Assembly: GCF_020510685.1 (NCBI RefSeq)
Contig: NZ_CP075185.1
Coordinates: 2,046,001-2,110,000, forward strand
Direction: 5' to 3'
Length of the DNA stretch: 64,000 nucleotides
Source of the DNA: Dechloromonas denitrificans
GTDB lineage: Bacteria > Pseudomonadota > Gammaproteobacteria > Burkholderiales > Rhodocyclaceae
Position numbers and translations under genes: made by a program. Below, one piece after another: positions 1 to 64,000 of this stretch. Under the pieces are notes generated by a model. The model saw only the letters and a list, made by a program, of their open reading frames with translations. It had not been told where the DNA came from and did not search any database. The stretch's first letter is position 1, and every line of letters starts with the position of its first letter.

Positions 1-413
1 CGCCGGCGCAAGGCGCGGTCGACGCTCTCGATCAGGTCCTTGGGGTCGCTGTGTTTGCGGATGAACTCGAAGGCCCCCTGGCGCAGGGCGTGGATGGCCG
101 AATCGATGGAGTGGTCGGCGCTGAAGACAATGACGGATGTGGAAACGTGGTTGCGTCCCATCCATTCCATGATTTCGATGCCGCCGATGTCGGGCAACTT
201 GAGGTCGAGGACAACGACGTCGATGTCGGCGCCGGCCAGCCGCTGGATGGCTTCCTTGCCGGTACCGCATTCCTCGATCGTCCGGCCGGCCCCGGCCAGC
301 AATTCGCGATAGGCGTTACGGAAGCGGAGCTCGTCATCAACGATCAGGATGCGCTGGCTGCCGGAAATTTCCGGTATACGCATCAGGGAATCGATACCAG
401 TGGCTACGTTCAT
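1..413 (-). CDS. Response regulator, receiver domain (C-terminal part outside window)
   Basis: The reading frame begins with ATG at 413-411 and runs off the left edge. The translation shows a CheY-type receiver: an acidic pair in ILIVDDE, the phospho-acceptor Asp in VVVLDLKLPD, a Ser/Thr position in VIVFSAD and a Lys in FIRKHSDP. About 137 residues are visible, so the output domain, if any, cannot be named. The start overlaps the stop of the upstream histidine kinase (ATGA), so the two are translationally coupled. I infer a cognate two-component pair. Confidence 0.85.
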   Translation of the reverse strand, partial: MNVATGIDSLMRIPEISGSQRILIVDDELRFRNAYRELLAGAGRTIEECGTGKEAIQRLAGADIDVVVLDLKLPDIGGIEIMEWMGRNHVSTSVIVFSADHSIDSAIHALRQGAFEFIRKHSDPKDLIESVDRALRR

Positions 414-2626
414 TTTGTCTCAGTTCCTGACAGCGGTCTCAAGGCAGTATCGCTGGTGCCTGGGCGGGGTTTGAGTGGAGTTGCCTCAACGACGAATTTC
501 GGTAACAGCAAGGCGATGCTGGTGCCCTTGCCGGCCTGGCTGCGGCAGGTAATCGGAATAGCCTGGCGGCTGGCCAGTTCGCCCACAATGGACAGGCCAA
601 TGCCGCGCTTGCCGGTGCTCGGGACATCCGGGGCATGGTGGATCGAGCGCATCGCCGTTTCCGACATGCCGGGACCGTTGTCATCCATGCGCACCTGAAT
701 ATAGGTGTTGCCGTTGTGGACGACGTGATCGGTCAGTGAAATCCTGATCTGTTGCCCGCTGGTCAGTGCTTCGGAGGCATTTTTCCAGAGGTTGAGCAGG
801 ATCTGTTTGAGGCTGTCGCGCTCGCAAAGTACGCGCAGAGGCTCGGCGGGCTGGCTGGTTTCGACCCGGATACCCTTCTCGTGAAACAAGGGTTCGCGGT
901 AGAGCAGGAGCAATTCGTTGATCAGCTCGCCGACATCATGGCCGTGGGCAATCGGCTGCTCAGCGGGGATCTCGCTCATGCGGCCGACAATGCTGGCGAC
1001 CCGGTCGATCTCTTCGGTCAGGATTTCCAGTTCCTGCCTGACTCCGGTTTCTTCCGGCAACTTTCGATCAAGAATCATCAGGTAGCTCTTGATGATGCCG
1101 AGTGGATTGCCTGCTTCATGAACGATACGGCGCGCCTGGCGGGTGAAGCGACTGGATGCTTCCTGTTCCGCCTGCTGGCGATAGCTGCGTGCTTCGTTGA
1201 GGGTTTCCAGGCTGATCGCGGCAATCCGCCCGAAATTGAGCAGCCAGGGGAGGCGTCGGGAGAGTCGGGCATGCTGTGACTGGCTGAGTCCGCAAACCAT
1301 GACGCCGGTCACCCGGTTGCGGGCGATCATCGGGATGCACAGCAGTCCCGGCGTGGCAAAGGCCCGGGCAAACTGGATGTCGATCAGCGACACTTGCGGC
1401 GTTTCCGCGGCGTCGAAGGAACTGCAGATCTGGCGTTGCAGCGCGGCGTTGCTGAGCAGCGAGTGGTTTTCCTCGAGCGGGATGTCGACCTGGCGGAAAA
1501 GCGCTGGCTGACCGCCAATCGAGGCGCCCGAGAGGGTGCCATCGGGTGAGGTGCACAACAGGAAGGCGACCCGGTTGAGGTCGAACAGGATGCGGGCTGA
1601 TTCGCGCAGCGAGAGAAGCACCTCGGCATCGCTCTCCAGCGTAAAAAGATCCTGCTGCAGCGGCTGCAGCAAGGCCATGCCGCCGATCATTGCCGAAAGC
1701 GCTTCCTCGGCATCGTCTTCCCGGGTTTTTTGCGGCGTGGCGAATTTGAGTTTTTCCCAGACCCGAATGTTGCTGACCTTATCGAGGCCATGCAGGTCGA
1801 GTGCTTCGGCGATCAATCGGGTACGGGCTTCCGCCTGGTCGCGCAACTGAGCCAGGTTCTGGCTACCGGCCGTGGCGAACAATTTTTGCTGCAGCAGATC
1901 CAGTTCGGGAGAAATTTCCTCGCTCGCTGCCAGTGCATGGGCCAGCCAGACCAGTTGCGGCAGCGCGGTGGCGGTGACTATCTGTTCCGGCGACGCATGG
2001 TGAAAGAGAATTCCGTCGGCAAACATCGAATCCAGATGCCACTGTTCGGTCAGCCAGGTGCCGATTTCTCCGTGGTGTACGCCAAACTGGGCTGTTTCGA
2101 TCGGCGGCAGCGCGTTCTCGTTGGAACAGCTTGCCAGTAGCTGAGCGTAAGGTTCACCGAGCGCCGAAAGCAGGATCAGTTCGCCGATGTCGTGCAGGAG
2201 CCCACCCAGATATGCCTCTTCCGGATGTGGATAGCCGGTCGCCGAAGCCAGGCCGCGGGAAATCTCGGCAACCAGCAGGGAGTGCGACCAGAATCGCGAT
2301 AGATCGATGGCCGGGGTGCCTGCGCGCCGGTCAAAAAGGCCCTGGATCGACAGGCAGGTGGCAATCGAGCGGACCAGCCGGGTGCCGAGGGCAACGAGAC
2401 AACCCTCAAGGCTGCGCAGCTCGGAGCCGCGCGTTAATGCGGGAGAATTGGCCACGCTCAGTATGCGCGTCGCCAAGCCGGGATCCTGTTCGACCAAGGT
2501 AGCCAGCTCACCCATCGTGGTCCGTTCGTCATCGACCATCTGCAGCAGGCGCAGCAGCAACTGGGGCGGCGACGGTACCCTGCCAGATTCGATGGCGTGG
2601 ATGATGGGTTCGGGGAGCTTGTACAT
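410..2626 (-). CDS. HDOD-GAF sensor histidine kinase
   Basis: A 738-residue protein with no obvious membrane segment, so probably cytosolic. An N-terminal HDOD domain (about 15-210, with GGLLHDIGELIL and HHGEIGTWL) is followed by a GAF-like region (about 330-470). A HisKA domain has the phospho-accepting His near residue 502 in RIVHEAGNP, and an HATPase_c domain has DNGPGM near 654 and GIGLSIV near 676. HDOD domains are degenerate HD-like modules found in bacterial signalling proteins. Fusion of HDOD, GAF and a complete kinase core in one soluble polypeptide is less common. It overlaps the response regulator by 4 bases and is its likely partner. The signal sensed is unknown. Confidence 0.85.
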   Translation of the reverse strand: MYKLPEPIIHAIESGRVPSPPQLLLRLLQMVDDERTTMGELATLVEQDPGLATRILSVANSPALTRGSELRSLEGCLVALGTRLVRSIATCLSIQGLFDRRAGTPAIDLSRFWSHSLLVAEISRGLASATGYPHPEEAYLGGLLHDIGELILLSALGEPYAQLLASCSNENALPPIETAQFGVHHGEIGTWLTEQWHLDSMFADGILFHHASPEQIVTATALPQLVWLAHALAASEEISPELDLLQQKLFATAGSQNLAQLRDQAEARTRLIAEALDLHGLDKVSNIRVWEKLKFATPQKTREDDAEEALSAMIGGMALLQPLQQDLFTLESDAEVLLSLRESARILFDLNRVAFLLCTSPDGTLSGASIGGQPALFRQVDIPLEENHSLLSNAALQRQICSSFDAAETPQVSLIDIQFARAFATPGLLCIPMIARNRVTGVMVCGLSQSQHARLSRRLPWLLNFGRIAAISLETLNEARSYRQQAEQEASSRFTRQARRIVHEAGNPLGIIKSYLMILDRKLPEETGVRQELEILTEEIDRVASIVGRMSEIPAEQPIAHGHDVGELINELLLLYREPLFHEKGIRVETSQPAEPLRVLCERDSLKQILLNLWKNASEALTSGQQIRISLTDHVVHNGNTYIQVRMDDNGPGMSETAMRSIHHAPDVPSTGKRGIGLSIVGELASRQAIPITCRSQAGKGTSIALLLPKFVVEATPLKPRPGTSDTALRPLSGTETK

Positions 2627-3174
2627 GACTAACCCAAATAGGCACCGGGAGAGTGAATAGGGAACGGGCTCAAATTGTCGAGTTGACGAGTTCTGGTGGT
2701 TATGCTGTTTTTTACTTAAATCAGATTCAATTAAAACATAACTCTCTGTCTCTTATTGTGTATTTATCGAGAAAGCTGATGAAAAACGCTTCCTTGCAAC
2801 GAAGCGGGATATCTGCCTGGTATCTGATAGCTTCGAAGAGAAAAGCGGTGTTTGGCATTGGCAAAAAAATCGCCAGGGAAACGAATAATTCGCTGGCGAC
2901 GGGACCTTCCTGTTTATGCTTATGCGCTCGGCGCAGCCGAGGTTTTCACGGAACATTCCGGTTCGGGAGCGTCGCGGCTGAGCTTGTCCTGCTTGCTTGT
3001 GGCGCAGGCGACCTGCGCCGATCGCGGGGCAGGCGGTCAAAGTGACCTATAATCGACGCCTTCGCGGCGGGCCCAAGGCGCCTGATCGAGCTCTTGATCA
3101 CCGGTGTACCCGGTGACCCGCCCGCTATATCGAAAAGTCCGGTTTTGTCGCGGATTTGCAATTATGTCGGCGTA
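2627..3174. other. Intergenic region with several hairpins and a -10 box
   Basis: This 548-base gap lies between the divergent kinase and DnaJ-like genes. Besides the minus-strand terminator it holds two perfect or near-perfect dyads: CTCGGC-GCA-GCCGAG (2927-2941) and GGCGCAGG-CGA-CCTGCGCC (3001-3019). A TATAAT box at 3048-3053 would suit transcription of the DnaJ-like gene; its -35 is poor. A second dyad, CACCGG-TGTAC-CCGGTG, lies near 3100-3116. Open frames here have non-coding composition and were not called. Confidence 0.5.
2863..2899 (-). terminator. Rho-independent terminator on the minus strand with no gene upstream of it
   Basis: Read on the minus strand, TCGCCAG (2899-2893) pairs with CTGGCGA (2876-2870) and is followed at once by seven T residues (2869-2863). 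The 16-base loop has some inner complementarity. No convincing minus-strand coding sequence lies just upstream (2900-3170), so the transcript it ends could be a small RNA. Confidence 0.55.
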
Positions 3175-4179
3175 ATGATGAATTCCTATGCAATTCTTGG
3201 CGTTTCGCAAGATGCCTCCCTGGCGGATATAAAGCGCGCCTACCGCAGGCTCGCGATGCGCTGGCATCCGGACAGGAATACCGATCCCGATGCCACCGAA
3301 CGCTTCAAGCAGATCCGTGCTGCTTACGATTTGTTGCTGACGGCAGACCTTTCCGATGATGCCGACACTCCTCCGGACAACGATGTCGGGCCGGAAGCCG
3401 AGGAAAGCGTTGCGCGGGCCGCCGATATCCGTCTCAATCTGACGGTCAGTCTGGAGGAGGCCGCCGCCGGTTGCCGGAAGACCGTCGCTTATACCCGTGG
3501 CAAAGCCTGTCCGACCTGTGCTGGATCGGGCGAATCAGGCATGACGCGAACGCGCTTCTGCAAGGTTTGCCACGGTAGCGGCCGGGTCCATGGCGCCAAG
3601 CGCGAACTGGTGCCATGCACCGACTGTGGCGGACGCGGGTTTTTCAGCGAACGCATTTGTCCCGACTGCGCGGGAAGCGGCCGGGAAACTGCTAGCGTCA
3701 GTCTCGAAATTACCGTCCCGCGAGGCATGCTGCCCGGCGACGAACTGCGTCTGGCCGGGCAGGGCGAGGCGGCGTCGGAGGGGCTGCTGGCCGGTGATCT
3801 GTACCTGACCATCGTGATCGCTACGCATCCCCTGTTTGAACTGCATGGCCGGGATCTGCACTGCAGCATGCCGGTCAGTGCCCTGTTGATGCTGGCCGGC
3901 GGGGAAGTCGAACTGCCCTCGCTGGCCGGGGTGGTGAATCGTCTACTCGACGCCGGCCCGCCGGATGTCCGCGAGCTTCGGGTTTTCGGCAAGGGCTACC
4001 CGGGGCGGGGCAAGGTTCATGCTGGCGATCTGGTGGTCAAACTGACGCCGGTGTTCCCGAGCCGGTTCAATGCGCGGCAGCGCAAGCTGTTGCTGCAGGC
4101 CAATGCGGCTCTGATGGACAATCTGCCGGAGAGTTATCCGGAGATTGCCGCCTGGCAGGCAGCGAACGTTACGGAATAA
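3175..4179 (+). CDS. DnaJ-like co-chaperone with J domain and zinc finger
   Basis: A protein of about 334 residues. The J domain at residues 4-65 carries the HPD triad (WHPD near 34) that stimulates DnaK ATPase. It passes through a short acidic linker rather than a Gly/Phe-rich one, into a four-motif zinc finger: [24 protein letters not shown] and CPDCAGSG (about 112-170). A DnaJ C-terminal substrate-binding domain follows. It is shorter than canonical DnaJ (about 375 aa) and not next to dnaK, so it is probably a second, specialised type I/II-like co-chaperone. An upstream in-frame ATG at 3094 exists, but homology starts at the MM pair (3175/3178). Confidence 0.85.
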
Positions 4180-4251
4180 GCGCTTGCCGCTGATGGAGCG
4201 TGGCATGCAATTAATGGCCGGCGCGCTGGTCTGATTTACCAGGAGGTGAAC

Positions 4252-5148
4252 ATGGCGAGCAAAATCCGCATCATCGGCGCGGCCAGCGGTCTTGGCGCCC
4301 AGGACCAAGGCTGCGAGGACGGCCCGGTTGCCTTTCATCGATCGCAGGCCTGGCATGAACTGGAGCATCATCCGCGGGTCGATTGGGGGAGGACGCTGTT
4401 TGCCTCCGATGCCCCGGGGCTGTCGGAGTTCGGCCGGATTGCCGCCCTGTGTCGTTATCTGGCCGACGAGGTGGCGGTCGCCTTGCGGGCCGACGAGTTT
4501 CCTCTCGTCATCGGCGGCGACCACTCGGTGGCGATTGGGACCTGGAGCGGCGTGGCACGGTTTGTCGGAGCGCCGCCCGGCTTGCTCTGGATTGATGCCC
4601 ACCTCGATAGCCATACACCGGAAACGAGCTACTCGGGCGCCGTGCATGGCATGCCGCTGGCGTGTCTGCTCGGCCGGGGCGACAAGCGTTTGCTCAACAT
4701 CGGCCGGGTCGGTGAGCAAGTCAGCGCGGCGCATACGGTGGTGCTCGGGCCGCGCAGCTATGAGCCGGAAGAAATGGATTTTCTGCGCCAGATGGGCGTC
4801 CGGATTATCGACAGCGACGAGGTACAGGCCCGTGGTTTTGCCGCTTGCCTCGACGAAGCGATCGGCATCGTCGCCAAGGCGCCGGCCGGTTTCGGCGTGA
4901 CGCTCGATCTCGACGCCATTGACCCGGTGCTTGCCCCGGGGGTTGGCAGCCCCGAGCCGGAAGGTTTGTGGGATGGCGATGTGCTGGTGGCGATGCGCCG
5001 CCTGTCGGCGATGCCGGGCCTGCGTGCGGTGGAAATTGTCGAATACAACCCGGATCGCGACTGGCAGGGGACGACGGCGCGGCTGATCGCCGATCTGATC
5101 GGCCAAATACTGCCCGGGGTTACCGGGCGAGACCACGCTCAGGGCTGA
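4252..5148 (+). CDS. rocF: Arginase/agmatinase family hydrolase (arginase-like)
   Basis: The product (298 aa) belongs to the Mn-dependent ureohydrolase family, which hydrolyses arginine, agmatine or related guanidino compounds to urea plus amine. Visible metal-binding motifs are GGDHS (near 88), DAHLDSH (near 115) and LDLDAIDP (near 219), in the usual order and spacing. The length fits the family (about 300 aa). ATG at 4252 has an excellent AGGAGGT Shine-Dalgarno at 4241-4247. The gene stands alone between the DnaJ-like gene and a convergent unknown gene. The symbol is the best family guess; substrate (arginine versus agmatine or formiminoglutamate) cannot be settled from motifs. Confidence 0.8.
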   Translation: MASKIRIIGAASGLGAQDQGCEDGPVAFHRSQAWHELEHHPRVDWGRTLFASDAPGLSEFGRIAALCRYLADEVAVALRADEFPLVIGGDHSVAIGTWSGVARFVGAPPGLLWIDAHLDSHTPETSYSGAVHGMPLACLLGRGDKRLLNIGRVGEQVSAAHTVVLGPRSYEPEEMDFLRQMGVRIIDSDEVQARGFAACLDEAIGIVAKAPAGFGVTLDLDAIDPVLAPGVGSPEPEGLWDGDVLVAMRRLSAMPGLRAVEIVEYNPDRDWQGTTARLIADLIGQILPGVTGRDHAQG

Positions 5149-5681
5149 GGCTGGGGATTGAAGTTGTAGCGTTTGGGCAGGTCTGCTGCAACGATTGGCT
5201 GGATCGGCAGTTTGTGCCAATAAACATGCCCGGAACCACCACCGAGCAGCGCGAGGAAGTCCGCTTCGTCGGCCGGCTGCTCCTTGGCGGTCCTGCATTG
5301 ACCGAGAAAACCGGCCAGATCTCGGTCATCGAGCAGGCCGATACCCAGTGTGGTGTGCAGCAGGATGCTGCCTTCTTCATCGAGATAGACAGCCTCGACG
5401 CTGCCGGCGGGCTGGCCGGTGTGGCTGACGAAGGCATCGTCGGCGCTACGAAATACCCACGGCGTGCAAGCCAGGCTGACAAAAACCCGCTGCGGCCCGT
5501 TTTGCAGAAACCAGCAGCCTGATTCGTCACAACCGTACTGCCGGTTGATGAAGGCAATCAGGCCGCTGTGCGTCACGCGCTCCCCCTGCAAACGCCAGTC
5601 GCCGCGCCGGTCGAGCGACAGCCAGTCGTAACAGGCGGGGACGTTGGGCCACTTGGCGATGGCAGAGAGATCGACGGCCAT
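5139..5681 (-). CDS. Conserved protein of unknown function, coupled to gcvP
   Basis: A 180-residue protein rich in Trp, Cys and acidic residues, with no signal peptide or membrane segment seen. I do not recognise the family. The start ATG shares one base with the gcvP stop (TGATG), so it is the last gene of the gcvTHP operon and is translationally coupled. Its 3' end overlaps the convergent arginase-family gene by 10 bases. The position suggests, but does not prove, a role tied to glycine catabolism or simple read-through expression. Confidence 0.75.
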   Translation of the reverse strand: MAVDLSAIAKWPNVPACYDWLSLDRRGDWRLQGERVTHSGLIAFINRQYGCDESGCWFLQNGPQRVFVSLACTPWVFRSADDAFVSHTGQPAGSVEAVYLDEEGSILLHTTLGIGLLDDRDLAGFLGQCRTAKEQPADEADFLALLGGGSGHVYWHKLPIQPIVAADLPKRYNFNPQPQP

Positions 5682-8560
5682 CAGTCGGCGTACGCTGACA
5701 TCGGCGGGCAGGCGCAGTTCAGGTTGCGGTCGCCAAACACATCGTCGATGCGATTGACGCTCGGCCAGAACTTGTTGGCCGCCACCCAGGGCAGCGGGAA
5801 GACCGCCTGTTCGCGGCTGTACGGATGCGGCCAGGCGGCATCGACGACATCGGCCAGGCTATGCGGCGCATGCTTCAGCGGATTGTTGTCGGGCGTCCAG
5901 ACGCCGTTTTCGATCTGGCGGATTTCCTCGCGAATGCTGACCATGGCGGCGATGAAGCGATCCAGTTCGGTTTTCGATTCCGACTCGGTCGGTTCGACCA
6001 TCATCGTACCGGCCACCGGAAAGCTGACGGTCGGGGCGTGGAAGCCGTAGTCCATCAGGCGCTTGGCGATATCGGTTTCGCTGATGCCGGTGACGGCCTT
6101 GAGCGGGCGGATGTCAAGGATGCATTCATGGGCGACGCGGCCGTTCTTGCCGAAATAGAGCACCGGATAGTGGTCGTTGAGCTGTCGGGCGACATAGTTG
6201 GCGTTCAGGATGGCGACTTGCGTTGCCTTCTTGACGCCGCTGCCGCCAAGCATGGCCAGGTACATCCAGGAGATGGTCAGGATTGAGGCCGAGCCGAACG
6301 GCGCGGCGGAAACCGCGCCCTGTCCGGCGTGCGGGCCGTCGATCGTGGCTACCGCGTGGTTGGCCATGAACGGCGCCAGGTGCGCCTTCAGGCCGATCGG
6401 GCCCATGCCCGGGCCGCCACCGCCGTGCGGGATGGCGAAGGTCTTGTGCAGGTTCATGTGGCTGACGTCGGCGCCGATGAAGCCGGGCGAAGTCAGGCCG
6501 ACCTGGGCATTGAGGTTGGCACCGTCCATGTACACCTGGCCGCCATTGGCATGGACGATGGCACAGATGTCGCGGATGGCTTCCTCGAAGACGCCGTGCG
6601 TGGACGGGTAGGTGATCATCAGGCAGGCTAGGTCGGCAGCATGTTGCTCGGCCTTGGCCTGCAGGTCGGCGACATCGACGTTGCCGTGCTCGTCGCAATC
6701 GACGACGACGACCTGCATGCCGGCCATCTGGGCGGTTGCCGGATTGGTGCCGTGCGCCGATTTCGGGATCAGGCAGACCTTGCGCTGCGCTTCGCCGCGG
6801 CTGGCGTGGTAGCGGGCAATCGAGACCAGGCCGGCGTATTCGCCCTGGGCGCCGGAGTTCGGTTGCATGCAGATGGCGTCGAAGCCGGTCACCGTCTTCA
6901 GCCATTCGGTCAGGCCGGCAATCATTTCCTGATAGCCCGCCGTCTGCTCGCGCGGCGCGAACGGATGCAGGCCGCCGAATTCCGGCCAGGTGACCGGAAT
7001 CATCTCGCTGGTCGCATTCAGCTTCATGGTGCAGGAGCCGAGCGAGATCATCGAGTGGTCGAGCGCCAGGTCCTTGTTCTGCAGCGATTTCAGGTAGCGC
7101 AGCATCTCGTGTTCGGTGTGGTGCGTGTTGAACACCGGGTGCGGCAGGATGGCGTCGCTGCGCAACAGCGTACTCGACAACACCGGGTCGGCGGCAACCT
7201 GAGCGTCGATGGCATCCACGTCAAGCGTAACCTGGGTGATCAGCTTGAACAGCGTGGCGAGATCGTGGCGGGTGGTCGTTTCGTCCAGCGCAATGCCGAG
7301 CACGCCGGCCGAAACGCGGCGCAGGTTGTAGCCGGCGCCCGAGGTGTCGCGGTAAATGCTTTCGGCGCGGGCGCCGAGGTCGAAGTGCACGGTGTCGAAG
7401 AACTGTTTGGTCAGCACGTTGATGCCGGCGCGTTTCAGGCCGGCGGCAAGGATCGCGGTCAGCCGGTGAATGCGGCTGGCGATGGTCTTCAGGCCTCGCG
7501 GGCCATGATAGACGGCGTACATGCCAGCCATGTTGGCCAACAGTACCTGCGAGGTACAGATGTTCGAGTTGGCCTTCTCGCGGCGAATGTGCTGTTCGCG
7601 GGTTTGCAGCGCCATGCGCAGCGCGGTGTTGCCGCGGGCATCCTTCGAGACACCGATGATGCGGCCCGGCATCGACCGGACAAAGGCTTCGCGGGTGGCG
7701 AAGAAGGCAGCGTGCGGGCCGCCAAAACCCATCGGGATGCCGAAGCGCTGGCTGGAGCCGAGCGCGATGTCGGCACCCATCGCGCCAGGCGACTTGAGCA
7801 GGACCAGTGCCATCAGGTCGGTAGCGACGGCAACGGTCGCCCCCGTGGCCTTGAGGCCGGCAATGGTGGCCGTCAGGTCGCGGACTTCGCCGTTGTCGTT
7901 CGGGTATTGGAGCAGGGCGCCGAAGAATTCTTCGTCCTTTACCGTGTCGAGCGCGGCAATCACCAGTTCGAAACCGAAATAGCCGGCGCGTGTTTTGACG
8001 ACATCGATGGTCTGCGGGAAGCAGGCAGCATCGACCAGGAAACGGTTGGATTTCGATTTGGAAACCCGGCGCGCCATGGTCATCGCCTCGGCGGCGGCGG
8101 TCGCTTCGTCGAGCAGGGAGGCGTTGGCGATTTCCAGCCCGGTCAGGTCAATGACCATCTGCTGGAAATTGAGCAGCGCTTCCAGCCGACCCTGGGCGAT
8201 TTCCGCCTGGTAGGGGGTGTAGGCGGTGTACCAGCCCGGGTTTTCCAGCACGTTGCGCAGGATCACCGTGGGCGTCAGTGTGTCGTAATAGCCCATGCCG
8301 ATACAGGACTTGTTGATGACGTTCTTGCCGGCGATGGCTTTCAGCGTCGCCAGTGCGTCGTGCTCGCGTTGCGGGGCGGGCAGCGGCAGGTCGGCCGGCA
8401 GGCGGATGGCGGCGGGCACCGTCTGATTGATCAGTTGATCAAGGCTGTCGGCGCCGATGGCGGCGAGCATGGCAGCCACTTCAGTCGGGCACGGGCCAAT
8501 GTGACGGGCGATGAACTCGTCACGCTGCTCCAGGGCGGAGAGCGGTTGATTGAGCGGCAT
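5681..8560 (-). CDS. gcvP: Glycine dehydrogenase (decarboxylating), P-protein of glycine cleavage system
   Basis: A full-length fused P-protein of 959 aa, the one-polypeptide form. It decarboxylates glycine with pyridoxal phosphate and passes the aminomethyl group to lipoyl-GcvH. The PLP lysine lies in [16 protein letters not shown] (near residue 704). I chose ATG at 8560 (MPLNQPL...), where the family homology begins; a longer frame opens at 8638 but would overlap gcvH. The gene follows gcvH by 13 bases in the riboswitch-controlled operon gcvT-gcvH-gcvP-unknown. Confidence 0.97.
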
Positions 8561-8573
8561 GGGCAATCCTTGT

Positions 8574-8960
8574 TCAGGCGGCGTCGGCCAGGCCCTGGTA
8601 GGCGGCAGCGTCGAGCATCTTGTCGAGGTCGGCGGCATTGTCCGGCGTTATCTTGAACAGCCAGGCAGCGTAGGCATCCTGATTGACCGATTCCGGGGCA
8701 TCGACAGCGGCCTGGTTCACTTCGCTGACCGTGCCGGCAAGTGGCGCGTACACATCAGCCGCCGCCTTGACCGATTCGACGACGGCGATTTCCTTCTCGG
8801 CCGCGAAATGCGCGCCGACTTCCGGCAGTTCGACAAAAACGAGGTCACCGAGGGCTTCCTGGGCGTGATCGGTGATGCCGACCGTGACGGTGCCGTCGGC
8901 GTTGAGCAGCATCCATTCGTGGGAGGCGGTGTACTTGAGGTTGGCGGGAACGTTGGACAT
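8574..8960 (-). CDS. gcvH: Glycine cleavage system H protein
   Basis: A 128-aa lipoyl carrier protein. The lipoylated lysine is K65 in [14 protein letters not shown]. It shuttles the aminomethyl intermediate between the P, T and L proteins. The start ATG at 8960 has an AGGAGAA ribosome-binding site. It lies between gcvT and gcvP on the same strand. L-protein (lpd) is not in the window. Confidence 0.97.
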
Positions 8961-8982
8961 GGTTTTCTCCTGAATGGGGGGA

Positions 8983-10074
8983 TTAGATGACTGCTTTGCC
9001 GTTGCGGGCGAATACGGGTTTGCTGACCTTGGCTTTCAACAGCTTGCCGCGGATATCGACTTCGACTTCGTCGCCGATCTGCACGCCGAGCGGCAGTCGG
9101 GCGAGCGCGATGGACTGCTGCAATGTTGGTGAGAAACTACCTGAAGTAATTTCTCCATTACCTTGTTTTGTAATTATTTGTTGGTGACCACGCAGTACGC
9201 CTTTGTCGAGCAGGATGAGGCCGAGAAATTGTTTCTGCTGGCCGTTGGCGAGCAGTGCGGCCTTGCCGACAAAGTCGCGCTCGGTATCTAGCGACACCGT
9301 CCAGGCCAGCCCGGCGTCGAGCGGCGAGACGGTTTCGTCCATGTCCTGGCCGTAGAGGTTCATCCCGGCTTCCAGGCGCAGCGTGTCGCGCGCACCCAGG
9401 CCGCAAGGCGCGACGCCGGCCTGGTGCAGGGCGTTCCAGATGGTTTCGGCTTCGCCGGCCGGCAACATGATCTCGTAGCCGTCTTCGCCGGTATAACCGG
9501 TGCTGGCGATGAAATACTGGCCGACTTCGGCAGCGAAGAAGGCTTTCAAACCTTCGGTCGCCGCCTTGCATTGCGGCAACACTTGCCAGACCTTGGCGCG
9601 GGCGTTGGGGCCCTGCACGGCGATGATGCCGAGGGCGTTATCGCCATCGCGGCGCTGGGTGATACTGACATCCAGTTTCCATTCGGCTGCCTTGGCCTGC
9701 ATCCAGGCCAGATCCTTCTCGGCCGTGCCGGCGTTGACGACGATGCGGAAACGCGTGTCGGTCAGGAAGTAAATGATCAGGTCGTCGATAACACCACCGG
9801 CCTCATTGAGCATCGCGGCGTAAAGCGCCTTGCCGGAAACCTTTAGCTTGGCGACGTCGTTGGCAACGAGACGGGAGAGGAAGGGGCGAACGTCGGCGCC
9901 GACGACATCGACCGGACACATGTGCGATACGTCGAACATGCCGCAATCCTTGCGTACCGCATGGTGCTCTTCGATCTGCGAGCCGTAATTGACCGGCATG
10001 TCCCAGCCGCCGAAATCAACCATCCGGGCGCCAAGCGTGCGATGGGCGGCATTCAAAATTGTTTTTTTCAGCAT
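8983..10074 (-). CDS. gcvT: Aminomethyltransferase, T-protein of glycine cleavage system
   Basis: A 363-aa tetrahydrofolate-dependent aminomethyltransferase that releases ammonia and forms 5,10-methylene-THF. Family features seen are an N-terminal [17 protein letters not shown] segment and the conserved [13 protein letters not shown] motif. Length is normal. It is the first gene of the operon and is preceded by a tandem glycine riboswitch. Confidence 0.97.
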
Positions 10075-10154
10075 ATCAATCCTTTACGGGCGTTTATTAA
10101 TGCCGGTTCTAGAAACGGAAAAAGGGTGAAACGAAAGAACGATTTCTTGCGTTT

Positions 10155-10337
10155 CACCCCTCTGTCCTCGATACCTGAGAGATTTGCCCCATCGGTGGAT
10201 GGCGACCGGAACGGTCGACATCGCTCTCCAGAGTTTCGGGTTGCCCCGGTTCCGTGGTCCTTTTGCCTGAGCGTTTTCGGGTGAAATTGCGCCTTCGGCG
10301 GCAGAGGAAATCTGCGCTCTCCCATGGAACGGGGAGG
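10155..10337 (-). ncRNA. Tandem glycine riboswitch (gcvT element)
   Basis: Reading the minus strand towards gcvT, two consecutive glycine aptamers are visible. The first contains GGGAGAGCGC followed by CTCAGGCAAAAGGAC; the second contains TGGAGAGCG followed by CTCAGGTATCGAGGAC. These GGAGAG / CTCAGGYAAAAGGAC blocks are the conserved cores of the glycine riboswitch, and the two-aptamer arrangement is the well-known cooperative form. It ends about 80 bases before the gcvT ATG. Known members activate gcv expression when glycine binds. Confidence 0.93.
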
Positions 10338-10455
10338 ACTATAAACGGGATGGCTGGCACGAGGCAACCTGCTGCGCTGCACAAGGGAATCCGGAGGCTG
10401 CCCGCCTTCGTGATAAACTCGCCAACCACCCTGCATTTGCAACTGTTTGGAATCC

Positions 10456-11295
10456 GTGACCCCCGCCAATTTCGATTTTCATTGCCATTCTGTCGTTTCC
10501 GACGGCCTGCTGCCGCCGCAAGATGTTGCCCGGCGGGCGGCGGCCAACGGCGTAGACCTGTGGGCGCTGACCGATCATGACGATCTGGGCGGCCTGGCGG
10601 TCGCCCGGCAAGCTGCCGAAGAGGCTGGCATGGCGTTCGAGAACGGCGTTGAGATTTCCATCGAATGGCAAGGGGTGCCGATCCATATCGTCGGCCTCGG
10701 TTTCGATGCGGCGCATCCGGTGTTGTCCGATAGTCTCAATGAGCTTCGTGTCGGCCGCATCGAGCGGGCCAAACGAATGGGGGAGGCGATGGCGGCAATC
10801 GGGATCCCCGGCGTCTACGAAGGCGCCTTGTGCTTTGCGACCAACCCGAGCCTGATTTCCCGCGCCCATTTCGCCCGCTACATGGTGTCGATCGGTATTG
10901 CTCGCGACGTCCCGGGCGTCTTTCAGCATTACCTGACTCCGGGCAAGCCGGGCTATGTCGATCATCGCTGGGCTACGCTGGCCGATGCCATTGGCTGGAT
11001 CACCACCGCCGGCGGTGTCGCCGTGGTCGCCCACCCCGGGCGTTACAAGATGTCCGGTGGTGACATGCGGCGCTTCCTCGACGATTTCAAGGATTTGGGC
11101 GGGCAGGGGCTGGAAGTCACCTGTGGCAGTCATTCACCCGATAACGTCATGCATTTCGCCCGACTGGCCAGGCATTACGCCTTCCACGCCTCGCGCGGTT
11201 CGGATTTTCACGGGCCGGAAGAGAGCTATGTCGACCTCGGCAAATTGCCGCAACTGCCGGAAGATCTCAAACCTGTCTGGCGTCTGATTCGTTAA
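10456..11295 (+). CDS. PHP-domain phosphoesterase (TrpH/YciV-like)
   Basis: A protein of about 279 aa with the PHP metal-binding pattern: HCHSVVSDG near the N-terminus, LTDHDD, and later HPGRYK and SDFHGPE. E. coli YciV/TrpH-type enzymes are 5'-3' exoribonucleases or nucleoside 3',5'-bisphosphate phosphatases. No ATG fits; GTG at 10456 is preferred over TTG at 10447. It starts a tight forward block: yciO follows 3 bases later. Known YciV genes often sit next to yciO, as here. Confidence 0.85.
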   Translation: MTPANFDFHCHSVVSDGLLPPQDVARRAAANGVDLWALTDHDDLGGLAVARQAAEEAGMAFENGVEISIEWQGVPIHIVGLGFDAAHPVLSDSLNELRVGRIERAKRMGEAMAAIGIPGVYEGALCFATNPSLISRAHFARYMVSIGIARDVPGVFQHYLTPGKPGYVDHRWATLADAIGWITTAGGVAVVAHPGRYKMSGGDMRRFLDDFKDLGGQGLEVTCGSHSPDNVMHFARLARHYAFHASRGSDFHGPEESYVDLGKLPQLPEDLKPVWRLIR

Positions 11296-11298
11296 ATT

Positions 11299-11925
11299 AT
11301 GGCCCGTGTAGTCAATATTCATCCCGATACACCACAGCAGCGTCTGCTCGCGCAGGCTGCCGGATTCATCCGCGACGGGGGCCTGGTCGCCTTGCCGACC
11401 GATTCCTGTTACGCCTTGGGCTGCCATCTGGGCGACAAGGAAGCGCTGGATCGCATTCGCCTGATTCGTCAGATGGACGAACGCCATCATTTGACGCTGA
11501 TGGTCCGCGACCTCTCCGAAATCGCCCATTTCGCCCGCGTCGACAACGCTCAGTACCGCTTGCTCAAGGCGGCGACCCCGGGTAGTTACACCTTCATTCT
11601 CGAAGGCACCAAGGAATTGCCGCGCCGCGTACTGCACCCGAAGCGCAAGACTATCGGCGTGCGCGTGCCCAATCATCCGGTCGCCTTGGCGCTGCTTGAG
11701 GAACTCAACGAACCGCTGCTGACCACGACCTTGCAGTTGCCGGGCGACGATGCGCCGCTGACCGAAGGCTGGGAAATTCAGGATCGCCTTGAGGATCAGA
11801 TCGAACTAATTCTCGATGCCGGCCATTGCGGCATCGAGCCGACTACCGTCATCGACCTGACCGGCGCCACGCCCGAGCTGATCCGCGCCGGTCGCGGACC
11901 GCTGGCACCGTTTGGGCTGGATTGA
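11299..11925 (+). CDS. yciO: YciO/Sua5/YrdC family protein
   Basis: A 208-aa single-domain YrdC-fold protein. It has GLVALPTDSCYALGC near the N-terminus and a C-terminal RAGRGPLAPFG tail typical of the YciO branch. TsaC/Sua5 proteins make threonylcarbamoyl-AMP for tRNA t6A; YciO paralogues are weaker or of uncertain role, so t6A function is not claimed. ATG at 11299 follows the PHP gene by 3 bases. Confidence 0.87.
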   Translation: MARVVNIHPDTPQQRLLAQAAGFIRDGGLVALPTDSCYALGCHLGDKEALDRIRLIRQMDERHHLTLMVRDLSEIAHFARVDNAQYRLLKAATPGSYTFILEGTKELPRRVLHPKRKTIGVRVPNHPVALALLEELNEPLLTTTLQLPGDDAPLTEGWEIQDRLEDQIELILDAGHCGIEPTTVIDLTGATPELIRAGRGPLAPFGLD

Positions 11926-11932
11926 AACAAGC

Positions 11933-12586
11933 ATGCTCGAAAGCTTGATCCAGACGATTGCCGTTGCCGCATTGCCGGTGATCTTCGCGATTACCCTGCA
12001 CGAGGCGGCGCACGGTTATGCGGCGCGTCATTTCGGCGACCCGACCGCCTGGCAGCAAGGGCGGATCAGTCTCAACCCGATTCGTCACATCGATCTGGTC
12101 GGGACCATCATCATTCCGGCAGCCATTCTGCTGTTTTCCGGCGGCAGCTTTCTCTTCGGTTATGCCAAGCCGGTGCCGGTCGATTTCAGCCGCTTGCGCA
12201 ACCCAAAGCGCGACATGCTTTGGGTTGCCGCAGCCGGGCCCGGGGCCAATCTGTTCATGGCCTTCTGCTGGGCCTTCATGCTCAAGCTGGCCTGGCTAAT
12301 GCCGGGCAACGATTTCACGGTCCCCCTGTCGGAAATGGGCAAGATCGGCATCATGGTCAATTGCGTGCTGATGGTGCTCAATCTGTTGCCGTTGCCGCCG
12401 CTTGATGGCGGACGGATTGCCGTCAGCCTGTTGCCGCACCGCCTGGCCTGGAAATTTGCCAGTATCGAGCGCTGGGGCTTTCCGATATTGCTGCTCCTGT
12501 TGTTTACCGGCGTCCTTGGCGCCGTCATGAACCCGCTGGTCTTACTCTCGGCGCGGGCCATCGAATCCATTTTTGGGCTTTATTGA
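11933..12586 (+). CDS. Site-2 protease family (M50) membrane metalloprotease
   Basis: A 217-aa polytopic membrane protein. HEAAH near residues 23-27 is the zinc-binding HExxH motif inside the first hydrophobic segment, and LPPLDGGRI is the second metal-ligand region. At least four further hydrophobic stretches are visible. These short S2P-like proteins are widespread and often sit upstream of trpS and scpA. They lack the PDZ domain of RseP, and their substrates are generally unknown. I chose ATG at 11933, a few bases after the yciO stop. Confidence 0.88.
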   Translation: MLESLIQTIAVAALPVIFAITLHEAAHGYAARHFGDPTAWQQGRISLNPIRHIDLVGTIIIPAAILLFSGGSFLFGYAKPVPVDFSRLRNPKRDMLWVAAAGPGANLFMAFCWAFMLKLAWLMPGNDFTVPLSEMGKIGIMVNCVLMVLNLLPLPPLDGGRIAVSLLPHRLAWKFASIERWGFPILLLLLFTGVLGAVMNPLVLLSARAIESIFGLY

Positions 12587-12592
12587 TCAACT

Positions 12593-13795
12593 ATGTACGC
12601 AGAACGTGTTCTTTCCGGCATGCGCCCGACCGGCGCCTTGCACCTTGGCCACTATCACGGTGTTCTCAAAAACTGGGTTAGGCTCCAGCACGAATACCCC
12701 TGCCTGTTCTTCGTCGCCGACTGGCATGCGCTGACCACGCAGTACGACAACCCGCAGGGTATTGAAAAAGCGACCTGGGACATGGTCATCGACTGGCTCG
12801 CTGCTGGCGTCGATCCCAATCAGTCCACCTTGTTCATTCAGTCGAAAGTGCCGGAACACGCCGAACTGCATCTGCTGATGTCGATGATGACGCCGCTCGG
12901 CTGGCTGGAGCGCGTGCCGACCTATAAGGATCAGCAGGAAAAGATGGCCGGCAAGGATTTGACGACCTATGGTTTCCTCGGCTATCCGCTGCTGATGAGT
13001 GCCGACATCCTGATCTACCGCGCCGACAAGGTGCCGGTCGGCGAGGACCAGATTCCGCACGTCGAATTCACCCGCGAACTGGCGCGCCGCTTCAACCACA
13101 TGTATGGCCGCGAGCCGGGTTTTGAGGACAAGGCACGCGAAGCGGTCAAGAAGCTGGGCAGCAAGAAGGCGCGACTCTATGAAGAGCTGCGCACGCGTTA
13201 CCAGCAGAATGGCGATAAGGAAGCCGTCGAGCAGGCCAAGGCCATGCTCAACGAAATTCAGCATCTTTCGGCGCTTGACCGTGAGCGCCTGTTCGGTTTC
13301 CTCGAAGGTACCGGCAAGATGATCCTGGTCGAACCAGGTTATCTGCTGACCGAGGCTTCCAAGATGCCGGGCCTGGATGGGCAGAAGATGTCCAAGTCCT
13401 ATCACAACACGATCACCATGCGCGAATCCGAGGAATCGGTCAGCAAGAAGGTCAGAAGCATGCCGACCGATCCGGCCCGGGTGCGTCGCAACGATCCAGG
13501 CGAGCCCACCAAGTGCCCGGTCTGGCAGTTGCATCAGGTCTATTCCAACGATGCTTGCAAGGAATGGGTGCAGCAAGGCTGCCGCACTGCCGGTATCGGC
13601 TGTCTCGAATGCAAGCAGCCGGTGATCGACGGCATCCTGCGCGAACAGGCGCCGATGCGCGAACGGGCGCAGGTCTATCTCGACGATCCGACGTTGGTCA
13701 AGAACATCATTGCCGACGGCTGCGAGAAGGCTCGCGAACTGGCTCGCGAAACGATGCGCGACGTCCGGGAATCGATGGGGCTGGAATACCATTGA
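12593..13795 (+). CDS. trpS: Tryptophanyl-tRNA synthetase
   Basis: A 400-aa class I aminoacyl-tRNA synthetase. The HIGH-type signature appears as HLGHYHG (near residue 18) and the KMSKS loop as GQKMSKSY (near 265). It charges tRNA-Trp. At 400 aa it is longer than the compact form of about 330 aa because of an inserted region around 170-215, as in other betaproteobacterial TrpS. The stop overlaps the next ATG by one base (TGATG). Confidence 0.96.
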   Translation: MYAERVLSGMRPTGALHLGHYHGVLKNWVRLQHEYPCLFFVADWHALTTQYDNPQGIEKATWDMVIDWLAAGVDPNQSTLFIQSKVPEHAELHLLMSMMTPLGWLERVPTYKDQQEKMAGKDLTTYGFLGYPLLMSADILIYRADKVPVGEDQIPHVEFTRELARRFNHMYGREPGFEDKAREAVKKLGSKKARLYEELRTRYQQNGDKEAVEQAKAMLNEIQHLSALDRERLFGFLEGTGKMILVEPGYLLTEASKMPGLDGQKMSKSYHNTITMRESEESVSKKVRSMPTDPARVRRNDPGEPTKCPVWQLHQVYSNDACKEWVQQGCRTAGIGCLECKQPVIDGILREQAPMRERAQVYLDDPTLVKNIIADGCEKARELARETMRDVRESMGLEYH

Positions 13796-14085
13796 TGGAT
13801 AACCTTGATATCGAGGCGTTGGTCTGGATCGGCATTGGCTTCGCCGGCCAGGCGCTGTTCATGATGCGCTTCGTCATCCAGTGGTGGAGCAGTGAGAAGG
13901 CCAAGCGGGTGGTGATCCCGGTCGCCTTCTGGTATTTCAGTCTGGCCGGTAGCCTGGTGCTGGTCGTCTATGCCATTCATCGCAAAGACCCGGTATTTAT
14001 TTTTGGTCAGGCGCTGCCGCTGGTGATCTATCTGCGCAACCTTCATCTGCATTACAAGAGCAAGGGCCGCAGCGCGGCTTCGTGA
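13795..14085 (+). CDS. Lipid A biosynthesis N-terminal (LAB_N) domain membrane protein
   Basis: A 96-aa small membrane protein with three hydrophobic segments and the conserved WxGxGFxGQxLFxxRFxxQWxxSE pattern of LAB_N proteins. LAB_N occurs at the N-terminus of some lipid A and glycosyl transferases and as a free-standing protein resembling small sugar-phosphate carriers. Function is unproven. It starts inside the trpS stop and ends inside the scpA translation start region, so it belongs to the same operon. Confidence 0.8.
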   Translation: MDNLDIEALVWIGIGFAGQALFMMRFVIQWWSSEKAKRVVIPVAFWYFSLAGSLVLVVYAIHRKDPVFIFGQALPLVIYLRNLHLHYKSKGRSAAS

Positions 14086-14087
14086 CT

Positions 14088-14927
14088 ATGAATGCGGTCA
14101 TCGAGTCGCCCCAGGCGGCGCTCTTCTCGCCGGTTGCCCGGATCTATGGCCAGCCGCTTGAGCATCTGCCGCAGGATCTCTATATCCCGCCCGATGCACT
14201 GGCGATCATGCTCGATGCCTTCGAGGGGCCGCTTGACCTACTGCTCTATCTGATCCGCAAGGCCAACGTCGATATTCTCGATATCCCGATGGCGCCGCTG
14301 ACCCGGCAGTACCTGACGTATATCGACAGCATGCAGGCGACCAATCTCGAATTGGCGGCCGATTATCTGGTGATGGCGGCCATGCTGATCGAGATCAAGT
14401 CGCGCATGCTGTTGCCGCGCCACAGGCTGGGCGAGGGCGACGAGGCCGAAGATCCGCGGGCGGAATTGGTACGCCGGCTGATGGAATACGAGCAGATGAA
14501 AATCGCCGGCCAGAAGCTGAACGAGTTGCCGCAGGCCGAACGGGAGTTTTTCTGGGTCGAAACGCTGGTCGAGAAGTCGCTCTACGTGCGCCATCCGGAT
14601 GTTTCGGTGGCCGATCTGAAAGAGGCCTGGGATGCCATTTTTCGCCAGGCCAGACTGACCAAGAGTCACAAAATCAGCCGCGAAGAGTTGTCGGTACGCG
14701 AACATATGGGCATCATCCTGCGTCTGCTGCAGGAGCGTGGTGGTTTCGTCCAGTTTGAAACGATGTTCGATCCCGAAATGGGCGCCCCTGGCCTGGTTGT
14801 TCATTTTCTCGCGATGCTGGAGCTGGCACGCGAAAAGCTGGTCGAATTTACCCAAACCGAGGCTTTTCAGCCCATTTACGTGAGAGTGCATCAAGGTGGA
14901 ACCGAGCCTGGTCAAGAAGGTGCTTGA
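14088..14927 (+). CDS. scpA: Segregation and condensation protein A
   Basis: A protein of about 279 aa and the kleisin subunit of the bacterial SMC-ScpAB complex, which compacts and segregates chromosomes. Family features include [27 protein letters not shown] near residues 45-75 and a C-terminal winged-helix region. ATG at 14088 is preferred; an overlapping GTG at 14082 is possible. It overlaps scpB by 32 bases, a common coupling for this pair. Confidence 0.93.
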
Positions 14928-15438
14928 AGCGGCGCTGCTCGCCGCCCGCGAGCCGATGACGCCGCTCGAGTTGCGCAAGATGTTCGACGAGGAGTTGTCG
15001 ACGGACGTCCTGCGGAAATTGCTGAGTGAGCTGCGCGAGGAATGGGCCGAGCGGCCGGTCGAGCTGATCCAGTTGGCCTCCGGCTGGCGTTTCCGGACGC
15101 GCGCCGAATATCTGCCTTACCTTGAGCGCCTGAATCCGGAAAAACCGCCACGGTATTCGCGTGCCATGCTTGAAACCCTCGCCATCATCGCCTACCGTCA
15201 GCCGGTGACGCGCGGCGATATCGAGGAAATTCGCGGCGTTGCCGTTAACGCCAACGTTATCAAGACGTTGGAAGAGCGGGGCTGGATCGACGTCGTCGGC
15301 CACCGCGACACGCCGGGCCGCCCGGCACTATTTGCCACGACGAAACAATTTCTCGATGATCTGGGACTGCGTGCCGTCAGCGAACTGCCGCCGCTTGAAC
15401 AAATCAGCCAGACACTGGAGCTGAACCATGAAAACTAA
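14896..15438 (+). CDS. scpB: Segregation and condensation protein B
   Basis: A 180-aa protein with two winged-helix domains that bridges ScpA dimers in the SMC complex. The motif [24 protein letters not shown] is diagnostic. The start is GTG at 14896 inside scpA; no ATG fits. The stop TAA lies just inside rluB (overlap 11 bases), so scpA, scpB and rluB are coupled. Confidence 0.92.
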
Positions 15439-16444
15439 ACGTACTCCCTTCCGCCAGTCGCCGAAAAATAGCGATGGTGCCTTCGATAATCGTGTTGCGG
15501 TGGCTGCCGTTGATCAAGATGAAGAACCGCGCCAGCGCGGGGCGCGTCGTGAGGCAGCGGCGGCGCAGGCGGTAGAAGCGCCGGCCAAGCCGAAGCGGCA
15601 ACGTATGGGGCCGGCGTCGGGGCGGGCCAATCGCGGTGCCGTCGGGCGCAATGGCAAGCCACTGCTCGAATCTAAGCCGGAACGCCTGCAGAAAGTACTG
15701 GCTCAGGCCGGTATCGGTTCGCGCCGCGAAATGGAGGAGTGGATTGCCGCCGGCCGGATCAGCGTCAATGGTGTGACCGCTCAGCTCGGTCAGAGCGTGG
15801 TGCCGACCGACAAGGTCAAGATCGGTGGTCGCTTGGTCAATTTGCGCTTCACCACCACCAAGACGCCCCGCATTGTCATGTATCACAAGCCGGAAGGCGA
15901 GATCGTCTCGCGCGACGATCCGGAGGGGCGCCCTTCGGTGTTCAATGCTTTGCCGCGAATCCGTGGCGGGCGATGGATCGCGGTCGGTCGCCTGGATTTC
16001 AATACCTCGGGCCTGTTGCTGTTCACGACCTCGGGCGAGTTGGCCAACAAGTTGACCCATCCGAGCTCGGAACTGGTGCGTGATTATGCTGTCCGCGTGC
16101 TTGGCGAGCTGACGCTGGAATCGCAAAAGTTGCTGCTGGAAGGGATCCAGCTCGAAGACGGCCCGGCCAGTTTCGCTAGTCTGGAGGATGCCGGCGGCGA
16201 GGGGGCCAATCACTGGTATCGCGCCACAATCTACGAAGGTCGCAATCGCGAAGTGCGCCGGATGTTCGAAGCGGTAGGGTGTACGGTCAGTCGCCTGATT
16301 CGTGTTCGTTACGGTCCGTTCGGTTTGCCGCCGCAGTTGAAGCGGGGACGCGTGCACGAGTTGAACGAGGTCGAAGTCAAGGCATTCATGCGCGAGTTGG
16401 ACAAAATGATCAAGCCGGAGGAAATGCCCCCGGAAGGTGCATAA
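15428..16444 (+). CDS. rluB: 23S rRNA pseudouridine synthase B
   Basis: A 338-aa RsuA/RluB family pseudouridine synthase, expected to modify U2605 of 23S rRNA. After a basic, low-complexity extension (about 1-80) comes an S4 RNA-binding domain (about 85-130, [15 protein letters not shown]). The catalytic domain has the active-site Asp in [12 protein letters not shown] (near 190). It ends with [12 protein letters not shown] and VRYGPFGLP, typical of the family. Last gene of the scpAB-rluB operon. Confidence 0.9.
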
Positions 16445-16459
16445 AGTCTGGCTGATTCA

Positions 16460-16488
16460 TTTACTGGAGGGAATAAACTCGTTATAAT
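16460..16488 (+). promoter_or_regulatory. Sigma-70 type promoter for the rimP-nusA-infB operon
   Basis: TTTACT at 16460-16465, a 17-base spacer and a perfect TATAAT at 16483-16488 lie just after rluB. Transcription would start near 16495, giving a leader of about 77 bases ahead of rimP. Confidence 0.65.
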
Positions 16489-16539
16489 TCACGGGTTTGT
16501 TCCTCCCGTCATTCTTGGCGGGGCATCTTTTTTATATAG

Positions 16540-16561
16540 ATGGGCGTTTCGCCCATTTTTT
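16540..16561 (+). terminator. Intrinsic terminator-like hairpin in the rimP leader
   Basis: ATGGGCG-TTT-CGCCCAT (16540-16556) is a perfect 7-bp stem ending in a run of T residues (16556-16561). It sits between the predicted promoter and the rimP ATG at 16572, so it would act as an attenuator or early terminator of the nusA operon. Confidence 0.6.
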
Positions 16562-16571
16562 ATTTGTGGCT

Positions 16572-17012
16572 ATGGATTTAAACACGCTGCTTGAAACGAC
16601 CGTTGTCGGTCTGGGTTATGAACTCGTTGATGTCGAGATGTCGCCGCGCGGCCGCACCATTCGCGTCTTCATAGATGTGCCGAGCAAGGAGAGCGGCATT
16701 GATGTCGAGGACTGCGCCAAGGTATCAAACCAGTTGTCGCGTGTTTTTGAGGTCGAGAATATTGATTTCGACCGCCTCGAAATATCCTCGCCGGGTCTGG
16801 ATCGTGTCGTCAAAAAAGCCGAAGATTTCGAGCGATTTGCCGGTCAGGATATTCAGATCAAGGTACGAATTCCACATGGCGGTCGCCGCAATTTCCAGGG
16901 CGAACTGCTGGGCTGCAAAGACGGCAAGGTTGGTCTGCGCCTGGAAAAAGATGAAGTGGAACTGGAATTCACCAATATCGAGAAGGCACGTCTGGTGCCT
17001 CGTTTCGACTGA
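16572..17012 (+). CDS. rimP: Ribosome maturation factor RimP
   Basis: A 146-aa protein needed for 30S subunit maturation. Family features are GYELVDVEM near the N-terminus and EISSPGLDRVVKKAEDFERFAG in the middle. I start at ATG 16572 (MDLNTLLE), where homology begins; an upstream frame from 16497 would run through the leader hairpin. It is the first gene of the operon, with nusA 21 bases downstream. Confidence 0.93.
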   Translation: MDLNTLLETTVVGLGYELVDVEMSPRGRTIRVFIDVPSKESGIDVEDCAKVSNQLSRVFEVENIDFDRLEISSPGLDRVVKKAEDFERFAGQDIQIKVRIPHGGRRNFQGELLGCKDGKVGLRLEKDEVELEFTNIEKARLVPRFD

Positions 17013-17033
17013 AGGACTAGGAGGTTTTAGCCC

Positions 17034-18506
17034 ATGAGCCGTGAAATTTTGCTGCTGGTCGATGCTCTGGCCCGCGAAAAGAACGTCAGCAAGGACATCG
17101 TTTTCGGTGCGCTTGAACTGGCGCTCGCGTCCGCGACCAAAAAACGCATCCATGATGAAGCCGATGTGCGCATCTCAATTGATCGCAACACCGGTGGTTT
17201 CGAGTCCTTCCGTCGCTGGCAGGTCGTGCCAGATAACGAATACGTCAATGAATACCTCGAGGTGCCGCTGTCCGAGGCACAAAAAGATGATCCGGAGATC
17301 GAAGCCGGCGACTCCCTGGAAGAGCCGCTGGAACCGATCGATTTCGGTCGCATCGGTGCTCAGGCGGCCAAGCAGGTGATCCTGCAGAAGATCCGCGACG
17401 CCGAGCGCGAGCAGATCCTGGCCGACTTCCTGGAGCGCAAGGAACATGTCGTTTCTGGCACCATCAAGCGGATGGAGCGCGGTAACGCGATTATCGAAGC
17501 TGGCAAGATCGAAGCCTTGCTGCCCCGCGACCAGATGATCCCGAAGGAGAATCTCCGGGTCGGCGACCGTATTCGGGCCTACCTGCTGCGCATCGACCGC
17601 AATGCCCGCGGCCCGCAGATTATTCTGTCGCGTACCGCGCCGGAATTCGTCATCAAGCTGTTCGACATGGAAGTGCCGGAAATCTCCGACGGCCTGATGG
17701 AACTCAAGGCTTGTGCCCGCGACCCCGGTCTGCGTGCCAAGATTGCCGTCAAGTCGAACGATCCGCGGGTCGATCCGATCGGCACCTGTGTCGGTCTGCG
17801 CGGCTCGCGTGTTACTGCCGTGCGTAACGAAATCGGCGGCGAGAACATCGATATCGTGCTGTGGTCTGCTGATCCGGCCCAGTTCGTCATTGGCGCATTG
17901 TCGCCGGCGGAAGTCTCCTCGATCGTTGTCGATGAGGAGAAGCATTCGATGGACGTCGTGGTCGATGAAGATAATCTGGCCATCGCCATCGGGCGCAGCG
18001 GACAAAATGTCCGCCTCGCTTCCGAGCTGACCGGCTGGACCATCAACCTGATGACCCAGGATGAGTCAGCCAAGCGTTCCGAAGCAGAATCCGCCGCGAC
18101 GCGGGTCATCTTCATGGACAAGCTTGATATCGATGAAGAGCTGGCCGATCTGATGATCGAGGAAGGTTTCTCGACGCTGGAAGAAGTGGCCTATGTGCCG
18201 CTGGCTGAAATGCTCGAAATCGAGGGGCTGGACGAAGACATCGTTAACGAGTTGCGTAATCGCGCCCGTAATGTCTTGTTGACTGAAGCGATTGCCACCG
18301 AAGAACAGCTGGAAAGTGTCGCCGAAGACCTGATCGGTCTCGATGGCATGAGCAAGGAACTGGCCGCCAAATTGGCCGGAAATGGCGTCAAGACCCGCGA
18401 TGACCTCGCTGAGCTGGCGGTGGATGAACTCACGGAATTGACCGGCATCGACGAAGAGCGTGCCAAGGAACTTATTCTGAAGGCACGGGCTCACTGGTTC
18501 GAGTGA
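17034..18506 (+). CDS. nusA: Transcription termination/antitermination factor NusA
   Basis: A 490-aa NusA of proteobacterial type. The N-terminal RNAP-binding domain (1-130) is followed by S1 (about 135-200), two KH domains (about 230-345, [21 protein letters not shown] and [12 protein letters not shown]) and two C-terminal acidic repeats (about 360-490). A strong AGGAGG at 17019-17024 precedes the ATG. It modulates pausing, termination and rRNA antitermination. Confidence 0.97.
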
Positions 18507-18522
18507 GCGGGAGGTAGCAAAT

Positions 18523-21272
<2,750 letters not shown>

Positions 21273-21273
<1 letters not shown>

Positions 21274-21644
21274 TGAAAAAGAAGGGATTTCAGCGTAGTG
21301 ATCGGGTCGCGGAGCAAGTTCGTCGCGACCTTGCCGACCTGATTCGTACCGAGTTGAAGGATCCGCGTGTCGGCATGATCAGCCTGACGGCTGTTGAGCT
21401 GACACCGGATTATGCCCACGCCAAGGTCTTCTTCGCGACGCTCAATGACGAGCATCTGGAAGAGGTCGAGCGTGGCCTGAAGCGTGCCGCCGGCTTTCTG
21501 CGGCGCGAATTGGGACGGCGAATCCATATTCATACCTTGCCGGAGTTGCACTTCGTCTACGACGATTCGATCGTTCACGGTGCCAGCATGTCGCTGCTCA
21601 TCGAGCAGGCCAACGCACTCAGCGACCTGACGCCGGAAGACTGA
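21273..21644 (+). CDS. rbfA: Ribosome-binding factor A
   Basis: A 123-aa KH-fold protein that helps 16S rRNA 5'-end maturation in the 30S subunit and cold adaptation. Family features are RSDRVAEQVRRDLADLIR at the N-terminus and LPELHFVYDDS near the C-terminus. ATG overlaps the infB stop by one base (TAATG). Same operon. Confidence 0.95.
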
Positions 21645-21650
21645 CCATTC

Positions 21651-22550
21651 ATGCAAGTCAAGAAGACCTGGAAACAGGTCGATGGTGTTTTGTTGCTCGA
21701 CAAACCGATCGGCCTGACCTCCAACGATGCTCTGCAAAAGGCCCGGCGCTTGTTTTCGGCTGCGAAGGGCGGGCACACCGGAACTCTTGATCCGCTGGCG
21801 ACCGGCTTGTTGCCGCTCTGTTTCGGTGAGGCGACCAAGTTTTCGGCTGACCTCCTCGATGCCGACAAGACCTACGAAGCGATTGTCAAATTGGGCATCA
21901 CAACTGATTCGGGCGATGCCGAAGGGGTGGTGATCGCTAGCGCTCCGGTCAACGTCTCCGAAAATGATATTTCTCGGGTGTTGCCGCAATTTACCGGCGA
22001 TATTCAGCAAATCCCGCCCATGCACTCGGCGCTCAAGCGGAATGGCCGGCCGCTCTACGAGTTGGCGCGCCAGGGAATCGAAGTCGAGCGGGAGCTGCGG
22101 GCGGTGACTATCTACACCATCGACTGCCTGAATTTTTCCGGCGATAGCCTGACCTTGCGTGTGGCTTGCAGCAAAGGAACCTATATCCGCGTCCTGGCGG
22201 CCGACATCGGACAGGCGCTCGGTTGTGGCGCGCATCTGACCGGGCTGCGTCGCACCATGGTCGGTGATCTCGATCTGGCCAATGCCGTCACCTTGGCTGA
22301 ACTGGAGGCGCTGGATGAAGCGGGGCGGGCAGGGCGCCTGCAACCGGTCGATGCCTTGTTGCTCAGTTTGCCGGTGATGACCGTCGAGGGCGAGGCGGCC
22401 GAACGCTTTCGTCATGGCAATCCGGTTGATTTGCCGGACGATCTAGCCGGAAAAATTCGTGTCTATGCCGATGACCGACTGATCGGCGTCGGCGAGCCGG
22501 GAAGCGATGGCCGCTTGTGGCCGAAACGACTGGTGCAATTGGCTGCTTAA
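21651..22550 (+). CDS. truB: tRNA pseudouridine(55) synthase
   Basis: A 299-aa enzyme that makes pseudouridine 55 in the T-loop of tRNAs. The catalytic Asp is in GGHTGTLDPLATGLLPL (near residue 46). The conserved KXYEA-like TYEAIVKLG and CSKGTYIRVLAADIG motifs are present, plus a PUA-like C-terminus. It follows rbfA by 6 bases. Confidence 0.96.
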   Translation: MQVKKTWKQVDGVLLLDKPIGLTSNDALQKARRLFSAAKGGHTGTLDPLATGLLPLCFGEATKFSADLLDADKTYEAIVKLGITTDSGDAEGVVIASAPVNVSENDISRVLPQFTGDIQQIPPMHSALKRNGRPLYELARQGIEVERELRAVTIYTIDCLNFSGDSLTLRVACSKGTYIRVLAADIGQALGCGAHLTGLRRTMVGDLDLANAVTLAELEALDEAGRAGRLQPVDALLLSLPVMTVEGEAAERFRHGNPVDLPDDLAGKIRVYADDRLIGVGEPGSDGRLWPKRLVQLAA

Positions 22551-22555
22551 GCGGG

Positions 22556-22588
22556 TATAATCGCGCGCTTTCCGTCGCCAAACGGAAA
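22556..22588 (+). promoter_or_regulatory. -10 box and 5'UTR hairpin ahead of rpsO
   Basis: TATAAT at 22556-22561 is followed by a 7-bp stem, TTTCCGT (22569-22575) with ACGGAAA (22582-22588). A -35 is not convincing. This suggests an internal promoter for rpsO-pnp and a structured leader; rpsO leaders are known targets of S15 autoregulation in other bacteria. Confidence 0.4.
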
Positions 22589-22657
22589 AACCAATTTTAA
22601 CTTGGCGCTGGCTCTATCAAACCGGGGCGGCGTCGTAACCATGAAAGAGAGTTTGAA

Positions 22658-22927
22658 ATGGCATTCACTACTGAAATCAAGGCCGGCATCGTTGCCGAAT
22701 TCCAGCGCGCTCCTGGCGACACTGGCTCTTCCGAAGTCCAGATCGCGCTGTTGACCGCCCGCATCAACGATCTGACCCCGCACTTCAAAGAGCACAAGAA
22801 GGATCACCACTCCCGTCGTGGTCTGTTGCGTCTGGTCAGCCAGCGCCGCAAGCTGCTGGATTACCTGAAGGGCAAGAACATCGATTCTTACCGCACCCTG
22901 ATTACCCGCCTTGGTCTGCGCAAATAA
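22658..22927 (+). CDS. rpsO: 30S ribosomal protein S15
   Basis: An 89-aa standard-length S15 that binds 16S rRNA early in 30S assembly. Conserved segments [17 protein letters not shown] and [23 protein letters not shown] are seen. It lies in the usual truB-rpsO-pnp order. Confidence 0.98.
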
Positions 22928-22945
22928 GCCAGAGCAAAGCCACGT

Positions 22946-22982
22946 AAAAAAAGCGGCCCGGAAATATCCCGGCCGCTTTTTT
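22946..22982 (+). terminator. Rho-independent terminator after rpsO
   Basis: A-tract, then GCGGCC...GGCCGC stem with a small internal mismatch, then a T-run (to 22982). The flanking A and T tracts make it potentially bidirectional. It separates rpsO from pnp. Confidence 0.8.
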
Positions 22983-23036
22983 CGTTTTTATTGTTGTGTT
23001 GTGTGTTGTTCATTGTGATGAGAGTGAAAGGAAATT

Positions 23037-25181
23037 ATGTTTAATGTCGTGAAAAAAACCTTCGCCTATGGCGACCATCAGGTCACCATCGAAACAGGCG
23101 AAATCGCCCGCCAGGCTGGCGGCGCCGTATTGGTGTCGATGGAAGAGACTGTCGTTCTGGTAACCGTTGTGGCCGCCAAGAGTGCCAAGCCGGGTCAGGA
23201 TTTCTTCCCGTTGACCGTTGATTATCAGGAAAAAGTTTACGCTGCCGGCCGTATTCCCGGTGGCTTCTTCAAGCGCGAAGGCCGTCCTTCCGAAAAGGAA
23301 ACGCTGACCTGCCGTCTGATCGACCGCCCGATCCGCCCGCTGTTCCCGGACGGTTTCTACAATGAAGTTCAAGTCATCGCCACCGTGATGTCGCTGAACC
23401 CGGAAGTCGATTCTGATATTCCGGCTCTGCTCGGTGCGTCTGCTGCCCTGGCGATTTCCGGCGTGCCGTTCAATGGACCGATCGGCGCTGCCCGCGTCGG
23501 TTATATCAATGGCCAGTACGTCCTGTGTCCGACCCTGAGCCAGCTCAAGGCCAGCCAGCTCGACCTCGTCGTCGCCGGTACCGAAGCCGCCGTGCTGATG
23601 GTCGAGTCCGAAGCCGATCAGCTGTCCGAAGAGATCATGCTCGGCGCCGTCGTTTTCGGTCATACCGAAATGCAGAAGGCGATCAACGCCATCAACGAAC
23701 TGGTTGAAGAGGCTGGCAAGCCGGAATGGGAATGGCAAGCTGCTCCGACGGATGAAGCGCTGGTTGCCAACCTGTCTGCACTGGTCGCTGCCAAGCTCGA
23801 AGAGGCCTACAACATCACCGTCAAGCAAACGCGCAGCCAGGCCGTCAAGGTCATCCGTGCCGAGGCTGTGGCTGCCCTGTGCACCGGTGCTGAAGGCGCT
23901 CCGGATGAAAACACCGTCGGCAACCTGTTCCACGAAATCGAAGCCTCCATCGTTCGTGGTCGCATCCTTTCCGGCGCACCGCGTATCGATGGTCGCGACA
24001 CCCGTACCGTGCGTCCGATCACCATGCGTTCCGGCGTCCTGCCGCGCACCCATGGTTCCGCGCTGTTTACCCGTGGCGAAACCCAGGCTCTGGCTGTCGC
24101 TACCCTCGGCACCAATCGCGACGAACAAATCATCGACGCGCTGGCTGGCGAGTACCGCGATCGTTTCATGATGCACTACAACATGCCCCCGTACGCCACC
24201 GGCGAATGTGGCCGTGTCGGTACGCCGAAGCGTCGCGAAATCGGCCATGGCCGTCTGGCCAAGCGCGCCCTGCTGGCCGTGCTGCCGAAGCCGGAGGATT
24301 TCTCCTACTCGATGCGCCTGGTCTCGGAAATTACCGAATCCAACGGTTCCTCGTCGATGGCTTCCGTCTGCGGCGGCTGTCTGGCGCTGCTCGATGCCGG
24401 CGTGCCGCTCAAGGCACACGTTGCCGGTATTGCCATGGGCCTGATCAAGGACGGTAACCGTTTCGCCGTGCTGACCGATATCCTGGGTGACGAAGATCAC
24501 CTCGGCGACATGGACTTCAAGGTGGCTGGCACGACCGCTGGCATCACCGCGCTGCAGATGGACATCAAGATCCAGGGCATTACCAAGGAAATCATGCAGG
24601 TCGCGCTGGCACAAGCCCAGGAAGCCCGTTTGCACATCCTCGGCCTGATGCAGGAATCCGCTGCCGGTCCGCGTGAAGAAATGTCGGCCTACGCGCCGCG
24701 TCTTTACACCTTCAAGATCAATCCGGAAAAGATCCGTGACGTGATCGGCAAGGGCGGCGCCGTCATTCGTGCGCTGACCGAAGAAACCGGTACGACCATC
24801 GATATCCAGGACGACGGCACGATCACCATCGCTGCAACCAGCGGCGAAGCTGCCGCCGCTGCCCGTTCGCGCATCGATGCGATCACGGCGGAAGTCGAGA
24901 TCGGCAAGATCTACGAAGGCACCGTGCTGAAGATTCTTGATTTCGGCGCAATCGTTTCCGTGCTGCCGGGCAAGGATGGTCTGCTGCACATCTCCCAGAT
25001 CGCCCAGGAGCGTGTTGCCAAGGTCGAGGACTACCTCAAGGAAGGCCAGGTTGTTCGCGTCAAGGTTCTCGAGACGGACGACCGTGGTCGCGTCAAGCTG
25101 TCGATGAAGGCAGTTGCCGCTGAAGAAGGTTCTAGCCAGCCGGCGGTTGCGCCGGAAGCGGCTCAGCAGCAACAGCAGTAA
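23037..25181 (+). CDS. pnp: Polyribonucleotide nucleotidyltransferase (PNPase)
   Basis: A 714-aa phosphorolytic 3'-5' exoribonuclease and degradosome component. Two RNase PH domains (about 1-230 and 310-540) are followed by a KH domain (about 555-615, [17 protein letters not shown]) and an S1 domain (about 620-690). It ends in a Gln-rich tail. ATG at 23037 has an AAAGGA ribosome-binding site. Confidence 0.97.
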
Positions 25182-25225
25182 GCTATCAACTGGTGCCTCC
25201 CGTGCAAACGGGCGGCGTCAGTCAA

Positions 25226-25255
25226 GAAAAAGGCACCTTTCGGTGCCTTTTTTTT
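25226..25255. terminator. Bidirectional terminator between pnp and dksA
   Basis: An A-tract, GGCACC (25232-25237), a TTTC loop, GGTGCC (25242-25247) and eight T residues. It ends pnp on the plus strand and, with the A-tract, could also end the convergent dksA transcript. Confidence 0.85.
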
Positions 25256-25299
25256 GCGGTTTTCTGAAGATTTGCCGCAAAACCAGCAAATCGCGAATG

Positions 25300-25725
25300 T
25301 TATTTCGCCATTTGTCTTTCTTTCATTTCGTCCAGTGTCTTGCAGTCAATGCACAGTGTCGCCGTGGGGCGGGCTTCCAGGCGCTTGATGCCGATTTCGA
25401 CGCCGCATTTGATGCAGAAGCCGTAATCGCCGCTTTCGATGCTGCCCAGCGTTTCCTCGATCTTCTTGATCAGCTTGCGTTCACGGTCGCGGTTGCGCAG
25501 TTCGATTGCTATGTCGGTCTCCTGGCTGGCCCGGTCGTTCGGGTCAGCAAAAACCGTCGCTTCGTCCTGCATGGTGTGCACCGTGCGGTCGATGTCCTCG
25601 CTCAGCTCCTTTTTGAGCGTTTCGAGAATCTTGCGAAAGTGGGTGAGTTGTTTCGCGCTCATGTAGTCCTCACCCGGCTTGGGTTCGTACGGTGCGAAAT
25701 ATTTGTGGAGCAGTTCTTCTGCCAT
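25300..25725 (-). CDS. dksA: RNA polymerase-binding transcription factor DksA
   Basis: A 141-aa coiled-coil protein that enters the RNAP secondary channel and acts with ppGpp. The acidic tip motif DPNDRASQE is present. The four-cysteine zinc finger CIKC-x17-CIDC is intact, so this is the classical zinc form rather than a Cys-poor paralogue. It is convergent to pnp. Confidence 0.95.
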   Translation of the reverse strand: MAEELLHKYFAPYEPKPGEDYMSAKQLTHFRKILETLKKELSEDIDRTVHTMQDEATVFADPNDRASQETDIAIELRNRDRERKLIKKIEETLGSIESGDYGFCIKCGVEIGIKRLEARPTATLCIDCKTLDEMKERQMAK

Positions 25726-25864
25726 TTTCTTGTGCGTCCCAGTGACGAAAAAGGCGATTAAATATCAGAAAGGCGCCGGTGAGGCAAGGAAAGTTTATTT
25801 CAAAAAGATAGGCTCTTGATCTGGTGCGGCTTTCCGGCAGGTGATAGACTACGTCTCCTCGTGT

Positions 25865-25941
25865 CGGGGCGTAGCGCAGCCTGGTAGCGCATCTGCTTTG
25901 GGAGCAGAGGGTCGTGAGTTCGAATCCCACCGCCCCGACCA
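25865..25941 (+). tRNA. tRNA-Pro (anticodon TGG)
   Basis: 77 bases from CGGGGCG to the encoded ACCA end. The acceptor stem CGGGGCG/CGCCCCG, anticodon stem-loop TCTGC-TTTGGGA-GCAGA and T-loop GTTCGAATC are all present. The loop gives anticodon UGG. Confidence 0.96.
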
Positions 25942-25973
25942 ATTTCTTCCCTGTTTTCGGTATCGCACCTCAA

Positions 25974-26050
25974 GTGCCCGTAGCTCAACTGGATAGAGCA
26001 GCTGCCTTCTAAGCAGCAGGTCGGGGGTTCGAGTCCCTCCGGGCACACCA
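25974..26050 (+). tRNA. tRNA-Arg (anticodon TCT)
   Basis: 77 bases from GTGCCCG to an encoded ACCA. The acceptor stem GTGCCCG/CGGGCAC, anticodon arm GCTGC-CTTCTAA-GCAGC and T-loop GTTCGAGTC are intact. The anticodon is UCU. It follows tRNA-Pro by 32 bases, probably in one transcript. Confidence 0.96.
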
Positions 26051-26192
26051 GCATTCGCAACGGGTTTGGCGGGTTGATCGAATGGTAAAAACCACTCGTT
26101 CAGCAGTTATCATCTGTATGGTGACTCCTTTCTTATAAGAGCGTTCAAGGAGGCTAGGTGTTTCATTCCTGGCGCCTGGGCCGTTCCTGGCC

Positions 26193-26395
26193 TATATTAG
26201 AAGTGCCTCCTGAGACGGCGAACTGGATCGCTCGGATACTTCGGTATCGACCCCAGAGCCTAAAGGGTTTCCAGGTTGGCAACTGAAGCCCCTCGGCAAC
26301 GAGCCGAGACCTCCTTGGGCTTGAAGGCATGGCCGATGGGTTGATCACCAGTAGATCACCCACCGGCCATTGTGTTTCATGCGTCAGGGAATATG
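26193..26395 (+). ncRNA. Candidate structured RNA upstream of galE
   Basis: A TATATT box (26193-26198) precedes about 185 bases that fold well. An outer stem pairs CCTGA..CG (26209-26217) with CGTCAGG (26382-26388). Inside are GATAC-TTCG-GTATC (about 26235-26248), AAGCCC...GGGCTT enclosing CTCGG...CCGAG (about 26286-26322), and a long hairpin GGCCG.TGGGT.GATC with GATC.ACCCA.CGGCC (about 26331-26368). One outer stem of about this total length resembles 6S RNA in general plan, but I cannot match it to 6S or any riboswitch with confidence. The only open frame across it, on the minus strand, has no family features. Confidence 0.35.
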
Positions 26396-26524
26396 TACCA
26401 AGCTGAGTGGCGGGTTCCGTTGAGACGATTGCCTCGGCCGGTTCTTTTCCAGTTGTTAATAAGGCAGAATGACACTTGATAACCATCAGGTGCTCAGCAT
26501 CTACATCTGGCGTTCGGGGAAAAA

Positions 26525-27535
26525 ATGATACTGGTAACCGGAGGGGCGGGTTATATCGGCTCGCATACTGTCGTCGAATTGCTCGCTGCGGGCCACGAAT
26601 TACTGATTCTGGACAATTTTTCCAATAGTTCGCCCAAGGTCCTCGAGCGGATCGAGCAGATATCGGGCAAGCGCCCTGTCGTCATTGAAGGCGACATTCG
26701 CGACGCGGTGCTGCTGGAAAAACTGTTTGCCGCCTATCCCATTGTCTCGGTGATTCATTTTGCCGGTCTCAAGGCGGTTGGCGAGTCGGTCGCGCAGCCG
26801 ATGCGCTACTACGACAACAACGTGGTCGGTTCCTTGCGGCTGTTCGAAGCAATGGCCAAGGCGGGCGTCCATCGGCTGGTTTTCAGTTCCTCGGCCACTG
26901 TCTACGGCGATCCGCACAAGGTGCCGATCGACGAGAGCTTCCCGCTCCAGGCGACCAATCCGTACGGGCGCAGCAAACTCGTCATCGAGGACATGCTGCG
27001 CGATATTGGGCAGGCTGCCCCGCAATGGCGTGTCGCGTTACTGCGTTACTTCAATCCGGTGGGCGCGCATGCCAGCGGATTGATCGGCGAAGACCCGCAG
27101 GGTATCCCCAACAACCTGATGCCTTTCGTTGCCCAGGTTGCGGTCGGCCGCCGCGAAGCACTCAGCGTTTTTGGCGGCGATTACCCGACGCCCGACGGTA
27201 CCGGCGTGCGCGACTATATCCATGTCGTCGATCTGGCCCGCGGCCACCTAGCCGCGCTGGCAGCGCTGGACCGGCAGTCCGGCATCGTCCCGATCAACCT
27301 GGGGACCGGCCGTGGCTACAGCGTGCTGGAAGTGGTTGCGGCTTTTGAGAAAGCAAGTGGCCAAAAAATCGCCTATCGCATTGTCGATCGCCGCCCCGGC
27401 GATATCGCCGCCTGTTACGCCGACCCCGCCCGGGCCAGGGAAGTCCTTGGCTGGTCGGCCGACCGGGATATCGACACCATGTGTGCCGATGCCTGGCGCT
27501 GGCAGTCGGCCAATCCGTCCGGCTTCAACGTCTGA
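26525..27535 (+). CDS. galE: UDP-glucose 4-epimerase
   Basis: A 336-aa extended short-chain dehydrogenase. It has the NAD-binding motif GGAGYIGSH, the SSSATVYG strand and the catalytic NPYGRSK (YxxxK). It interconverts UDP-glucose and UDP-galactose (possibly also the N-acetyl forms), supplying sugars for polysaccharide. It opens the envelope/exopolysaccharide region and is followed 32 bases later by the patatin-like gene. Confidence 0.93.
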
Positions 27536-27567
27536 GCAGTGGAGCCGGGGCGCGCTCGGGGCATGGG

Positions 27568-29349
27568 GTGCTGACGACGTCGATTGCCGCCGACCAGTTG
27601 GTCGAGGTGCTGCAGGCCAGCCGCGTGTTTGGCATGCTCGAAATGCCTGTTCTGCAAGATCTGGCCGGCGAGCTGGAACTCACCTCGGTGAGAGGGGGGG
27701 ATCTCGTTCAGCACGAGGGTGATACCGCTGAAAGCATGTTGATACTGGTCAGTGGCCGGCTGCGTGTGTCACGGCGAAATGCCGATGGTTCGCTTCTTCT
27801 GTATAACGAAATTTGCCCGGGCGAATCCGTCGGCGAAACCGGCATGGTCCTGCAACAATCGCGTTTTGCCGATGTGACGGCGGTTCGCGACTCGACCATT
27901 GCCTTGCTGCGGCGCGAGTCTTTTGAAGTGCTCCTGCGCCGCCACCCGGTGGCCTTGAATCGCGTTTTTGCTCAGGCCGTCTATCAGCAACTGCGGCATG
28001 CCCCGCAGCTGGTCGAACAACGTCGAGCCCATACCTTCGTCGTCGTTCCGCTCCACGACCGTCGCCTGGGGGCTGAAGTGGCGGCCGGTCTGGCCGAGGC
28101 GCTCGGAGCGATCGGGCGGACCGAGAAAGTGCGCGAGGCAGCGCTCGATTTGCCGCACTTTGATGATCTGGAGAGCCGCTTCGAATATCTCGTGCTGGAA
28201 ACCGACGAAACGAACTCGGAGCGCACGCACCGGGCTGTTCGCCAGGCCGACCAGGTGGTCTTTGTTGCGGCGGAAGGGGAGTCTCCCGGGTTGTCCGGGG
28301 TCGAGCGCGGTCTCTCAAGCGAGGCCGGCTTTGTCATGAAGCGCAAGCATCTGGTGCTGCTGCACAAGGCGCTGGGCGAGCATCCAGGCGATATGCCAGC
28401 CTGGCAAAGAGGGCGGGAGATTGAACGGGTTTATCCGGTGCGCGCTGGCCGGCAACGCGACTATGCCCGTCTGGCGCGCTTTCTGACCGGTACTGCCGTC
28501 GGCGTGGTGCTTGGCGGTGGCGGGGCGCGCGGCTTTTCGCATCTTGGCGTTCTGCGGGCACTTGAGGAAAACGCCATCCCGGTCGACCTGATCGGTGGCA
28601 ACAGCATGGGTGCCTTGATTGGAGCGCAATACGCCAGTGGTGTGCCGATTGACGAAATCCGTCAGCGGACGGAACGCTTTGCCTTGGGTGGTGAGCGGCC
28701 AACCCTGCCGTTGATTTCGCTGCTGTCCGGCAAGCGCCTCGAACGCGATCTGCGCAGGATGTTCGGCGAAACCTGCATCGAACAACTGTGGCGCCCCTTC
28801 TTTGCCGCTGCCTGCAATCTCAGTCAGGTGTGTACCACGGTGCAGGATAGTGGTCCGATTTGGCGGGCCGTACTGGCCAGCAACTCGCCGGCCGGGCTGC
28901 TGCCGCCCGTGGTTTACAAAGGCGATCTGCTGGTCGACGGGGCGATTCTCGATAACGTGCCGGTCAGTGCCATGCGCGGGCGCCTCGGTACGCCGCTCGA
29001 ACAGCGCCGGGGGAACGGGACGGTGATCGCCGTCGACGTCGATGTTCGCGAGAATATGTGTGTCCATCCGGAAACCGTGCGGCTGTCCGTCTGGCGGACC
29101 CTCAAGGGATATTTGCGCTCGGCCGGTGACGGCTCCCCATCGATTGCGTCGATCCTCTATCGGGCCGGCCACATCGGCGGCATGCACCAGCGTGCACGGA
29201 CCATGGCCCTGGCGGATTACTGCCTGGAGCCGCCGGTCGCCGATTTTCCGCTGATGGCCTACCGTCGGTCGGACGAAATTGTCGAGGCCGGTTATCGTTA
29301 TGCACAGGAAGAAATATCCCGATGGACCGATCCGTTGCTTCGGCCCTAG
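27568..29349 (+). CDS. Cyclic nucleotide-binding domain/patatin-like phospholipase (NTE/RssA family)
   Basis: A protein of about 593 aa. An N-terminal cNMP-binding domain (about 15-135, with PGESVGETGMVL) precedes a linker and a patatin lipase domain. That domain has the oxyanion-hole motif GGGGARG (near 317), the nucleophile-elbow motif GNSMG (Ser near 347) and the catalytic Asp in DGAILDNVP (near 457). Relatives (NTE, YlbK/RssA) are serine lysophospholipases, sometimes regulated by cyclic nucleotides. Start is uncertain: GTG at 27568 is the best. It overlaps the NRPS start by 28 bases, so the two are probably co-translated. Confidence 0.85.
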   Translation: MLTTSIAADQLVEVLQASRVFGMLEMPVLQDLAGELELTSVRGGDLVQHEGDTAESMLILVSGRLRVSRRNADGSLLLYNEICPGESVGETGMVLQQSRFADVTAVRDSTIALLRRESFEVLLRRHPVALNRVFAQAVYQQLRHAPQLVEQRRAHTFVVVPLHDRRLGAEVAAGLAEALGAIGRTEKVREAALDLPHFDDLESRFEYLVLETDETNSERTHRAVRQADQVVFVAAEGESPGLSGVERGLSSEAGFVMKRKHLVLLHKALGEHPGDMPAWQRGREIERVYPVRAGRQRDYARLARFLTGTAVGVVLGGGGARGFSHLGVLRALEENAIPVDLIGGNSMGALIGAQYASGVPIDEIRQRTERFALGGERPTLPLISLLSGKRLERDLRRMFGETCIEQLWRPFFAAACNLSQVCTTVQDSGPIWRAVLASNSPAGLLPPVVYKGDLLVDGAILDNVPVSAMRGRLGTPLEQRRGNGTVIAVDVDVRENMCVHPETVRLSVWRTLKGYLRSAGDGSPSIASILYRAGHIGGMHQRARTMALADYCLEPPVADFPLMAYRRSDEIVEAGYRYAQEEISRWTDPLLRP

Positions 29350-32300
29350 AGCCAGAGCTTCTTCCGCTCTCGCTGAGCCAGCAGGAAGTGTGGCTGGATC
29401 AGCGCGCCTGGCCGGGAAGCACCCATCTCAACATCGGTGGGGCAGGGTATATCGACGGTCCGTTTGACCTCGCTTTGTTCCACCAGGCGCTGACTCAGCT
29501 GGTTGCCGAAAACGAGGCTTTGCGTCTGGTCCCGCTTCTTGAGGGCGGGCAGAGGCTGCTCCCGGCCTACGATGCGCCGTTGCTGCTGGTCGATGTTTCG
29601 ACGGCGGAGAATCCACTGGCCGCCATGCGCGTCTGGTGGCAGGACTGGATGGCCGAGCCCTTCGTTTTTGATGGCAACCCGCCCTGGCGTTTTGCTCTGC
29701 TGCGTCATAGCGATACCTTGCACGGACTGACCATCCAGTTTCACCACCTGATCATGGATGGCTGGGGAACTTCGCAGGTAATGCAGCGTTGGGCCACCCT
29801 GTACAACGTGCTGGCCGGTTCGGAAGCGCGACGGCCGACCTGCGATCCGGGTTATCGCCAGTTTGTCGCGGATTCGCTGGAGTACCGGCATTCGCCGAGC
29901 TTTGCCAAAGACGCGGAGTTCTGGCAGCAGCAGCTACCGGTGTTGCCACCGCCGCTATTCGAGCGGCGCTATGCGATCGAATCATCAGAAAGCTTGCCGG
30001 CCGCGCATCTTATTACCCAGAATCTGCCCCGGGCCGACTATGACCACCTGGCTTCGTTTGCCGCGGGGCTCGGCGTAACACTTTTTGGTTATCTGGTCGG
30101 CGTTCTCGCCGCCTATTTTGCCCGGGCTTATGGCCGCGACGAGGTGGTGATCGGCTTGCCGAGCCTGAATCGTTCCGGAAAACGCTATCGCGAAACCTTC
30201 GGCATGTTCGTCGGCGTCTTTCCGCTGGTCGTCAAGGTGTCGCCAGGCATCACCGTGCGTGAGCTGCTTGGGTCGGTGAATCTTGCCTTGAAGGCAGCCG
30301 TGCGCCGCCAGCGCTATCCGGTCAGCGAACTCGCCCGGCATCTGGCGGCTATTCGGCACCGACGCGACAGCGTTTTCGATGTTCTCTTTTCCTACGAGCG
30401 CCAGGACTACGATCTGAATTTCGGTGCAGGTCGCTCGTTCGGATCGCGGCAAATATTCTCCGGTTTGGCGCGCTATCCGCTGGGCATTACCTTGTGCGAA
30501 TTTCAGTCGGTACAGGATGTGGAACTGACCCTGGAGGCAAGCCCTGCTTGTTTTTCCGCGGCTGAAGTCCGCTATCTCGGACAACGTATCGCTCATCTGA
30601 TGCAGGGCATGGCGGCGCATCCCGATCAGTGTGTCGAAGACCTCGATCTACTCCCTCCGGCTGAATTTGCCGCACTGACCCAGGCGCTGAGTACGGCGCA
30701 AGCATCACCGGAGCCCTATATCTGTCAGTTTCAGCGCCAGGCGGAAATCACCCCCAACGCCAGTGCGGTAGTCTGGGATGGCGGCAGTCTTGACTACGCG
30801 GCGCTCGATGCCTGGTCTGGCTATCTCGCTGATCAGTTAGTCAGTCTCGAAGCCGGCAAGAGGGGCATCGTGGCGCTGGTCATGGAGCGTTCACCGGAGA
30901 TGCTGGCCGCCATGCTGGCCATCAACAAGGTCGGTGCCGCCTTTCTGCCGCTGGACCCGGATGCGCCGCTGGCCCGTTTGCAAGGTATCGTCGACGAAAG
31001 CGGCGCGCTGGCCGTGCTGGTGCAACCGGCCCAACGCGAACGGTTTTCCGCGCTGCAGGCAAAACTGTTCACCGTTTTTCCCGAGCCGGCCAGTCGGGCG
31101 TCCCTGAATGCTCTGCCTCAGCCCACGCCGGGTGATCTCGCCTATGTCTTATTCACCTCGGGGTCGACCGGGCAGCCGAAGGGCGTCATGGTCGAGCATG
31201 CTGCGCTGAGTTCCCGGCTGGCCTGGATTTCCCGCGCTTACAGCGTCGTGCCATCGGATCGGACAGGGCAGTGCACCCAGGCGACTTTCGATCCTTCGCT
31301 GATCGAGCTGTTTCTGCCGTTAATCAATGGGGCCAGCGTTGCCTTGCCGCCAGCCGGCCGGCTTTCACCGCGTTCGCTCGGCCCCTTTGCCGTCCGCCAT
31401 GCGGTGACCATCATGGCCTTGGTGCCGTCTACGCTACGTGGTCTTCTCGATTCGGTTCCCGATTTCTCGGCCTTGAAACTGCGCGTCGCGTGCTGTGGTG
31501 GCGAGGTCTTGCCGGTCGAACTGGCCAATCGTTTCATTGACCAGACCGGGGCGCGCCTGTTCAATGTCTACGGCCCCACCGAAGCAACGATCTTCGCCTC
31601 CGCCTGGGAATGTCAAAAACAATCGACCGATGCAAGCCTGCCGATTGGGCGGGCAATTGATGGCTCGCGAATCTACATACTCGACAGCCGCGGTGCCTTG
31701 CTGCCCTTCGGTATTCCCGGAGAGGTCTATCTCGCCGGAGCGGCAATTGCCAGGGGATACATCAACCGCCCTGAGCTGGATCGTGAAGCCTTCTTTGCCG
31801 ATCCATTCGTTCCCGGTCAACGCATGTACCGGACCGGTGATCGTGGCTGGCTGGCGACCGATGGCAATCTGTATTTCCTTGGTCGCCTTGATCGCCAAAT
31901 CAAACTGCGTGGTTACCGTATCGAGCAAGGGGAAATCGAGGCCACGCTGCTCGCTGTCGATGGCGTTCAGCAGGCAGCGATCAAATTGCTCGAACGGCAC
32001 GGCAAGCCGGCCATTTACGCCTGGGTCGCCGGCTCGCCACAGTTGTCGGCAAGCCGCATTCGCCAATACCTTGCATGTCGCCTGCCCGACTACATGCTGC
32101 CGGCTGGGATCTCCCGCCTGCCAGAATTGCCGGTCAACGGTACGGGAAAAATCGCCTATGACCGCTTGCCTGAGCCGGAGGCCGAGGTTCCTGTGGCTTC
32201 TTCGAGGCTCCCGGCGAACGACATGGAGCGCGCGCTCCTCGCGCTATGGCAGGTCGTCTTGAAGCGGGATGGCTTCGGAGTCACCGACAACTTCTTCGAT

Positions 32301-33164
32301 GTCGGCGGTGACTCTCTGGCGGCGGTCGACATCCTGGTTGGGGTGGAAACCTTGGTCGGTCGCAGCGTTCCGCTCTTTATCCTGACCGAAAACCCTTCGG
32401 TCGAACAACTTGCGCTGGCGCTTGGCCAAGGCAAAGGCCAGAGGCTGACCAGTGACGTCATGTTGCACCTTGGCCGGAGTCAGGGGAAAACCCCCCTATA
32501 TTTTGCCGCCTCCGGGCATGGCGACCTGATCCGTTTCCGGAATCTTGCCGATGTCTTGGGCGAGCACTGTGACCTGTACATGCTGCAACCGCCGACTGGC
32601 CGGCCAGTGCTGAGTATTTCCGGACTGGCTCGAGATTACGCTGAGCGCATCCTGGCGCATGGCCGACCGGGCGTGCTGGCCGGGTTTTCGGTCGGTGGCA
32701 TTGCCGCCCTGGAGACAGCACGGCATCTGCAGGCACTTGGCTTTCCCGTTCCCCGGCTTTGTCTGGTCGATACGGTATATCCCGGGCGCTTACTGCGCAG
32801 TGCCATTTTCTGGAAGTCGCTCGGCTGGTTGGCCCGACACATGAATGCGCATGAACTGAGTATGAATGGTCGCCATCTCGGCGCCTTGTTCAGCGACCCG
32901 GGACTGATTGCCCAGATCAATGCCATGGCCGATTATCGGCTCGACAGCTACAGCGGGGCGGTGAGCCTTATCAAGTCGTCAGGTCTTGTGCGATGGGAGC
33001 GCTGGGTGTTTCAACCTTGGCGAAAACAGATGGAACAGCCGCTTGATGAAATACTGATTGAGGGCTTGCATGGGTCGATTTTCGAGCGGGACAACATACA
33101 GAGCCTGGCTCGCGCGCTGCTCGATTTGCCGGAGTTTAACCACCCGGAGGTGGTCAAAACTTGA
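29322..33164 (+). CDS. Single-module non-ribosomal peptide synthetase (C-A-PCP-TE)
   Basis: 1280 aa. A condensation domain (about 10-430) has the catalytic HHLIMDG at about 141. An adenylation domain (about 450-960) shows LFTSGSTGQPKG (near 608), YGPTEATI (near 749), YRTGDRG, RQIKLRGYRIE (near 855) and NGTGKIAYDRLPEP (near 938). A carrier domain has GGDSL with the phosphopantetheine Ser (near 996). A C-terminal thioesterase (about 1040-1270) has GFSVGG (near 1120). It could couple one activated amino acid to an acyl or amine acceptor and release it. No 4'-phosphopantetheinyl transferase is nearby. It lies between the patatin-like lipase and a TVP38 protein and shares short overlaps with both. 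Confidence 0.93.
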   Translation: MDRSVASALEPELLPLSLSQQEVWLDQRAWPGSTHLNIGGAGYIDGPFDLALFHQALTQLVAENEALRLVPLLEGGQRLLPAYDAPLLLVDVSTAENPLAAMRVWWQDWMAEPFVFDGNPPWRFALLRHSDTLHGLTIQFHHLIMDGWGTSQVMQRWATLYNVLAGSEARRPTCDPGYRQFVADSLEYRHSPSFAKDAEFWQQQLPVLPPPLFERRYAIESSESLPAAHLITQNLPRADYDHLASFAAGLGVTLFGYLVGVLAAYFARAYGRDEVVIGLPSLNRSGKRYRETFGMFVGVFPLVVKVSPGITVRELLGSVNLALKAAVRRQRYPVSELARHLAAIRHRRDSVFDVLFSYERQDYDLNFGAGRSFGSRQIFSGLARYPLGITLCEFQSVQDVELTLEASPACFSAAEVRYLGQRIAHLMQGMAAHPDQCVEDLDLLPPAEFAALTQALSTAQASPEPYICQFQRQAEITPNASAVVWDGGSLDYAALDAWSGYLADQLVSLEAGKRGIVALVMERSPEMLAAMLAINKVGAAFLPLDPDAPLARLQGIVDESGALAVLVQPAQRERFSALQAKLFTVFPEPASRASLNALPQPTPGDLAYVLFTSGSTGQPKGVMVEHAALSSRLAWISRAYSVVPSDRTGQCTQATFDPSLIELFLPLINGASVALPPAGRLSPRSLGPFAVRHAVTIMALVPSTLRGLLDSVPDFSALKLRVACCGGEVLPVELANRFIDQTGARLFNVYGPTEATIFASAWECQKQSTDASLPIGRAIDGSRIYILDSRGALLPFGIPGEVYLAGAAIARGYINRPELDREAFFADPFVPGQRMYRTGDRGWLATDGNLYFLGRLDRQIKLRGYRIEQGEIEATLLAVDGVQQAAIKLLERHGKPAIYAWVAGSPQLSASRIRQYLACRLPDYMLPAGISRLPELPVNGTGKIAYDRLPEPEAEVPVASSRLPANDMERALLALWQVVLKRDGFGVTDNFFDVGGDSLAAVDILVGVETLVGRSVPLFILTENPSVEQLALALGQGKGQRLTSDVMLHLGRSQGKTPLYFAASGHGDLIRFRNLADVLGEHCDLYMLQPPTGRPVLSISGLARDYAERILAHGRPGVLAGFSVGGIAALETARHLQALGFPVPRLCLVDTVYPGRLLRSAIFWKSLGWLARHMNAHELSMNGRHLGALFSDPGLIAQINAMADYRLDSYSGAVSLIKSSGLVRWERWVFQPWRKQMEQPLDEILIEGLHGSIFERDNIQSLARALLDLPEFNHPEVVKT

Positions 33165-33898
33165 GCGATAGGCCGGTTATTACCCCTCATGGCCGGCATC
33201 GGCAGCGTGCTCTGCTATTGCTGTCGCTTATTCTTGGACTACTTGGCTTGGCCATCGCGTGGCGTTGGAGTTCGCTCCATGCATTTCTTGATCCGGACAA
33301 ACTGATCGGTTTGCTACGAGTCTCCGGAGTACTTCAGAATCCGCTGGTCGCCATCGGTGCGGTAGTCTTCGCCAGCATAATTGCGATTCCGCTGGCGGTC
33401 ATAATTGTTGTCGGCGCGTTAATCTTCGGGCCGATCCTTGGGCCGGTTTACGTGCTGTCAGGCGCTGAGATCGGGGCGGTCATCAGCTTTGTCTTGGGCA
33501 AGTACCTTGGTCATGACGCGCTCCGGCTATTGGCCGGAGAAAAGGCCAGAAAACTCAGCGAAAATCTGGGGCGTAGTGGTGTCATAACGGTAATCGTCAT
33601 CCGCTTGATTCCCGCAGCACCATTTGCCGTTGCCAATATGATCATCGGCTCATCGCATGTTCGAATGCGCGATTTCTTGCTCGGGACGATTGTCGGGATG
33701 ATTCCAGGGGTTCTGGCGATCACGCTATTTGTTGATCAGATTGTTGCCGTCTTTCGTTCTCCCGGGTGGCAGTCAATTGTACTGACTGTTGCAATATTGA
33801 TAATCATCTTGGGCGGTGCATATGGCCTTCGCCGATGGCTCGAAAAATCGGGAAAGCCTGCTGCGACGGGCAAAGACGGGGATGTCAGTGAACGATGA
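33161..33898 (+). CDS. TVP38/TMEM64 (SNARE-associated/DedA-like) family membrane protein
   Basis: A 245-aa integral membrane protein with about five to six hydrophobic segments. The family core FGPILGPVYVLSGAEIGAVISFVLGKYLG and VIRLIPAAPFAVANMIIG is present. DedA/TVP38 proteins are implicated in lipid or undecaprenyl phosphate translocation. It starts four bases before the NRPS stop (TTGA overlap, TTG start) and so is coupled to it. Co-expression suggests it moves the NRPS product or a lipid carrier; that is inference. Confidence 0.85.
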   Translation: MSDRPVITPHGRHRQRALLLLSLILGLLGLAIAWRWSSLHAFLDPDKLIGLLRVSGVLQNPLVAIGAVVFASIIAIPLAVIIVVGALIFGPILGPVYVLSGAEIGAVISFVLGKYLGHDALRLLAGEKARKLSENLGRSGVITVIVIRLIPAAPFAVANMIIGSSHVRMRDFLLGTIVGMIPGVLAITLFVDQIVAVFRSPGWQSIVLTVAILIIILGGAYGLRRWLEKSGKPAATGKDGDVSER

Positions 33899-33942
33899 TA
33901 ATTGGCGGTAACGCGGGTTTTGATTGTCTTCAGGAAAAAAGC

Positions 33943-33959
33943 TGTCGGAAATTTTTACA
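33943..33959 (+). promoter_or_regulatory. Candidate activator site (TGT...ACA dyad) upstream of the Tat-type gene
   Basis: TGTCGGAAATTTTTACA has TGT/ACA ends and a position about 27 bases upstream of a -24/-12-like element. Its form resembles sites reported ahead of PrsR/RpoN-controlled exosortase-system genes, but I am recalling this loosely. Function is inferred. Confidence 0.35.
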
Positions 33960-33985
33960 TTCCATGCTCATGTCTTTGTGGTAGT

Positions 33986-34000
33986 GGGCTGGCTTCTTGT
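33986..34000 (+). promoter_or_regulatory. Weak sigma-54-like promoter
   Basis: GGGCTGGCTTCTTGT keeps the GG and TTG elements at the right spacing for -24/-12, but ends TTGT rather than TTGC. If real, transcription starts near 34012, giving a leader of about 170 bases to the gene at 34184. The rest of 33899-34183 is AT-rich and shows no gene. Confidence 0.3.
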
Positions 34001-34183
34001 TAAATTTCAATATAATCATCGTGTTAGTTTTATTGTATTAATCCGGTATGAAATGTGCTTGATAAGGTTGCCAATGCGCTGTTCGCATGCATCAAGCGTG
34101 AAGTGGATCACAACAATATGATTAGGTCTCTGCTATCCTTTGGCCGGGATGTCAAAGAAAACCTGAAAGGCTAGGTACGGGAA

Positions 34184-34882
34184 ATGAACGATAAAGAAAA
34201 TTTGGCTGCGACAAACGATGCTTCCGTTGAGCCGCAAATTCAGCCAAGTGAGGAACGTGTCGCTCATTCTCGTCGCCGCCTGTTCCGCCAAGGAGCTTCT
34301 GTCGTTGCCGTGACACTGGCCAGTCGCCCAGTGCTGGCATGGCACTGCAAGTCGCCGTCGGCGTGGGGTTCTGAGCAGATCAATCCGAACACGAGCTTGA
34401 GTACCAATGCCGGACACAATTCATATACGGATGAGACTTGGACTATCTCGAACTGGGTGAGCAATACCGCACGAAACAATTTTGGTCAGCCGTGGGTGAA
34501 ACTGAAGGAAAAATTCCCTTTGCTCCTCGATAAGTCCACAAAGACCAGCGGAAGTTTTGATTACAAGAAAGTAACGGTAAAGAAGCTTTTTGACACCGTT
34601 ACCGGCTTGGGCAGGCCAACAGGACTGAACGACACAGCCATGGTTAAGGATATTTTGTCCATGGGGTCCGATCTGCAAAAATACACGATCGTTGCGCAGT
34701 TGAACTACATCCTGCTTGCCCCGCTGAGTTCCCCCAACAATCTCGACAGTTGTGTGACACTTTTAGACCTTCGGCAGATGGCATCTGGTTCCTATTCGCC
34801 ACCCAATATGCCAAATGTCACTTGGGGGGCGCAGTCTATCGTGGACTATCTGTATAACAACTGGATTGTCAGGCCGTCATAA
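34184..34882 (+). CDS. Tat-signal secreted protein of unknown function in HprK-related cluster
   Basis: 232 aa; I do not recognise the family. Residues about 28-54 form a twin-arginine type signal: SRRRLFR followed by a hydrophobic stretch ending in RPVLA, with likely cleavage before WHCKS. The mature part is about 180 aa, rich in Ser, Thr, Asn and Trp, with no PEP-CTERM tail and no obvious catalytic motif. GC is visibly lower than in the flanking housekeeping genes. It lies 17 bases ahead of the PqqD-like gene and may be the cargo or product-binding partner of that cassette. Confidence 0.7.
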   Translation: MNDKENLAATNDASVEPQIQPSEERVAHSRRRLFRQGASVVAVTLASRPVLAWHCKSPSAWGSEQINPNTSLSTNAGHNSYTDETWTISNWVSNTARNNFGQPWVKLKEKFPLLLDKSTKTSGSFDYKKVTVKKLFDTVTGLGRPTGLNDTAMVKDILSMGSDLQKYTIVAQLNYILLAPLSSPNNLDSCVTLLDLRQMASGSYSPPNMPNVTWGAQSIVDYLYNNWIVRPS

Positions 34883-34899
34883 GTAGTCTTGAGCCGGCT

Positions 34900-35205
34900 T
34901 TGAACAAGCGTGTAGCTTTGCCTGCGCAGTTCTCGTTGCGAGATACCGATCTGATCTTCCGAGTCTTTTCCGGCGAAGAACTTGTCACCGTATACGATGC
35001 TCGAAATGGGGATACCCATCTGCTAGGCGAGGTGGCTTATGAGTTATGCCAATTTTTAGCTGATTCGCCTGCGACGGCGGATGAATTAAAGCGCCGCATG
35101 CTGCTGAACTTTCCCGAAGATGATCCGGACCTGATTACGGATGGCGTTGATGCCGCGCTCATGCAGCTTGAAGGCGCCGGTTTTATTTTTGCTGCGGCTA
35201 ATTGA
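34900..35205 (+). CDS. PqqD-like protein of HprK-related-A system
   Basis: A 101-aa protein with a PqqD/winged-helix-like pattern: LVTVYDARNGDTHLLGEVAYELCQFL, then LITDGVDAALMQLEGAGFI. PqqD proteins bind precursor peptides for modifying enzymes. Haft-type family models describe a PqqD-like chaperone that travels with an HprK-related kinase (HPr-rel-A system), and I assign it by that context. Start is TTG at 34900; no ATG fits. The stop overlaps the kinase start (TTGA). Confidence 0.75.
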   Translation: MNKRVALPAQFSLRDTDLIFRVFSGEELVTVYDARNGDTHLLGEVAYELCQFLADSPATADELKRRMLLNFPEDDPDLITDGVDAALMQLEGAGFIFAAAN

Positions 35206-36128
35206 GAGTTTCCGAGTTTTCCAGAAATGCAGTGTTCGACCGTCTTAAAGATGGTGATCTGCTGATTGATATGCACCCGTTCAAGGTCCGGGTGCGTTCT
35301 GATATTCCAAGTTTGGCGGACGATATTTGTCGTGTTTACCGAGATTTTCCGCTAGCCGACCCGGATGGTTTTTCCGATTTTCACGTTGAAGTTTCCTATG
35401 AACGAGGGTTTCGCCGCTGGATAAAGCCGCTCGCGCGGTTTTATTTCGACGGTCGGCCTTCGTTTATTCCACTGCCGGCTCATCAGGCTTTCCCTATGTT
35501 GGAATGGGGAATCAATTGGTGTGTCGCAGCGCATAGTCACCAATACTTGATCATTCATGCCGCAGTGATCGAGCAAGGGGGGCGAGCGCTGATTCTGCCG
35601 GCACCGCCAGGCTCCGGTAAGAGCACCTTGTGTGCGGCAATGATCAATCGCGGCTGGCGGTTGCTGTCGGATGAACTGGCTCTTTACGATGTCGAGCAGA
35701 AACTGATTTATGGCATGGCCCGCCCGGTCAATTTAAAGAACCGGTCCATCGAGGTTATTCAGGGATATTCACCGGATACGGTAATGACTTCTCCTGTGCC
35801 GGACACGACCAAAGGTACCGTGGCGCTGATGAGGCCACCGGAGGAGAGTGTTCGGCGTGTTGCCGAGCCTGCTCTCCCGGCTTGGATAGTCCTGCCGCAC
35901 TACCAGGCTGACTCGGAGCCACTCCTTGAGAAGTACTCCAAGGCAAGAACATTCATGCTGATTGCTGATCAGTCGTTCAATTACAACGTTCATGGTCGTT
36001 CCGGATTTGATGCTGTTGGTGACCTTGTCGAGCAGTGCTCATGTTATCAATTTACCTACAGCCGTCTGAGCGATGCCGAAGGCATCTTCACGGATTTGCT
36101 TGCTGGGGCAGGCAATGCACCCAACTGA
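35202..36128 (+). CDS. HprK-related kinase A
   Basis: 308 aa. The C-terminal two thirds resemble HPr(Ser) kinase: a Walker A loop PAPPGSGKST at about 131-139, then LLSDELALYD, which resembles the HprK SDD region. It lacks the N-terminal domain of true HprK, and there is no HPr gene nearby, so its target is not HPr by default. Start is TTG at 35202 within the stop of the PqqD-like gene. Members co-occur with a PqqD-like protein and a nucleotidyltransferase. The substrate is unknown; phosphorylation of a peptide or small molecule is inferred. Confidence 0.8.
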   Translation: MRVSEFSRNAVFDRLKDGDLLIDMHPFKVRVRSDIPSLADDICRVYRDFPLADPDGFSDFHVEVSYERGFRRWIKPLARFYFDGRPSFIPLPAHQAFPMLEWGINWCVAAHSHQYLIIHAAVIEQGGRALILPAPPGSGKSTLCAAMINRGWRLLSDELALYDVEQKLIYGMARPVNLKNRSIEVIQGYSPDTVMTSPVPDTTKGTVALMRPPEESVRRVAEPALPAWIVLPHYQADSEPLLEKYSKARTFMLIADQSFNYNVHGRSGFDAVGDLVEQCSCYQFTYSRLSDAEGIFTDLLAGAGNAPN

Positions 36129-37221
36129 TCTTGTCGTGCGGGCTCTGCACCAGCCTCCCGTAACGGCATCTCTCGATACGGCACAGTGGGATTTGTTGAT
36201 ACGCCAGGCGCGCCGGGCCAATTTGCTCGGCAAACTGGCTTTTCACCTCTTGCCCGAAAGTCTGGCGCTCGTGCCAAAATCGCCGCAAGCGCATCTCGTT
36301 TCCGCATTAAAGATGGCTGACCGCCAGGATCTGGCTATTCGCTGGGAGGTCTCATGTATCTCGGAGGCCTTGCTGGGTAGTGGCGTGAAAGTCATTTTGC
36401 TCAAGGGCGCTGCCTATGTCATGGCTGGTTTGCCGACATCACGCGGACGCACGTTCTCGGATGTGGACATTCTGGTTCCCAAGGAGCGGATCTGCGAAGT
36501 TGAAAGTGCCTTGATGATTCACGGCTGGCAGGGCTCGCATCACGACCAGTACGATCAGCGCTATTACCGGGAATGGATGCATGAAATCCCCCCCATGCTA
36601 CATGTCCGGCGAGGAACGAATATCGACGTTCATCACACAATCCTGCCGGAAACAGCCCGCATCAAGGTCAATACCGCCGCACTTCTTGAAGACCCCCTGC
36701 CGATCGCCGGATTCGACAATATCTTTGTGCTTAAACCTGTCGACATGGTGCTACATAGTGCAACCCATCTTTTCCACGAGGGCGAACTCGATAACGGATT
36801 GCGCGATCTTTTCGATCTTGATTCTATGTTCCGTCATTTTGGTGACAAAGATGGTTTCTGGAGCAAGCTGTTGCCGAGAGCCAGAGAGCTCGGTTTGGAA
36901 CGTCCGCTCTACTATGCCGTCTTTTTTTCAGCGAAAATTCTCGATACGCCGTTTCCCGAAACGCTAGTTCGAGAGATCGAGTCGATCTCTCCACCTAAAG
37001 TGGTTATGTGGTTGATGCGGCTGTGCTATACGAGGGTTTTGCGTCCGAATCATGCAAGTTGCGATAGCCGAGGGAGTTGGTTGGCAAGAAAAGCGCTTTA
37101 TATCCGTTCGCACTGGATCCGGATGCCAATTTTTATGTTGACCCGCCATTTGGCGCACAAGGCAATGACCCGACCGGGAAAAAACGATGCCGAGGTTTCC
37201 GTCGAGCGCCAACCAGTGTAG
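36115..37221 (+). CDS. Nucleotidyltransferase family protein of HprK-related-A system
   Basis: A protein of about 368 aa with an uncharacterised nucleotidyltransferase fold: VILLKGAAY, then RTFSDVDILVP with the metal-binding D-x-D (near 120-125), and a helical C-terminal half rich in His. I chose ATG at 36115, which overlaps the kinase stop by 14 bases; a longer frame from 36073 is unlikely. It completes the PqqD-kinase-nucleotidyltransferase set. Nucleotidyl transfer to a small molecule, peptide or protein is possible; the target is unknown. Its stop lies 11 bases from the convergent protease gene. Confidence 0.8.
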   Translation: MHPTDLVVRALHQPPVTASLDTAQWDLLIRQARRANLLGKLAFHLLPESLALVPKSPQAHLVSALKMADRQDLAIRWEVSCISEALLGSGVKVILLKGAAYVMAGLPTSRGRTFSDVDILVPKERICEVESALMIHGWQGSHHDQYDQRYYREWMHEIPPMLHVRRGTNIDVHHTILPETARIKVNTAALLEDPLPIAGFDNIFVLKPVDMVLHSATHLFHEGELDNGLRDLFDLDSMFRHFGDKDGFWSKLLPRARELGLERPLYYAVFFSAKILDTPFPETLVREIESISPPKVVMWLMRLCYTRVLRPNHASCDSRGSWLARKALYIRSHWIRMPIFMLTRHLAHKAMTRPGKNDAEVSVERQPV

Positions 37222-37232
37222 TCGATGTATTC

Positions 37233-38000
37233 CTAAGGTATATCGACGATGCTTTTCAAGAAGTTTGCAGGAATCGCATAGCTGATTCCCGATGGTTGGC
37301 TCAAGGCAGTTTCCTTGCTACCTTTGATGAAAACCATATTGATGATCCCGATCACGTCACCACTTTCCGTGTCAAAGACCGGGCTGCCGCTGTTTCCGGG
37401 ATAAGCCGTGGCATCCAGTTGAAAAATGTTGAAGGTTCCGCCCTTGATGCGACGGATCACTTTTTCATTTAGTTGCTGGGCAGTCGCACCGGGCAGGGCG
37501 ATTGGGGTTATTGAGGAAATCATGCCGCGATGGGTGACCGGTGAAAAGCCCAAGGCACCCCCGATCGGAAAACCGGTAAATCCGACCGACAGGCCCTCGC
37601 GCACCAAGTCCGAGTTGCCCAGTTTAAGTGCCGGTAGGGCCGTCCCTTCAATACGCAGGACTGCCAGATCGTGTTCTTTATCGCGGGTGGCGAGATAAGC
37701 GCGCCTAACCTGCGACTCTCCGCTGAGGTTGCGTGTCTGAATGACCAGAACCGGAGCATCCGGTTCTAGGGTGTCCGGAACGACGTGTGAGTTTGTCGCA
37801 ACCAGATTTCCATTGCCGATCACGAACCCCGTACCGCGCAAGACAAACGGTGGACTATTTGTTTTTTTGTAAGTCCCGACAACGACAATCGAAGGTTTGA
37901 CGCGCTCAATGGTATCGGCCAGTTCGGCAACTGCTTCAGTTGCCAGACATAATCCAAGGGCGGCAAAAAGCCATCCGCTAAAACATTTACTGGTCCTCAC
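37233..38000 (-). CDS. Secreted trypsin-like serine protease (S1C, DegP-like without PDZ)
   Basis: 255 aa. A Sec signal peptide (about 1-25, ending TEAVA) is followed by a protease domain with the His in ATNSHVV, Asp in KEHDLAVL and Ser in GNSGSPVFD. DegP/DegS relatives usually carry one or two PDZ domains; none is present here. Start is GTG at 38000, overlapping the transglycosylase stop (GTGA), so the two are coupled. A periplasmic role linked to wall or exopolysaccharide secretion is inferred. Confidence 0.85.
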   Translation of the reverse strand: MRTSKCFSGWLFAALGLCLATEAVAELADTIERVKPSIVVVGTYKKTNSPPFVLRGTGFVIGNGNLVATNSHVVPDTLEPDAPVLVIQTRNLSGESQVRRAYLATRDKEHDLAVLRIEGTALPALKLGNSDLVREGLSVGFTGFPIGGALGFSPVTHRGMISSITPIALPGATAQQLNEKVIRRIKGGTFNIFQLDATAYPGNSGSPVFDTESGDVIGIINMVFIKGSKETALSQPSGISYAIPANFLKSIVDIP

Positions 38001-38887
38001 ATCACCCTGCGCGAAGTTATTTTTGGCAATTCAGGTGATGGGCCAGTGATTGTCGGATCGAAAGGATGATTCTCCCGCTTGAAAATATCGCGTATGCGTT
38101 TGACGTAGCCTTGCGTCTCGGCATAGGGAGGAATCCCGGCGTATCGATTCACCGCACCTTCCCCCGCATTGTAGGCTGCTGCTACCAGCGCTACATCACC
38201 CTTGAAGTAGGCAAGAAGCCAACGTAAGTACGAAAGGCCGCCGCGGATATTCTGTTCAGGATCGAAAGGCTTTTTTACGTTGAATCGTTCGGCCGTTTCA
38301 GGAATCAGTTGCATCAGTCCTTGAGCATTCTTTGGGGACACTGCTCCCGGATTGAAGTTCGATTCGGCACGGATGATAGCCATTGCAAGTCGGGGATATA
38401 CGCCATATTCCGGAGCCAGCTTGAGCACCATATCCATGACTTTTCGGTGCTCCGGCATGGCCGTGGTGACGATATCATGACCGTCGCTGTCAAAAAGGCA
38501 CTCAGGAGGCTTGCTGACGGGTTCTCCAACCTGACGCAGCATGCGCTGGGAAAGCGCATCGCCTTGTTTCGCCGCCATCGCAAAAAAATAGGCTGCTGTC
38601 GCATCGTCACGGGTAATGCCGCGACCATTGGCGTGCATCCAGCCGAGATTGTATTGAGCCTCGACGTCACCCAGACGAGAGGCTTCGCAATACAACTGAA
38701 CAGCCTTGCCCGGGTCGCGTGGGACACCGTTGCCGTGCTCGTAATTGCGCGCTTCGTTGCGCAATGCCACCGCTTGCTCATTTTTCTCCAAATCAGCCTG
38801 AGCTGGTTTGGAGAGTGCGGTGATGGCGATAAGAATGCATAGCGCCCAAGGCCTGTGACCTGGTTTCGTCGACTTTGAGCGCTTCAT
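37997..38887 (-). CDS. Lytic transglycosylase (SLT domain) with Sel1 repeats
   Basis: 296 aa. A Sec signal peptide (about 1-31, ending PAQA) is followed by two or so Sel1-like repeats (about 45-120, YNLGWMHANGRGITRD). The SLT domain has the catalytic Glu in RAESNFNPGAVSPKNAQGLMQL (near 177) and the AYNAGEGAV motif. It should cleave murein to make space for envelope assemblies. ATG at 38887 has a GGAGG ribosome-binding site. It stands between the sugar dehydrogenase and the coupled protease. Confidence 0.88.
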   Translation of the reverse strand: MKRSKSTKPGHRPWALCILIAITALSKPAQADLEKNEQAVALRNEARNYEHGNGVPRDPGKAVQLYCEASRLGDVEAQYNLGWMHANGRGITRDDATAAYFFAMAAKQGDALSQRMLRQVGEPVSKPPECLFDSDGHDIVTTAMPEHRKVMDMVLKLAPEYGVYPRLAMAIIRAESNFNPGAVSPKNAQGLMQLIPETAERFNVKKPFDPEQNIRGGLSYLRWLLAYFKGDVALVAAAYNAGEGAVNRYAGIPPYAETQGYVKRIRDIFKRENHPFDPTITGPSPELPKITSRRVM

Positions 38888-38897
38888 GCGAGCCTCC

Positions 38898-40178
38898 TTA
38901 GAGACGCCAGAGATCCACGCCCGCGGCTGCGAATGCAGCCGGATCGAGCATGCTTTTTACATCGGTGATCACACCATCGTTTTTCAGTTTAGACAAAAAA
39001 TCGGCAGTTGACCGCATTTTGAATTCACGATGGTTCACCGCAGCGACGATGGCTCCGGATTTTGGCAGATCGTCCCAGGCAACAAGATCGACACCGTATT
39101 CGTGTTTTGCTTCTTTGGCATCGGCAACTGGGTCATGGACGACGACCTTGGCACCATAGGATTCCAATTCGCGAATGACGTCGATAACCCGCGAGTTGCG
39201 CAGGTCGGGGCAGTCTTCCTTGAAAGTAAGGCCGAGGACGATAATCGGACAATCCTTGATCGGGTGCCCATTGCGAATTAGCTGCTTGATCGTTTGTTCG
39301 GCCACAAACTTGCCCATTCCGTCATTGATCCGGCGGCCGGCCAGAATAACCTCGGGGTGATAGCCGAGTTTTTGGGCCTTGTGCGTCAGGTAATACGGAT
39401 CGACACCAATGCAGTGGCCACCAACCAGCCCCGGACGGAATGGCAGGAAATTCCACTTGGTACCGGCCGCCTGCAGAACCTCCAGCGTATCGATGCCGAT
39501 TTTGTCGAAAATGATAGCCAGTTCGTTCATCAGTGCGATATTCAGGTCGCGCTGGGTATTCTCAATGACCTTGGCCGCTTCGGCCACCTTGATGTTCGAC
39601 GCGGGATAGACGCCAGCCGTAATGATGCTGCCGTAGATTTCCTTCACGGTGGCCAGCGTCTCGGGTGTGTCCCCGGAGACTACCTTGACGATCTTGGTGA
39701 CGGTACGTTCCTTGTCGCCAGGATTGATGCGCTCGGGGGAGTAACCGACAAAGAAGTCCTCTTTCCATGTCTTGCCCGACTCCCGCTCGAGAATAGGAAT
39801 ACAAACTTCTTCTGTCGCCCCGGGATATACCGTTGATTCATAGACAACGATTGCCCCTTGTTTGAGGTTCTGGCCGACTGCCTTTGAGGATCCTACCAGC
39901 GGACTGAAATCCGGTTGGTGGGCATCGTCTACTGGTGTCGGTACGGCGACCACGACAAAATCAGCTTCTTTCAGAGCGGACGGATTGGTGCCTACCTCAA
40001 GCAGTGTTGCTGCTTTGAGATCTTCACTGCTGACTTCCCCGGTCGGGTCTACGTAGCGTTTGTATGACTCGATCTTCTCTGCAGAGAGATCGAATCCAAT
40101 GGTGCGAAATTTTTTACCAAATTCGACCGCCAGCGGCAAGCCGACGTAACCGAGACCAACGACTGCAATTGTTGTCAT
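38898..40178 (-). CDS. tviB: Nucleotide sugar dehydrogenase (TviB/WbpO-like)
   Basis: 426 aa. The N-terminal Rossmann fold begins VVGLGYVGLPLAVEFG. The UDP-sugar domain has ESTVYPGATEE, and the catalytic Cys lies in GGHCIGVDPYYL (near 266). The form fits UDP-GlcNAc/GalNAc 6-dehydrogenases of the Vi-antigen type, which oxidise C6 to a uronic acid for exopolysaccharide. A UDP-glucose dehydrogenase reading cannot be excluded. It follows prsT by 44 bases on the same strand. Confidence 0.9.
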   Translation of the reverse strand: MTTIAVVGLGYVGLPLAVEFGKKFRTIGFDLSAEKIESYKRYVDPTGEVSSEDLKAATLLEVGTNPSALKEADFVVVAVPTPVDDAHQPDFSPLVGSSKAVGQNLKQGAIVVYESTVYPGATEEVCIPILERESGKTWKEDFFVGYSPERINPGDKERTVTKIVKVVSGDTPETLATVKEIYGSIITAGVYPASNIKVAEAAKVIENTQRDLNIALMNELAIIFDKIGIDTLEVLQAAGTKWNFLPFRPGLVGGHCIGVDPYYLTHKAQKLGYHPEVILAGRRINDGMGKFVAEQTIKQLIRNGHPIKDCPIIVLGLTFKEDCPDLRNSRVIDVIRELESYGAKVVVHDPVADAKEAKHEYGVDLVAWDDLPKSGAIVAAVNHREFKMRSTADFLSKLKNDGVITDVKSMLDPAAFAAAGVDLWRL

Positions 40179-40222
40179 TTTTTACCCGCGATTAATTATT
40201 GAAATTAAAGTTGAACAAAATC

Positions 40223-42997
40223 TTAAAGTTCTTTCTGTAGCTGGCTGACTTCGGCATGGCCGGAGAATTTTTCGCCCAGCTTGGTGATGGCGTCCAGTTC
40301 CTTACGCGCTTCATCTTTCTTGCCGGCGCGGATCAATACCTTGGCGAGGTTCAGTTGAATTTCCGTTGCCTGTGGGTTAATTGCCATTGCCTTGCGCAGA
40401 AGATCGATTGCCTTAACGGTTTCACCCTTGTCGGCGAGCAACATGGCGAGCGTATCCATGAAAGACGGCTGGTTGGGGGACAACTGGTTGGCTTTCTCCG
40501 CGTACTCGAGCGCTTTCGGCGCCTTGAGTTGGCCCGAAACCCAAGCCAGGTTGTTCAACACCAATGGATTGTTTGGCTGAATTTCAAGTGCTCCGCGGTA
40601 ATTCTGGACGGCCTGCGGATATAGCTTGCGTGCGGTAGCGATATCTCCCATGTGGACGCGGAGTGCAACATCCTTCGGATGTTCCTTGATCCACGTCGTT
40701 GCCATTTTTTCTGCTTCAGCCACCGCGTTGGAAGCAAGTAGGGCGGTATGCAACTTGACTGCTAATTCTGGAGCGGCAACCTGTTTCAAACCGGCGCGAT
40801 AGGCGCCGATGGCTTCAGGCCAAGCCTTTTCCGTAGCGCGTATATCCCCTTCAAATACAAAACCGGCAGCTTCCTTCGGTCTTTGCTGTTGAACCTGGCG
40901 AGCGATGTTAATGGCATCAGAAAATTTTTTGGAATCCATCGCAAAGAGGATCAGGCCACGCTGAGCCTCAATTAGATCAGGCTTGATTTCCAGTGCTTTC
41001 TTGAGGCTTTTTGCGGCTTCATCCTTGTTCTTGCTGCCTAGATGTATTTCTGCCAGCCGCATCTGGGCTAGCGGTGAGGCGGGTTGCATGGCCGCCAGCT
41101 TGCCGTAGGTTATTAGTGCCTGGTTCAAGTCACCTGTGGCCTGCTGCGTCCTACCCAGTGCATCGAGTATTTCCGGTTTGTCAGGCAGGGCTGCCAAAGC
41201 GTCGCTGGCCGCCGTCAAAGCCTTCTTGTTGTCCTTCCTGCTCAGGTGATACTGGATCAACGCCAGGCGTGGTGCGGCTTCCTCTGGATTGGCAGCGATT
41301 GCCTTGCTGATCAGTCCGGTGACTTCGTCAGGTGTGCCACCACTCGATGCACGCAGTTCCGCCAGTGCAAGCATGGCCTGTATGTTCTTCGGATCCGCGG
41401 CAAGAACCGACTCAAAGCGTTTGCGGGCATCGTCGGGCTTTTTTTCCATGATATCCATCGCCGCGAGACTGGCTGCCGCCGGGAAGAACTTTGGATTGAT
41501 TGAGAGTGCCTTTTCAAAATTCTGGCGGGCTCCCGGAATATCCTTCTTGGTCAGCAGCGTGCGGGCTCGCAGATTGTAGGTGGCTGCGTTATTTGGTTGC
41601 TTTTTTTCCAGGCTGCCGATGGCCTTCAGCGCCTTGTCAGCCTGGTTGGTTCGCAGGTAGGCGGCGATCAGCGCAAGGTCAGCTGTCGTGCCCTTGTCGG
41701 TAAGGGAAATCTGTTCGAGTTCTTCGAACGCTCCGACAGACTTGCCTTGGGCTAAATGAGCTAGGGCAAGAGAGGTTTTCTTGGCGGAGTCCTCAGGGTC
41801 GAGCGTACTCGCTGTGGCAAAGTATTCCGCGGCCTTGTTTGCGTCACCATTTTGCAGATAGGTTTCCCCGGCGAGCGCGAGCAGGCCTGGATCTTTCTCG
41901 GTGCTCTCAAGTGCCGGTTGTATTGCGCCGAGGGCTTTGGCCGGCTGACCTGCGCGCAGATAACTGGCGACAAGAAGCCTGCGGGCCAGCGGAAGAGCCG
42001 GACTTAATTGGAGTGCCTTGGTCAGGTAGGTTTCGGCTTGGATATAGGAGCCCAGTTGAAACTCGACAGCGCCAGCTAATTGAAGACTGGCCGGATTGTT
42101 CGGGGCAATTTTCAGCAGTTGTTGCGTCAATTCGCGGACTGCCTTGTAGTCCTTGAGCTGGTATTTTGCTTGTGCGTCAAGATAGAGAGTCTGAGGATGC
42201 TTGGGGGCGACTTTCTTTAGTGCATCGATCTGCTTGACTGCATCGTCCAGTTTTTGCTGCTGGAACAGGCTGGATATAACGGCGGAGTGGGCCTGCAGAG
42301 AGTCCGGTCTGGCCTCGATAGCCTTGCGGTAGAGCGCAATGGCCGCCTCCTGATTGCCCTTGACCGCCTGCAATGAGCCGCTGAGCAGCAGTGCTTCATC
42401 GCTGTTCGGATTTTTTGCCAGTACGCCATCGACTATGGTCTGCGCTTCATCGAATTTACGGCTGCCAGCCTTGTTGCGTGCGTCGGCCAGTTGGGCTGGG
42501 GCATAATCGGGTTTGGCGGCGAGCGCCGCGTCAAGCGCGTTCTGGGCAGTTGGGCGGTCGCCTTGGGCGGAGTAGGCAATGCTCAGCGTGGTTTTCAGGT
42601 TGGCCTGCGCTTCGCTGGCCGGAAGTTCTACTTTGGCAAATTCGTCTGTGACTTTCTTGGCTTTGCCGGTCGCCAGGAGCGCCTGGGCAAGCAGGGGGAT
42701 GCTTTGGTCGCTGGCATATTTGAGGTCGAGTGCCTTGCGCAGTTCAACCTCTGCACCAGCCATATCGCCGCTTTCCAGTAGCGCTTTCCCCAGAAGGAAG
42801 CGTGCCTCGCCAAGCTCCGGGTTTTTCTGCAAGGCATTCTTCAACTGGATGACGGCTGCCTTGCTGTCCTTTTTGGCGAGGAAATCCTTGCCGGAGGCAA
42901 TCAGCGCATCCGGGCTGTCGCCGCCGCAACCGCCAAGGAACGCCGCCAGCAAAGCGGTTGAAATCGCGGTGGAAATGATCGATTGACGTTTTTTCAT
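40223..42997 (-). CDS. prsT: XrtA/PEP-CTERM system TPR-repeat lipoprotein PrsT
   Basis: 924 aa. A lipoprotein signal (lipobox LGGC near residue 23) precedes about 24 tandem tetratricopeptide repeats along the whole length. This large TPR lipoprotein is characteristic of exosortase-linked exopolysaccharide loci, where it is thought to serve in assembly or export. I use ATG at 42997; an upstream in-frame TTG at 43012 is poorer. It is 10 to 25 bases from prsR, in the same operon. Confidence 0.92.
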   Translation of the reverse strand: MKKRQSIISTAISTALLAAFLGGCGGDSPDALIASGKDFLAKKDSKAAVIQLKNALQKNPELGEARFLLGKALLESGDMAGAEVELRKALDLKYASDQSIPLLAQALLATGKAKKVTDEFAKVELPASEAQANLKTTLSIAYSAQGDRPTAQNALDAALAAKPDYAPAQLADARNKAGSRKFDEAQTIVDGVLAKNPNSDEALLLSGSLQAVKGNQEAAIALYRKAIEARPDSLQAHSAVISSLFQQQKLDDAVKQIDALKKVAPKHPQTLYLDAQAKYQLKDYKAVRELTQQLLKIAPNNPASLQLAGAVEFQLGSYIQAETYLTKALQLSPALPLARRLLVASYLRAGQPAKALGAIQPALESTEKDPGLLALAGETYLQNGDANKAAEYFATASTLDPEDSAKKTSLALAHLAQGKSVGAFEELEQISLTDKGTTADLALIAAYLRTNQADKALKAIGSLEKKQPNNAATYNLRARTLLTKKDIPGARQNFEKALSINPKFFPAAASLAAMDIMEKKPDDARKRFESVLAADPKNIQAMLALAELRASSGGTPDEVTGLISKAIAANPEEAAPRLALIQYHLSRKDNKKALTAASDALAALPDKPEILDALGRTQQATGDLNQALITYGKLAAMQPASPLAQMRLAEIHLGSKNKDEAAKSLKKALEIKPDLIEAQRGLILFAMDSKKFSDAINIARQVQQQRPKEAAGFVFEGDIRATEKAWPEAIGAYRAGLKQVAAPELAVKLHTALLASNAVAEAEKMATTWIKEHPKDVALRVHMGDIATARKLYPQAVQNYRGALEIQPNNPLVLNNLAWVSGQLKAPKALEYAEKANQLSPNQPSFMDTLAMLLADKGETVKAIDLLRKAMAINPQATEIQLNLAKVLIRAGKKDEARKELDAITKLGEKFSGHAEVSQLQKEL

Positions 42998-43022
42998 GAC
43001 GTGTGCTTTCAAAAAATATCAG

Positions 43023-44381
43023 CTATTTCAAACCCAGGCGGTGCATGAGGTCATAGAGGGTGGGGCGACTGATGCCGAGGATCTCCGCAGCACGTACCAC
43101 ATTGCCATTGGCGCGACCCAGCGCGGTAACGACGGCATTGCGTTCAGCATCGTCGCGAATTCGACGCAGGTCGATAAATTCGGTGTTGGCGTCATCCTCG
43201 GTATCCAGGCCAATATCTTCACGGGTGATTTGCTGCCCATCGGCCATGATCACCGCTCGCTTGATGCAGTTTTCGAGTTCCCGGACATTGCCTGGCCAGG
43301 GATGGGATTCGATGGCACGAACAGCATCCTCGGTGAGCGTCATGGTGCCGCGGTTCTGTTCTGCTGAAAACCGGCGGACGAAAGCATGGGCGAGCAATGT
43401 CGCATCACCCTTGCGCTCGCGCAAAGGGGGGATATTGATAACGATCTCGGCCAGGCGATAGAAAAGATCCTCGCGAAAACGACCTTCCTTGATCAGTGTC
43501 TTGAGATCCTGATGGGTGGCACAGACGATATGTACATCGACGGGAATCTCCTGGCGCCCGCCAACCCGTTCAACGACCCGCTCCTGCAGAAAGCGCAGCA
43601 ACTTGGCCTGCAGTGAATGTGGCAAATCACCGATTTCGTCAAGCATCAGCGTGCCGCCATTGGCGCTTTCGATCTTGCCCGGTGTGGTTTTGGCGGCGCC
43701 GGTGAAAGCGCCTTTTTCATAACCGAATAGTTCACTCTCCAGCAGGTTATCCGGGATGGCGGCGCAGTTGATGGCAACGAAGCGTTCGTTCTTGCGTGGC
43801 GATGCTTCATGTACCCCGCGCGCCAGTACCTCCTTGCCAGTTCCGCTTTCGCCGAGCAGCAACACTGTGGCATTGCTGCTGGCTACCTTCTCGATGGTGC
43901 GGCAAACACGCAGCATTTCGGCATTCCGGGTCAGCAGACCGGCCAGGGCTGCCGGGTGCTGGGCGGCCTGCAGGCGCCGGTTTTCCTGCTGCAGGTCGTA
44001 CAGACGAAAGGCCCGGTCAATAGTCAGGGCAAGGAGTTCCGGCTCGAACGGCTTGGCGAAGAAATCGTAGGCACCGAGGCCGATGGCGCGCAAGGCATTG
44101 CTCCGATCATTCTGGCCGGTAAGTACGATGACTTTGGTGTCGGGGGCCGCCGAGAGTATCTGTTCAAGCAGGCGAAAACCTTCCGAGACCGAGTCGGCAT
44201 CCGGTGGCAAGCCAAGATCCATGGTCACCACGGGCGGGCTGTGGCGGTGAACGTGGGTGAGGGCGCTTTCCCGATCGCCGGCGGTCAAGGTCTCAAATTG
44301 GTCAAAGGACCAACGTAATTGTTTCTGCAAAGCCGGGTCATCTTCGACGATCAGCAGGGGACGGGGCTTATCTGTGCTCAA
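43023..44381 (-). CDS. prsR: PEP-CTERM system response regulator PrsR (sigma-54 activator)
   Basis: 452 aa. The receiver domain (about 1-120, VTMDLGLPPD) is followed by an AAA+ sigma-54 interaction domain with Walker A GESGTGKE (near 173), GAFTGA (near 225) and DEIGDLP. A Fis-type helix-turn-helix ends the protein (AAEILGISRPTLYDLMHR). PrsR with PrsK controls RpoN-dependent transcription of exosortase-system genes in floc-formers such as Zoogloea. Start is TTG at 44381, inside the prsK stop. Confidence 0.94.
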   Translation of the reverse strand: MSTDKPRPLLIVEDDPALQKQLRWSFDQFETLTAGDRESALTHVHRHSPPVVTMDLGLPPDADSVSEGFRLLEQILSAAPDTKVIVLTGQNDRSNALRAIGLGAYDFFAKPFEPELLALTIDRAFRLYDLQQENRRLQAAQHPAALAGLLTRNAEMLRVCRTIEKVASSNATVLLLGESGTGKEVLARGVHEASPRKNERFVAINCAAIPDNLLESELFGYEKGAFTGAAKTTPGKIESANGGTLMLDEIGDLPHSLQAKLLRFLQERVVERVGGRQEIPVDVHIVCATHQDLKTLIKEGRFREDLFYRLAEIVINIPPLRERKGDATLLAHAFVRRFSAEQNRGTMTLTEDAVRAIESHPWPGNVRELENCIKRAVIMADGQQITREDIGLDTEDDANTEFIDLRRIRDDAERNAVVTALGRANGNVVRAAEILGISRPTLYDLMHRLGLK

Positions 44382-46492
44382 GCATGCTCCTTTGTGCGCA
44401 AGTCGGATTCGGTGCTGATTTTGAAAAGCGGCAGGATCACGGTCATCCGCGTGCCTTTTCCGGGTTCGCTGTCGACTTGCATTTCGCCACCCAGTTCGCG
44501 AATGTACTGAGCGCTTTCATAAGCGCCAATGCCCATACCCGCCCGTTTGGTACTCTGAAAAGGCTTGAACAGGCGGTTGCGAATGAACTCAGGGGTCATG
44601 CCGAGGCCGGTATCGCCGACTTCCAGCGCGGCACGGTCGCCACGCCGTTCGAGTGCGACCCATACCTTGCCGGCAGGGTCGGTGGCATCAAGGGCATTCT
44701 GCACCAAGTGGCCAATCACCCGTTCCAGACGATCTTCATGACCGCGCGTCGCCAGTCGTTCCTGGACCCTGACCTCGACTGACCTTCCCTGATCCATCTT
44801 TTCCTTCTGAATCCGTTGAATGACGTCTGGAAGATTAACACCACATGCGGTTCCCGGGGGAGTGGCGCCTTCTCGCAGCTGCATCATCAGTTGCCGCATC
44901 CGTTCGACGGAGTGTTCTACCGTCATCAGCATGTCTTGCTGGAACTCCGGATTGTCACGGTGGCGTTCGGCATTTTTCAGCATCAATGCGAGCTGGGTGA
45001 CGATGTTTTTCAGATCGTGGACGACGAAAGCCGACATCTTGTTGAAAGCTTCGAATTTCCGTACTTCGAGCAATGCTTCGGTGGCTTGCATCTTGGCCAG
45101 GAATCCTGCGGCCTGACAACCGGCGGTACGCAACAGGTCATTGACTTCCCAGTTCACATCGATCGGGGTTCGCGAGCTGGCCAGAACGACGAATCCATTC
45201 ATCTGATTGCCAACCATCAACGGTATCACCAGCCAGGCATTCGGAATCTCGGGGATCCATGCCGGTATTTCCAGGTCGCCATAACGACCTGGGTAGCAGC
45301 GATATTCCTCAAGATTGATTACCCAGCCGCTATTCAGCAGGAAGCGGGAGAGCGATGATTCGGGGGCTTCCGCCACGTCGCTGACCGGGATGTTCCAGCG
45401 GGCCGTCTGGCGGTAGCTATCCTGTCCTGCCTCCCTCAGCCAGAGTCCGCCAGCCGGGCTTTCGACCATGTTGGCCAAGCCGCGGATGACTTGTTGTCCC
45501 ATGGTTTCCGGCGAGACTTGGGCGGAAAGCGTTTGCGTGAAGCGCAGCCACTCTTCACGATAGTCATAGCGATAACGGAAAAAATGCTTGCCGACCAGAA
45601 CGCGGAGCTTGGCCCGCATTGAACCCGATGCGACAAGGACGCCCAAGCCGAGAATGGCGGCGCAGACGAGCGCCAATTGCATGGCGCGGCCCCAGTCGCC
45701 GCCGAAATAGCGGACGTAGTAGCCAACGCTGGCCATCAACAGCAGGTAGAGTCCGGCGATCAGCAACGTGGCGGAGTGAAATGCCGCTTTCTGCGAAAGG
45801 TGGATCTTTGATGTCCAGTCGCGGCTGCGCAGGGTGGCCACCAACAGCAGCGGAATGGTCATTGCATGAATGAATCCGCGAATGCTGATGGCGTCGCCGT
45901 CGACTCGGTTGAACATCAATGCGTCGGAAAATAGATAGATATCGAATACAAACTGACCGGCGAGGCCTAGGCACAGCGGCTTGATGTTCCAGATGGAGTC
46001 GTCGGATACGGCGCGGAACAACTGCTCGACCAGCATGAGGCCGAGGACAGGCATGGCCAGGGCATGAAACAACGCGGTTCGAAACCACTGGTCGGCTGGC
46101 AATAAGCCAAAGGCCAGTGAGAGTTGCAGGCCGAGGCCACCGAGCACGAGGCCCCAGCACGCCGGGATCAGCCAGGCTGGAAGTAATGCGCGGGTGGCCG
46201 ATTGGCCACGCTCGGAACCGAGCAGGTAAATCACGAACGCATACCAGGCGCCGTGTCGCAATACATCGCTCAGCGAAGCGGAAAGCGCGAACAACGGCTG
46301 GGGGCTGATGGTCGACAGGAAGGACAGTCCAGCCCAGAGTGCCGAAAATGAAACGGCCAGAAACATCGTTCCGGTCCGCTGACCGGAGCGCCATTCACTA
46401 CCAAGAGTAAAGAGATAGGTGGCCAGCAGCGCATATGCAACCGCGGCAATCCCGAAACTCCAGACGATCAGCGAGGCTGATTCAGTATCCAT
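44378..46492 (-). CDS. prsK: PEP-CTERM system histidine kinase PrsK
   Basis: 704 aa. An N-terminal region with about eight to nine membrane segments (1-300) is followed by a GAF-like region (about 320-470). The kinase core has the phospho-accepting His in SAFVVHDLKNIV (near 498), and the ATPase domain has GDTGLGM (near 630). It senses an unknown envelope signal and phosphorylates PrsR. ATGA-like overlap links it to prsR; 45 bases separate it from the sugar transferase upstream. Confidence 0.93.
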   Translation of the reverse strand: MDTESASLIVWSFGIAAVAYALLATYLFTLGSEWRSGQRTGTMFLAVSFSALWAGLSFLSTISPQPLFALSASLSDVLRHGAWYAFVIYLLGSERGQSATRALLPAWLIPACWGLVLGGLGLQLSLAFGLLPADQWFRTALFHALAMPVLGLMLVEQLFRAVSDDSIWNIKPLCLGLAGQFVFDIYLFSDALMFNRVDGDAISIRGFIHAMTIPLLLVATLRSRDWTSKIHLSQKAAFHSATLLIAGLYLLLMASVGYYVRYFGGDWGRAMQLALVCAAILGLGVLVASGSMRAKLRVLVGKHFFRYRYDYREEWLRFTQTLSAQVSPETMGQQVIRGLANMVESPAGGLWLREAGQDSYRQTARWNIPVSDVAEAPESSLSRFLLNSGWVINLEEYRCYPGRYGDLEIPAWIPEIPNAWLVIPLMVGNQMNGFVVLASSRTPIDVNWEVNDLLRTAGCQAAGFLAKMQATEALLEVRKFEAFNKMSAFVVHDLKNIVTQLALMLKNAERHRDNPEFQQDMLMTVEHSVERMRQLMMQLREGATPPGTACGVNLPDVIQRIQKEKMDQGRSVEVRVQERLATRGHEDRLERVIGHLVQNALDATDPAGKVWVALERRGDRAALEVGDTGLGMTPEFIRNRLFKPFQSTKRAGMGIGAYESAQYIRELGGEMQVDSEPGKGTRMTVILPLFKISTESDLRTKEHA

Positions 46493-46537
46493 GAGCGATC
46501 AATGAAAACGCCACGGCGGTGCGTGGCATCAGGTATT

Positions 46538-47920
46538 TCAGTGGGCGCCCTTGCCGGTAAGCACGACGCCTACGGTATCGAAGAGGACGAGAATGTCGAG
46601 AAACAGGGAGTGGTTCTTGACGTAATAGAGATCGTACTGGAGCTTTTCTGCCGAGTCCTCGACGGTCGCACCGTAATGGTAGCGAACCTGTGCCCAGCCG
46701 GTAACACCCGGCTTGACGCTGTGCCGTACGGCGTAGAAAGGGATTTCCTTGGTCAGCTGATCGACGAAGAAGGGGCGTTCGGGACGGGGACCGACCAGGC
46801 TCATATCGCCTTTGAGAACGCTGAACAGCTGGGGCAATTCATCAATCCGGAGTTTGCGGATGATCTTGCCGACCTTGGTCGCCCGGTCATCCTGCGCCGT
46901 TGCCCAGACCGGCTTGCCATCCTTCTCGGCATCGTTACGCATGCTGCGGAACTTGATGACGTTGAAAAGTCGTCCGTTAAGGCCAACGCGCTCCTGACGA
47001 TAAAAAATGGGAAAGCCATTTTCGGCGACGATGGCGATGGCGGTAACCGCCATGATCGGCAGGGAGAGCAAGATCAGAATGCTTGCGCAGACGATGTCGA
47101 AGAGGCGCTTCACGACGGTGCGCATGGTTCCCTGTCGGAAGCCTTCGCCGAAAATGAGCCAGCCGGCATAAAGGGATTCGAGGCGAATTTGGCCGAGCGT
47201 CTGTTCGAAATGGCTGGCCAGGTCGAGAACGCGAATGCCCTGCAGTTTGCAGTCGAGCAGTTCGCGCAACGGCATTGAGCCGCCACGACGCTCGGTAAGG
47301 GCCACGACGATTTCATCGACTTTCAGCGAAATTGCCGTATCGGTCAGGGAGCGGTCGCGCGAGATGAGCATCGCGCCGGGAACCGCAGTTTGTTCTTCAT
47401 TCGGGCTCGGGAAGAAACCAACGATTTCGGCGGACGGGTCGGATTTATTCAGCGCCCGCTTGACGCCCAGGGCGCGGGCGCCCGTTCCGAAAACCATGAT
47501 TTTCCGGGTCGGCATGCCGGTGGTGGGCGCATGGGCGGCGCTGACGCGGGTCACCAGCATGCCGAAAACGGCCGACATGGCGGATAGCTGGAGGAACTCA
47601 TGGCTCACCCCGGTCAGCGGGAGGAGGGCGAAAATGCCATAGGCAATCGGAACGGCGAGGTAGAGCGAGAGTACGGCGCGCGCCCGGCTTTCCATGATGG
47701 TCCGGTTGTTGTAGCGCTGATAGAAGCCCAGCCAGGAGTTGATCACCAGCATCGCCACGCCGAGCAGCAGGCCAAAAATCAGGACTTGCTTGATGTTGAC
47801 CGGGAGGCCGTTGCCAACCCACATCACGGCGATCACCAAGCCGACAATCACGAAGGAAAAGTCAAAGAGCATCTGGCCTATCGAGTGCCAGCGTAACCAG
47901 TGATTGAACAATCGGATCAT
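46538..47920 (-). CDS. XrtA-system sugar transferase (TIGR03013 type)
   Basis: 460 aa polyprenyl-phosphate sugar transferase. About four hydrophobic segments at the N-terminus, a middle Rossmann-like region (MVFGTGARALGVKRAL) and a C-terminal bacterial sugar transferase domain with KRLFDIVCASI, FYRQERVGLNG, KFRSM and LVGPRPERP. It starts repeat-unit assembly by loading the first sugar onto undecaprenyl phosphate. It is the first gene of the prs minus-strand block and diverges from the FeeM-like gene. Confidence 0.9.
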   Translation of the reverse strand: MIRLFNHWLRWHSIGQMLFDFSFVIVGLVIAVMWVGNGLPVNIKQVLIFGLLLGVAMLVINSWLGFYQRYNNRTIMESRARAVLSLYLAVPIAYGIFALLPLTGVSHEFLQLSAMSAVFGMLVTRVSAAHAPTTGMPTRKIMVFGTGARALGVKRALNKSDPSAEIVGFFPSPNEEQTAVPGAMLISRDRSLTDTAISLKVDEIVVALTERRGGSMPLRELLDCKLQGIRVLDLASHFEQTLGQIRLESLYAGWLIFGEGFRQGTMRTVVKRLFDIVCASILILLSLPIMAVTAIAIVAENGFPIFYRQERVGLNGRLFNVIKFRSMRNDAEKDGKPVWATAQDDRATKVGKIIRKLRIDELPQLFSVLKGDMSLVGPRPERPFFVDQLTKEIPFYAVRHSVKPGVTGWAQVRYHYGATVEDSAEKLQYDLYYVKNHSLFLDILVLFDTVGVVLTGKGAH

Positions 47921-48467
47921 GATCGGTCTCCGTCCCGCAAATCGTCAAATACAAAGATAACAGACCGCATTTCAATTGCCTGCGCGTACCGCTGAGCATA
48001 ACTTTGTCGACGCCACGGCGTTTGTGCCGGAGTCGCAAGTTGTTGGCATCGATTGTAGTGATGACGGAGTATGTTGCTTGTGTAGTATTTCACGGTGACT
48101 TCAAGTTCGCGGGAATGCTTGATATAAGCAGCGCAGAGGCAGGTGCGGGACTTGCTCACCGCCCTTGGAAATAATCGCTTCGCTGTTCCGGCTGGCCAAT
48201 GACGGAGGGCTGAAACAACAAATCCAAGGGTGATATCGGGGCTGGCTGATGCAGATACCGGGTGAAAGCACGCTGTCTGGCACTGGAATGTGGCAAACGG
48301 GCCGGCAAGTCTACGCGTGGTCTGGAAAAAAATCTTTACGACCAAAGTAATAGATCGTCATGGGCGATCAAGTCACGCCGATGCCTGCACTATTCATTTG
48401 ACTGGCGTCTGGTATATAACATCAACATTGATTCGAGATTCACTTTCGGCAAGGCGGGGGCTTTCAG
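47921..48467. other. Divergent intergenic region between sugar transferase and FeeM-like gene
   Basis: 547 bases that must hold both divergent promoters. I looked for -24/-12 elements on both strands and found none with the correct spacing. No terminator or clear repeat is visible. Several short open frames cross it but lack ribosome-binding sites and family features. Confidence 0.4.
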
Positions 48468-49772
48468 ATGCAAATCAGCTGGACCAAAGTACTGAGAAAG
48501 CGCCTGCATCAGGGCTTGCGCAAGGCGTTCTCGGCTCTGCCGCGGGATACCCGGTTTGCCGTCTACCGTTCCTTTGTCGATTGCGATCCGACACCAAGTG
48601 AGCGGCTGGTACTGAAAATTGCCGAAAGTCGGGAAGAACTGGAAGCGTGCTTTTCGTTGCTCCACGACGCTTATGTCGACAGCGGTTTCATGCGGCCCGA
48701 TCCATCCGGCATGCGGGTGACGATTTACCATGCGCTGCCAACGACGACGACGCTTTGTGCCAAATGGGATGGCGAGGTGGTTGGAACGATATCCCTGATC
48801 CGCGAAAGCGCCTTCGGCTTTCCGTTGCAACAGGTTTTCGACCTGAGTGGCGTCAGGCAAAAGGCCGGGAAACTGGCCGAGGTTTCGGCGCTGGCGGTTC
48901 ATCCCAGTTTTCGCAAGACCGGTGGGGCGATTCTTTTTCCTCTGATGAAGTTCATGTACGAGTATGCGACGCACTACTTCGATACCCGTCATCTGCTGAT
49001 TGCAGTCAATCCCAATCGCATCGAAATGTATGAATCGCTGCTCTTTTTCGAGCGCCTGACGGCCAATGTGGTCGAGAACTATGATTTTGCCAATGGCGCC
49101 CCGGCGGTTGGCGCATCCCTCGATCTCCAACTGGCGCCCGCCACTCTGGAACACGTCTACCAGAACAAGTCACCGCGTAAAGACCTCTACGCCTACTTCA
49201 CCAAAACCCAGTTACCGAACCTGATACTGCCTCATCGGCGATATTTCACGACCAATGATCCGGTGCTGACCCCGGCCTTGCTCGACTATTTTTTCAACGA
49301 GCGGACGCAGGGCTTTGCCAATCTCGATCCGCGCAAGAAGGTGTTGCTCCATTCGATCTACGATCTGCAGGCCTATCGCGAAGTGTTGCCGGAAGTGCCG
49401 CAGCAAGACGTTCAGGTCCGGCAACACCAGCGTTTCTCGGTGAAATGCCCTGGCCAGATTCGCCTCGACTCTTCCGAAGAAAAGGCCGACGAGTTCGCGA
49501 TTCAAGTCATCGAAGTTTCCGAATTCGGCTTTCAGGCCTACACCAAGGAAGAATTGCCGCTCAACATCTGGAGTTCGGCGACGGTACACCTCGGGAAAAG
49601 CGAGATTTCCGTGGTCAAAGTTCTGGCGGTACGGGGCAAGGCCAATGGCTTCAACGGGTTTTACGGCTTTCGGGTAGGCGAGCCGGACCTGATCTGGAGA
49701 AAGTTCGTCAATGTGCTGCAACAGGGGCATACGCACGAAGACCTCGAGCACGCGACGCTCTATCTGGCCTGA
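48468..49772 (+). CDS. FeeM-like N-acyltransferase with C-terminal PilZ domain
   Basis: 434 aa. The N-terminal half (about 45-260) is a GNAT-fold, N-acyl amino acid synthase-like domain: LVLKIAESREELEACFSLLHDAY, then EVSALAVHPSFRKTGGAI and NPNRIEMYESL. Such enzymes move an acyl chain from ACP to an amino acid. The C-terminal part (about 320-420) is PilZ-like, with RQHQR (RxxxR) at about 321 and ExSxxG in place of the usual D/NxSxxG. This suggests c-di-GMP control of an acyltransferase. FeeM-like genes are often seen beside exosortase loci. Confidence 0.78.
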   Translation: MQISWTKVLRKRLHQGLRKAFSALPRDTRFAVYRSFVDCDPTPSERLVLKIAESREELEACFSLLHDAYVDSGFMRPDPSGMRVTIYHALPTTTTLCAKWDGEVVGTISLIRESAFGFPLQQVFDLSGVRQKAGKLAEVSALAVHPSFRKTGGAILFPLMKFMYEYATHYFDTRHLLIAVNPNRIEMYESLLFFERLTANVVENYDFANGAPAVGASLDLQLAPATLEHVYQNKSPRKDLYAYFTKTQLPNLILPHRRYFTTNDPVLTPALLDYFFNERTQGFANLDPRKKVLLHSIYDLQAYREVLPEVPQQDVQVRQHQRFSVKCPGQIRLDSSEEKADEFAIQVIEVSEFGFQAYTKEELPLNIWSSATVHLGKSEISVVKVLAVRGKANGFNGFYGFRVGEPDLIWRKFVNVLQQGHTHEDLEHATLYLA

Positions 49773-49808
49773 CGCCAAGCTGGCCTGATGGCCGGCTGCC
49801 ACGGAAAC

Positions 49809-50174
49809 CTATTCGAGCAGTTCGGTATCGTCGTGCGAATAGGCTGGCGCACAGCAGCAAAGAATATGCAGCGAATCGTGGCCAAGGTTTTCTACGCGAT
49901 GCGGCGTGCCGGGCGGAATGACGATGCTGTCGCCGACTTCGATCCCAAACTGTTCGGCGCCGAGCGTCATCGTGCCATTGCCACTGGTCACGTGGTAAAT
50001 CTCTTCAGTTGCCAGATGGCGGTGCAGCACGGTGGCGACACCGGGCGGGACGACCGCTTCGGCCAGGCTCTGGTGGCGCACCGGGTGCAGGGCCGGGTGC
50101 AGCAGTTCGCGGATTTCCGAGCCGTCCTTGGTGATGTAAGGCGGCGCATTTTTCAACGCGGTCTTGTGACTCAC
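49809..50174 (-). CDS. Cupin domain protein
   Basis: A 121-aa single cupin barrel with motif 1 HRHLATEEIYHVTSGNGTM and motif 2 DSIVIPPGTPHRVEN. The His/Glu metal ligands are kept, so an Fe, Mn or Zn enzyme or sensor is possible; substrate unknown. GTG at 50174 overlaps the creA stop (GTGA), preferred over ATG at 50186. Last gene of an exonuclease-creA-cupin operon. Confidence 0.8.
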   Translation of the reverse strand: MSHKTALKNAPPYITKDGSEIRELLHPALHPVRHQSLAEAVVPPGVATVLHRHLATEEIYHVTSGNGTMTLGAEQFGIEVGDSIVIPPGTPHRVENLGHDSLHILCCCAPAYSHDDTELLE

Positions 50175-50626
50175 TTGCCACCCCATGGCTGGATCGGCAC
50201 CGTGGAAATCGCATTGGCCGGGGCGCCTTCGATAATCTTCCGGCTGATCGCCAGATAAACCAGCACCTTGCGCTTTTCGTCGAGGAAGCGGTGAATCTTG
50301 GTTTCCTTGAAGAGGATCGAGGTGTCTTCGCTGAACACCACTTCATCGTCCGGCAGCTTGGCCGGCAGGTTGATCGGGCCGATCTGGCGGCAGGCTAGCG
50401 AGAATTGCGAAGGGTCTTCGGCCAGCCCGAAACTACCCTTGACGCCGCCGGTTCGCGCCTGGCTGACATGACAGGTGACGCCGGAAATTTTCGGATCGTC
50501 GTAGGCATAGACGCAGATCCGATGATTGGCCCCGATCAGCTTCCAGGTCGTCGTGGTGCAGGCGATTTCCTCGGCGCTTGCCGGCAGGGTAAGCGCGGCA
50601 AGGAGCAGGGCGGTCAGGTATTTCAT
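50171..50626 (-). CDS. creA: CreA family periplasmic protein
   Basis: A 151-aa protein with a Sec signal peptide (1-18, ending PASA). The CreA signature is clear: KLIG.NHRICVYAYDDPKISGVTCHVS, then KGSFGLAEDPSQFS and CRQIGPI. CreA is widespread but of unknown function. It lies one base downstream of the exonuclease gene. Confidence 0.9.
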   Translation of the reverse strand: MKYLTALLLAALTLPASAEEIACTTTTWKLIGANHRICVYAYDDPKISGVTCHVSQARTGGVKGSFGLAEDPSQFSLACRQIGPINLPAKLPDDEVVFSEDTSILFKETKIHRFLDEKRKVLVYLAISRKIIEGAPANAISTVPIQPWGGK

Positions 50627-50627
50627 G

Positions 50628-52022
50628 TCAATTCCTCGTCAATGACGCATGGGCCGATGATAAGGGAATCATCTTGCCAACATGCTTCGCCAACAGCTTG
50701 TAGATATCCCGATCGAATGGCGGGCGAGTGGCGTCCAGCAGGTCGTGCAATTCAACTTCGGAACGGGCCGTCCCGAGGTAGCGCCAGCCTTCGATCAGAT
50801 GGAGTTCCTTGCCTTCGCGGATCAGTGCCGGTCCGTTCACCGGCCAGGCGACCAGCTTCAGCCGGGTCAGTGCGCCGACCAGCCGCATCGTGTGTTTGGC
50901 ATAGGGTTCGTGACCAACGCAGGCGCCTTTGCAGCGCCGGATCTGGTAGCCGAAACAGGGTTTGCCGGGAACGTTTTTCTCCAGGCCGAGCAGGGTGTCG
51001 CACAGATTGTATTCGGTCGCCAGTGCGCGCAGCACGTCGGTGGCTTCCTTGCTGTTCTTGAACAGGCCGTAGCAGGAGGCATGGATGCCGAATTCAAGAT
51101 CGCGGGCCGATGTCAGTTCCGGGCGCAGCCAGCCTTCGCCCTCGTCGACCAGAGTCCAGGTGCAAATGTCGTCGTTCTTGCGCAACTGGCGGTTGCTGCT
51201 CGGCTGCAGTTGCTTGACCAGCGCCGCTTCCTTGAGCAAGGCACCGATTTCGCCGGCGGTTTCGATCCAGTCGATGCGCCTGAGCTGTTGCGACAGGGCC
51301 ATGTCCTTGGCCGACTTGTGGTCGGCGGCGAAGTGGGACAGCACGCGCTTGCGGATGTCCTTGGCCTTGCCGATGTAGAGCGGCAGTTCGTTTTCACCGT
51401 AGAAAAGATAGACACCGGGCGTTTCCGGTAACTCGTCGATGATCCCGGGATCAAGCTGGGAAGGCAGGCTGGGATGGGCGTTGAGCGTCTTCAGCGCAGC
51501 CTGCACGGTTTCCAGGCCGGGTGCGACGTGGATACGCTGCCAGAACTGGTGGATCAACTGGGCATCGGCCAGTGCCCGGTGACGTGCCTCGGCCTGCAAG
51601 CCATGGCGCTCGATCAGCGAATCCAGATTGTGGCGCTTGTGTTCGGGAAACAGCGTACGCGACAGCTTCACCGTGCATAGCACCGGCGCCCGGAACACAA
51701 TGCCCAGGCGCTGGAATTCATTTTTCAGGAAGCCATAGTCGAAGCGCGCGTTATGCGCGATGAACAGGCGGCCTTCCAGGCGACACAAGGCTTCGCCGGC
51801 GACCTCTTCAAATGCCGGCGCATCGGCCACCATGGCGTTGCTGATCCCGGTCAGTTGTTCGATGAAAGGCGGAATGCGGATGCCCGGATTGACCAGTTGC
51901 TGCCACTCGCGAACGCTGCCGTCGGCATCGACCTCGACGATGCCGATTTCGGTGATGCGGTCGAAGGTGGCGGTGGCGCCGGTGGTTTCCAGGTCGACGA
52001 AAGCGAGGGGTTTGCGGTGCAT
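50628..52022 (-). CDS. Exonuclease (DnaQ-like) fused to GIY-YIG nuclease domain
   Basis: 464 aa. The N-terminal DEDDh exonuclease (about 1-170: FVDLETTGA, then HNARFDYGFL and HRALADA) resembles the epsilon subunit of DNA polymerase III. The C-terminal GIY-YIG domain (about 200-280: GVYLFYGENELPLYIGKAKDIRKRV) resembles UvrC/Cho. A small Cys-bearing region (CFGYQIRRCKGAC) follows. Exo plus Cho-type fusions occur in proteobacteria and may act in repair. First gene of a three-gene operon. Confidence 0.88.
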   Translation of the reverse strand: MHRKPLAFVDLETTGATATFDRITEIGIVEVDADGSVREWQQLVNPGIRIPPFIEQLTGISNAMVADAPAFEEVAGEALCRLEGRLFIAHNARFDYGFLKNEFQRLGIVFRAPVLCTVKLSRTLFPEHKRHNLDSLIERHGLQAEARHRALADAQLIHQFWQRIHVAPGLETVQAALKTLNAHPSLPSQLDPGIIDELPETPGVYLFYGENELPLYIGKAKDIRKRVLSHFAADHKSAKDMALSQQLRRIDWIETAGEIGALLKEAALVKQLQPSSNRQLRKNDDICTWTLVDEGEGWLRPELTSARDLEFGIHASCYGLFKNSKEATDVLRALATEYNLCDTLLGLEKNVPGKPCFGYQIRRCKGACVGHEPYAKHTMRLVGALTRLKLVAWPVNGPALIREGKELHLIEGWRYLGTARSEVELHDLLDATRPPFDRDIYKLLAKHVGKMIPLSSAHASLTRN

Positions 52023-52160
52023 GGGGAAAATAAGTGCCGGACAGCCCGCGATGATACCGTCAGAACGAGCCGGTGACCGGAATGGTGAAGATGCCGCCAG
52101 GAACGTCGCGGTTGGTAAGCTCCGGCGGGCGCCAATGAATCGTTGCGGTGGCGTGACCTG

Positions 52161-52207
52161 AAACTATATGTAGTTCAATTTTTGTTTTTTGTTACCGTAT
52201 GTAGTGG
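52161..52207. promoter_or_regulatory. Paired NrdR boxes upstream of nrdAB
   Basis: Two 16-base sites, AAACTATATGTAGTTC (52161-52176) and TTACCGTATGTAGTGG (52192-52207), match the NrdR box (ACACwATATATwGTGT-like) in the core, and lie 31 bases apart, the usual three-turn spacing. They sit just upstream of the -35 at 52214. NrdR represses RNR genes according to ATP/dATP; the nrdR gene is not in the window. Confidence 0.72.
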
Positions 52208-52213
52208 TTTTTC

Positions 52214-52243
52214 TTGACTTCGATAATGCCGGGCAGCTAGACT
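52214..52243 (+). promoter_or_regulatory. Sigma-70 type promoter for nrdAB
   Basis: TTGACT (52214-52219), 18 bases, then TAGACT (52238-52243). Transcription near 52250 would begin just ahead of the cobalamin riboswitch, which supports this assignment. Confidence 0.55.
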
Positions 52244-52254
52244 GCCGTTCATTG

Positions 52255-52425
52255 AAGGTTCCCCGCAAGGGGATTGAAAGGGAATCCGGTGCCAGGTCTT
52301 CGACCTGAATTCCGGGGCTGCCCCCGCAACTGTAATCGGCGAGCGTTTCGCCACCCCATGCCACTGGATGCGTCCGGGAAGGCGGGTGAAACGCGCTGAG
52401 CCGAGAGCCAGGAGACCTGCCTCAA
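52255..52425 (+). ncRNA. Cobalamin (B12) riboswitch upstream of nrdA
   Basis: The conserved B12 aptamer is clear: a 5' GGTTCCCC-type arm, GGGAATCCGGTG, a CTGCCCCCGCAACTGTAATCG-like core, GCCACTGG and the terminal B12 box AGCCAGGAGACCTGCC (52406-52421). B12 riboswitches ahead of B12-independent RNR genes repress them when cobalamin can support class II RNR (known in Streptomyces). I infer the same logic here. Confidence 0.92.
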
Positions 52426-52570
52426 TGTGTCCTTTTTTTGATGTTTTTGGGGCGGGGTGTCCCTGACGAGAGGTTTTTGCGTGGTCTGTTGCCGTTGGTC
52501 CGTCGCGTCGAGCCGTTGCCGGGATTCTTCCCGTCGCATCGGCTGGCCTGTTCCGGCGGCACACGTACTC

Positions 52571-52599
52571 GGTTCTCCGCCCCCCCGATACGGAGAATC
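52571..52599 (+). promoter_or_regulatory. Hairpin over the nrdA ribosome-binding site
   Basis: GGTTCTCCG (52571-52579) pairs with CGGAGAATC (52591-52599), one G-U pair, enclosing a C-rich loop. The 3' arm contains the GGAGAA Shine-Dalgarno-like sequence just before the TTG at 52603, so folding would block translation. This is a possible expression platform for the riboswitch. Confidence 0.5.
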
Positions 52600-52602
52600 G
52601 CC

Positions 52603-55367
<2,765 letters not shown>

Positions 55368-55371
<4 letters not shown>

Positions 55372-56492
55372 GCGCGCTCCGCTTTGACGACTGGGATCAG
55401 CCTGCTGCCCCAAAGCCGGTTGCCGCTGCGATCGACACTGAAATACCAGCGAACGGCGTACTTCCCCCAATGCCACCCACCGCCGCCCTGGCGCCGATCA
55501 ACGCGGCGGACAAGCGCATCGTCAATGGCAAGGCCGACATCAACCAGTTGGCGCCCTTCAAGTACCCGTGGGCCTGGGAGTTCTTCCTCAAGGCCAACCG
55601 CAACCACTGGACGCCGCTCGAAATCAGCATGGCGCAGGACGTGCACGACTACCACCACAAGCTCAGCCCGGCCGAGCGCCACGTTTTCGAGAATGTGCTG
55701 GCCTATCTGACGACCTCCGACATCCTCGCCATGCGCAACATCGGCCTGGCGGTGATGGAGAAGATGAGCGCGCCGGAACTGCAGATCTACCAGGCCCGCC
55801 AGGTCTATGAAGAAGCGCTGCACACCTGGACCTACCAGCACTGCATCGAAAGCATCGGTCTCGATCAGCAGGAAATCTACAACCGTTACCGTGTCGTGCC
55901 GGAAATCCACGGCAAGATCGCGCTCGCCAATCGGCGCTTGGGAAAGGTACTCCGTTCGGACTTCGATCTCACCGACCGCGCCAACCTGCACGAATTCGCA
56001 CTCTCCTATTTCTTCTTCGCGGTGATTTTCGAAGGCTGCTGGTTCTACAACGGCTTCACGCCGATCTTCGCGCTGCAGCGGCGCGGTTTGATGAAGGGCG
56101 CCGCCGAGCAGTTGCAGTACATCATGCGCGACGAGGTGCTGCACTGCGCTTTCGGCATTCGCGTCATCCGCGAATTGCTCATCGAAGAAAACCTGACGCT
56201 CGATCCCGTCGCGCTGCGCGAACTGTGGGATGAAGCCGAGGCCGCCGAAGTCGCCTACGCCGGGTTCATCCTGAAAGAACCGATTCTCGGCTACAACGCC
56301 GATCTGCACGTCCGGCAGTTCCGCTTCGTCGCCAACCGGCGGGCCAGGCAGGTCGGTGTCGAGGAGCCCTTCCCGGGCGCCGAGAACGTCCTGCCCTGGC
56401 TCGACGAGCAGGCCAACCTGCGCAAGGAGAAGAACTTCTTCGAAACGCGGGTGACCGAGTACCAGACGGGTGGGGCGTTGGCCTGGGATTGA
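55368..56492 (+). CDS. nrdB: Ribonucleoside-diphosphate reductase, beta subunit (class I)
   Basis: 374 aa. The diiron/tyrosyl radical site is complete: EALHTWTY supplies the E-xx-H ligands and the radical Tyr, and EGCWFYNG and RDEVLHC give the second helix pair. This is a tyrosyl-radical class I subunit (class Ia-like from its partnership with an ATP-cone NrdA). Starts at ATG 55368 inside the nrdA stop. Confidence 0.93.
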
Positions 56493-56688
56493 TTCGGCGG
56501 GCACGCCTCGCCTTTTGAGTCAGGGCGGCTACCTTAAGCGCGATTTGAGGTACTTTCCGGAACTCGGCAGCAAATCGCCGCCGTCGACTCAAGGGAACCA
56601 CTGCGCAAACGGATCGTCCACCACAGGCGGAAGGTGGCGACCGGGCGTTTCGGCCCGGTCGGCTTCTTCGGCCAGCGAAAGGCAAGCA

Positions 56689-58017
56689 ATGTCACCCCGA
56701 CGACTCATACAAGGAATCATCTTGGTCCTCTCTACCAGTTTTCTGGTCGGCGCCTGCGCCGACGACAAGACCGCCGCCAAGGCGGCAAAACCGGCGGTCA
56801 CCGATAGCATCGTGCTCGGCATGGGCTGTTTCTGGGGCGCCGAAAAACGAATGGCGGCCATCCCCGGCGTGCTCGATGTCGAAAGCGGTTACGCCAACGG
56901 CGAGGTCGCTGGCACCTACGAAGCGGTGCTCGCCCACGAAAAAGCGCTGCGTGCCGGCAAGTCCAGCCAGCGCAACCACGCCGAAGTGGTCAAGGTGACC
57001 TTCGACCCGGCCAAGGTCGATCTGGAAAAGGTGCTGATCCAGTTCTGGGAAAGCCACAACCCGACGCAGGGCAACCGCCAGGGCAACGATGTCGGCACCA
57101 ATTACCGCAGCGCCATCTACACCCACAACGATGCCCAGCAGGCGCTCGCCCTGAAAACCAAGGATGCCTACCAGAAGGCCCTGTCCGCCGAGAAATTCGG
57201 CGCCATCACCACCGAAATCGCGCCGCTGAAAAAGTACTACTCGGCCGAGGAATACCACCAGAACTACCTGGTCAAGAACCCCGACGGTTATTGCGGCCTG
57301 GGCGGTACCGGGGTCAAGTATCCGAATGCCAACGGCGCTTCGACGCCGATGCCGCCGGCCGCCACCAAGGCGCCGCGACTCGAGGCCAAGGCGCTCAACT
57401 TCGAGCGCCAGCTGATCGTCTTCGAGGCCGATGACTGCGCCTACTGCCGCAAGTTCAAGGCCGACGTGCTTGATCACTGGAAATCGCCGGTCGCCGTCGT
57501 CCGCACGCTGCACCCCGAAGCGCCGGCTGGCTGGTCGCTGGAAAAGGCACTGTTCGCTACGCCGACCATGGTGCTCTTCGAGAAGGGCAAGGAAGTCTCG
57601 CGCTATACCGGCTACAACGGCGAAACCGCCCGCTTCTGGAAATGGCTGGGCTTTCACCTGCTGACACCGGCCCAGCAGAAGATCGCCTTCGAGCTGGGGA
57701 CCGAGCGCCCGGGTACCGGCTCCAACCTCGATGAAAAGCGCCCCGGCACCTTCGTCGATCCGATCTCCGGCGTGCCGCTGTTCCGCAGCGATACCAAGTT
57801 TGAGAGCGGCACCGGCTGGCCGAGCTTCTTCAATCCGCTGCCCGGCGCCATCTCGCTGCATGAAGATATCAGCATGGGCATGAAACGCGTCGAAGTGCGC
57901 AGTGCCAGTTCCGGCATCCACCTCGGCCACGTCTTCGACGACGGCCCGCCGCCGACCGGCAAGCGTTATTGCATCAACGGCAACGTGCTCAAATTCGTGC
58001 CGGACGCGGCCAAGTAG
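56689..58017 (+). CDS. msrAB: Methionine sulfoxide reductase MsrA-Trx-MsrB fusion lipoprotein
   Basis: 442 aa. A lipoprotein-like signal ends LVGAC (Cys near 21). MsrA follows (about 40-210, catalytic Cys in GMGCFWGAEK), then a thioredoxin-like region with DDCAYCRKF (about 240-330), then MsrB (about 345-440, GTGWPSFF and catalytic Cys in RYCINGN). The MsrB part lacks the usual paired CxxC zinc sites. Periplasmic repair of oxidised methionines is expected. The order A-Trx-B differs from neisserial PilB (Trx-A-B). I start at ATG 56689; the frame opens further upstream without homology. Confidence 0.88.
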   Translation: MSPRRLIQGIILVLSTSFLVGACADDKTAAKAAKPAVTDSIVLGMGCFWGAEKRMAAIPGVLDVESGYANGEVAGTYEAVLAHEKALRAGKSSQRNHAEVVKVTFDPAKVDLEKVLIQFWESHNPTQGNRQGNDVGTNYRSAIYTHNDAQQALALKTKDAYQKALSAEKFGAITTEIAPLKKYYSAEEYHQNYLVKNPDGYCGLGGTGVKYPNANGASTPMPPAATKAPRLEAKALNFERQLIVFEADDCAYCRKFKADVLDHWKSPVAVVRTLHPEAPAGWSLEKALFATPTMVLFEKGKEVSRYTGYNGETARFWKWLGFHLLTPAQQKIAFELGTERPGTGSNLDEKRPGTFVDPISGVPLFRSDTKFESGTGWPSFFNPLPGAISLHEDISMGMKRVEVRSASSGIHLGHVFDDGPPPTGKRYCINGNVLKFVPDAAK

Positions 58018-58029
58018 TTCCAGCGCCCC

Positions 58030-58045
58030 TGTCGTAAAGGCGACA
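58030..58045 (+). promoter_or_regulatory. NifA-type upstream activator site (TGT-N10-ACA)
   Basis: TGT-CGTAAAGGCG-ACA has the exact NifA spacing and lies about 65 bases upstream of the -24 element below, within the normal range. It also forms an imperfect dyad. Confidence 0.6.
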
Positions 58046-58108
58046 AGGCGGCGCGGCTAGCTTCGCCCGCGCCGTCGGGAAGCCCCGGTTTTTCGGGCGG
58101 CTGCGCCT

Positions 58109-58123
58109 TGGCACTGCTTTTGC
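58109..58123 (+). promoter_or_regulatory. Sigma-54 promoter (-24/-12)
   Basis: TGGCACTGCTTTTGC keeps TGGCAC, five bases, then TTGC, a perfect match to the core -24/-12 consensus. Transcription is expected near 58135, 29 bases ahead of the rhodanese ATG. Confidence 0.78.
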
Positions 58124-58163
58124 GTTGGCTTGCAGATCCTGGCTTTCCGAGTATCTGCCCACC

Positions 58164-58502
58164 ATGAGCACTGTAGAAAAACCGGCCTATCACTGTCTTT
58201 CGCCGCAGGATGCCGCCGTCCTGCTTTTGGCCGAGCCGTCGGCCAGCATCTTCGACGTGCGGGACATCGCCAACTACCAGCGGGCGCACATCGACGGCGC
58301 CATGCATCTGTCCGAAGATCGCCTGCTGGCCTGGATGCGCCGCCTGCCGAAGGAGGCGCCGATCGTCATCTATTGCTATCAGGGCAATGCGAGCAAGACC
58401 TTTGCCCAGATGTTCATCGATTTTCGCTACACCCGCGTATTCAGCGTCGATGGCGGCTACGAGCCGCTGGCTGCGGCGCTCACCGCCGCGGTCGCCGCAT
58501 GA
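58164..58502 (+). CDS. GlpE-like rhodanese
   Basis: A 112-aa single-domain rhodanese with the GlpE-type active-site loop CYQGNAS (Cys near 70) and the DVRDIANYQRAHIDGAMHL signature. It is a cytosolic sulfurtransferase, moving sulfane sulfur. Together with its sigma-54/NifA-type promoter and the GST gene, it fits the nif-associated rhodanese of some diazotrophs (rhdN-like). The stop overlaps the next ATG (ATGA). Confidence 0.85.
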   Translation: MSTVEKPAYHCLSPQDAAVLLLAEPSASIFDVRDIANYQRAHIDGAMHLSEDRLLAWMRRLPKEAPIVIYCYQGNASKTFAQMFIDFRYTRVFSVDGGYEPLAAALTAAVAA

Positions 58503-58867
58503 CGCCAGGCCGTGCTGCCGAATGGGTGGCGGCTCACGCCTTGTCGTCCAGCGATGTCGATTGCGCGACCACGGTGATGCTCAAGATTCTCGATGGCAAA
58601 TGCAAGATGAGCCCGGTGGACAAAGTCGTCATGGAGCACCTCTACGACGCCGTGAAGAACTGCTCGGGCCAACGCTTCGGCGAAGAATTCCACAGCCTGA
58701 TCGCCACCGCGCGGCAGGCCTCCAGCGAAGCCCTGAAAAACCACATTTACGAAAAACGCGTGCTGGCCGAAACCGCCATCTCCCGCCCGGTGATGAAAGC
58801 CTTCAAGGCGATGATCCGGCGGGAAGGGCTGTTCGCCGGCCTGCCGGAAGAGGACGAAGAGGCATGA
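58499..58867 (+). CDS. Small protein of unknown function in putative NifA-controlled operon
   Basis: 122 aa; I do not recognise the family. It is helical by inspection, with Cys in VDCATTV, GKCKMS and KNCSG and an acidic C-terminus. It is coupled at both ends (ATGA overlaps) to the rhodanese and the GST, so the three should be co-translated. A link to nitrogenase cofactor or Fe-S metabolism is inference from the promoter only. Confidence 0.7.
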   Translation: MTPGRAAEWVAAHALSSSDVDCATTVMLKILDGKCKMSPVDKVVMEHLYDAVKNCSGQRFGEEFHSLIATARQASSEALKNHIYEKRVLAETAISRPVMKAFKAMIRREGLFAGLPEEDEEA

Positions 58868-59496
58868 CCATGAAGTTCTACATGACCCCCGGCTCGTGCT
58901 CGACCGGCATCCACATCCTGCTTGAAGAGTGCGGCCTGGTCTTCGAGGCCTACATCGTCAACCTGCTGGCCGGCGACCAGTACAAGAAGGACTACCTGGC
59001 GATCAACCCCAAGGCCAGCATCCCGACACTGGTCCTCGACGACGGCACGGCGCTCACCGAGTTTTCCGCCATCGCCTGGTGGCTGGGGCGCAGCTACCCG
59101 AAGCGCAAGCTGCTGCCGGAGAGCATCAAGGACGAAGTGCAGGTGCTCAGCGTCATGAACCATGCCGTGCATACGCTGCACACCCAGGGCTTCGCCCGCA
59201 TCTTCACCACCGAACGCTTTTCGCCGAGCAGCGCCGACCACGAATCGGTCAAGGCGCAGGGCCGGCAAATCATCGATCAGGGCTTTGCCATCGTCAATCG
59301 CCAACTGGCCGGCCGGGAATACGTTGTCGATCACTTCAGCATCGCCGATGCCGCGCTGTTCTATGTCGAATTCTGGGCCGACCGCATCGGCATCCCGCTG
59401 CCGGAAAACTGCCAGGCCCATTACCGCCGGATGCTGACCCGCCCGGCGGTCCGCCAGGTGCTGGCGGAGGAGGGCTACGCTGCCGTGCTGCGCTGA
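58864..59496 (+). CDS. Glutathione S-transferase family protein
   Basis: 210 aa. The N-terminal thioredoxin-fold (MKFYMTPGSCSTGIHILLEECGL, NPKASIPTLVLDDG) and helical C-terminal domain (SIADAALFYVEFW) match bacterial GSTs. A Ser/Cys at the TPGSCS position is the likely glutathione contact. It is last in the operon with the rhodanese and unknown gene. GST genes also occur in nif clusters of Azotobacter and Azoarcus-type bacteria. Start taken at ATG 58864 within the preceding stop; ATG 58870 is possible. Confidence 0.85.
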   Translation: MTMKFYMTPGSCSTGIHILLEECGLVFEAYIVNLLAGDQYKKDYLAINPKASIPTLVLDDGTALTEFSAIAWWLGRSYPKRKLLPESIKDEVQVLSVMNHAVHTLHTQGFARIFTTERFSPSSADHESVKAQGRQIIDQGFAIVNRQLAGREYVVDHFSIADAALFYVEFWADRIGIPLPENCQAHYRRMLTRPAVRQVLAEEGYAAVLR

Positions 59497-59544
59497 AGGT
59501 GAACCAGCGGAGTTGCCAGCTGCCTGGCAACTCCCAGGTCGGAA

Positions 59545-60243
59545 CTATTCAAATTGATGCTTGCTCAAGCGTTCAAGACTCGGAATCTTCAGATGCCGGC
59601 CCTCGACCCGAATCAGATCGAGATCGTTCAATTCACGCAGAATGCGCGAGAAATACTCCTGGGTGAGATTGAGGCGGGAAGCGATGACGCATTTTTTAAC
59701 TGAAAGATCGAGGCTCGCCGCTTCACCGTCCAGCTCACCGTTTTCCAGCTGATCGAGCAGGTACCCGATGAAGCGCTGCTTGCCGGTGAGCAGGGTATAG
59801 CCTTCGACATCCTGCATCAGGTGGTGCGTCCGGAGGGCCAGGCTGCTCAGCATCTTGCTCCTGATGCCGTGATCGCGATCCATCTCGCCGAATACCGTCG
59901 ACGTCGAGACATGCAGCAACAGGCTGCTGTTAAGGGCTTGCGCCGAAACGACATAGGGCTTGTCGAGGAACATCATGGCCTCCCCGAAGCTCTGTCCTTG
60001 TTGCACCACCTCGACAATCTTCTCGCCCCCCTGGGGCGAAGTGAACGATAGCTTGACCTGCCCGAAAATGAGGATGTGAAAGCCCGTGCACGGATCGCCG
60101 CGATGAAAAATCGTCTCCCCTTGGGCGCAGCGAACTTCCCGGGTTCCTTTGGCGATCCGGGCAATTTCGTTTGCGCCAAGCTCATTGAAGAGCGCCGCAT
60201 TCTTCAGATGGGTTTCAACATTGATCCGCTGATGATCTCGCAC
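59545..60243 (-). CDS. Crp/Fnr family transcriptional regulator
   Basis: 232 aa. An N-terminal cyclic nucleotide-binding-type domain (about 20-130, FHRGDPCTGFHILIFGQVKLSF and QSFGEAMMF) is followed by a C-terminal HTH (about 180-220, IASRLNLTQEYFSRILRELND). The N-terminal cysteine cluster of FNR is absent, so it is not an FNR oxygen sensor; DNR/NreDNR-like NO-responsive members look similar. Faces the GST operon convergently. Confidence 0.87.
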   Translation of the reverse strand: MRDHQRINVETHLKNAALFNELGANEIARIAKGTREVRCAQGETIFHRGDPCTGFHILIFGQVKLSFTSPQGGEKIVEVVQQGQSFGEAMMFLDKPYVVSAQALNSSLLLHVSTSTVFGEMDRDHGIRSKMLSSLALRTHHLMQDVEGYTLLTGKQRFIGYLLDQLENGELDGEAASLDLSVKKCVIASRLNLTQEYFSRILRELNDLDLIRVEGRHLKIPSLERLSKHQFE

Positions 60244-60252
60244 GCGGTTCCC

Positions 60253-60501
60253 TCACGATGCCCTGGGGGCGTCAGTGATGCTTGCCCGGTTGGCCAGGAC
60301 AAGGTTTCTCAGCAAGACTTTCGCCAAATCTTCCGGATGTCGGTTGGCCAGTTGCTGGCTTGTGCCGCCCGTTGCGGTCGAAACGACGAGAATCATTCCG
60401 GCAATCCAGTAATTGCCGGTGAAGACGTCGCCATCGATTTCGCAACTAACGGGCCACCTTTCATACCGTCGGTAGCTTGTGCCGATGCTGTGGCTACGCA
60501 C
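60253..60501 (-). CDS. Possible small hypothetical protein
   Basis: An 82-aa frame with a GTG start and one hydrophobic stretch (NYWIAGMILVVSTATGG). It lies between the Crp/Fnr regulator and ydcH on the same strand. No family is recognised; the only support is the position and an open frame. Confidence 0.3.
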   Translation of the reverse strand: MRSHSIGTSYRRYERWPVSCEIDGDVFTGNYWIAGMILVVSTATGGTSQQLANRHPEDLAKVLLRNLVLANRASITDAPRAS

Positions 60502-60517
60502 GCTTTGCCTGCGGCAT

Positions 60518-60748
60518 TCAGGTCTTGACCCGAGTCAGGCTTATTTTCTGAAGCAGCGCGTACAGCTCGTCCTTGATAGCCAGCTTTTTCTTTTTCAGAA
60601 CCTCGATCTCATCGGGCGTTCCGGGCTCCAATTTGGATTCCATGCCCTTGATCTTCTGATCGAGGGTGTTGTGCTTGTCGAACAGGGTCTGGAAGTACCT
60701 GTCGGTAGTCTTCAATTCGGAAATCAGGTCGCGATATTCATGAAACAT
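60518..60748 (-). CDS. ydcH: DUF465/YdcH family protein
   Basis: A 76-aa coiled-coil protein, MFHEYRDLISELK... with LKKKKLAIKDELYALL near the C-terminus, typical of the YdcH family. Function is unknown. ATG at 60748 has a GGAG ribosome-binding site; a longer frame to 60841 overlaps gdhA. It follows gdhA by 28 bases and may be its distal operon gene. Confidence 0.85.
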   Translation of the reverse strand: MFHEYRDLISELKTTDRYFQTLFDKHNTLDQKIKGMESKLEPGTPDEIEVLKKKKLAIKDELYALLQKISLTRVKT

Positions 60749-60776
60749 GGGAATCTCCAACGGGATTGAGGCGGAT

Positions 60777-62120
60777 TTAAATGACGCCCTGCGCCAGCAT
60801 GGCTTCGGCCACCTTGACGAAGCCGGCAATGTTGGCGCCATTGACGTAGCTCACCTTGCCGTCCGCATCGCGACCATAGTTCAGACAGGCTTCATGGATG
60901 TTGCACATGATCTCGTGCAGACGGGCGTCGACTTCGTCGCGCTGCCAGGAGAGGCGCATCGCGTTCTGGCTCATTTCGAGGCCGGAGGTTGCGACCCCGC
61001 CGGCATTGCTTGCCTTGCCCGGGGCATAGAGCACCCCATTGCTTTCGAAGACCTTCACGGCGTCGGCGGTCGATGGCATGTTGGCGCCTTCGGCGACGCA
61101 GATCACGCCATTTTTCACCAGCATCTGGGCATCTTCGCCGTCCAGTTCGTTCTGCGTTGCGCAAGGCAGGGCGACATCCACCGGTACGTGCCAGGGACGT
61201 AGCCCGGGCTGGAAGGTGGCGCCGACGCGCTTGGCGTAATCGCTGACGCGACCGTAGAGATGGTTTTTCACCTCCATCAGTTCGGCCAGTTTTTCCGGCG
61301 TGAAACCGCTTTCGTCGACCACCGTACCGCTCGAATCCGACACCGTGACGACCTTGGCGCCAAGGGCCATGGCTTTCTCGACCGAATACTGGGCGACGTT
61401 GCCGGCGCCGGAAACACTGACGCGCAGGCCCTCGAAGCTGCGGCCTTGCTGCTTGAGCATCTGCTCGGCGAAATAGACCGTGCCGTAACCGGTTGCTTCG
61501 GGACGGATCAGCGAGCCGCCGAAACTCAGGCCCTTGCCGGTGAACACGCAGTCGGCACGGTTCGAGAGCTTTTTCATCATGCCGGCCATGAAGCCGACTT
61601 CGCGGCCCCCGACGCCGATGTCGCCGGCCGGCACGTCGGTATCGGAACCGACATGGCGGAACAACTCGCTGACGAAAGCCTGGCAGAAACGCATCACTTC
61701 ACCCGGACTGCGGCCCTTCGGATCGAAGTCGGAGCCACCCTTGGCGCCACCCATCGGCAAGGTGGTCAGGGCATTCTTGAAAGTCTGCTCGAAGGCCAGG
61801 AACTTGAGGATCGACAGGTTGACCGAAGGGTGGAAGCGGATGCCGCCCTTGTAGGGGCCGATGGCCGAGGAATGCTGGATGCGGTAGCCGCGATTGACCT
61901 GGACCTCGCCATGATCGTCGATCCACGAGACGCGGAACATGATGACGCGCTCCGGTTCGACCAGCCGATCAAGCAGGCCGTGTTCCGCATATTTCGGGTG
62001 CTGGGCGATGTACGGCCACAGGCTTTCCATGACTTCGGTAACCGCTTGCAGGAATTCCGGTTGCCCCGGATTGCGGGCCGCCACTTGCTGGATGAAATCC
62101 TCAAAACTCTGGTAACGCAT
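60777..62120 (-). CDS. gdhA: Glutamate dehydrogenase (NADP-type)
   Basis: 447 aa, the same as E. coli GdhA. The catalytic Lys lies in LPMGGAKGGSDFDPKGRS, and the NADP-binding fold in VSGAGNVAQYS. It makes glutamate from 2-oxoglutarate and ammonium. I chose ATG at 62120 (MRYQSFEDF); the frame opens further upstream to 62249 without homology. Upstream is a LysR regulator transcribed divergently. Confidence 0.95.
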   Translation of the reverse strand: MRYQSFEDFIQQVAARNPGQPEFLQAVTEVMESLWPYIAQHPKYAEHGLLDRLVEPERVIMFRVSWIDDHGEVQVNRGYRIQHSSAIGPYKGGIRFHPSVNLSILKFLAFEQTFKNALTTLPMGGAKGGSDFDPKGRSPGEVMRFCQAFVSELFRHVGSDTDVPAGDIGVGGREVGFMAGMMKKLSNRADCVFTGKGLSFGGSLIRPEATGYGTVYFAEQMLKQQGRSFEGLRVSVSGAGNVAQYSVEKAMALGAKVVTVSDSSGTVVDESGFTPEKLAELMEVKNHLYGRVSDYAKRVGATFQPGLRPWHVPVDVALPCATQNELDGEDAQMLVKNGVICVAEGANMPSTADAVKVFESNGVLYAPGKASNAGGVATSGLEMSQNAMRLSWQRDEVDARLHEIMCNIHEACLNYGRDADGKVSYVNGANIAGFVKVAEAMLAQGVI

Positions 62121-62465
62121 TGTTTCTCTCCCCGTCTTGCTGTGTGGTGAATTTCTCAAAACTGAGTGGAATCCGGACTGCCGCGCCATGTAAAAATCGT
62201 CTTCGATTGATACTTTAATGGCGACAATTGGCGCCCCGATTTGGTGCAAAAAGTCGATGCTTGGCGACAGTGGTCGTCGATGGATGTGCCGACGGCGATG
62301 GCAAATGAGTTAATCTCGGGCATTCTCAGTGATTATTAATTGTTTTTATTGAGAAGGCTGGTCGGCCGTTTTTCGAAGCTTCGATAATAGGGGTGGAAAC
62401 CGGGCTTGATAAGTCACCATTTTTGAACAAAACTGTTTCCAATTTGATAACAGCGGGAGGGCCTG
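62121..62465. other. Divergent intergenic region between gdhA and LysR gene
   Basis: 345 bases. It is AT-rich and contains a perfect 12-base palindrome TCGAAGCTTCGA (62373-62384), a possible LysR or other operator. No small gene is convincing. Confidence 0.4.
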
Positions 62466-63368
62466 GTGCACGACATCAATGACATGCTGTTCTTCGCTCA
62501 CGTGGTCAAGGTCCGGAGCTTTTCCGAGGCGGCGCGCCGGCTTAATGTTTCCAAGTCACGGGTGAGCAAGGCGATCGCCCGCCTGGAGAGCGACCTTGGC
62601 GTCCGGCTGCTGCACCGGAGTACCCGCAGCCTGAGCCTGACCGATGTCGGCGAGGCGTATTTCGAGCATTGCGACCGGATCCTCGAAGAACTGAGCCTGG
62701 CCGACACGACGATTTCCCGCTTGCATCAGGAACCGCGCGGCAAACTGAAGATCAGCGCGCCGGTGGCTTTCAGCACGATGCATGTCGCCTCGGCCTTGCC
62801 GGATTTCATGGCGCTCTATCCCGACCTGACCGTCGATCTGACGATCAGTGACCGAATGGTCGACCTGGCCGACGAGGGCTACGACATTGCCCTGCGCATC
62901 ACCCGCGAGCCCGGCGAGAACCTCGTGGCCCGTCAGTTGGCACCGATCCGCCGAAAGATCTGCGCCAGCCCTTCCTACCTCGCGCGCCGGGGAATTCCGC
63001 GGGTTCCCGAGGATCTCATCGCGCACAATTGCCTGGACTATTCCTTCATGAATACCCAAGGGGTCTGGCATCTCAATGGGTACAACGGTGATGTTTCGAT
63101 CCCGGTATCCGGCACCCTGCGCATCAACGACGACGAGGCGCTGTCACAGGCGGTTCTCGGCGGGCTGGGCTTGGCCTTGCTGCCGACCTTCATCGTCGGC
63201 AAGGATCTGCAGGAAGGCCGCCTGGTCGAAGTGCTGCCTGGCTATGTGCCAACCGAACGGTTCATCTACGCCATTCATCTGCCGAATCGGCACTTGCCGC
63301 TGAAAGTCCGTGCCTTTATTGAATTCCTTCTCAACCGCTTTGGGCCAACCCCGTATTGGGATCGTTGA
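62466..63368 (+). CDS. LysR family transcriptional regulator
   Basis: 300 aa. The N-terminal winged HTH (about 5-62, FSEAARRLNVSKSRVSKAIARLE) is followed by a periplasmic-binding-like effector domain (about 90-295). Start is GTG at 62466 with a GGGAGG ribosome-binding site nearby. Divergent from gdhA, so gdhA is a plausible target. Effector unknown. Confidence 0.9.
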   Translation: MHDINDMLFFAHVVKVRSFSEAARRLNVSKSRVSKAIARLESDLGVRLLHRSTRSLSLTDVGEAYFEHCDRILEELSLADTTISRLHQEPRGKLKISAPVAFSTMHVASALPDFMALYPDLTVDLTISDRMVDLADEGYDIALRITREPGENLVARQLAPIRRKICASPSYLARRGIPRVPEDLIAHNCLDYSFMNTQGVWHLNGYNGDVSIPVSGTLRINDDEALSQAVLGGLGLALLPTFIVGKDLQEGRLVEVLPGYVPTERFIYAIHLPNRHLPLKVRAFIEFLLNRFGPTPYWDR

Positions 63369-63398
63369 ATAAAGCGGGGCTCGGCATCCGCTGCCTTG

Positions 63399-63800
63399 CT
63401 ATTCACCTTTTCGCCGTTGTGCCGCCAAAATCTCCGGCAGTTTCACCTCGATCCAGTCGGCCAGTGCTTCCACCTTTTCGCCGATTTCCTCGCCGAGCGG
63501 CGTCAGCCGGTATTCGACATGAGGTGGCACGACCGGGTAGGAGATGCGTTCGACAAAGCCGTCGCCTTCCAGCCATTGCAGGGTCTGGGCGAGCATCTTT
63601 TCGCTGATGCCGTTGACCTTGCGGCGCAGCTCGCTGAATCGGTGGGTGCCGCCCAGCAGGGCGACCAGCAGCAGAACGCCCCAGCGGCTGGTGACGTGCT
63701 TGAGCACCTCGCGGGACGGGCATTTTTCCGAGAACAATTCGCCGCGCCGCATCAGTGCGGCGAGGGCGGGCTGGTTGGCGTTTTCGTTGGTCTGATGCAT
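63399..63800 (-). CDS. HxlR family transcriptional regulator
   Basis: 133 aa with the HxlR winged helix: SRWGVLLLVALLGGTHRFSELRRKVNGISEKMLAQTL, then VERISYPVVPPHVEYRLT. A Cys (KCPSRE near 27) could be a redox switch, as in QorR/YodB-type regulators. The start ATG at 63800 excludes an upstream extension. It diverges from a QorB-like oxidoreductase gene, its probable target. Confidence 0.9.
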   Translation of the reverse strand: MHQTNENANQPALAALMRRGELFSEKCPSREVLKHVTSRWGVLLLVALLGGTHRFSELRRKVNGISEKMLAQTLQWLEGDGFVERISYPVVPPHVEYRLTPLGEEIGEKVEALADWIEVKLPEILAAQRRKGE

Positions 63801-63803
63801 TTT

Positions 63804-63829
63804 GTACTTACCTTTGAGTGCGTACTTAC
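63804..63829. repeat. Direct repeat GTACTTAC x2 in HxlR/QorB-like divergent promoter
   Basis: GTACTTAC occurs at 63804-63811 and 63822-63829, 18 bases apart, just upstream of the HxlR start. GTAC-centred repeats of this kind suit a dimeric HxlR operator. Confidence 0.45.
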
Positions 63830-63889
63830 TAAAAGTTAGCGATGTCGCTATTCTGCCGACTCCCCCCACCGAAATAAAGGAAATTCATC

Positions 63890-64000
63890 ATGATCGTCGT
63901 CACCGGAGCCTCCGGCCAGCTTGGCCGTCTTGTCATCGCAGCCCTGTTGCAGAAAGTCCCGGCCGGCGAGATCGTCGCCGCCGTGCGCAATCCGGCCAAG
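63890..64000 (+). CDS. QorB-like NAD(P)H-binding oxidoreductase (start only)
   Basis: The frame starts at ATG 63890 with AAAGGA upstream and runs off the right edge after 37 residues. The nucleotide-binding motif is VTGASGQLGRLV, typical of NmrA/QorB-type NAD(P)H quinone oxidoreductases or epimerase-like proteins. Divergence from an HxlR gene favours the QorB reading. Confidence 0.75.
   Translation, partial: MIVVTGASGQLGRLVIAALLQKVPAGEIVAAVRNPAK

Follow-up and report, generated by a model that had tools for sequence, protein, structure and literature searches.

A conserved four-gene cassette in Dechloromonas denitrificans places a predicted RiPP recognition element, an HprK-related kinase and a nucleotidyltransferase beside a predicted Tat-exported protein

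What does a kinase of the HprK-related type act on when it is encoded together with a PqqD-like protein, a nucleotidyltransferase and a protein bearing a twin-arginine (Tat) signal? The question is raised by a four-ORF cassette at 34184–37221 on the plus strand of a Dechloromonas denitrificans window, a 64,000-nt stretch of contig NZ_CP075185.1 in which all positions below are numbered. An initial annotation had described four tightly packed ORFs with overlaps and with TTG starts for the PqqD-like and kinase genes, and an ORF check bears out each of these points:

34184–34882, plus strand: exported protein with a Tat signal, 232 aa, ATG start, no named family; proposed substrate or precursor
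34271–34276, plus strand: twin arginine codons (R30-R31) of the Tat signal, conserved in homologues
34340–34402, plus strand: post-signal tail, residues 53–73, with the candidate acceptors S59 (34358–34360) and S63 (34370–34372), both invariant serines
34900–35205, plus strand: PqqD-like protein, 101 aa, TTG start, TIGR04353; predicted RiPP recognition element (RRE), a leader-binding adaptor
35202–36128, plus strand: HprK-related kinase A, 308 aa, TTG start, TIGR04352
36115–37221, plus strand: NTP_transf_5 nucleotidyltransferase, PF14907, from the ATG at 36115 (longest ORF from 36073)

A gap of 17 nt separates the genes for the exported and PqqD-like proteins, the PqqD-like and kinase genes overlap by 4 nt (TTGA), and the kinase–transferase overlap is 14 nt with the in-frame ATG at 36115 or 56 nt with the ATG at 36073. 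Upstream, a VTT domain gene ends at 33898, 285 nt before the cassette; the downstream ORF (37233–38000) lies on the opposite strand.

All four genes are real and belong to one conserved unit, in an arrangement kept far beyond chance. Two sets of loci were compared: 80 related loci from a kinase search, and 369 sampled genomes of the class, 41 of which encode a kinase scoring over the cut-off. The initial annotation had staked its reading on the exported protein being kept beside the cassette in other genomes, and it is: the Tat protein lies upstream of the kinase in 79 of the 80 related loci and in 38 of 40 sampled loci; counting the window's own, this makes 39 kinase genomes out of 41. Five of these matches are weak (L101, L116, L125, L128 and L129, at 16–23 bits); L127 is marginal at 13.9 bits, and L121, where the contig ends, has no match. 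The exported-protein model gives a single match in each matching locus (39/39, among 2901 ORFs), and all 29 genome-wide matches of at least 75 bits adjoin such a kinase. A stricter genome-wide scan finds the neighbouring Tat protein in 35/41 kinase genomes. The predicted co-occurrence of kinase and transferase with a PqqD-like gene also holds, in 76/80 related loci and in 39/40 sampled loci plus the window's own; one locus, L006, has the kinase and transferase without the PqqD-like gene and without the Tat protein, and the transferase is divergent in 6/40 sampled loci.

The exported protein had been annotated as a twin-arginine protein without a family, and R30-R31 are indeed present while the Pfam and NCBIfam libraries, both scanned, contain neither a family nor a Tat-signal HMM that matches it. 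It has 144 homologues; of the 120 that were listed, none carries a Pfam domain, and those with a name are called 'hypothetical protein'. In the homologues with a model match R31 is present in 79/79 and R30 in 78/79; with arginines at the start of the signal and tatC in the window's own genome, the protein is a predicted Tat substrate. Its AlphaFold model has low confidence to about residue 80 and is helical and confident beyond, suggesting a helical domain behind a disordered tail; a structure search with the folded domain returned no PDB match. The mature protein would comprise about 180 residues. S59 and S63, just after the signal, are serine in all 79 homologues and are the only invariant post-signal columns of a 45-sequence alignment. 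In the more diverged sampled set each is serine in 29/38 sequences, both in 28 and not both in 10.

The predicted fold of the PqqD-like protein is closest to the leader-binding domains of lasso-peptide systems. The protein scores 52.4 bits against TIGR04353 (cut-off 35) and 22.3 bits against Pfam PqqD, just below the cut-off of 23.4. Its confident model (pLDDT 89.8) has the winged helix-turn-helix of PqqD-type RREs, with three strands and three helices. The best PDB matches found by Foldseek are lasso B1–leader complexes (5v1v, 5v1u, 6jx3), with a probability of 1.00 to TbiB1, TfuB1 and PqqD chains and TM scores of 0.58–0.73; the best E-value is 3.1e-3, and no Foldseek match lies at E ≤ 0.001. 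By sequence profile, too, the top PDB match is TbiB1 (E 0.0087).

Both enzymes retain residues of apparently catalytic type. The kinase scores 399.9 bits against TIGR04352 (cut-off 200) and 15.7 bits against the HprK family TIGR00679 (cut-off 240), which places it outside the HPr kinase/phosphorylase family; it aligns weakly to HPr kinase 1jb1 across the P-loop region (E 0.013). H119, the P-loop residues K140/S141, D157 and E158 are invariant in 81/81 sequences. The transferase scores 198 bits against PF14907 (cut-off 31.2), and K96-G97, R111, D115 and D117 (numbered from codon 36118) are likewise invariant in 81/81.

These findings support a model in which the cassette is probably a RiPP-like protein-modification system acting on the exported protein, a Tat-exported Gram-negative cousin of the linear polyphosphorylated peptide (LPP) system. 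A peptide- or small-molecule-modifying system directed at the exported protein had been suggested by the initial annotation; the RRE-like fold and the invariant tail serines favour it. The PqqD-like adaptor would recognize the exported protein by its signal region and deliver it to the HprK-related kinase, which would add one or more phosphates to a serine of the disordered tail, S59 and/or S63. The PF14907 transferase would then place a nucleotidyl or glycosyl group on that phosphate. Tat accepts folded, pre-modified proteins; it would export the modified protein, and once the signal is cleaved the decorated N-terminal tail would be exposed beyond the cytoplasm. Exit via Tat would thus have a built-in reason, because the modification requires cytoplasmic ATP or NTP. 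If this model is true, an orphan but common enzyme set (41/369 sampled genomes) gains a candidate substrate and a candidate acceptor site, and RRE-guided serine phosphorylation, as in lasso peptides and Bacillota LPPs, extends to whole folded proteins.

LPPs (LppA, LppB, LppK, LppN, LppS, LppD) were reported in 2026 from Bacillota, where, according to passages of PMC13381572, Ser3 of the LPP core is the residue that LppK phosphorylates, and the cluster also encodes LppB, an RRE, and LppN, an NTP transferase. An RRE, here by predicted fold, an HprK-like kinase, an NTP transferase and a ribosomal precursor, here a proposed one, occur together in both systems. Ser3 lies just behind the LPP leader as S59/S63 lie just behind the Tat signal, and LPP clusters are often found in polysaccharide loci as the window cassette is found beside XrtA-type genes. 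LPP, in contrast, depends on a SipW-like peptidase and an MsbA-like exporter, in whose place a Tat signal stands here; no gene for either turned up when the ten window ORFs around the cassette and some of the others were scanned, and neither was recognized by eye in the 30 neighbour families most frequent across 121 loci. A further difference from LPP is the size of the mature protein predicted here, about 180 residues. The main text of PMC13381572, in a term look-up, contains no mention of Tat, twin-arginine, Proteobacteria or Pseudomonadota. The least secure element of our model is the transferase step, since no effect was visible when LppN was deleted in the host used in that study (PMC13381572).

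In the lasso clusters of paeninodin (PadeK) and pseudomycoidin (PsmK/PsmN), as described in parts of PMC9266682 and PMC8498205, an RRE (B1) and an HprK-like kinase serve to phosphorylate a precursor serine, and a nucleotidyltransferase homologue is required for hexoses on the phosphoserine. What such nucleotidyltransferases attach is left open in the relevant part of the lasso-peptide review (PMC9266682), and our model would bear on it. The lasso acceptor is the C-terminal serine, whereas the candidate here follows the signal. Lasso peptides also need a macrolactam cyclase (C) and a B2 leader peptidase; neither was found in the scanned window ORFs or recognized by eye in the 30 commonest neighbour families, and the same survey recognized no conserved peptidase or exporter gene. 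With the kinase and PqqD-like protein over their cut-offs, the cassette belongs to the NCBIfam HPr-rel-A system (TIGR04352 with TIGR04353, a PqqD family peptide chaperone). These families name the enzymes only, the exported protein having none, and a search on the family names found no paper in the literature collection covered. Among RRE systems, those pairing DUF2063 RREs with DUF2282 precursors use a different enzyme, MNIO. Their precursors, according to part of PMC12710340, also start with an export signal peptide; it is Sec-type, in contrast to the Tat signal, kinase and nucleotidyltransferase of the present cassette.

LPP leaders contain YxxP. The window leader has no Y/WxxP motif, and long-family members seldom have P at the matching position (10 of 74 scored sequences, from 78), so the motif does not point to an RRE-binding site there. 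A related short-peptide variant does carry this lasso/LPP leader motif, inside the Tat signal, in 14/14 aligned sequences, with Gly-Ser soon behind it in 14/14; its exported peptide ORFs are mostly 57–107 aa. In this variant a single sequence stretch would act as leader for the enzymes and, at once, as signal for export. We consider it possible, with less conviction than the model itself, that the Tat signal doubles as a RiPP leader throughout: the bound RRE would offer the precursor to both enzymes, the kinase and the transferase, while keeping it from the Tat translocon until the serine is decorated. Such a class would range from peptides of some 57 residues whose signal holds a lasso-type YxxP to folded proteins of about 230 residues, and would constitute a Proteobacterial family of secreted products with serine-phosphate-linked nucleotidyl or glycosyl groups, perhaps for attachment to surface polysaccharide.

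Alternatively, the three enzymes could make a small molecule or a nucleotide-type cofactor, with the exported protein merely its carrier and the serines structural or ligand-binding. HprK-like and nucleotidyltransferase folds can work on small molecules, folded cofactor proteins are often exported by Tat, and a folded domain without a PDB match leaves room for a ligand site. Yet a discrete RRE-like protein speaks for a peptide substrate, the tail of low pLDDT, outside the fold, holds the invariant serines, and the peptides of the short variant leave little space for a cofactor domain; we therefore regard a cofactor pathway as unlikely.

The initial annotation had also stressed proximity to NRPS and XrtA-type polysaccharide genes. 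In the window this is correct: the cassette lies between an NRPS (29322–33164) and XrtA-type genes (prsT, prsR, prsK, epsB-like), and LPP and paeninodin clusters are often located in capsule loci, so the cassette might belong to one of these pathways, its association with the exported protein being secondary. A survey of 121 neighbourhoods (flanks of up to 8 kb, families judged by eye) makes this very unlikely. The NRPS family is absent from the 30 commonest families and hence present in at most nine loci, which argues against a functional NRPS link, and XrtA genes flank a minority, with the PrsT-like family in 11/121 and the response-regulator family in 25/121. Many Thiobacillus loci adjoin genes that by eye resemble hemA-prfA-prmC. 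The four genes hold together whatever the neighbouring pathway.

Least probable is that the kinase reversibly regulates cytosolic targets, as HPr kinase does, and that the transferase is a further regulator or half of a toxin–antitoxin-like pair: the P-loop-region relation to HPr kinase would suit it, but the Tat protein is linked to the kinase nearly as tightly as the transferase is, the cassette includes an RRE-like protein, and PadeK and LppK, the relatives whose function is known, have ribosomal precursors as the substrates that they modify.

Across whole genomes the exported-protein model matches 53, and in 35 of these the match is the protein adjacent to the kinase. Six others carry short Tat peptides. 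Matches confined to the C-terminal domain occur in one more kinase genome (G015) and in four others (G080, G084, G099 and G215), and seven, at 19.8–22.1 bits, look like chance. Genome G296 contains a second, unlinked match (L171) of 71.5 bits.

The four genes at 34184..37221 (+ strand) encode, in order, an exported protein of 232 residues with a Tat signal, a PqqD-like protein, an HprK-related kinase and a PF14907 transferase. The ORFs and the TTG starts of the PqqD-like and kinase genes are all as placed by the initial annotation; an orthologous kinase in a related locus (L003) also has a TTG start and a 4-nt overlap. The exported-protein and PqqD-like genes are 17 nt apart, the PqqD-like and kinase genes share 4 nt (TTGA), and the kinase and transferase genes overlap by 14 nt or 56 nt, depending on whether the transferase starts at ATG 36115 or ATG 36073. 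The three enzymes score above the cut-offs of TIGR04353 (PqqD-like, 52.4 bits), TIGR04352 (kinase, 399.9 bits) and PF14907 (transferase, 198 bits), with the PqqD-like protein slightly short of the Pfam PqqD cut-off (22.3 vs 23.4). Neither Pfam nor NCBIfam contains a match to the exported protein; this protein has 144 sequence relatives, and the 120 of these that were listed carry no Pfam domain, the named ones being called 'hypothetical protein'.

This gene set is conserved as a unit. Searching species genomes with the kinase yielded 84 relatives, and among the best 80 the transferase is present in every locus, a Tat-type protein lies upstream in 79 (exception L006), and a PqqD-like ORF is detectable in 76 (absent from L006, L073, L077 and L081; in L082 present, not immediately upstream of the kinase). 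Because these loci were selected by likeness to the window's kinase, we drew a second sample of 369 genomes spread evenly over the class. The kinase scores above cut-off in 41 of them, giving 40 loci besides the window's own, two of which duplicate loci of the first set (L094 = L034, L120 = L075). Here the transferase is found in 40/40 loci (in L123 as a fragment at a contig end), the PqqD-like protein in 39/40 (exception L130) and the Tat protein, at E ≤ 0.01, in 38/40, five of these matches being weak (16–23 bits; L101, L116, L125, L128, L129). The match in L127 is marginal (13.9 bits), and L121, without a match, has a contig that starts 567 bases ahead of the kinase. The pairing of the exported protein with the cassette, and of kinase and transferase with a PqqD-like gene, which the initial annotation proposed to check, thus extends to other genomes.

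In the loci of this second sample the exported-protein model finds a single match per matching locus (39/39, among 2901 ORFs). Of the 41 kinase genomes, 35 show the neighbouring exported protein in a stricter genome-wide scan. The scan's 29 matches of at least 75 bits all adjoin such a kinase, but kinase-adjacent proteins supplied the model, so distant unlinked relatives may escape it. Named hosts from the kinase search include Dechloromonas, Rhodocyclus, Nitrotoga, Thiobacillus, Undibacterium, Azoarcus, Ectothiorhodospira and Malonomonas. In 6/40 sampled loci the transferase lies on the opposite strand, upstream of the Tat protein; a subtype with a TLHSG-like leader and this divergent arrangement comprises L114, L116, L125, L127, L128 and L129.

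In the window, galE and genes for a patatin, an NRPS and a VTT protein lie on one side of the cassette and an XrtA-type set (prsT, prsR, prsK, epsB-like) on the other. In the 121 neighbourhoods compared (80 + 40 + the window), no other gene comes near the four in frequency: the largest other families occur in 24–27 loci, one resembling an antisense artefact, and PrsT-like genes in 11, in a clustering that would miss rapidly evolving small genes and splits even the PqqD-like and kinase families. The single-module NRPS at 29322-33164 (condensation, adenylation, carrier, thioesterase), followed by a VTT-domain membrane protein, is outside the common neighbours in these 121 loci.

The predicted structure of the PqqD-like protein is confident (pLDDT 89.8). 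Its best PDB matches are leader-bound lasso-peptide B1 proteins (5v1v, 5v1u, 6jx3), with PqqD (5sxy) among the next; all have probability 1.00 and TM 0.58–0.73, yet E-values of only ~3e-3 to 6e-2. The sequence profile likewise places TbiB1 first (E 0.0087), with PbaB1 (9x90, E 0.22) and TfuB1 (E 0.30) lower down amid unrelated proteins. All 81 kinase sequences compared keep H119, P-loop K140 and S141, D157 and E158. Paeninodin kinases are reported to require a His-Lys-Asp-Asp set (PMC9266682); if these residues correspond, the window kinase has Glu as the fourth. The transferase retains K96-G97, R111, D115 and D117 in 81/81 (numbered from codon 36118).

Two serines of the exported protein are candidate acceptors. 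Among 70 aligned close homologues, residues without exception include R31, C55, S59, A60, W61, G62, S63 and S71; among 45 diverse members, only M1, R31, S59 and S63 are invariant. Both S59 and S63 are Ser in 79/79 best matches of the first set, 44 of which also went into building the model. In the diverged second sample each is Ser in 29/38 and both in 28/38. Two of the ten exceptions (L106, L113) have nearby serines apparently displaced by alignment; the other eight (L101, L103, L114, L116, L122, L125, L128, L129), all short or diverged, have, as judged by eye, a TLHSG-like signal and a serine a few residues from the expected cleavage site. Since model confidence is low to about residue 80, before a confident helical domain, S59 and S63 appear to lie on a flexible tail immediately behind the signal. 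Structure comparison found nothing in the PDB resembling this domain. Larger proteins of the wider family can also end in the C-terminal part (model positions ~70–180), two of them with DUF7507 or DUF11 modules; in L173–L177 such larger proteins lack the Tat start (L174, DUF11/DUF7507; L177, DUF7507; L173, DUF7467).

Weak matches to the exported-protein model revealed peptides of 57–90 residues, several less than 1 kb from more distant HprK-like kinases. Fourteen aligned peptides share SRRxFxKK-x-AYxAPVxLTLxAxPxxAxxGS, with RR, Y17, P20, G35 and S36 invariant. The RiPP recognition elements (RREs) of lasso peptides and of linear polyphosphorylated peptides (LPPs) are reported to bind [Y/W]xxPx[LVIFA] (PMC13381572), and YxAP followed by V, I or A fits this motif within the Tat signal in 14/14 peptides of this variant. 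Used as the query, these peptides matched 25 of the 369 genomes, of which 11 reach 40 bits or more (23 matches); among the weaker matches are several long-type proteins. In further peptides from such loci (L180, L182, L187, L190–L197) the Tyr position holds Y or W, and F in a single case. Such peptides (also L161–L169 and L172) mostly have Gly-Ser soon after the motif, and many adjoin HprK-like kinase, PqqD-like or PF14907 genes. They are probably precursor peptides of a proteobacterial class that as yet has no name. The best NCBIfam match, always under cut-off, of ten PqqD-like proteins scanned is the lasso PqqD chaperone in seven (L161, L165, L184–L187, L195) and PQQ_PqqD in three (L172, L178, L181); that of L162 is lasso-type as well. 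All four transferases scanned are PF14907 (L165, L172, L182, L195). Fetched stretches with a kinase and no peptide (L184, L185, L186, L188, L189 and the more distant L178, L179, L181, L183), or with a peptide and no kinase (L166–L169, L191–L194, L196), argue against a simple picture of the short variant.

Of 78 long leaders, 74 were scored. They keep the register of the short variant, 65 having P, S or G in the c-region at 20 or 21 after RR, but lack the Tyr, and only 10 have Pro at the YxxP place. It is therefore well suggested that the Tat signal serves as leader in the short variant; for the window's protein we only infer this role.

Among known systems the LPPs of Bacillota come closest, with an RRE (LppB), an HprK-like kinase (LppK), an NTP transferase (LppN) and a precursor (LppA). 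LppK is reported to add several phosphates to Ser3 of the core, right after the leader, and lppN deletion to have no visible effect in the host used (PMC13381572). In lasso peptides, PsmN, annotated as a nucleotidyltransferase, is described as required for adding one or two hexoses to phosphoserine (PMC9266682, PMC8498205). The three LPP enzyme types recur in the cassette; the likeness to LppK, LppN and PsmN is one of described type. Together with the invariant serines behind the signal, this set points to a route in which an RRE would guide phosphorylation of a serine in the exported protein, the transferase would act next, and the product would leave through Tat. By analogy, the cassette may work like LPP- or paeninodin-type phosphorylation, yet by the features tested it is neither an LPP nor a lasso cluster: the window's protein has no YxxP leader, and no peptidase, exporter or cyclase of its own was recognised in the window ORFs scanned or among the 30 commonest neighbour families. 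Neither a peptidase nor an exporter was recognised by eye among the commonest neighbour families, which fits signal peptidase and Tat in these roles. The Tat pathway accepts folded proteins. The observation in the initial annotation is confirmed, and its core idea, a modifying system acting on or alongside the exported protein, holds, with the modification itself being putative.

Two further ORFs may combine domains. L183:3643-4359, which overlaps an HprK-like kinase ORF, carries a PqqD domain (PF05402, 42.9 bits) after an N-terminal part that by eye resembles a SipW/S26-type signal peptidase and has no Pfam match at E ≤ 0.01; L183 is possibly an LPP-like system beyond Bacillota. In L180:4635-5828, an ORF for an HprK-like kinase, the N-terminal half resembles by eye a fused PqqD domain, though the PqqD-like model does not match it; such a fusion would support joint action of the two proteins.
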